Shown here piece by piece: positions 1 through 29,690 of a stretch of 29,690 nucleotides of DNA; position 1 is the first letter of the stretch; every line of letters starts with the position of its first letter. The DNA comes from Elusimicrobia bacterium HGW-Elusimicrobia-2 (GTDB lineage: Bacteria > CG03). The translations under genes and the position numbers were made by a program. The stretch is taken from the NCBI GenBank assembly GCA_002841685.1, contig PHAM01000021.1, forward strand, positions 1 through 29,690, in the 5' to 3' direction. The notes below the pieces were generated by a model. That model did not search any database. It saw nothing but the letters and a program-made list of their open reading frames with translations, and was not told the origin of the DNA.

Positions 1-1
1 C

Positions 2-98
2 AGTATAATAGTAAAATCAAGCAATCGGTAGTGACCACACTTTTATGAAATTGCTTGTGTAGCAAAGAACTTTTTGTCAGTTTGGCGAACTCGGGTTA
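2..98 (+). repeat. 97-bp terminal inverted repeat, left arm
   Basis: These 97 bases are identical, as reverse complement, to 29594-29690 at the other end of the window. Identity stops abruptly after position 98, where this arm continues into an ATPase gene fragment and the other into a Nudix fragment. The arm contains an in-frame TAG at 60-62. The frame that follows it encodes a short peptide ending FGELGL, which runs in phase into the downstream fragment. The same happens at the right end. It looks like one end of a dispersed element that interrupts genes at several loci, and the contig breaks inside it. No transposase is included, so calling it an insertion-sequence end is inference. Confidence 0.9.
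4..9 (+). promoter_or_regulatory. Possible outward-facing -10 hexamer in the repeat
   Basis: A perfect TATAAT lies four bases from the window edge and points towards the ATPase fragment. Any -35 box would lie outside the window, so this is only a candidate. If the repeat is a mobile-element end, this could drive flanking genes. Confidence 0.2.
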
Positions 99-896
99 AA
101 TCCAATAGATGATGTCTTTCACAATCAATTGCTTGAATTGCTGAAAATGTACTTCTATATCGGCGGAATGCCCGGGGCAATAAAGCAATATACGCTGGAC
201 GGGGATTTAAACAGCGTTAGAAAAATTCAGGATGATTTGTTGCACGGATATGAAAAAGACTTCAGTAAGCACGCTGAAGCAAACACAGCAATGAAACTCA
301 CAAAAATATGGAGAGCTATGCCTATTCAATTATCCAAAGAAAATAAAAAATTTAAGTTCGCCGAAATAGAAAAAAACGCCAGGGCAAGAGAATATAATGA
401 GATTATTACCTGGCTCGAAGACTCTGGATTAGTTTATAAATCGTATAGCATTCAAAAACCTCATTTACCTTTAGATGGCTATAAGCAGGAAAATATTTTC
501 AAGCTATTCCTTTTGGACGTCGGCTTGCTCGGGGCAATGCTAAAACTATCGTCTAAAACCATCACCGGGGGGAATATCTTGTTTCGCGATTATAACGGGG
601 CTTTTACCGAAAACTACACTGCGCAGGAACTGAAGGCGACTGGACATAACAACATTTACTACTGGACAAGCCAAAATTCCGCAGAGGTTGATTTTGTCAT
701 CGCTTCTCAAGAACAAATTTATCCTTTAGAGGTTAAATCGGGAACCAGCCTTCAGAACAAAAGTTTAAAGGTTTATGGACAAAAATATCCGAATTCTGTT
801 CTTTCCCGGGCAACAATAAAAAATTTTAAGCATGATGGCAATATTCGCAATTTTCCCTTATATGCGATATTGCTATTCCCAAGACTATCTCAGTAA
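63..896 (+). pseudogene. AAA/DUF4143-family ATPase, 5'-truncated remnant
   Basis: This is the C-terminal part of an AAA_14/DUF4143 ATPase. Full proteins of this family are about 380-450 residues, with an N-terminal P-loop ATPase and a C-terminal nuclease-like DUF4143 region. The open frame runs from 63, just after a TAG, to 896. The first native-looking start is TTG at 129, giving 255 residues. Family features seen are YIGGMPGAI near the beginning, the LLDVGLLGAML stretch, and a C-terminal EVDFVI...YPLEVKSG segment typical of the restriction-endonuclease-like fold. Walker A and B are missing because the 5' part is replaced by the terminal repeat. The first residues of the frame, to about position 98, come from the repeat. 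It is probably non-functional. Such ATPases are frequent in mobile or accessory regions. Confidence 0.8.
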
Positions 897-1052
897 TGAG
901 ATATAAAAATTTCCCCTCTGGCGGCGCTGCCAAATAGAATAATCTGCTGAGAAATATTCTTAATTTTTTCTATTAACCAGTAAAGCCCCGCAACAGATCC
1001 CAGTACCTTAAACTGTTCAACAAGGCAATTGCGGGTATCGGCCCTATTACTG
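890..1052 (-). pseudogene. Nucleotidyltransferase (MNT-type) fragment
   Basis: Read from about 1052 down to the TGA at 890, the minus strand encodes a conserved-looking segment around LIEKIKNISQQIILFGSAARG. This is the start of the MNT-like polymerase-beta nucleotidyltransferase fold (LFGS.ARGE). In intact relatives it is followed by an SDIDLxx metal-binding motif. Here that motif is absent, and the frame ends a few residues after ARGE. Sequence before this part would normally be a winged-helix or linker region, but upstream the frame runs antisense-free into the real gene at 1053-1433 in another frame, so the N-terminus is lost too. It overlaps the end of the ATPase remnant by 7 bases. I read it as a decayed gene piece at a rearrangement junction. 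Confidence 0.6.
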
Positions 1053-1433
1053 TTATTCGCTGCCGCGCTCTTTGGCGAGGATGCGCTCTTCTTCCTCGTA
1101 AAATTCAAGGTGCAGGCCGGACGTGAGACGCGCGACAGCCTTTTTGCTGACAGCATTAAAGCTGGTGAGGATCTGCTGCTGGACGCCCAGATTCTTGCCT
1201 ATTTTGACAAGGCCGGAATCCCGGCCGGTTATGCGCAGGCCTATGCTCTTTCCCTCGTCCATGACGAGCATGGCCTCACCAGGAACGAGACTGAATTTCT
1301 CCGCGCCCTGCTCCCAGACCGTGCTTATCCTGTAGCGCCGCCATGTGCCGGAAGAATCCGGTACCTTCAAGCTCCTGACCAGCGCTTTTTTCTCGCAGGC
1401 CAAAAGGCCGTCGGCTATTTTCTTCCATTCCAT
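1053..1433 (-). CDS. Hypothetical protein, 126 aa
   Basis: I do not recognise this family. The protein starts MEWKKIADGLLACEKKALV, is predicted soluble, has no signal peptide or membrane segment, and alternates short hydrophobic and charged stretches, suggesting a small beta-rich domain. Its C-terminus is a charged helix rich in Glu and Lys. The ATG at 1433 lies three bases beyond the stop of the cNMP-binding protein, so the two are almost certainly co-transcribed and may work together. It is the last intact gene of the minus-strand run; beyond its stop comes the rearranged end. It is confidently a gene from the tight spacing and codon pattern, but its function is unknown. Confidence 0.7.
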   Translation of the reverse strand: MEWKKIADGLLACEKKALVRSLKVPDSSGTWRRYRISTVWEQGAEKFSLVPGEAMLVMDEGKSIGLRITGRDSGLVKIGKNLGVQQQILTSFNAVSKKAVARLTSGLHLEFYEEEERILAKERGSE

Positions 1434-1436
1434 TCT

Positions 1437-1886
1437 CTATATATTTTTTATCCTCTCGCGCAGTTGGGCAAGCTCAAGCTGGCGGTCGCGGTAGAATTTA
1501 TCCACCGCTTCCAGTACATCCGGATACGCGGAACAGAGCTCCTTAAAATCATCCGCCTTCATTGCGGCAACAACAACATCCGTGAGATTGATGACGGTGG
1601 CCGTTCTTTTCACATCGGCGATCATCTGGTCCAGCGCCGCGAGCTCGCCGAAAAAATCCGGCGGGTAAAGATGAGATATCGGCAGGGGCCCTTTCGGGGT
1701 ATCCAGCAACACGCTGCAGCAGCCCTCAAGAAGAAAATACACCGTGTCTCCCTTCTCTCCTTCTTTTATAAGGCACTTGCCCTTACGCGACGATATTGTC
1801 TTGACATGCTCCCCGAAAAACCCGCGGCCCCGCCCGCTGAGTTTTGAAAAAGGCTCTTTGGAAAATACAATTGACAAATCCTTCAC
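1437..1886 (-). CDS. Cyclic nucleotide-binding domain protein, 149 aa
   Basis: This is a single-domain cNMP-binding (CAP_ED) protein. The core GEKGDTVYFLLEG and the phosphate-binding cassette FGELAAL...KRTATV are clear. The Glu of FGE and the Arg that contacts the cyclic phosphate are both kept, while the Pro that usually precedes that Arg is Lys. There is no helix-turn-helix or catalytic domain, so it is not a CRP-type transcription factor and probably acts as a sensor or adaptor. The start is GTG at 1886 with a strong AAGGAGG ribosome site four bases upstream. A 52-base gap separates it from the amidohydrolase upstream, and the next gene follows three bases after its stop. Confidence 0.85.
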   Translation of the reverse strand: MKDLSIVFSKEPFSKLSGRGRGFFGEHVKTISSRKGKCLIKEGEKGDTVYFLLEGCCSVLLDTPKGPLPISHLYPPDFFGELAALDQMIADVKRTATVINLTDVVVAAMKADDFKELCSAYPDVLEAVDKFYRDRQLELAQLRERIKNI

Positions 1887-1938
1887 ACAACCTCCTTGCC
1901 CGGTGAGCGGTCATACCTTGACCTTCTCCGAGCGGTCT

Positions 1939-2727
1939 TCAGCTTAAAAGCTCCAGCGCGTTTTTGAATTTTATCTTATCTTTCGCTTCCCTGTCCATAT
2001 CAAGTGACTCCACCCACGCGGCTTCTTTTTTCTGATCCGCCCAGGGCGAGTCCGTGCCGAAAAGCAGCCTGTCGGGGCTGTGTTTTCTGATTATATCATG
2101 GAACAGTTCTGCACTTTCTATGTATCCCGAAGTCATTGAAATGTCAAAATAAATGTCTTTTCCCGCGAGTTTCTCATAGACTTCCTTCCAGCTCCGCCAG
2201 CCGCCCGTGTGCGCGGCGACCATTTTGAGTTCCCTGAATTTTTCCCGGACACTGAGGATGCGCCCCACATCCGCCCTGTCATCGTCGGGAAAAGCTATGT
2301 CTTTGCCGGAGTGGAATACCACTATCAAACCCGAAGCGCTTATGAGCTCGTATAACGGGAACATTTTTTCATCATCGGCTTCAAAATCCTGATACATCGG
2401 ATGGAGCTTTATCCCCTTGAGCCCTTCGCCTTTTATTCTCGCTATGATATCTTTATAATCTCTGTTTGAAGGATGTATGCTCGCGAAGGGTATTATCCTG
2501 TCACTTTTTATTTTGAGGCACCAGTCTATGATATTGCGCGTCTGAGATGGCTTTGTCGCTATATTCAGCACCACGGATATATCTATCCCTGACGCGTCCA
2601 TGGATCTCATCAGCCCCGAAAGAGTGCCGTCGCTGAAAGACGGGATTTTCCCGTCCTGAGAGAGATCCTTTACGGCGTCACAGGCGATATTATCGGGAAA
2701 GGCATGAGTGTGAAAATCAATCCTCAT
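1939..2727 (-). CDS. Amidohydrolase_2 family metal-dependent hydrolase
   Basis: This 262-residue protein belongs to the amidohydrolase-related TIM-barrel family (Amidohydro_2, COG2159-like). The N-terminal metal motif DFHTHAF gives His6 and His8. Further likely ligands or active-site residues are the His in IKLHP, the His in VFHSG, AAHTGG, and the Asp in GTDSPW near the C-terminus. This His/Asp arrangement is intact, so it should bind a metal ion and catalyse hydrolysis or decarboxylation. The substrate cannot be read from the sequence. The ATG at 2727 overlaps the end of popT by 11 bases, indicating translational coupling. The protein is cytoplasmic, with no signal peptide. Confidence 0.88.
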   Translation of the reverse strand: MRIDFHTHAFPDNIACDAVKDLSQDGKIPSFSDGTLSGLMRSMDASGIDISVVLNIATKPSQTRNIIDWCLKIKSDRIIPFASIHPSNRDYKDIIARIKGEGLKGIKLHPMYQDFEADDEKMFPLYELISASGLIVVFHSGKDIAFPDDDRADVGRILSVREKFRELKMVAAHTGGWRSWKEVYEKLAGKDIYFDISMTSGYIESAELFHDIIRKHSPDRLLFGTDSPWADQKKEAAWVESLDMDREAKDKIKFKNALELLS

Positions 2728-3643
2728 GCGGGTTGCTTTTTTTCTCTATCCTGTTGAGCATAATGGCGCCGGAAATGCCAAGCATGAAGAACAGCGCGGG
2801 ATAAGCGGCCTCTTTTGCCGAGGACGGGAGCGTGTTCTTCGCGGCGGCGATGCTCGTTTTGACTTTGCCCGGCTCCTCAAAAGAGTAATCCTTGAACGGC
2901 CACAGCACCGTCAGCGACCCCAATATAAGGCCCACAAGAAAAAAGAGCGTTCTGTCCTTGTATTTTTCAAAAAGATATTTGATGAGACTGGCGGCCGCCA
3001 CTATGCCGACGACGCAGCCGAGGGCAAAAACCGAGAGAAAAACAAAAGACGGAAAAGTGAAACCTGAAAAAAAAGTTTTGATATGGCCTATCGCCGTCCC
3101 GTATATACCTATGACCAGCAGAATAAAGGAGCCGCTTATCCCCGGGAGTATCATGGCGGAGGTGGCAAGCGCGCCGCAGACAAAAACGGTGATAAGAGAG
3201 AAATCGCCCGGTGAGCCCGCCGGGCCCCAGAGATAAACAAAAAGGACGAGGGCTATGCCGGGCAGAGCGAAAATCGCGTTTTTAAATCCCCTGTCTCTAA
3301 CGCGGCCTATAGGCAGGGCAAGCGAGGGGATTATGAGCCCGCCGAAAAAAGCCAGGGTGACGGAGGGCTGATTTTTCAGGCACCAGTCTATGACCGGAGC
3401 CAGCGACACGATGGACAGAAACGCGCCCGCTCCCAGAGAGATTATAAAAACACCGTCAAGATCGTTAAACGCTTCCTTGAGGCGGCCTTTCGCGCAGAGG
3501 GCGCTGAGATTCTTAAAAGTTATCCGGTTGATGTCCCTGACGAGCCTCTCGTATATCCCGAGTATCAGCGCGAATGTGCCGCCGGATACGCCGGGGATCA
3601 GATTCGCTATTCCTATAAGAAAGCCCTTGAAAACATTGATCAC
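2717..3643 (-). CDS. popT: DUF368 undecaprenyl-phosphate translocase (PopT family)
   Basis: This 308-residue polytopic membrane protein has the DUF368 N-terminal signature GIANLIPGVSGGTFALILGI and a second internal copy-like segment (ATSAMILPGISGSFILLVIG), which suggests an inverted-repeat transporter fold. About eight to nine hydrophobic segments are visible. DUF368 proteins are known to return undecaprenyl phosphate across the cytoplasmic membrane for reuse in peptidoglycan and other envelope polymers. The start is GTG at 3643, with GGGAGG about five bases upstream lying inside the end of the M23 gene; the two genes overlap by four bases (GTGA). Coupling to a peptidoglycan peptidase fits a cell-wall role. 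Confidence 0.9.
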   Translation of the reverse strand: MINVFKGFLIGIANLIPGVSGGTFALILGIYERLVRDINRITFKNLSALCAKGRLKEAFNDLDGVFIISLGAGAFLSIVSLAPVIDWCLKNQPSVTLAFFGGLIIPSLALPIGRVRDRGFKNAIFALPGIALVLFVYLWGPAGSPGDFSLITVFVCGALATSAMILPGISGSFILLVIGIYGTAIGHIKTFFSGFTFPSFVFLSVFALGCVVGIVAAASLIKYLFEKYKDRTLFFLVGLILGSLTVLWPFKDYSFEEPGKVKTSIAAAKNTLPSSAKEAAYPALFFMLGISGAIMLNRIEKKSNPHED

Positions 3644-4482
3644 ATTTCCTCCCTTCGCAGCGCCTTAATGGCGTAAATCGGGTCCACCGGCACGCCGAAA
3701 AGGTAGATCCCCAGATGCAGATGAGCTCCGGTGGAAAGTCCCGTTGAACCCAGTGTGCCGAGGGGACGGTCGGGCGTTATCATCTCTCCTTCTTCGCAGA
3801 GGTTCTCATCCATATGCATGTAAAAACTCTTTACGCCGCGGCCGTGCTCTATGATAACGGCGTTGCCGTGGAGGGGCGACTCCTTCAGAACCTGGATCAC
3901 TTTCCCGCTTGAGACCGGGAAAACTTCCGTGCCGAGGGGAGCGACAAAATCAACGCCCTTGTGCTGCCAGAGGGTTTTCCCGCGCTTATCAACGCGGCGC
4001 ACACCGAAGCCGCTGGATATGACAGATTTTTTAAGAGGTTCGGAAAAATCGCCGCTGTATTTTTTCTTCGTGAAAGAGCCCAGATTCAGCGCTATCTTTT
4101 TTTTACTCTCTACGGAAACCTCCGGAATACTCTCCCGACCCACGCTTATGCGGGACTGCCTGAATTTCTTATCCTGTATAGTTATCATCTTTTCCGTCGT
4201 ACTGTCCTTTCTCAAAAATCTTTTTTCCCTGATTATGAGCGGCGCCTTTCCTCTCATGTCAAGCCGCACGGGAACATAACCCGACGATATTTTTCCGTCC
4301 TTAAAAAGCGGATACATTTTTCCCATAAACTCGGCTTCGCATATACGGGAGCTGTTCACCGTCACTTTGATTACACCGCCCGGAAAGGTGTAGTCGGTGA
4401 CTTTGATTATTTCAAGGGCGTAAAGCGCGGGAACCGCAAGGAGAAAGATGCCCGCGACAAGGATTCTTTTAGGAAAAGTCAC
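3640..4482 (-). CDS. M23-family (LytM-like) peptidoglycan endopeptidase
   Basis: This 280-residue exported protein begins with a signal peptide (residues 1-22, ending ALYA), followed by a beta-rich N-terminal region of about 125 residues and a C-terminal M23 peptidase domain (about 150-275). The zinc and catalytic residues are present: His174 and Asp178 in HKGVD, His223 in YMHMDE, and His254/His256 in GAHLHLG. It should therefore be an active Gly/D-amino-acid endopeptidase acting on peptidoglycan crosslinks in the periplasm, rather than an inactive EnvC-type activator. The ATG at 4482 overlaps greA by four bases, and its 3' end overlaps popT. The N-terminal domain is not one I can name. Confidence 0.92.
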   Translation of the reverse strand: MTFPKRILVAGIFLLAVPALYALEIIKVTDYTFPGGVIKVTVNSSRICEAEFMGKMYPLFKDGKISSGYVPVRLDMRGKAPLIIREKRFLRKDSTTEKMITIQDKKFRQSRISVGRESIPEVSVESKKKIALNLGSFTKKKYSGDFSEPLKKSVISSGFGVRRVDKRGKTLWQHKGVDFVAPLGTEVFPVSSGKVIQVLKESPLHGNAVIIEHGRGVKSFYMHMDENLCEEGEMITPDRPLGTLGSTGLSTGAHLHLGIYLFGVPVDPIYAIKALRREEM

Positions 4483-4946
4483 TCTCTTCTTATCGAAACG
4501 ATCTCCACCTGCCTTTGGCCGCCGGGAGTTTCAAATGTCACTTTTTCTCCCACGGTCCGGCCCAGGAGCGCGCGGCCTATGGGAGAGGATGAGGACAGAA
4601 GTCCCTCAACCGGGTCCGCCTCTTCAGCGGAAACAACGGTGTATTCATCCGTATCGCCGGAAGAGTCTTTCACCTCTATCGTGGCTCCCAGATAGACTTT
4701 GTCGGAAGACATCTGTTTTTCGTCTATTACCATGGCTGAATTCAAGGCGTTCTCGAGCTTGGCTATATTTTTCTGGACATTCGTCAGGTCCTCTTTGGCG
4801 GAATGATACTCCGCGTTCTCCGAAAGGTCTCCCTGAGCAAGAGCCTCGTTTATCTCTCTGCTGAGGCGCGGGACGGATTCGGTCTTCAATCTTCTCAGCT
4901 CAGTGAGCAGTTTATCCTGTCCTTTTTTTGTTATGTACTTGGCCAT
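4479..4946 (-). CDS. greA: Transcription elongation factor GreA
   Basis: This 155-residue GreA has the usual length and two domains: an N-terminal antiparallel coiled coil (about 1-75) and a C-terminal FKBP-like domain (about 80-155). The coiled-coil tip signature GDLSENAEYHSAKE is intact, including the acidic residues that reach into the RNA polymerase secondary channel and stimulate transcript cleavage of backtracked complexes. The C-terminal PIGRALLGR..GE segment is also typical. The ATG at 4946 follows the stop of the DUF5665 gene after one base. It sits between a small membrane protein and an M23 peptidase in a continuous minus-strand cluster. Confidence 0.97.
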   Translation of the reverse strand: MAKYITKKGQDKLLTELRRLKTESVPRLSREINEALAQGDLSENAEYHSAKEDLTNVQKNIAKLENALNSAMVIDEKQMSSDKVYLGATIEVKDSSGDTDEYTVVSAEEADPVEGLLSSSSPIGRALLGRTVGEKVTFETPGGQRQVEIVSIRRE

Positions 4947-4947
4947 C

Positions 4948-5298
4948 TTACTTCACTATCTGCATGTTATTCTGCACCATAGCCACCAGCTGCGCCAGCC
5001 ATGCGCTCAGTATAGGGATCTTCGCCTCTATGCCGGCCTGCAAACCTTTAATCAGCATGGTGAAAACAATAGCCCCGACTATTGTCATACCGAGGAAAAA
5101 ACCTATTCCCCTGACAAGGCCCATAAAAAAATTAAGGCCTATCAGTTTCCAGGGCTTGTGTATGTAATTGAGTATGTCGAAAGTGAAAAAGCGCTTCAGT
5201 TCTGTGGTGATCTCACTGACCATATCCACATTATTCTGCAGTTCTTGTTTAGCCTCGGGCTCAACGGGGACTTCCTGTTCTTTTTGTTCTTCAGTCAT
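4948..5298 (-). CDS. DUF5665-like small membrane protein
   Basis: This 116-residue protein has an acidic N-terminal tail (about 1-25), an amphipathic segment, and then a conserved-looking core KLIGLNFFMGLVRGIGFFLG followed by a hydrophobic stretch that can form one or two membrane segments (about 50-85). The LNF..G..RG.G...G..I.GA pattern and the C-terminal amphipathic helix ending in VQN resemble DUF5665, a family of unknown function. It overlaps tyrS by four bases on one side and lies one base from greA on the other, so it is translated with them. No catalytic residues are evident. Confidence 0.75.
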   Translation of the reverse strand: MTEEQKEQEVPVEPEAKQELQNNVDMVSEITTELKRFFTFDILNYIHKPWKLIGLNFFMGLVRGIGFFLGMTIVGAIVFTMLIKGLQAGIEAKIPILSAWLAQLVAMVQNNMQIVK

Positions 5299-6467
5299 TT
5301 TCCCTTCCTTATCTTCACAAAAAATCTTTTCCCCGCCTTGAGCAGAGCGCCATCTTCTATCTTTATATTTTCCCTGAAATTTTTTATCACCTCTCCCGAG
5401 AGCGACACCGCACCCTGCTCGACAAGCTGTTTCGCGCGGCTCTTTGAGGGCGCGCCTCCCGCGGCGAAAACAAGATCGGCGAGCGGCATCTCGCTCTCAT
5501 CCGTAAAAAAATCTTTGATGTCTTCCGGCACGCCTTTCCTCACCACGACTTTTTCGAAATGATCACGGGCGCGGTCGGCCTCATCTTTTGAGCATATGTA
5601 TTCGCTTATGTTGTGCGCCAGAACGGCCTTAGCGCTGCGGGGATCCAGGCTCTTGATAGCATCCTTATCGGCGAAGGACAGTATTTCCGTCCATTCATAC
5701 ATCAGGGAATCGCTGGCCGACATCACTTTACCGTATATGTCTTCGGGCTTCTCGTCCAATCCTATATAGTTTCCGTAACTTTTGCTCATCTTCTTCTCGC
5801 CGTCAAGGCCCTTCAAAAGAGGAAGCGTCATAACACTCTGGGGGGGCTGCTCATATTTCTGCTGAATCGTGCGTCCCATCAGGAGATTGAATATCTGGTC
5901 GTTGCCGCCTATCTCAACATCCGCCTCAACCCGCACCGAATCATAGCCCTGTAAAAGAGGATAGAGGAATTCGGAGGTCCTGATCATGATATTTTCTTTA
6001 AACCTTTTTTTGAAATCGTCCCTCTCCAGCATCCTTGAAACAGTATTTGTTCCGGCGAGCATCAGGATCTCCTCAAGGCTCATTTTTTCCAGCCACCGGG
6101 AATTGTGCACAACCTGTGTATATTTTTTATCGAGTATCCTGAAAATCTGCTTCTGATAAGTTTTTGAATTTTCCATTATCTGCTCTTTTGACAGAACCGG
6201 CCTTGTCGTGCTGCGGCCGCTGGGGTCGCCGATGCGCGCGGTAAAATCTCCTATGATGAAAATTATCTTGTGGCCGAGCTCGCCGAAGCGGCGCAGCTTA
6301 TCCAGCACCACTATGTGGCCGAGATGGATGTCGGGAGCGCTCGGATCCGCGCCGAACTTGATATTGAGCGGCCTGCCGAGGGCGAGCTTATCCTTTAACT
6401 CTTTTTCCTCTATTATCTCCGTGCATCCGGATCTTAATATCTCAAACTGTTTATCCGCGTTAAGCAT
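5295..6467 (-). CDS. tyrS: Tyrosine--tRNA ligase
   Basis: This class I aminoacyl-tRNA synthetase of 390 residues charges tRNA-Tyr. The HIGH-type motif is HLGH at 48-51 in the context DPSAPDIHLGH, and KMSKS is at 226-230. The C-terminal S4 RNA-binding domain (about 325-390) is complete. This is the longer bacterial type (TyrZ-like). The frame is open upstream to 6581, but those 38 extra residues are basic, unlike the family, and antisense to no known domain. The ATG at 6467 gives the normal N-terminus and overlaps the end of the epimerase gene by eight bases. No Shine-Dalgarno sequence is seen, so translation probably depends on coupling. Confidence 0.97.
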   Translation of the reverse strand: MLNADKQFEILRSGCTEIIEEKELKDKLALGRPLNIKFGADPSAPDIHLGHIVVLDKLRRFGELGHKIIFIIGDFTARIGDPSGRSTTRPVLSKEQIMENSKTYQKQIFRILDKKYTQVVHNSRWLEKMSLEEILMLAGTNTVSRMLERDDFKKRFKENIMIRTSEFLYPLLQGYDSVRVEADVEIGGNDQIFNLLMGRTIQQKYEQPPQSVMTLPLLKGLDGEKKMSKSYGNYIGLDEKPEDIYGKVMSASDSLMYEWTEILSFADKDAIKSLDPRSAKAVLAHNISEYICSKDEADRARDHFEKVVVRKGVPEDIKDFFTDESEMPLADLVFAAGGAPSKSRAKQLVEQGAVSLSGEVIKNFRENIKIEDGALLKAGKRFFVKIRKGK

Positions 6468-7401
6468 ATTTTTTCTTGAAATAATCCACCGTCTTTTTAA
6501 GCCCCTCGTCAAAAGAAACCCTGTCTTGAAAGCCGAGTTTTCTTTTGATTTTAGCGGCCGAGGCAAGTGTCTTGAACACATCGCCCGCGCGCACCGGAAG
6601 AAGCCGGGGCTTTATGTTCTTCCCCAGTATCCTGTTTATTTTCCGCGCGAGATCCAGCACCGTCGTGTCTTTACCGCAGGCCACATTGAAGACTTCCCCC
6701 GACACTTTTTTATTTTTCGCGGCGAGAAGATTCGCCTCCACGACATTTTCAACGAAGGTAAAATCGCGTGACTGTTTGCCATTGCCGAAAATAGGGGGAC
6801 GAACATCCTTTAGCACCGAATGTATGAATTTGGGAACCACAACCGCGTATTCATCATCCAGCGCCTGACGCGGCCCGAAGACATTGAAATACCTCAACGC
6901 AACTGTTGCCAGGCCGTAATGTTCCGAAAAAATACGGCAGTAATACTCCCCCGTGAGCTTGGACAGAGCGTAGGGTGAGATAAGAAGCGGCATATCGCTC
7001 TCCTCCTGCGGGAATTTTGATGTGTCGCCGTAAATGGAACTTGAGGAGGCCAGCACAAATTTTTTCACACCGGCATCCCTGGATGCGTAGAGCATATTGA
7101 GTGTGCCGTTTATGTTGACATCATTATAGGCGTAGGGATCTTTCATTGATTTCGGCACGGAGCGCAGTGCCGCCTGGTGCAGGACATAATCAACGCCCCT
7201 GCAGGCTTTCCGGCAGCTTCTGATATCCCTTATGTCACCCCGGATGAGCTGGAAATTCTTCAGGCCCTTCGCGAAAGATATGTTGGACATTTTACCCGAA
7301 GAAAAATTATCCAGAACCCTCACCTCATTTTTTGTTTTGAGCAGTTTCTCCACTATGTGCGAGCCTATGAAACCCGCGCCTCCTGTTACAAGATACTTCA
7401 T
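6460..7401 (-). CDS. NAD-dependent epimerase/dehydratase (UDP-sugar 4-epimerase-like)
   Basis: This 313-residue extended short-chain dehydrogenase/reductase has the NAD-binding GGAGFIG motif at residues 7-13. The catalytic triad appears as Ser in LASSSSIYG (about 120-122), Tyr144 and Lys148 in SPYALSK. The sequence most resembles GalE/WbpP/Gne-type UDP-hexose or UDP-N-acetylhexosamine 4-epimerases, which supply sugars for surface polysaccharide. The exact substrate is not readable. The frame extends to 7434, but the ATG at 7401 gives the standard MKYLVTGGAG start and has GGAG eight bases upstream. It lies 14 bases after the HPS-RraA fusion and overlaps tyrS. No glycosyltransferase is nearby. 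Confidence 0.92.
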   Translation of the reverse strand: MKYLVTGGAGFIGSHIVEKLLKTKNEVRVLDNFSSGKMSNISFAKGLKNFQLIRGDIRDIRSCRKACRGVDYVLHQAALRSVPKSMKDPYAYNDVNINGTLNMLYASRDAGVKKFVLASSSSIYGDTSKFPQEESDMPLLISPYALSKLTGEYYCRIFSEHYGLATVALRYFNVFGPRQALDDEYAVVVPKFIHSVLKDVRPPIFGNGKQSRDFTFVENVVEANLLAAKNKKVSGEVFNVACGKDTTVLDLARKINRILGKNIKPRLLPVRAGDVFKTLASAAKIKRKLGFQDRVSFDEGLKKTVDYFKKKYA

Positions 7402-7415
7402 CCCAACACTCCTTC

Positions 7416-8699
7416 TTATTTCTGTTTTTCCCACATCAGCAACTGCGCGACAGACGCCAGCGTCGAACCTTCCTTTATTTCTTCCCTTATCCTGTTCTCC
7501 CTCTCCAGGACATCCATGGCCCTGTTTGTGAATTCGGCGGCTTTCTCTTTCGGGATCACCACCACCCCGTCATCATCGCCGATTATCCAGTCTCCCGTTT
7601 TTATCCGCACGCCGCTTATGACTATGGGCACCCCTATCTCTCCGAAACCCTTGGGCTCTCCCGCCTGAGGCGTGATCTCGGAGGAAAAAACCGGCAGATC
7701 CATTTTTTTGATATCCGGCGTGTCCCTGACGGCCCCGTGAATGACAATGCCGCCGAGGCCCTTCTGCAGGGCGCTGTGCGTTGCCAGCTCACCCCATACC
7801 GCGGGTGCGCCGCCGCCGGCGTCTATGACGAGTATGTCTCCTTTTGAGGCCAGGTCTATCGCTTCAACCGGTTTTGCCCAGTCGCCGGGATAGGTCCTGA
7901 CGGTCATCGTGCGGCCCGTCATGTGCTTCCCCGCGGTGACGGCTTTTATACCTTTGAGGGGCAGGCCGCGGTGCAGGGCGTCAGACATGTTCGCCGAGGA
8001 CACTTTACCGAGTACGCTCTTTATATTCTTCTCATCAATCCTGACGAAATACTCGCTGGTTATGCTTGTGTTTTTCTGAAGAGCTTTTTTTATTTTTTTC
8101 GTTTCCGCTTCCGGGTCTTTGGCTTTCGTTATCGCGCCGCCGACGATCACCGTGCCGGCGCCCCGGGAGACGTAAGACGCAGCGGTCTCAGAATTGATAC
8201 CGCCGGCAATGACAACGGGTATGTTGGTACGCCCGACAAGTTTATCGAGCAGGTCCCCTCCCTTTTCGCCCCGCATCTGCTCGTCTATGGAAATGTGTAT
8301 CCCTATATAATTCACTGAAAGAGACAAAAACTTTTCAATTGCCGCCTCATCCGCCTCGCCGATAAAATCAAGCATTATCTCCGCGCCGTAATTCAGCCCC
8401 GCCTCAACGCACTCCTGCACAGTGGAAACGCCCGCGGCGGAACAGACCGTCACTATGCTCGCCCCGGCTTTGGCGGCTATCTCGACTTCCGCGCGGCCAG
8501 TGTCCATTATCTTCATATCGGCGACAATAGGAATGTTTTTGAATTCCCCGCGTAGAGCCCGCACGGCTCCAAGGCCGCAGCTTTTTATCAGCGGCGTACC
8601 CGCCTCAAGAATATCAGCGCCTCCGGCGACCGCCGCTCGCGCGGCTTTAAGAGCCCGAGGCAGATCCACAAAATCAAGCGCTATCTGTAATTTAGCCAT
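7416..8699 (-). CDS. Hexulose-6-phosphate synthase / RraA-family fusion protein
   Basis: This 427-residue fusion has two domains. Residues 1 to about 210 are a 3-hexulose-6-phosphate synthase of the orotidine-5'-phosphate decarboxylase superfamily, with the N-terminal ALDFVD Asp and the DMKIMDTG motif (DxKxxD) that binds metal and substrate. Residues about 215-427 are an RraA-like domain with GGGAPAVWGELA and GAVRD, the region that holds the active site in related HMG/CHA aldolases. HPS condenses formaldehyde with ribulose 5-phosphate or runs in reverse. Such fusions are known and annotated as HPS/ribonuclease regulator. No phosphohexulose isomerase gene is in the window. A strong GGAGG site, inside the yjbQ coding end, precedes the ATG at 8699. 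Confidence 0.9.
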   Translation of the reverse strand: MAKLQIALDFVDLPRALKAARAAVAGGADILEAGTPLIKSCGLGAVRALRGEFKNIPIVADMKIMDTGRAEVEIAAKAGASIVTVCSAAGVSTVQECVEAGLNYGAEIMLDFIGEADEAAIEKFLSLSVNYIGIHISIDEQMRGEKGGDLLDKLVGRTNIPVVIAGGINSETAASYVSRGAGTVIVGGAITKAKDPEAETKKIKKALQKNTSITSEYFVRIDEKNIKSVLGKVSSANMSDALHRGLPLKGIKAVTAGKHMTGRTMTVRTYPGDWAKPVEAIDLASKGDILVIDAGGGAPAVWGELATHSALQKGLGGIVIHGAVRDTPDIKKMDLPVFSSEITPQAGEPKGFGEIGVPIVISGVRIKTGDWIIGDDDGVVVIPKEKAAEFTNRAMDVLERENRIREEIKEGSTLASVAQLLMWEKQK

Positions 8700-9126
8700 T
8701 TTTTCCTCCGCCTCCCATAACCGTGACCATGAGTTCTCTCTCTCTCGGACAGCTGTCAGTATCTATGAAGACAATCCTCTGCCAGACGCCGAGAAATACC
8801 TGCCCCTTTCTGACGGGAATGGTCATATCCGGCCCTATAAGGGAGGCCCGCACATGGGAATGGCCGTTACGCGCGGCGTGGGACAAATTGTGCTTGTATT
8901 CGCCCAGCGTTGGGATGATCTTCTCAAAGAAATCCCTGAAATCCTCCAGAAGGCCGCTCTCGCACTCTATGGCCGTTACGGCTCCCGTGGCGCCGGGGGC
9001 GAAAACATTCACCATTCCGTCGGAAACGCCCGAAGCGCAAACCGCCGCCTGGAGCCGGGATGTTACATCCACAATATCAAAATCCCCTTTCGTGGCGAAT
9101 TTAATGGTGTTCGTCTTTATAATCAT
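8692..9126 (-). CDS. yjbQ: YjbQ/UPF0047 family protein
   Basis: This 144-residue protein belongs to UPF0047, annotated as secondary thiamine-phosphate synthase enzyme because some members show weak thiamine-phosphate synthase activity. Family features are the VNVFAPGATGAVTA segment, the His-rich HNLSHAARNGHSHVRASLIGP region, likely a metal or phosphate site, and the VFLGVWQRI...D stretch. Length is typical. The physiological role of the family is not settled. The C-terminal glycine run (MGGGGKNG) is encoded by a purine-rich stretch that also forms the ribosome-binding site of the next gene, which it overlaps by eight bases. A TATAAA two bases before the ATG is too close to act as a promoter for this start. 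Confidence 0.88.
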   Translation of the reverse strand: MIIKTNTIKFATKGDFDIVDVTSRLQAAVCASGVSDGMVNVFAPGATGAVTAIECESGLLEDFRDFFEKIIPTLGEYKHNLSHAARNGHSHVRASLIGPDMTIPVRKGQVFLGVWQRIVFIDTDSCPRERELMVTVMGGGGKNG

Positions 9127-9160
9127 CGTTTATAAAAGCATTTTTCGGAGCTTTTTTCAA

Positions 9161-10825
9161 TTACTCGTTTTCTATTGCGTCAAGGATTTTGTGCAGCCAT
9201 TTCAGCGATTCTGCAATATTGGACAGCGCCTCTTTGTAATTTTCCTTTTTGAGCGCGCCTTCGGCTTTGAGAGTGAGCGATTCCGGATATGAGACATTGA
9301 CCCCCACCTTTCCCGCGTCGCCGGCCAGCGCCCCCGACTCGGTTATCATCGCTTTTATATTATCTTCAAAAAGTTTTTTCACCGATTTTTCTAAAACAGC
9401 GAGTTTGGCCTCGCACTCTTCCAGGTTCCCTTTTTCGCGCAACTCGGAAACACGCTCCTCTATCAATTTCTGAGCGGAAGAATCCCAGCGCATCAAATCC
9501 GCCGTTTTAAGGAGATCGTTCTGTTCAAGGATTCGCCGTTTGAGAGAGTCGCTCCTGTCTTTTTCTATCTTTTGCCTTTCCTCTTCTTGTTTCTTCATCT
9601 GCTTTTGTGAAACCGCGACGGTGTCTCCCACCCGGAATTCCGCTATGGCCTCATGTTCCATAACGAGGCCTTCATAAAGAAAAGGTTCATCGGAGAGTCT
9701 CTGTATAACCCTTCCTCGGGCTGCTATAGCGCTGTCCTTTGTGATGACAAAATTACCGTCAACGGGAAACTCGGAGCTGAAATTTATCCATATCTGCTTT
9801 TCTCCGCGATCAGAAACGCTGCTCACCCTGTCGGTAACACTGCCGGCTTTCACATATCGTTTCGCCTCACGCCTCTTTTCCGCGGCCTTATCAGCGATCC
9901 CGCCGACAAAGCCCGGCATATCAAATTCATAACTCACCGTGCTGAAAATGGAACTGCCCGCGTCGGAGCGGGTCAGATAACTCAAATCCACGGCCACGGG
10001 TTCAAACTCAAAAGAAATCCCCGCTGATATCTGGAGATCGCTTTCCAATTCCGAGAGAATGCCGCATTCCATGATAATATCTTCAAATCCGTATTTCACT
10101 CCGGCGCGAAAACCTGAAGTCTCAGAAGAACGAAGGCCCAGCGACAGAGCGAGATGTCCTATGTGTTCGGTGACAGCGGCCTCGGAAACGGAAAGAGGTG
10201 AAAATTTCTCTCCACTGTAATCTATCTTACCCAGAGAAGCCCTGTGCCAGACCGAGAAACGGGTGTCGGGCTCCCCGGAAACATCCGTGAACAAAGCCGC
10301 GGCGCGGCGAAAAAAGCCGAAGCGGCCTCTCACCTCAAAACCGGCCGAGGGCAAAACGGCGCTCTGGGCGTCCCCGTCAAGATCTTCTCCCGCGGCCGTA
10401 ACCGCCAGGCCCAATCTCAGGACATTTGAGGGCCGGAAACTCAAGGCCGCGGCATATCTGTAGTTGGAATATTCCGCCTCACCCGAAGGAATTCCCTCGT
10501 CGTCGTAGGCCTTTAATGTTTCTGACAGATTCATAATCACCGCGTAAGCGGCGAGAGAAAACTTATCCGACAGCCTCTGGCCGAAACCCGCGGAGCCTAT
10601 GTTGAGATTTCCCAGCCATCCGGCATACGAAAATTCCAGCGCTGTTTTTTCAACTCCGGCGAGCGCCGGATTGGCCAGCGCCGACGATGGCCCGTATTGC
10701 ACGGGGCTCACAGCCTGACGGGCGGAAGAAGGGACATCCAGAAAATCAAAGCAGCTTTGCCCCGGATCTGCCGCAACGAGAGCGGCAAAACAAAAAAGCA
10801 GGGGGAGCGCGTTTAATTTTTTCAT
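9161..10825 (-). CDS. PorV/PorQ-like outer-membrane protein with coiled-coil tail
   Basis: This 554-residue exported protein has a signal peptide (about 1-19). A PorV/UPF0164-like beta-barrel domain (about 24-310) follows, opening with FDFLDVPSSARQA and the ANPA motif, then alternating amphipathic strands. After about 310 comes a basic linker, a small beta domain (about 340-410), a strongly charged coiled coil (about 410-500) and a C-terminal helical pair. PorV in Bacteroidota is a FadL-like barrel that shuttles T9SS cargo to the attachment complex. The upstream gene, overlapping by four bases (ATGA), encodes a protein with a T9SS-like C-terminal signal, so a carrier role is a reasonable inference. 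The long periplasmic or surface tail is not usual for PorV. Confidence 0.75.
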   Translation of the reverse strand: MKKLNALPLLFCFAALVAADPGQSCFDFLDVPSSARQAVSPVQYGPSSALANPALAGVEKTALEFSYAGWLGNLNIGSAGFGQRLSDKFSLAAYAVIMNLSETLKAYDDEGIPSGEAEYSNYRYAAALSFRPSNVLRLGLAVTAAGEDLDGDAQSAVLPSAGFEVRGRFGFFRRAAALFTDVSGEPDTRFSVWHRASLGKIDYSGEKFSPLSVSEAAVTEHIGHLALSLGLRSSETSGFRAGVKYGFEDIIMECGILSELESDLQISAGISFEFEPVAVDLSYLTRSDAGSSIFSTVSYEFDMPGFVGGIADKAAEKRREAKRYVKAGSVTDRVSSVSDRGEKQIWINFSSEFPVDGNFVITKDSAIAARGRVIQRLSDEPFLYEGLVMEHEAIAEFRVGDTVAVSQKQMKKQEEERQKIEKDRSDSLKRRILEQNDLLKTADLMRWDSSAQKLIEERVSELREKGNLEECEAKLAVLEKSVKKLFEDNIKAMITESGALAGDAGKVGVNVSYPESLTLKAEGALKKENYKEALSNIAESLKWLHKILDAIENE

Positions 10826-13800
10826 CTTTTAATCATCAGCATGCCCTTGCTGGTTCCGTCAACCACCCAGAAATATAGCCCGGGCGGCACCTGCGAAAAA
10901 TTCCAGACCCATTCGCCGTTTACCGGATCCGGAGTGACATTTTCCCTCAGAACGCATTTTCCCGATATCGTAAAAACTGATATCTCGGCGGAAGAGCCGA
11001 GATTCGTAAAGGTTATGTTGTTTCCCGTAGCCGGTACAGGATAGGCATAAACACCGGGATCTTTGTTCGCGGTGAATGATGCCGGCGTGACAAAAAGCCA
11101 CACCGCCGGACTCTCGGCTTCAAAAACAACTTCGCAGTTTAAAATATATGACGACGCTTTTTCAAAAGACAGCGTATCGCTGTTATAAATGTAAGGTATG
11201 CCCCCGGAAACGGGAATCACGGCCGTCACTGTGCCGGGCAAAACCTTAAAACCCCTTACGGCGGATCCTGCCACAGTGTATATCGCCGCCAGAGAATCAT
11301 ACGCCGCCTTCTGCGACGAATCCAAATTCGCAGGCAAAGTTGAAATAAAACTAACTGAACCCGGAGATGAAAACTGCCCCGATGCCACCGTCACCGACGA
11401 GCCGTCGGATGCGAAGAATATATTTTTTTCGAAAGGCGAACAGAGAGTCACAAAATAAAAATATGTCGCCGCGCTCATCAGTGTCTCGCCGTCTATGTCT
11501 TTCAGCGATGAGGAAATAACAAGTTTATATCTGTGATTAAATTCAAGGCCGGGCGAAACGCTAAACCCCCGGAGGTCCGTTAAAGCTGTCACCTGATATT
11601 GTGAAGTTGTTAATTTTGTAAGAATGGCATTGCCGAGATTATCCCGCATATCCCATATTTCTACGGAATTTCCCGGAGAGCCGTCTGTGACGGTGTCTAT
11701 CTCTATCTTGAATGTCACTTCCAGCGACGGTGACGTTGAAACGCTCACAGAAGCCGAAAAGGACGACGGCGTGTTTATAAAATTCGTACCCGTATAACAG
11801 GAAATTGAGGGATCGGAAACAGAAAAATTCAGCGCCTCATCATAATTCCTCACCTTTATCCAGTAGCGCTCGTAAGAATCAAGCCCCGTCATTAAGTACG
11901 TTTGCTTTTGTCCGGCGGAAACGGGTGATACAATTGTTTGCGTGGAAACGGCAGAAAAAGCAGCGTCGTTGGAAAAAATAATTTCACAGAAAGCAGCGGA
12001 ACCTTCCTGCCCGTCATCGCCAGGAGCCGTCCAGGAAATAAAAATCCGGCTTTCATCCCGCCAGAGGGCATACGCGAGATCAGTCACAGGCAAAGGAGGA
12101 TAAACGTCAACAACCGTGAATGTCGCTATGTTTGATATGTGCGAGAAAACGCCATCGACATTCTGGCTGAAAACAGCAAAATATGTTTGCGACGAATTCC
12201 CCGGCGCGGGAATGTTTTCTATCACAAAAGTTTCTCCATCACCGGGATTCTTAGGCTGTATCGTGGAAAAATCAATCCCATATTTTGAGAGCGAATCCAC
12301 TTCATTCCATAAATCCGTATTCAGCGTCGGGTCAGTTGAATAATAAACAAAATATTTTTTACAAGGATCTGTTGATTCTTCGTTGTCGTATTTCGCCGGA
12401 GCCGTCCAGGAAAGCCGAACATCGCCGCCAGTGCCGCTGACGCAAAAACCCGTCAGATTCGTGATTGCCGTCGGAGGCCATGTTGTAAAAACCTCATTTG
12501 AATAACGCCTTTCATAGCAATAATTCGTCACAGCCGAAAGGCGAAGATAGGACGGCTGGGCAAGGCCCAAAGCCGAGGCGGAAAAAGTAAAAGGAGCGGA
12601 TGTCAAAAGAGTATCGTGCCTTTTGTAAATCCCGGTCTCTTCGCTCATCCCCGCGTTTGTCCGACCGTTATTGGCGCCGGAATCCCCCCCGGGATATGTG
12701 GAATAAAAAAGATAATAACCGGCAATAGACGCAGAAGCGTCATAATCCCAGTCAATCGTAATAGCATCTCCAGCAATTTCCTTAATAGCAAGATTTTCGG
12801 GCAAGCCCGGCGGCGCGCAATCGCTATATGCTGTATCAGAATTGTAAAAACCAGTCCACGGCAAGTCAGGATAAGCGCAAGTCCTGATGACATCGTAATT
12901 CCCTCCGGAAGAACACTTAAATAACACATTTCCGTCCATATCCGGCCGATAGATTATCGCCCCTTCATTTATTATTCTATTGAGCGTATTGATGTCAGGA
13001 TGAGCGTCGGAGGATCCCCCGTCAATCGGCACCGCAAATTTTGGATTCATCTTCGCAAGAAAAGCGGCTCCCGAACTGCCATTGGTATTTGAGCCGTGAT
13101 GATGAACTTTATAAATATCAGTGTTCGCCAGGTCGCCCGCGGCGCCTGTGTAGGAATATTCGGCAACACCGCTTGTTCCAAGTATCGCGTCCTCCTGCGC
13201 ACCGTAAGCGTCTCCCCCCGTAATAAAAGAGGCGTTACCGACCCATATTTTTTCGACCATCGCCCATATATTGTCGTCATCTCCTGAAACAGGAGGTGTT
13301 TTTTTCTTCGCTAGGATTTTGGCGTTGACGACAGGATCAAAACCCATCCAAGATTTGTCCCCCTCGTTAAAAACCGGTCCTGCATTAGCATTAGGGCCGC
13401 TGGTATATTCCCCTGCTTTCGGCTCAAAATAATGTCCCGCAAGGGAATCCGGGCCGCAACCTTCATTGTTAAGATCATTCATCAAAGTATCATAGGCGCT
13501 TTTATCGCCTTGCGGCCACCTGACCGGCTGAAAAAAGTTTAAAACATTATAGTTCTGAACAACCATAGACAATCCGGTAAAATGGTCAGCTCCGCAACAG
13601 GATAAAATCATAAAATCAATCGTCTTTACACCCGTATCACCGTGCCACGGGAGATTATCCAGAAAATCATCGACCCAGGATGAACTCTTCGTCGAACCCC
13701 GGCCGCCGTCAATCAAAATACATTTATCATCATTCGTCCCGAGTTTTCCATCTGCCCCCGGCAATTCAATAAATTCGCAATCGCCGTAATTCCCCTGACC

Positions 13801-13956
13801 CCAAAGAATAAAATGAATCCTCATATAATCTTCGGCATACAAATTAAACGGGACGGAGGTAATTAAAAAGAAAACTATCCAAATTTTTCTAAAAAATTTT
13901 AACACCTTTTCATTCTTTGAAAAATGGTAGAAACCATCTTCATTAGATTGTTTCAT
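10822..13956 (-). CDS. Secreted ComEC-type MBL-fold protein with FN3 and T9SS-like C-terminal domain
   Basis: This 1044-residue multidomain protein starts with a signal peptide with a long basic N-region (1-41, ending LYA). Residues about 45-365 form a metallo-beta-lactamase fold like the ComEC C-terminal domain: IHFILWGQGN, LIDGG (81-85), SCCGADH (119-125), TGGD (247-249) and KVHHHGSNTN from 283. Three fibronectin type III domains (about 390-720), an Ig-like Big_5-type domain (about 740-855), a linker domain and a C-terminal T9SS type A-like sorting domain (about 965-1044, ending PPGLYFWVVD...MLMIKR) follow. Two usual zinc-site histidines are Cys120 and Gly122. It overlaps plsY and the PorV-like gene by four bases each. 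Its DNA looks more AT-rich than its neighbours. Confidence 0.85.
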   Translation of the reverse strand: MKQSNEDGFYHFSKNEKVLKFFRKIWIVFFLITSVPFNLYAEDYMRIHFILWGQGNYGDCEFIELPGADGKLGTNDDKCILIDGGRGSTKSSSWVDDFLDNLPWHGDTGVKTIDFMILSCCGADHFTGLSMVVQNYNVLNFFQPVRWPQGDKSAYDTLMNDLNNEGCGPDSLAGHYFEPKAGEYTSGPNANAGPVFNEGDKSWMGFDPVVNAKILAKKKTPPVSGDDDNIWAMVEKIWVGNASFITGGDAYGAQEDAILGTSGVAEYSYTGAAGDLANTDIYKVHHHGSNTNGSSGAAFLAKMNPKFAVPIDGGSSDAHPDINTLNRIINEGAIIYRPDMDGNVLFKCSSGGNYDVIRTCAYPDLPWTGFYNSDTAYSDCAPPGLPENLAIKEIAGDAITIDWDYDASASIAGYYLFYSTYPGGDSGANNGRTNAGMSEETGIYKRHDTLLTSAPFTFSASALGLAQPSYLRLSAVTNYCYERRYSNEVFTTWPPTAITNLTGFCVSGTGGDVRLSWTAPAKYDNEESTDPCKKYFVYYSTDPTLNTDLWNEVDSLSKYGIDFSTIQPKNPGDGETFVIENIPAPGNSSQTYFAVFSQNVDGVFSHISNIATFTVVDVYPPLPVTDLAYALWRDESRIFISWTAPGDDGQEGSAAFCEIIFSNDAAFSAVSTQTIVSPVSAGQKQTYLMTGLDSYERYWIKVRNYDEALNFSVSDPSISCYTGTNFINTPSSFSASVSVSTSPSLEVTFKIEIDTVTDGSPGNSVEIWDMRDNLGNAILTKLTTSQYQVTALTDLRGFSVSPGLEFNHRYKLVISSSLKDIDGETLMSAATYFYFVTLCSPFEKNIFFASDGSSVTVASGQFSSPGSVSFISTLPANLDSSQKAAYDSLAAIYTVAGSAVRGFKVLPGTVTAVIPVSGGIPYIYNSDTLSFEKASSYILNCEVVFEAESPAVWLFVTPASFTANKDPGVYAYPVPATGNNITFTNLGSSAEISVFTISGKCVLRENVTPDPVNGEWVWNFSQVPPGLYFWVVDGTSKGMLMIKR

Positions 13957-14543
13957 AATTTTGACGCTTTTTTTTCTTCGCCGCGGAAAAGCCTGGCGAT
14001 GTTTGCCCTGTGCGAAAACAAAACAAAAGCAAACGCCGCCACGGCGAATATTTTAATTTCCGCTGACAGGCTGAATATAAAACAGAAAACGGGGAAAAAA
14101 CCCACCGCTATAATTGACGACAGCGAAATTATGCCAGACAGCGCGAAAACAACAACGAACACGGCAAAACTGGAAAGAAGGCAAAGCGGCGCGAGAGCCG
14201 ACGCCACGCCGGCGGAAGAGGCGACGCCTTTTCCGCCCCGGCCTTTAAGAAAAATTGAAAAATTGTGACCGAGGATAACCATCATACCCAGAGCGATCTT
14301 CAGAGTATAGCTTTCTCCGAAGAAAAAAGGAAAAATAAAACCTTTGGCAAAATCCAGAAAAAAAACAAGGAGCGCCGCGGCCAGCCCAGCGGCCCTGTAA
14401 ACATTCGTAGCGCCGATGGAGCCGGAGCCGAGTTCCCGCACATCCCTGCCCTTGAACAGCTTGACATAGATCCAGCCGAAAGGAACTGAGCCCGCGATGA
14501 ACGCGGCGATGATCAAAAAAACGGTCATCCAAGTTTCTGCCAT
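13953..14543 (-). CDS. plsY: Glycerol-3-phosphate acyltransferase PlsY
   Basis: This 196-residue membrane enzyme transfers an acyl group from acyl-phosphate to glycerol 3-phosphate, the first step in phosphatidic acid synthesis. The family motifs are present: GSVPFGWIYVK near the start, RELGSGSIGATNVYR and GHNFSIFLKGRGGKG, which form the phosphate- and substrate-binding loops. About five to six membrane segments and the length are normal. The ATG at 14543 overlaps the end of der by 19 bases. PlsX, its usual partner that makes acyl-phosphate, is not in the window. Confidence 0.96.
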   Translation of the reverse strand: MAETWMTVFLIIAAFIAGSVPFGWIYVKLFKGRDVRELGSGSIGATNVYRAAGLAAALLVFFLDFAKGFIFPFFFGESYTLKIALGMMVILGHNFSIFLKGRGGKGVASSAGVASALAPLCLLSSFAVFVVVFALSGIISLSSIIAVGFFPVFCFIFSLSAEIKIFAVAAFAFVLFSHRANIARLFRGEEKKASKL

Positions 14544-15766
14544 TTTATTTTTACCGGTACCCCCGAAAGCTCATAATTCTCTCTGATCATCCTTTCCAGA
14601 TATCTTTCATCCGCGGATGTGAGCGGTTTTCTTTTACTCCTGTATTTTATCAAAATTGCCGGCGGCGAGAAAGAAACCTGCTTTGCCGAGAGAATAAAAA
14701 GATGCAGGCGGGATTCCTCCACAATCTTTTTTATCCTCCTGTCCAGGCCCTGAAAGTTTATGGCGGCGCGCGCTTTCAGAAGAACAATTTCCCTGACGGC
14801 TTTTTTTATGCCCTTTTTTTTGGCCGCCGATATCATAAAGACCCCGGGAGCCGGAAGGAAAGCGAATGTTTCGCTCGCGTGGTTCATGAACATGCGGCGT
14901 TTGGACAGGGGAGTGATGTCGGATTTATTGAATAAAAGAAAGCAGGGCTTGTGTTTTATCAGAGCTGCGATACGCAGTTCCTTCTGCGTGAGCTCTTTTG
15001 ACGCGTCTATTATGAAACACACCGTGTCAGTCTCGCGCAAAGCGTCTTTGAAAAGGCTCATGTTGTAAACCCTGAGCTCCTCTCTTCTGTATCTTCTGAA
15101 AATGCCGGCGCTGTCATAAAATTTTATAAGGCCGAACTCGCTACTGTATGTCTCGGCCACTATCTCATTTGTCGTCCCGGGAATGGGGGATGTTTTGAAA
15201 CGGCTCTCGCCCAGAATGGCGTTCAGAAAAGTGGATTTACCCGCGTTCGGCGCCCCGACGACCAGACATGAGACGCTTTCCTTATTCGGTTTATCCACGA
15301 CTGGCGCGTCCTGCGCTTCGGCCTCATCCAGAAGATCATCCACGCCTTTTTTGTGCAGGGCTGAAATGCAATAAACGGGCAGTCCGTAACGGTAAAGCTC
15401 TTCCGCGGCCTCCTCGGCCTCCTCACTCTCCGACTTGTTGGCCACGATCCAGAGTTTCCGGGAGAATTTTCTGGCCTCATTGATTATTTCATCGTCCGTC
15501 GCGTTAAAATCCCGCGGATCGCAGATGACAAAGACAAGATCCGCGTCTTTCAGCGACGACGAACCTTCCCGGACAGCGCGCCCGTCAACAAGGCCGACGG
15601 TATCCACCGGGAAAAAAGTCACGCCGTCCCTCTCGAAAACACCCGTCTGATAATCGCTGGTGATACTTTCCTCATCCTTCGGCCTGGAATAAGTCTGCCT
15701 TTTTGTCAGGCGCGAGAATAATGTGGTTTTTCCCACGCCCGGTTTGCCTATAAAAATAATTTTCAT
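14525..15766 (-). CDS. der: Ribosome-assembly GTPase Der (EngA), degenerate first G domain
   Basis: Der is a double-GTPase needed for 50S ribosomal subunit maturation. This 413-residue protein, slightly short for the family, has two G domains followed by a KH-like C-terminal domain (about 330-413). Domain 2 is canonical, with GAPNAGKS at 171-178, DSAGI at 219-222 and NKSD at 280-283. Domain 1 keeps a P-loop (GKPGVGKT, 7-14) but has a poor switch I (SITSD for GVTRD), DTVGL for DTAGL, and NKSE for NKxD at 110-113, so its nucleotide specificity or turnover may differ. It overlaps hflX by four bases and plsY by 19. The domain order and the KH-like tail support Der over other GTPases. Confidence 0.92.
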   Translation of the reverse strand: MKIIFIGKPGVGKTTLFSRLTKRQTYSRPKDEESITSDYQTGVFERDGVTFFPVDTVGLVDGRAVREGSSSLKDADLVFVICDPRDFNATDDEIINEARKFSRKLWIVANKSESEEAEEAAEELYRYGLPVYCISALHKKGVDDLLDEAEAQDAPVVDKPNKESVSCLVVGAPNAGKSTFLNAILGESRFKTSPIPGTTNEIVAETYSSEFGLIKFYDSAGIFRRYRREELRVYNMSLFKDALRETDTVCFIIDASKELTQKELRIAALIKHKPCFLLFNKSDITPLSKRRMFMNHASETFAFLPAPGVFMISAAKKKGIKKAVREIVLLKARAAINFQGLDRRIKKIVEESRLHLFILSAKQVSFSPPAILIKYRSKRKPLTSADERYLERMIRENYELSGVPVKIKWQKLG

Positions 15767-16854
15767 TTGTTGATAAGGTCGTATATCCCGCTCTTTAAGC
15801 GCTCTATTCCCACTTTTTGCAGGGCAGAAATCTCAATGCCGCGGCTCTGTGCTTCCGGCTCGCCCGGGGATGCACTTTTGAATCTCCCTTCCTGACAATC
15901 CTTGTAGATCTTATCGCATTTGTTGAGCGCGTAGAGCCGCGGTATTTTATCAAACGCCAGCTGTTTCAGCGTGTCATCCACAACTTTTCTGTGCATCTCT
16001 ATATCAGGGTCGGCCCCGTCAAGCACGACGAGAACAACGGAAGCGGGCTCTATCTCCTCCAGAGTGGAATGGAAGGCGTTGATGAGCTGCGGCGGTATAT
16101 CATTTATAAAGCCGACGGTGTCCACAAAAAGGACATCCCTGTCAAATATCCGGGCTCTTCTTGTCATGGGCTGAAGCGTCTGGAACAGCCGGTCTTTCGC
16201 GACGGCATTTGATTTCGTCAGGGTGTTGAGCAGCGTCGTCTTACCCGAATTTGTGTAACCGCACAGGGCGATGACAGGAATGTTCAATTTCAGGCGGCGG
16301 CTCCTCTGGATGCCCCGCCTTTTTTTAATGTCTCCGAGGTGTTTTTTCAAAAGCGAGATCCTTTTTTCTATACGACGGCGGTCGGTTTCGATCTCTCTTT
16401 CACCCGGGCCTCTCATCCCTATTCCGCCCTGCTGGCGCTCAAGATGAGTCCACATTCCCGCCAGACGCGGAAGAAGATACTGGCACTGGGCGAGTTCCAC
16501 CTGATCTCTGCCGTCCTGCGTGTGCGCCGAACGCGCGAATATATCAAGTATCAGCCGTGTACGGTCTATGACTTTCATCGAAAGCGCTTTTTCCAGATTC
16601 CTCTGCTGGCCGGGCTTCAGATTGATGTCAAAAATAACGGTTACGGCGCCCGCGTCGGCGGCCTGCTGGGTCAGGAACTCAACCTGGCCTTTGCCTATGT
16701 AAAAAACGCTGTTAGGCCTGTCTATCCTGAAAACGGATTCTCCGACGGCAGTCCCGCCCGAGGTGTCGGCCAGACGGCGCAGCTCTTCAAGACCGCTTTC
16801 GCGGCCTTGCCGCCTTTCCTTTATTCTCACTCCCGCCAAAAAAACTTTTTCCAT
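15763..16854 (-). CDS. hflX: Ribosome-associated GTPase HflX
   Basis: HflX splits stalled or heat-stressed 70S ribosomes. This 363-residue protein has the N-terminal HflX domain (about 1-120), a coiled-coil linker with the family signature GMRGPGEREIETDRR, and a GTPase domain from about residue 193 with GYTNSGKTTL (G1), DTVGFI (G3) and NKCD (G4). All nucleotide-binding motifs are intact. The C-terminus is short, as in many bacteria. The ATG at 16854 has AAGGAT 16 bases upstream, which is distant for a ribosome site. It is the first gene after a 137-base gap with a candidate promoter, so it probably leads the operon that continues into der and plsY. Confidence 0.95.
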   Translation of the reverse strand: MEKVFLAGVRIKERRQGRESGLEELRRLADTSGGTAVGESVFRIDRPNSVFYIGKGQVEFLTQQAADAGAVTVIFDINLKPGQQRNLEKALSMKVIDRTRLILDIFARSAHTQDGRDQVELAQCQYLLPRLAGMWTHLERQQGGIGMRGPGEREIETDRRRIEKRISLLKKHLGDIKKRRGIQRSRRLKLNIPVIALCGYTNSGKTTLLNTLTKSNAVAKDRLFQTLQPMTRRARIFDRDVLFVDTVGFINDIPPQLINAFHSTLEEIEPASVVLVVLDGADPDIEMHRKVVDDTLKQLAFDKIPRLYALNKCDKIYKDCQEGRFKSASPGEPEAQSRGIEISALQKVGIERLKSGIYDLINK

Positions 16855-16929
16855 ATTTTTTACACTCTTATCCTTTTTTATTTCTGCTGACGCGCTTTCA
16901 CGGATTCACAGCGAACACCCCGCAAGGCG

Positions 16930-16958
16930 ACTTTACATTTAGTATGACCATTTGTTAA
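16930..16958 (-). promoter_or_regulatory. Candidate sigma70-type promoter for hflX operon
   Basis: On the minus strand, TTAACA (16958-16953, five of six to the -35 consensus) is followed after exactly 17 bases by TAAAGT (16935-16930, four of six to -10). Transcription would begin near 16923 and give a leader of about 70 bases before hflX. It lies in the only sizeable gap inside the minus-strand run (16855-16991); otherwise I see nothing distinctive there. Confidence 0.35.
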
Positions 16959-16991
16959 GTGCGATTTCATTTAGTTAGAAAATTATCAGGG

Positions 16992-18512
16992 TCAAACGCC
17001 TTCTTCGTCCAGCCTGTATTGAAGGGCTTCGGCAATGTGCTCGTCAAGGATTTTTTCGCTCCCGGCCAAGTCGGCTATGCTGCGGGACACTTTCAAAATT
17101 TTATCCGCTCCCCGACGGGATATAGAAAACTGCTCGCGGGCCCGAAGCAAAAGTTTAGCCCCTTCCGGTGAAACGGGGCAGAACGCTTTCACATCTCCCG
17201 GGACAAGACGCGCGTTAGAATAAACCCCCTTCCTCCCCTGAAGCCGCGCGAGAGCCCTCACCCGAGCTTCGGCCACACGCGACCTGACCACTTCCGATGA
17301 CTCGGAGGGCTCTTCCGGATAAACATCGCCGGAGATTTCCGGTGAGACCTCTATCTGTATATCTATCCTGTCCATTATCGGGCCGGAGATACGGCTCCGG
17401 TATTTTTTTATGCGGTAGGGCGTGCAGGCGCATTCTTTTGAAGGATGGCCGTGATAACCGCAGGGGCAGGGATTCATCGCGGCCACAAGCATGAATGACG
17501 CCGGAAAAGTGCTGGTCCCCCTCACACGCGAAACAGTGATCCGCCCGTCTTCCATCGGCGCGCGCATTGCCTCCACGGCACTGCGGCTGAATTCCGGGAA
17601 TTCGTCAAGAAAAAGAATGCCCCTGTGGGCGAGGGAGATTTCCCCCGGACGCGCCGAGGCGCCGCCGCCGACCAGCGCCACATCCGAGATGGTGTGATGA
17701 GGCGACCTGAAAGGACGGTTTGTCATGAGGCCTTCTCCTTCCTTCAGCAGATTGCAGGCCGAATATATGCAGGAGACATCTCTGGCCTCGTCGTCTGTCA
17801 TGGGCGGAAGGATACCCGGCATCCTCATGGCGAGCATGGTCTTGCCGGAACCCGGAGGGCCTATCATCAGGACATTGTGGCCGCCGGCGGAGGCGACCTC
17901 CAGCGCTCTTTTGGCAAAACTCTGGCCCTCCACATCTGAAAAATCAGGGTATGTCACAGGCCCTGATTGACGGGGCCTGCCCGTGAAGGGGGCTATTCGC
18001 TCCTCGCCCCTTAAATGCCGGACGAGTTCGGCAATACTTTTTACGCCTATCACCTCGGCCCCCCGCACCGTCGCGGCTTCGGGTTCAGATCCGGCGGGAA
18101 TATAAACTTTAGTGATTTTTTTCTTTGCCGCCGCTAGCATCGCGGGAATGATACCGCCGCAGGATTTCACCTTTCCCGAGAGAGAGAGCTCTCCTATGAA
18201 AAGAGCCTCCTCACAATCTTCCGATTTAACGGCCCCCGATGCGCTGAGTATCCCCACCGCCATGGCGAGGTCCAGCTGAGTACCCTCTTTTTTCACGTTC
18301 GCCGGAGAAAGATTTATCAGAATCCTGCTTGAGGGCATTTTGAAACCCGAATTCCTTATCGCCGACTGAAGGCGGTCACGGGCCTCCCTCACCGAAGTGT
18401 CGGGAAGCCCCACGATGCTCACCGAGGGAAGGCCGCGGCCTATGTCCACCTCCGCGGTGACTATGTACGCTTTTATGCCGTGAAGTGAAAAGGTTTTAAT
18501 CTGCTTCAGCAT
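16992..18512 (-). CDS. comM: YifB/ComM family Mg-chelatase-like AAA+ ATPase
   Basis: This 506-residue protein has an N-terminal Lon-protease-like domain (about 1-170), the central AAA+ Mg-chelatase domain and the C-terminal Mg_chelatase_C helical domain. Walker A is GPPGSGKT at 218-225 and Walker B is GILFLDEF with Asp303/Glu304. The zinc-ribbon-like insertion NPCPCGYHGHPSKECAC of the family is intact. In naturally competent bacteria ComM is a hexameric helicase that drives branch migration during DNA integration; elsewhere its role is less clear. The ATG at 18512 overlaps the SNase-like gene by 17 bases. The window has no competence genes, so the gene symbol rests on family similarity. Confidence 0.93.
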   Translation of the reverse strand: MLKQIKTFSLHGIKAYIVTAEVDIGRGLPSVSIVGLPDTSVREARDRLQSAIRNSGFKMPSSRILINLSPANVKKEGTQLDLAMAVGILSASGAVKSEDCEEALFIGELSLSGKVKSCGGIIPAMLAAAKKKITKVYIPAGSEPEAATVRGAEVIGVKSIAELVRHLRGEERIAPFTGRPRQSGPVTYPDFSDVEGQSFAKRALEVASAGGHNVLMIGPPGSGKTMLAMRMPGILPPMTDDEARDVSCIYSACNLLKEGEGLMTNRPFRSPHHTISDVALVGGGASARPGEISLAHRGILFLDEFPEFSRSAVEAMRAPMEDGRITVSRVRGTSTFPASFMLVAAMNPCPCGYHGHPSKECACTPYRIKKYRSRISGPIMDRIDIQIEVSPEISGDVYPEEPSESSEVVRSRVAEARVRALARLQGRKGVYSNARLVPGDVKAFCPVSPEGAKLLLRAREQFSISRRGADKILKVSRSIADLAGSEKILDEHIAEALQYRLDEEGV

Positions 18513-18975
18513 TAAACCACTCCTGGGCGTTGAGAAACTCGTTGTTTATCCGCACATCTATGAAACCCGCGTCATAGAGATCTTTATTGAGGCATTTTGT
18601 GCCGCCGTCGTAAAACACGATCGCGCGGATCAGCCCGGAATAATCCTCCGGCGCGCCGCAGACGGAAACCACCACCGGCCGGCCGTAGATATTATTTTTC
18701 ATGAATTCCTTCGCGCCGCCCGCGTCGAGAGGAGAGGCCGCGAAAAGGGTAATGAATGCCCCGTTCTTCGTCCTGAAAGATTTGTGATCTAATATTTCCG
18801 ACACCTCCGCGTGAAACATATCTGAAGACGCCGCCCATTTGACATAGGGAAAACGGTGCCGCTCAATGCCGAACTCATCCCGCACTTTGAACACGCCGCG
18901 CTCGCGTAAATAAAAAAACAGCGCGGCCGCGCAAAGCGCCGCGAAAACCGCAGTCGCATAAATCTTTTTTCTCAT
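18496..18975 (-). CDS. Membrane-anchored SNase-like protein, catalytic residues not conserved
   Basis: This 159-residue protein starts with a basic residue run and one hydrophobic segment (about 5-24) that anchors or exports it. The rest resembles the staphylococcal-nuclease OB fold, with a central strand pattern, AKEFMKN helix, GRPVVVSV strand, and CLNKDLYDAGFIDVR helix. The usual nuclease residues are lost: the DGDT segment reads DHKS, the RL.GID.PE stretch becomes TLFAASPLD, and the Arg of YGR is Leu. It is therefore probably a binding or structural protein rather than a nuclease. The frame extends to 19032, but the ATG at 18975 lies one base after the tamB-like stop and yields the expected anchor. 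It overlaps yifB by 17 bases. Confidence 0.7.
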   Translation of the reverse strand: MRKKIYATAVFAALCAAALFFYLRERGVFKVRDEFGIERHRFPYVKWAASSDMFHAEVSEILDHKSFRTKNGAFITLFAASPLDAGGAKEFMKNNIYGRPVVVSVCGAPEDYSGLIRAIVFYDGGTKCLNKDLYDAGFIDVRINNEFLNAQEWFNAEAD

Positions 18976-18976
18976 T

Positions 18977-21900
18977 CTAAAACCGTATCCTTCTCTCAAG
19001 CCCAAGATATTTTCTGCTGTCGCCGCTTTCATCCGGCTGATAAACCGCCCTGAGAATATTATTCCCCCTTATACGGTATATAATCTCAAAACCGCTAAAC
19101 AGCTGGAGCGAAGAAATATCCTTCATCATCTCCACATTATATCCAAAGTACATTCTACCAAAAGATTTCCCCATATATAAATTCATCTTATCAGCGGCAT
19201 TCAGCCCATCGAGCTTATTCCCGCTGTCAGCTCTTGCCGCCAAAGCGGACACATCAAGCCTCACATCGTCGACAATCCCTGTTCCCCTGACAATTTCCGA
19301 GAAAAAAGGGTTTATAATAGAGGTGTCTATAACTTTGGCCATTTCCTTTTTCATGAATTCAAGGTCCCCCGGCGCGGCCGAGGGCACGCCCGTTATCATC
19401 TGATAGGCCTGCTCTCCGCTCGTCTTGTCTGAAAAATCCTTTGAGGCAAGATTGATGTCCAGCGACTCCAGCGGAGAATGCCGGATATCCACTCTTATGG
19501 TGTCGGCGATAACTTCAAAGGGCGGGTTCGGGTTTTTTCTGCTGACTTCAGCCTCCGCCTGAAGAGTGATGAAGATCTTGTTTTTAACGATATCTATTTC
19601 GGCAAAATCTATGTCAAGATTCTTGCCCAGATAGGTAAGCCTACCGCGGGAGCTAGAAATTTTTCCGTTCACCTCATAAGGCGCGCCTTTGATATTGATG
19701 GAACCGTAAATATCCGCCTTGAACTTATCCGATATCCATTCCACGTTTCTGTCGAACACAAGTGTCACATCCATATCCGGAAGCGCGCCGCGTGATGTTT
19801 TCAAGCTGTCCGGCCGGTAAGAAAACCGGGCGTCTTTGATTTTCAGCAAACCTTTGATGGAAGCATTTTCCCCGTCATCGGCGAGCGACAGATTGCCGGA
19901 AATCTTCCCGTAAGACGGCGCGGTCCCTAAAATATATTTGAACACCTTTTTTCTTTCTATCAGAAGCCCGGGCACAACGACAGGCACGCCCTTTCCCGGC
20001 AGATAGAGGTCAATGCCGTAATTTTTGAGACCCCCGGAGGCGAGGAGCGCCTCACCCGTGAGAGTGAAATTCACGCCTTTCACCGAGCTCGTTGAATACA
20101 TTATTATTTTACCGCCGCGGGAAACGGCATTGAGCGAAAAATCAACGGTTTCGGGATAATCCCTGTGCTTCGCGCGAAAACCGGACATTATTTTCCCTTC
20201 TATCCGCGGCATTTCATAGGTGCCGCCGGCAAAGATACTGCCAGAGGCGGAAAAATTCCTTATCTCACCAAAAGAAGTCTGGATAACGGGGATTTTCACA
20301 TTATCAGCGATAATAGAGGCCTTGTTCACCTGTCCCGCCGACGCGGCGATATATCCGCCTGTCTGAATAAATCCTTCGGGCGTGTTGATCCTCACGTCGG
20401 GATAAAAAAAATCTCCGTCAAAAGTCACGCTGCCGGCAGCGCCAACCTTAGTTCCAATATAAATATCCGGCGCGGCAAAAGAAAATTTATAGCCTTTTGC
20501 AGAGGCATCAAACTCCATCTGCACATCGCCAAAAGCTTCTATATCCGAATTGAGCAGCTTCAGTATCTTTTGCAGATCCATGCTCTGCGTTTTCAGTTTC
20601 CATATCCCCGGGGGCTGCCAGAGCGCGGATATGTGGCTGCCCCCCGTGAAAATCTCCCAGGCGCCGCCGGAAGATGTCAAAACGCCCTCAAGACCGTTGG
20701 CGACGGCATTGGGCCTGGAGAAAACGGTTTTATCCGAACTGATTAAAATGTCATATTCAAAGGGCGTATAAAAAGCGTTTATGAAAACATCCTTGGCTTT
20801 TCCTTTCAGGCGCAGGCCGGAACTGTGGTCAATTTCAAAAACCGAATTGGCGAATATATCAGCCGGGCCTTTTTTGATATTTCTGATCTGAACGCGTCCC
20901 CGCGCTGCGCGGCGTTCCATCTGCCACGAAACATCAAAAAATTCCACCCGCCCGTCGCCGGCGCGGATCAGGGCATGGGAGACGACAACCTCCTTCGGCC
21001 GGATGCCGGACATAATGAGATTGAACTCCCCTGACAGGGAATTCTGTCTAACTCCCGATGGGGAGATTGGGATTTCAGAATCGGGTATGCTGATGTTCAA
21101 AGCCGAAAGGCCGCTGGCCCGGAGCGTGCCGGATATTTTCTGTGAAAATTTTTCGCCGCTGATCTCGGCCTCGAAACCGCCGTCTTTGATTTTAACGATA
21201 GCTGATAGCTTCTCATCCTTTTTGAGAGCCTTGATCCGGAGAGGGTAATCTTTTACAAAGAGCTTGCCCGAAATACTTTTTGACAGTGTCAATTCGCCGG
21301 AGGCATATTGCCCGAATATCATATTCGTCAGCGCGGCCGTGCCGCCGGAGACACTGAAGTCCGTGCTGAAATCGCCGGCGGTTAAGCTGCCCTTTAAATC
21401 GCCGGAGCCATATTTGCCTTCCGCCTTGAAACCGGTCTGCGCTGTTTTGCCTTCAAGCGTAAACGCCGTCTTTCCTCTAGCCGGCAACTGGCCGTATTTA
21501 AGGAAATTTTTTGCCCCCTCAAATGAAACGTCCAGTTTGCCGCGGGAATATGACAGCGAACATTTGCTGGAGTCCCTGAGAAAAGACATGTCCGGTAAAA
21601 AAGAAGAAACGAAAGAAAAACCGCCGGGAAAATTTTTAATGAGCCCGTTCCTGAAAACAGCGGAGTCCTTCCGCGCCGGGGCGGCCACAGACGCGGCCGA
21701 GGGCGTCAATATCGCCTCTTCAAGGACAAAATCACCGTTCTTTTTAGAGAATTTAGCGCGCAAAACATTTTCGCCCGAAATGTTGTCAAGCTTAACGACG
21801 GCCGTTCCCGTATCAACGCTGTATAAAATATCGCCTTTAAGCTTCAATTCCCGGCCGTAAAAAAAAGCGGCGACGGCCGGATATGCCCTGAAATCTTTGC

Positions 21901-23137
21901 CGAGCTCATACGGAGCGTCAAGTTTTAAAAAACTCGCGCCGCTGTTAAAAACTCCCCTGATGCGGCCCTTTATAAAAAACACGCCGGAAGCGATACCCCC
22001 TTTCCCGTTTATATCCAAATCGCCGTATTTCGCGTCAAAAGATTCTATGCTGAAACGCCGGGAATTCCTGTCATTGAAAGAAGCCGCGACACTCAGTTGT
22101 TTCAATTCCAGAGCGCCTTTTTTAAAACTTTCGGCAGAGCCCTTTATTCTGAAAACAGGGGCTTTCAAAAATCCTTCCAGGGAAACGAGGGCGTCACCGC
22201 CTTCAAAAAGAATATCATCCCGGTCTAAGCGCCCTGATATCCTGAACGAAGCCTCGCTTAACGGCTCATTGCCTAAAGAACTCACTTTCATGCCGCCGCG
22301 CAGGCGTAATTGTCCGCACTCGGCTGAAACGCCGGAAAATTCCGCCGTTTCTTTTGACAACGAAAAGACGCTTTTAAAATCTTTCAGCTCAAAAACTTCT
22401 CCGGCGAAAAAAGATATGCCTGGAAAAACAGCCGAATCCGCAGTCACCACGCCGGACATTTCCATATCCAGGATTTTTCCGCCGCCCAGAGCCGCCCTCA
22501 TTGTCCCCGAGAAATTCTCGCCTGACAGCCGCGGAGTGGATAAAAAAACGGAGAAAAAATCCATATTTTTGACGCTACTCTGCATTTTCCACAGGCCAGG
22601 GGCCTCCCTGTCCGCGCGGGAAGACGCGCTGAAATTGCCGGAACGGATATGCGCGCGCAGATGGCCGTCATCAATACGGCCGCCGAAAACAAAAGCCCTC
22701 CGCAAATCTTTTAAGGTAACGCGCACGCGCCTGAAAAATAAAGACGGCAGCGCGATGTCCGCGGTGGCTTTCGGGCTCACCGGGAACAGCTTTGATATAT
22801 CCGAACTAACGATTGATATTTCGCTGTCCTCGACTCCGATCTTCCCGGGCGAGACGCCTTTCCTGAGAATAAATAAAACGGGGAAATATAATGTCACTCT
22901 TTTAAAATGAAGCGTTTTGATATACTCGTTATGCGTTATCAGTACAACATCATTCAGTGTGACGGTACGGATGAAATCAGTCTCAATCGATCCCCATCTC
23001 AGATCCGCGCCCGATTCCGCGATCCGGCGGGAAACGGCCGAATTGATTTCTTCCGTGATCCTGCCAAAAGGAAAAAAGGCAAAAAAAGCGGTCACGGCTA
23101 TTGCCGCGAAGGCAAGGAATTTCAAGAGTGTTTTCAT
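18977..23137 (-). CDS. TamB/DUF490-like envelope protein (AsmA-like superfamily)
   Basis: This 1386-residue protein has one N-terminal membrane anchor (about 3-22), a very long region of repeated beta strands separated by Gly- and Asp-containing turns, and a C-terminal TamB/DUF490 domain (roughly 1060-1386). Proteins of this group form a hydrophobic groove spanning the periplasm and move phospholipids, or help insert outer-membrane proteins with TamA/BamA. The C-terminus LGLERRIRF ends in Phe, like a beta-signal strand. An upstream in-frame ATG exists at 23170, but the ATG at 23137 starts directly with the anchor and sits six bases after an extended -10 box, consistent with a leaderless mRNA. 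No TamA is in the window. Confidence 0.88.
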   Translation of the reverse strand: MKTLLKFLAFAAIAVTAFFAFFPFGRITEEINSAVSRRIAESGADLRWGSIETDFIRTVTLNDVVLITHNEYIKTLHFKRVTLYFPVLFILRKGVSPGKIGVEDSEISIVSSDISKLFPVSPKATADIALPSLFFRRVRVTLKDLRRAFVFGGRIDDGHLRAHIRSGNFSASSRADREAPGLWKMQSSVKNMDFFSVFLSTPRLSGENFSGTMRAALGGGKILDMEMSGVVTADSAVFPGISFFAGEVFELKDFKSVFSLSKETAEFSGVSAECGQLRLRGGMKVSSLGNEPLSEASFRISGRLDRDDILFEGGDALVSLEGFLKAPVFRIKGSAESFKKGALELKQLSVAASFNDRNSRRFSIESFDAKYGDLDINGKGGIASGVFFIKGRIRGVFNSGASFLKLDAPYELGKDFRAYPAVAAFFYGRELKLKGDILYSVDTGTAVVKLDNISGENVLRAKFSKKNGDFVLEEAILTPSAASVAAPARKDSAVFRNGLIKNFPGGFSFVSSFLPDMSFLRDSSKCSLSYSRGKLDVSFEGAKNFLKYGQLPARGKTAFTLEGKTAQTGFKAEGKYGSGDLKGSLTAGDFSTDFSVSGGTAALTNMIFGQYASGELTLSKSISGKLFVKDYPLRIKALKKDEKLSAIVKIKDGGFEAEISGEKFSQKISGTLRASGLSALNISIPDSEIPISPSGVRQNSLSGEFNLIMSGIRPKEVVVSHALIRAGDGRVEFFDVSWQMERRAARGRVQIRNIKKGPADIFANSVFEIDHSSGLRLKGKAKDVFINAFYTPFEYDILISSDKTVFSRPNAVANGLEGVLTSSGGAWEIFTGGSHISALWQPPGIWKLKTQSMDLQKILKLLNSDIEAFGDVQMEFDASAKGYKFSFAAPDIYIGTKVGAAGSVTFDGDFFYPDVRINTPEGFIQTGGYIAASAGQVNKASIIADNVKIPVIQTSFGEIRNFSASGSIFAGGTYEMPRIEGKIMSGFRAKHRDYPETVDFSLNAVSRGGKIIMYSTSSVKGVNFTLTGEALLASGGLKNYGIDLYLPGKGVPVVVPGLLIERKKVFKYILGTAPSYGKISGNLSLADDGENASIKGLLKIKDARFSYRPDSLKTSRGALPDMDVTLVFDRNVEWISDKFKADIYGSINIKGAPYEVNGKISSSRGRLTYLGKNLDIDFAEIDIVKNKIFITLQAEAEVSRKNPNPPFEVIADTIRVDIRHSPLESLDINLASKDFSDKTSGEQAYQMITGVPSAAPGDLEFMKKEMAKVIDTSIINPFFSEIVRGTGIVDDVRLDVSALAARADSGNKLDGLNAADKMNLYMGKSFGRMYFGYNVEMMKDISSLQLFSGFEIIYRIRGNNILRAVYQPDESGDSRKYLGLERRIRF

Positions 23138-23143
23138 TGGCCG

Positions 23144-23152
23144 ATTATACCA
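23144..23152 (-). promoter_or_regulatory. Extended -10 promoter for tamB-like gene, leaderless
   Basis: The minus strand reads TGGTATAAT, a perfect extended -10 (TGnTATAAT), ending six bases before the ATG at 23137. A start site seven bases downstream would coincide with the A of that ATG. No good -35 box is seen 16-18 bases upstream, as expected when the extended motif substitutes for it. The GAGGAGG at about 23160 would lie upstream of the transcript start and thus would not serve this start codon. Confidence 0.55.
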
Positions 23153-23184
23153 AATTTTTCCTCCTCTCATAGCTTCACGGAATC

Positions 23185-23217
23185 AATGCCACTGAAAATG
23201 CGCTTTTCAGGGGCATT
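23185..23217. promoter_or_regulatory. 33-bp palindrome between divergent promoters (putative operator)
   Basis: The arms 23185-23198 and 23204-23217 pair over 14 positions with a single A/G mismatch, around a 5-base centre (TGCGC). The core is CTGAAAA facing TTTTCAG, flanked by AATGCC facing GGCATT. Its centre at 23201 is about 50-60 bases upstream of both -10 boxes. It could bind a dimeric regulator controlling both genes, or form a hairpin; without a U-run it does not look like a standard terminator. No regulator gene adjoins it. Confidence 0.6.
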
Positions 23218-23239
23218 CTATACTATCTAATGCGAATGG

Positions 23240-23268
23240 TGGTCAAGGCTTGGCCAAATTGCTATAAT
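23240..23268 (+). promoter_or_regulatory. Promoter for site-2 protease-trpS-scpAB-aro operon, leaderless
   Basis: TGGTCA (23240-23245, four of six to -35) is followed after 17 bases by a perfect TATAAT (23263-23268), itself preceded by TG to form the extended motif TGCTATAAT. The ATG at 23276 is seven bases after the hexamer, so the likely transcription start is the start codon itself. No ribosome-binding site lies between them. Confidence 0.6.
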
Positions 23269-23275
23269 GCGGGCT

Positions 23276-23902
23276 ATGTTAGATTTGTTATTTTTGCCTA
23301 TTTTGTTTTTCTCGGTCATCGTACACGAGGTCGCGCACGGTTATGCCGCGCTGCGCCTGGGCGACGAGACCGCTCTTTATTCGGGACGGCTGACGCTCAA
23401 CCCCATCCCGCACATCGACCCCGTGGGAACAATAATTTTGCCGCTTTTTCTCGTCATGACCAACGCGCGCTTCCTTATAGGATGGGCGAAACCCGTACCC
23501 GTAAATCCTTATAATTTTGTAAACCCCAGACAGGATTTCGCTAAAGTCGGCGCCGCGGGCCCTCTGGCTAATATAGCGCTCGCCTTGATCTCGGCGATGC
23601 TGCTGACAATTATCAATCTGGCCGGACTCATGACGAGCTTTGAGCTGATCGCGGGGCTTCTTCAATACTCTGTTTTCATAAACATATTGCTGGCCGTCTT
23701 TAATCTTATACCCATACCGCCTCTGGACGGATCGCGTATCCTCGCGGCCGTACTGCCTTATGACAAAGCCTATAAATACGAGAGGATGATGCGTTTCGGG
23801 CCTTTTCTGACGCTGATTGTCGTGTGGATGTTCTGGCCTGTCATCTTTACGATCGTTAGAACTATAGCGGGGGCTATCCTCTCTGTGGCCTTGGCTATAT
23901 AA
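23276..23902 (+). CDS. Site-2 protease family (M50) membrane metalloprotease
   Basis: This 208-residue intramembrane zinc protease has HEVAHG (HExxH, His17/Glu18/His21) in the first membrane segment and the third zinc ligand in PIPPLDGSRI near residue 150. About five to six membrane segments are visible. It lacks PDZ and CBS domains, so it belongs to the small M50 group rather than RseP or SpoIVFB. Its substrate is unknown; related proteins cut transmembrane segments of regulators or leftover signal peptides. An ATG at 23267 is in frame but overlaps the -10 box, so the ATG at 23276 is preferred. It leads the plus-strand operon, five bases before trpS. Confidence 0.92.
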   Translation: MLDLLFLPILFFSVIVHEVAHGYAALRLGDETALYSGRLTLNPIPHIDPVGTIILPLFLVMTNARFLIGWAKPVPVNPYNFVNPRQDFAKVGAAGPLANIALALISAMLLTIINLAGLMTSFELIAGLLQYSVFINILLAVFNLIPIPPLDGSRILAAVLPYDKAYKYERMMRFGPFLTLIVVWMFWPVIFTIVRTIAGAILSVALAI

Positions 23903-23907
23903 AATTT

Positions 23908-24900
23908 ATGAAAAAAAAGAGAATATTATCCGGCATGCGGCCCACGGGCGCCATGCACCTGGGGCATTTCTTCGGCGCTCTGGGGAACTGGGTCAAAATG
24001 CAGGATGAGTATGAGACCTTTTACATGGTCGCCGACTGGCACGCCATGACCACTCTTTATGACAAAACTTCCGACATGGCAGGGATACGCTCTTCCGCGG
24101 ATGATATGGTCGCCGACTGGCTCGCCTGCGGAATAGACACATCCAAAAGCTGTATTTTCCGCCAGTCGGATGTGCCCGCGCACAGCGAACTCTTTCTCAT
24201 ACTTTCAATGGTCACGCCTCTGGGATGGCTCCAGCGATGCCCCACCTACAAAGAACAGCTGAAAGAAATAAAGAACCACGACATCGGCACCTTCGGCTTT
24301 CTCGGCTATCCGGTGCTCCAGGCCGCTGACATCCTCCTCTACCGGGCGCACTGCGTGCCGGTTGGAGAAGACCAGCTGCCCCATCTTGAGATAACGCGTG
24401 AAATAGCGCGGCGCTTCAATCACCTCTATCCGATCCCGGACAAAGTCTTTCCCGAACCCAAAGCGCTGCTGACAAAATCGCCGAGGCTGCTCGGAACGGA
24501 CGGAAGAAAAATGTCAAAGAGCTACGGCAACGCCGTCAATCTCAGCGACGATGAAAAAACAACGGCAAAAAAGATCTCGCGGATGATCACCGACCCCGAA
24601 AGGATACACAAGGACGATGCCGGACACCCCGATGTCTGCAGCGTATTCTCTTACTGGAAGGCGATACCCGGCGAAAAAAACAAAGAAATAACATCGGACT
24701 GCAAAAACGCGTCAATCGGATGCGTGGCATGCAAAAAGCTCCTTGCGGAAGAGATAAACCTGCTGCTTTTACCCGTCAGGGAGGCTCGTAAAAAAATAAG
24801 CCCCGAAGAAGTGCATAGCGCGCTGGAGTCCGGCGCGCAAAAGGCAAGAGCCGAAGCGGCGGAAACAATGGTAATAGTCAGAGACAGTATCAAAATATGA
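23908..24900 (+). CDS. trpS: Tryptophan--tRNA ligase
   Basis: This 330-residue class I synthetase charges tRNA-Trp. The HIGH-type motif is HLGH at 17-20 in RPTGAMHLGH, KMSKS is at 201-205, and GEDQLPHLEITRE, which helps form the tryptophan and ATP site, is intact. Length is normal. The segment GCVACKKLLAEEIN is typical of the C-terminal anticodon-binding part. The ATG is five bases after the protease stop and lacks a clear Shine-Dalgarno sequence. Its end overlaps scpA by four bases. No T-box or other tryptophan-responsive leader was found ahead of it. Confidence 0.97.
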   Translation: MKKKRILSGMRPTGAMHLGHFFGALGNWVKMQDEYETFYMVADWHAMTTLYDKTSDMAGIRSSADDMVADWLACGIDTSKSCIFRQSDVPAHSELFLILSMVTPLGWLQRCPTYKEQLKEIKNHDIGTFGFLGYPVLQAADILLYRAHCVPVGEDQLPHLEITREIARRFNHLYPIPDKVFPEPKALLTKSPRLLGTDGRKMSKSYGNAVNLSDDEKTTAKKISRMITDPERIHKDDAGHPDVCSVFSYWKAIPGEKNKEITSDCKNASIGCVACKKLLAEEINLLLLPVREARKKISPEEVHSALESGAQKARAEAAETMVIVRDSIKI

Positions 24901-25658
24901 ACGGAAAAAATTATATCGTCCGGCTCGACGCCTTTGAGGGGCCGCTGGACCTGCTGTTGTGGCTTATCCAGAACAACAACATGGATATCTACGACATTGA
25001 AATATCAAAGATCACCGCCCAGTATCTGACCTTCATCGGGGCGCGGACAGCAGAGCTGGACGCGGCCGCGGACTTTCTCTCCATGGCGACGCTCCTCATG
25101 CGCATCAAATCCAGCCTCATGCTCCCTAAAGAGAGCCCTGAGTATCAGGAGGCTGTGGAACAGCAGCGGGATCTTTCCGAAAAACTTATGGAATGGAAGA
25201 AAATCAAGGAGAGCAGGGGCATTCTGCTGGAAAAACATCAGTCCCGCAAAAACTTCTTCCGTCGGGATGAGCCGGCGGCGGTAGAGATCGATAAAAAAAG
25301 CACGCTCAGCGTTTTCGAGCTCGCCGATATATTCGCGAATCTCATCAGAACCCATGACAAAAATTTTGACACGATAACCGGCCCGGAAATATACCTTGAA
25401 GACGTTAAAGCGGATATTTTAGAAAGATTCAAATCCGCAGATGAAATCAAGATCTCCGGTATGCTGCAGGCGTTCCCGTCCAAGCTTTATCTGGCCGTGC
25501 TCATCCTGGCCATACTGGATCTGGCTCACGACGGCATCGCTTCCCTCAGACAGGAAAAGCCTTTCGCCGAAATATACCTGACTTCTATAAACGGGGGGAA
25601 GCAGGCTCTCCCGCGGGAAGAAAACTACGCTCAAGAGGTTACTTATGGAAACAGCTGA
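24897..25658 (+). CDS. scpA: Segregation and condensation protein A
   Basis: ScpA is the kleisin subunit that joins the two SMC heads and, with ScpB, forms the bacterial condensin. This 253-residue protein has the N-terminal kleisin signature FEGPLDLLLWLI and the DIYDIEISKITAQYL helix that binds the SMC neck, a variable middle, and a C-terminal winged helix (about 185-240) ending FAEIYL. Length is usual. It overlaps trpS by four bases (ATGA) and scpB by 14. The smc gene is not in the window. Confidence 0.96.
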   Translation: MNGKNYIVRLDAFEGPLDLLLWLIQNNNMDIYDIEISKITAQYLTFIGARTAELDAAADFLSMATLLMRIKSSLMLPKESPEYQEAVEQQRDLSEKLMEWKKIKESRGILLEKHQSRKNFFRRDEPAAVEIDKKSTLSVFELADIFANLIRTHDKNFDTITGPEIYLEDVKADILERFKSADEIKISGMLQAFPSKLYLAVLILAILDLAHDGIASLRQEKPFAEIYLTSINGGKQALPREENYAQEVTYGNS

Positions 25659-26271
25659 ACTTAAAAAAACGATAGAAGCCTTGCTGTTTGTGAGCGGCAA
25701 AGGCATTTCCAAGAAAAAGATCTCCGAGATCACGGAAACGCCGCAGGAGAAGATAAGCGAAACGGTCAACGCTCTGAAACAGGAATGGAACAGCAATCAC
25801 GGCGTGTTTATAGAGGAAATAGGCGGGGGGTACCAGATATCAACCCGGCCTGAATATTCCCCCGCCATACTGAAACTTTATCCGTGGAAAGGCGTCATGA
25901 GGCTGTCGTCCTCCGCCGCCGAGGTGCTGTCAATAGCGCTTTACAAGCAGCCCGTGACAACAGCCGAAATAAACGACATACGGGGTGTGGATTCGAGCGG
26001 TGTGATAGCGACACTCCTGAAAAACAATCTTATAAAATACAGCGGCCGCAAAGAGGGCCCCGGCAATCCGCGCCTGATAAGGATCAACGAGCCCTTCTAC
26101 CACATTTTCGGCATAAGGGATGTTTCAGATATACCGTCATGGCAGGAACTCGGAGGCGCCGAGGAAGAAACGGAAAGCGAAGGGGAAACGCCAGGCGACG
26201 AGATCGCCGAAGAAACGGAAACAAACGGTGTAAGTGATGTCCTCGAAGACGGAGAAGAAAGCGAAATATGA
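25645..26271 (+). CDS. scpB: Segregation and condensation protein B
   Basis: ScpB dimerises and binds the middle of ScpA in the SMC complex. The 208-residue protein has two winged-helix domains (about 1-75 and 80-160), with family features IEALLFVSGKGISKKKI, GGGYQISTRPEY, LSSSAAEVLSIALYKQPVT and the VDSSGVIATLLKN helix. The last 40 residues are very acidic and probably disordered, a common but unconserved tail. The ATG at 25645 lies inside the scpA end, giving a 14-base overlap, and the stop overlaps pheA by four bases. Confidence 0.95.
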   Translation: METAELKKTIEALLFVSGKGISKKKISEITETPQEKISETVNALKQEWNSNHGVFIEEIGGGYQISTRPEYSPAILKLYPWKGVMRLSSSAAEVLSIALYKQPVTTAEINDIRGVDSSGVIATLLKNNLIKYSGRKEGPGNPRLIRINEPFYHIFGIRDVSDIPSWQELGGAEEETESEGETPGDEIAEETETNGVSDVLEDGEESEI

Positions 26272-27347
26272 AAAAAATAGACACGATCCGTAAGCAGATA
26301 GACAAGGTTGACAGCGAACTGATACGCGCTCTTCTGAAAAGGATAAAACTCGCCGAAACCATAGCTTCCTACAAAAAAAACAGGGGAGAGGACATCTACC
26401 GTCCCGAAAGAGAGTTGCAGATCCTGACACAGGCCACAGACAAACTTTCCGCGACAAAGTCCGCCATAACAGAAGAAGTGATGAGGACGGTCATATCCTC
26501 CTGCAGGAGCCTGCAGAAAACCCTGTCCGTGGCATACCTCGGTCCGGCGGCCACATTCACGCACAGCGCCGCGGTAAAGATATTCGGGGCTTTCTGCAAA
26601 TTCCTTCCCGCGGGATCCATAGGGGATGTCTTCACCTCTGTTGAAACAGGCCGCGCCGATTACGGCGTTGTCCCCATAGAAAACTCCACCGAGGGCATGG
26701 TGAACCACACAATGGACATGTTCGCCGCGTCGAATCTTAAAATAATCAACGAGGAATATCTTGCTATATCGCAGTGCCTTGTCTCCTGCGGCAAAAACAA
26801 AAATAAGATCAAAAAACTTTACTCCCACCCTTCGGTTTTCGGACAATGCAGGAATTATATCGCCCGCAATCTGTCATTTGCCGAACAGATAGAGGTGTCC
26901 AGCACCGCGGAAGCCGTTAAGCTGGCGGCGAAATGGCCGACACTCGGGGCGGCCATCTGTTCAAAATTCGCCGCGAAAATATACGGGATGAATGTTCTGG
27001 AGGAGCATGTTGAAGACCTGTCGCAGAACTACACGCGCTTCCTCGTCATGGGAAAAAACATACCTGAACCCAGCGGGAAAGACAAGACGTCTTTTCTTTT
27101 TTCTCTCAAAGACAGACCCGGAATACTCCATGACGCGCTGAGCCCTTTCAAAAAAAGAAAAATAAACCTGACGAAGATAGAATCCCGGCCCAGCAAAAAA
27201 AAGGCATGGGAATATCTGTTCTTTGTTGACTGCGAAGGGCATATCCTCCAGAAAAAAATACAAAATGTCGTTTCGGAACTGTCTAAATTCTGCGATTCTC
27301 TGAAAATACTAGGTTCCTACCCTGCGGGAAGGCTGCCGAAATCATGA
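26268..27347 (+). CDS. pheA: Bifunctional chorismate mutase/prephenate dehydratase
   Basis: This 359-residue P-protein converts chorismate to prephenate and then to phenylpyruvate for phenylalanine synthesis. It has an AroQ-type chorismate mutase (1-85, with IRKQIDKVDSELIRAL and YRPERE), a prephenate dehydratase (about 88-262, with YLGPAATFTH, PIENSTEG, and the catalytic TRF at 256-258), and a C-terminal ACT regulatory domain (about 272-350, with DRPGILHDALSPF and IESRPSK). The ACT motifs support phenylalanine feedback control. All domains are complete. It overlaps scpB and hisC by four bases each. Confidence 0.96.
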   Translation: MKKIDTIRKQIDKVDSELIRALLKRIKLAETIASYKKNRGEDIYRPERELQILTQATDKLSATKSAITEEVMRTVISSCRSLQKTLSVAYLGPAATFTHSAAVKIFGAFCKFLPAGSIGDVFTSVETGRADYGVVPIENSTEGMVNHTMDMFAASNLKIINEEYLAISQCLVSCGKNKNKIKKLYSHPSVFGQCRNYIARNLSFAEQIEVSSTAEAVKLAAKWPTLGAAICSKFAAKIYGMNVLEEHVEDLSQNYTRFLVMGKNIPEPSGKDKTSFLFSLKDRPGILHDALSPFKKRKINLTKIESRPSKKKAWEYLFFVDCEGHILQKKIQNVVSELSKFCDSLKILGSYPAGRLPKS

Positions 27348-28438
27348 TCAAAGCGAGAAAAGCCCTGAAATCTTTCTCTCCCTATATCGCCGGCAGGCCC
27401 ATAAGCGAGATCAAGCGCCTTTATAAACTCAAGAAAGTGGTGAAACTGGCCTCAAACGAAAACCCCTATGACCCACCCAAAAAGGTTATGGAAGCGGTCA
27501 TCAGAGGCGCCCGTGATGTCAACCGCTACCCTGATTCAAACGCCTATGAGCTGAAAAAGAAGATAGCGCTGAAAATGGGCGTCAGCCCCGCTAATATAGT
27601 CGTGGGGAACGGCGCCGACGAGATAATAGAACTTCTCGGCAAGGCTTTCCTCGAACCTTCCGACCGCATAATCGTCTCGCGTCACGCCTTCATACGCTAC
27701 CGCATGACAGCGGATCTTATGAACGCCGCCACAAAAACCGTGAACATGAAAAACTACACGCATGACCTCGCGAAAATGGCGGAAGCCGCGGGAGCGAAAG
27801 ATAAATTCATTTTCATCACAAATCCCAGCAATCCCACCGGCACCTACAGCACGAAAAAAGAAATAGAGGAGATGTTTTCCATATTCCGGAAAAAGAAAAC
27901 TTCGGCTATCCCCGTGTTCGACGAGGCTTATGTTGATTTTACGGACGCGAAAGATTATGTGTCAGCCATAGATTATTTCAGGCGCGGCAAAAAGATAATA
28001 ATACTCCGCACATTCTCAAAAACTTACGGCATGGCGGGACTGAGAATAGGTTTCGCTGTAGCGCCGAAGGAAATATGCGAAATTTTAGAACGTATCCGGC
28101 CGCCTTTCAACACCACATCTGTTTCCCAGGAGGCGGCTATCGCGGCGCTGGACGAATCCGATTATGTAAAAAGCATCACTAAAAAAATACTTGCCGAGAA
28201 AAAAAGAATGGAAAAAAATCTTTCCGCGATGGGTCTGGAATATGTGCCGTCCCAGGCCAATTTCCTTCTCGTAAAGGTCGGTGACGGGAACAAGATCTTT
28301 ACAGCGCTGCTGAAAATGGGCGTGATAGTCAGGGGAATGGCAGAATACGAACTGAGCGAATTCATCAGAGTGACTGTCGGAAAGCCCGAGGAAAATGATT
28401 TTTTCATAAAATGCCTGAAGAAAATAAAGGGGAAATAA
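27344..28438 (+). CDS. hisC: HisC-like aminotransferase, probably aromatic
   Basis: This 364-residue PLP-dependent aminotransferase of fold type I, subfamily I-beta, matches the histidinol-phosphate aminotransferase family: LASNENPYDPP near the start, NPSNPTG at 160-166, DEAYVDF with Asp193/Tyr196, and the PLP lysine Lys226 in TFSKTYGMAGLRIG. HisC enzymes often also transaminate phenylpyruvate and hydroxyphenylpyruvate. Since it sits between pheA and aroF and no histidine genes are nearby, it probably makes phenylalanine or tyrosine here, though a histidine role cannot be excluded. The ATG overlaps pheA by four bases, and aroF begins one base after its stop. Confidence 0.88.
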   Translation: MIKARKALKSFSPYIAGRPISEIKRLYKLKKVVKLASNENPYDPPKKVMEAVIRGARDVNRYPDSNAYELKKKIALKMGVSPANIVVGNGADEIIELLGKAFLEPSDRIIVSRHAFIRYRMTADLMNAATKTVNMKNYTHDLAKMAEAAGAKDKFIFITNPSNPTGTYSTKKEIEEMFSIFRKKKTSAIPVFDEAYVDFTDAKDYVSAIDYFRRGKKIIILRTFSKTYGMAGLRIGFAVAPKEICEILERIRPPFNTTSVSQEAAIAALDESDYVKSITKKILAEKKRMEKNLSAMGLEYVPSQANFLLVKVGDGNKIFTALLKMGVIVRGMAEYELSEFIRVTVGKPEENDFFIKCLKKIKGK

Positions 28439-28439
28439 A

Positions 28440-29453
28440 ATGATACTGACACTAAAACGGAATGTTTCAAAAAGCGACATAAAGCGGATTGAGAAAAAAA
28501 TTGAATCTTACGGTTTTAAGGCCCATTATTCAAAAGGCGCATCCGACATCACCATCGGAGTGATAGGCGAAAACGCCATACTTTTGAGAGAATTTTTTGA
28601 AGCGGACCCCGCCGTAAAAACCATTGTCCAGATATCAAAACCCTATAAACTCGCCAGCCGGCAGGTGCATCCCGAAGACAGCGTTATAGGCTGCGGGAAT
28701 AAAAAAATAGGCGGCGGAAAATTTACGGTAATGGCCGGGCCGTGCTCCGTTGAAAACCGGGCGAATCTCATGAAAACAGCGAGGATGGTGAAAAAACACG
28801 GCGCGACTTTTCTCAGGGGCGGGGCTTTCAAACCCCGCACTTCACCCTACTCTTTTCAGGGGCTGGGAGAAGAAGGCCTCAAATATCTTGCCGAGGCCAG
28901 AAAACTCACGGGCTTAAAAATAATCACGGAAGTCATGGAGATCTCACAGATAGAACTTGTCGCCAAATACGCCGATATTATACAGGTCGGGGCCCGGAAC
29001 ATGCAGAATTTCAATCTCCTGAGGGAGCTCGGAAAAATAAACACGCCCGTGATGATCAAGCGGGGCATGTCCGCCACCATCAACGAACTTCTCATGGCGG
29101 CGGAATATGTTCTCAGCGAAGGCAATCAGAATGTCATCCTCTGCGAGAGGGGCATCCGCACTTTCGCCCAGTCAACGCGCTTCACTCTCGATATAAGCGC
29201 CGTGCCCGTTCTTAAAAAAGAATCACACCTGCCTGTCATAATAGACCCCTCTCATTCGGCCGGGGTGAGAGAGATTGTACCGTCACTCTGTCTGGCGGCC
29301 GCGGCATCCGGCGCCGACGGTATAATTGTGGAAGCGCATCACGACCCCAAAAACGCGTTCTCCGATGCGGCCCAGACAATAGATGAAAAAACTTTCGCGG
29401 ATATAATGAAAAAACTTAAACCCATAGCCAAGGCCGTGGGCAAAACAATTTAG
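28440..29453 (+). CDS. aroF: 3-deoxy-7-phosphoheptulonate synthase (type I-beta)
   Basis: DAHP synthase condenses phosphoenolpyruvate and erythrose 4-phosphate, the first step of the shikimate pathway. This 337-residue enzyme is the I-beta type with an N-terminal ferredoxin-like regulatory domain (about 1-70) and a TIM barrel bearing AGPCSVE (99-105), GGAFKPRTSPYSFQG (127-141), IQVGARNMQN, KRG, and DPSHSAG. These match the metal- and phosphate-binding residues of AroF/KDO8P-type enzymes; the regulatory domain favours DAHP synthase over KDO8P synthase. GGGGA eight bases before the ATG, within the hisC end, is the ribosome site. It ends 20 bases before the convergent Nudix remnant. I see no clear terminator. 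Confidence 0.94.
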   Translation: MILTLKRNVSKSDIKRIEKKIESYGFKAHYSKGASDITIGVIGENAILLREFFEADPAVKTIVQISKPYKLASRQVHPEDSVIGCGNKKIGGGKFTVMAGPCSVENRANLMKTARMVKKHGATFLRGGAFKPRTSPYSFQGLGEEGLKYLAEARKLTGLKIITEVMEISQIELVAKYADIIQVGARNMQNFNLLRELGKINTPVMIKRGMSATINELLMAAEYVLSEGNQNVILCERGIRTFAQSTRFTLDISAVPVLKKESHLPVIIDPSHSAGVREIVPSLCLAAAASGADGIIVEAHHDPKNAFSDAAQTIDEKTFADIMKKLKPIAKAVGKTI

Positions 29454-29473
29454 TCCTGTTTAAGAATTAATTT

Positions 29474-29629
29474 TCAGATTTTAAAAACATCCTGTAGCAG
29501 TTTTACGTGGCTCGCGAATGTTATATGCGGGATATCATCATACGGCACAAATTTCGCTTCGCTGACTTCTTTATTGAGTTTTAATTCTTCGCCTAACCCG
29601 AGTTCGCCAAACTGACAAAAAGTTCTTTG
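29474..29629 (-). pseudogene. Nudix hydrolase, C-terminal remnant
   Basis: Only the last 39 native residues are present, from the repeat boundary at 29593 to a TGA at 29474-29476. They include KLNKEVSEAKFVPYDDIP, the pattern seen after the Nudix box in MutT-like hydrolases, then a C-terminal helix. The Nudix box itself (GX5EX7REUXEEXGU) is missing. The frame continues upstream into the 97-bp repeat to a TAG at 29630-29632, sharing the FGELGL peptide with the ATPase remnant at the other end. The gene appears to be interrupted by the repeat, or the contig is broken there. Confidence 0.7.
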
Positions 29630-29690
29630 CTACACAAGCAATTTCATAAAAGTGTGGTCACTACCGATTGCTTGATTTTACTATTATACT
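29594..29690 (-). repeat. 97-bp terminal inverted repeat, right arm
   Basis: This is the exact reverse complement of positions 2-98. Left position p corresponds to right position 29692 minus p. The arm ends with the window, and left and right diverge at 29593. Oriented as in the left arm, its TATAAT points into the Nudix remnant on the minus strand. Confidence 0.9.
29683..29688 (-). promoter_or_regulatory. Possible outward-facing -10 hexamer in the repeat
   Basis: TATAAT on the minus strand, the counterpart of 4-9. It points towards the Nudix remnant; any -35 box would be beyond the window edge. Confidence 0.2.

Follow-up and report, generated by a model that had tools for sequence, protein, structure and literature searches.

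In Bacteroidota, all type A C-terminal sorting domains (CTDs) of the T9SS use a single PorV (PMC12618676). The type B CTDs have dedicated PorP/SprF shuttles, such as those of F. johnsoniae SprB-SprF and P. gingivalis PG1035-PorP (PMC12618676, PMC9143113). It has been demonstrated for the type B CTD/SprF pairs that each shuttle mainly serves its neighbouring cargo (PMC12618676), and type B cargo stays attached to its PorP-like shuttle (PMC9143113). By one account the T9SS occurs only in Bacteroidota (PMC12618676); by another its genes are confined to the FCB group and missing outside it (PMC11285876). Pairs of PorV and type A CTDs were not found described in the open-licence literature. The known dedicated shuttles are PorP/SprF with type B, whereas the pairs reported here join a type-A-like CTD to a carrier of the PorV family and lie outside Bacteroidota.

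The window, by which we mean the whole analysed stretch of 29,690 nucleotides from Elusimicrobia bacterium HGW-Elusimicrobia-2, contains a cargo-carrier gene pair placed between plsY and yjbQ within a housekeeping operon. Domain searches of the window gave TamB, YifB, HflX, Der and PlsY upstream of the pair and YjbQ and HPS-RraA downstream, in agreement with the operon setting described earlier. The HPS-RraA gene (7416-8699) encodes a hexulose-6-phosphate synthase fused to an RraA-like domain (PRK07028). The four-base overlap of a secreted protein gene with a PorV-like gene, which had been predicted from the sequence, was borne out by the two reading frames. The features are as follows.

13953..14543: plsY, sharing 4 bases with the cargo gene
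10822..13956 (-): cargo gene, 1044 aa; N-terminal export signal, degenerate MBL-fold passenger, fn3/Ig region and type-A-like CTD
12832..13830 (-): passenger, ComEC/MBL-like, aa ~43-375 (TIGR00361, 1.6e-7)
11962..12831 (-): fn3-like linker, aa 376-665 (PF00041)
10825..11076 (-): type-A-like C-terminal sorting domain, aa 961-1044, ending ...GMLMIKR (TIGR04183)
10822..10825 (-): 4 bp shared by the cargo stop and the carrier start (ORF coordinates)
9161..10825 (-): PorV/PorQ-family outer-membrane carrier gene, 554 aa (NF033711, NF033709 and phylum family profile)
9920..10768 (-): PorV-like barrel region, aa ~20-302 (NF033711/NF033709 and family profile)
9164..9919 (-): C-terminal extension, aa 303-554, predicted small beta domain and helices (pLDDT mostly 60-86)

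We consider it probable that this pair belongs to a divergent T9SS in a candidate phylum which NCBI files near Elusimicrobiota, and that the CTD-PorV unit is a reusable carrier and anchor module. The notion of a reusable module follows from the many units per genome with different passengers. The original prediction had described a single cargo-carrier pair; the pair exists, but it is not a single occurrence, about 18-23 such pairs being present in the genome.

The window's genome (1.78 Mb, 96% complete) contains about 28 PorV-family genes by the phylum profile (25-30 PorV_fam matches), and for 18 of these 28 the gene immediately upstream on that strand encodes a CTD cargo. Only 7 of 239 other genes in these stretches have such an upstream neighbour, and in the distant phylum member G009 10 of 13 PorVs examined are paired versus 3 of 97 other genes; both comparisons are biased, the stretches having been chosen around PorV or tails. 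The fair test is therefore that of the 11 TIGR04183 tails selected independently of PorV. For seven of the 11, a PorV-family match in the same orientation begins no more than 700 bp downstream, where chance would give 0.6% each and 0.07 in total (P about 9e-14). An eighth tail with a PorV neighbour, C22, was detected through the phylum-specific profile. One or two genes separate cargo from PorV at C13 and C66, and the order is reversed at C77. Phylum-wide, PorV is found downstream of at least 32 of 77 independent tail matches and upstream of none among the matches listed. The 4-bp overlap occurs in 14 of the 18 pairs of the window's genome and in 32 of 62 pairs overall, but it was rejected as a special mark of the pairs because it is common among all adjacent gene pairs of that genome (61/207).

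PorV_fam members above the cut-off are present in all 16 phylum genomes, with 6-35 matches each. CTD-PorV pairs occur also in genomes of other phylum-level lineages (G018, G022, G024, G033 and G040), and in G033 two cargo-PorV pairs stand in tandem. Relatives of the window pair are found in MAG 01_128 and in Elusimicrobia bacterium CG03_land_8_20_14_0_80_50_18, the latter placed by NCBI under unclassified Elusimicrobiota. The pair is conserved in relatives: synteny of the window locus extends to G003, to G006 and, for the three genes checked, to G005. Between the window's genome (G000) and G003 the neighbouring genes are 85-98% identical, the PorV 93% and the CTD 90%. The first 375 cargo residues are 40% identical between these two genomes and 86% identical between G003 and G001, and at the syntenic locus of G006 a PLD-like passenger (PLDc_2) replaces the MBL. 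At this locus the passenger domain has been swapped while the neighbours, PorV and CTD were conserved, as is expected if CTD and PorV form a functional carrier module.

Across 48 non-redundant pairs the divergence of the CTD goes with that of its neighbouring PorV (Spearman 0.39, 0/1000 permutations), a significant correlation which does not separate co-inheritance from binding specificity; the nearest CTD matches the nearest PorV in 19 of these pairs. CTD-PorV distances are uncorrelated inside the window's genome alone (Spearman 0.08, 17 non-redundant pairs), and the co-divergence may therefore reflect vertical inheritance of pairs and not binding specificity. A first Mantel test (r 0.56) was dropped, near-duplicate pairs having inflated r, which was weak after their removal.

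The lack of correlation within the genome would also suit a common pool, in which any PorV paralogue serves any type-A-like CTD and the pairs result merely from duplication in tandem and from co-regulation that keeps the supply stoichiometric. The pairs share one CTD consensus, as a pool would predict, and the Bacteroidota type A CTDs with their one PorV (PMC12618676) are a precedent for it. In addition, 10 of the 28 PorV genes of the window's genome have no cargo directly upstream and several CTD genes are without a PorV neighbour, which makes carrier sharing likely for part of the set. We nevertheless regard a common pool as rather unlikely, because it leaves unexplained the strong cargo-then-carrier order of the 77 tails, the co-divergence of pairs across genomes and the retention of CTD and PorV together while passengers were exchanged. 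The preferred reading remains that of cognate carrier modules. From gene order, and by analogy with the type B CTD/SprF pairs, we infer that each PorV mainly serves its neighbouring cargo; that a PorV would be reserved for a single cargo is suggested by gene order, co-divergence and passenger swapping.

As to the T9SS core, a SprA/Sov translocon, a PorV-family shuttle and TIGR04183 CTD substrates were found among the parts by which T9SS membership was judged. A SprA/Sov-like protein, some 1650-1760 aa long, was present in 15 of the 16 phylum genomes (TIGR04189), one per genome, the exception being a 63%-complete genome of 0.7 Mb. The full SprA-like protein of the window's genome scored 149 bits against TIGR04189, under the equivalog cut-off of 200 bits. 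A SprA-like profile of 12 sequences matched F. johnsoniae SprA (6h3i/6h3j) in four stretches at 2e-21 and no other PDB entry. A C25 peptidase of the PorU type was found in five of the 16 genomes, that of the window included, with no match in the other 11; the matches fall below the NF033707 cut-off. In G003 the C25 peptidase lies in a protein of 805 aa with a CTD-like tail and no adjacent PorV, like PorU. The original prediction of a divergent T9SS had been tied to core genes and CTD profile similarity, and both are present in the window's genome, which encodes the SprA-like translocon, about 28 PorV-family proteins, the PorU-type C25 peptidase and 11 TIGR04183-type tails, 10 of them above the cut-off. 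Together with the conservation of the pair, these support its assignment as a carrier-cargo unit of such a system, in which exclusivity would be the part drawn from gene order and divergence.

PorM/GldM gave no match in any of the 16 genomes; the controls and 22 other genomes gave none either, so that this search had no positive control. PorL/GldL gave nothing above noise level among the phylum genomes, likewise without a positive control. We do not claim a motorless T9SS, as the motor profile was silent everywhere, the 22 other genomes included. On the strand opposite the SprA-like gene, and about 1.4 kb away from it, lies a gene for a MotB_plug, OmpA and TPR protein (L026:782-1579, G000:C93), and a gene of similar size is found at the equivalent position in G003 (L218). 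This protein is possibly a motor part.

The carrier of 554 aa matched the PorQ model NF033711 at 1.8e-12 (47 bits, curated cut-off 220) and the PorV_fam model NF033709 at 5e-7 (29.5 bits, curated cut-off 90). As these matches do not reach the curated cut-offs, the predicted PorV-like identity stands in the form of a divergent PorV/PorQ member. PorV-family relatives within the window's genome score up to 179 bits, and the phylum PorV profile takes in the window carrier, one of its own seeds, at 3e-71. The barrel was not recovered by AlphaFold with a 3-row alignment (mean pLDDT 46). The C-terminal extension is probably periplasmic. Its residues 324-406 align to small beta-barrel domains in a comparison of predicted folds (Z 9.6 over 68 residues); the fold matches, to F1-ATPase and HerA N-terminal domains, are of a common type and were given no functional weight.

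PorV is of the FadL fold, and the PorV-like proteins could in principle be transporters of the FadL type, or else generic proteins of the outer membrane that are expressed together with surface proteins, and not shuttles. The weak UPF0164-like matches and the FadL-type TodX as second-best hit point this way. However, the family profile with the window barrel stretch as its first row (A3) matches F. johnsoniae PorV (6h3i_F) at 8e-33 versus 5e-7 for TodX, the association is specific to CTD-tailed genes, and the SprA-like protein is encoded in the same genomes, all of which makes this explanation very unlikely.

In the cargo, the N-terminal export signal was judged by eye. Lactamase_B was matched in the cargo orthologues of G003, G001 and G005. 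In an alignment of five orthologues the metal motif HxHxDH reads LTHPHDDH in the relatives versus SCCGADH in the window cargo, whose MBL motif is degenerate. The window CTD passes TIGR04183 (26.7 bits, cut-off 23) and stays below the cut-off of Pfam Por_Secre_tail (PF18962; 20.8, cut-off 27). With the fn3 and TIGR00361 matches, this upholds the type-A-like sorting domain on an MBL/FN3/Ig cargo that had been read from the sequence. The type B CTD model TIGR04131 and the PorP model PF11751 had no match in the window pair in profile searches. An alignment of the CTDs of 32 pairs shows invariant G, W, G and Y and a C-terminal K/R in 30 of the 32. The FlgD Ig-like and CHU_C domains (PF13860, PF13585) are matched by some of the phylum's cargo tails; unlike these tails, the window tail scores with TIGR04183 and Por_Secre_tail and not with PF13860/PF13585. 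A model of the window CTD (pLDDT 67, low confidence) has five strands and only weak matches, FlgD Ig-like first, and it does not tell a T9SS CTD from FlgD_ig. Several tails score higher with FlgD_ig than with Por_Secre_tail and the CTD model leans weakly to FlgD, but that the domains are FlgD-like Ig domains of surface proteins with another export route and a convergent type A likeness is the least probable reading of all, given 10 tails above the TIGR04183 cut-off, the position at the extreme C-terminus with its K/R end, and the SprA and PorV homologues.

The working of the divergent T9SS may be depicted as follows, with Sec export, SprA translocation and PorV extraction modelled on the known Bacteroidota system (PMC12618676, PMC10994853) and on the homologies described here. 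The cargo would be synthesized with its N-terminal export signal and carried across the inner membrane by Sec. The Ig-like CTD would then be delivered to the one SprA/Sov-like outer-membrane translocon, where the PorV-family barrel from the gene directly downstream would bind the CTD and pull the cargo out of the translocon. As the carrier gene follows directly, cargo and carrier are probably made in step by translational coupling. The CTD would usually stay uncleaved and the cargo would remain displayed on its own PorV as anchor, which is suggested by the lack of a detected PorU-type protease in most genomes and by the periplasmic PorV extensions. A fuller version, put forward tentatively, is that of a non-Bacteroidota T9SS lineage with one cognate PorV for each type-A-like cargo, PorV as both shuttle and permanent anchor, the sortase step absent in most members and a motor not of the PorL/PorM type.

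This arrangement resembles the type B CTD and PorP/SprF pairs in the shuttle gene directly downstream, in several paralogous pairs per genome and in one common SprA translocon, and the proposed retention of cargo on its carrier resembles PorP-type anchoring (PMC9143113). It differs from them in that the carrier is of the PorV/PorQ family and the CTD is type-A-like (TIGR04183/FlgD_ig). With the canonical type A export of Bacteroidota, which runs through SprA-PorV and has the PorU/PorZ/PorQ attachment complex, it shares the SprA-like translocon, a PorV-family carrier and the type-A-like CTD and, in the genus of the window and one further genus, a C25 peptidase. In contrast to canonical export, there are about 28 PorV-family genes and not one PorV, each mostly adjoining its own cargo; C25 is missing in 11 of 16 genomes and PorL/PorM are undetected (in searches without a positive control); and the organism lies outside the Bacteroidota group of phyla. 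A SprA and many-PorV system in a phylum placed near Elusimicrobiota, with each cargo gene adjoined by that of its carrier, would, if true, alter the statements on T9SS exclusivity and on a single PorV, and it bears on the definition of a minimal T9SS. Natural cognate CTD-PorV pairs would also be material for deciphering the recognition code and a route to predicting the displayed proteins of uncultured bacteria.

Many PorV-family proteins carry extensions, with TPR in many, CsgG/LpoB-like domains in several and OmpA in one. One of these PorV-family proteins (L108:1825-4206, G000:C72) is a fusion with TPR, an OmpA peptidoglycan-binding domain and two CsgG-like stretches, and it recalls PorP plus PorE in a single chain. 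Another (L027:5243-6667, G000:C14) has a ComEA-type helix-hairpin-helix (HHH_3) and TPR; it would be unusual for a carrier in the outer membrane to bind DNA.

Small gene pairs resembling MNT (nucleotidyltransferase) and HEPN were seen by eye between CTD and PorV genes at two loci (L031:3447-4119, G000:C13; L107:5516-6198, G000:C27), as though the CTD-PorV pair had received a toxin-antitoxin-like module by insertion. Two nearly identical CTD-PorV pairs (L035 and L109; G000:C10 and C91), with a distance of 0.04 in both parts, appear to be a recent duplication of the whole unit. Finally, a subtilisin (Peptidase_S8) with a CTD tail is paired with its own PorV (L112:11144-12706, G000:C31).
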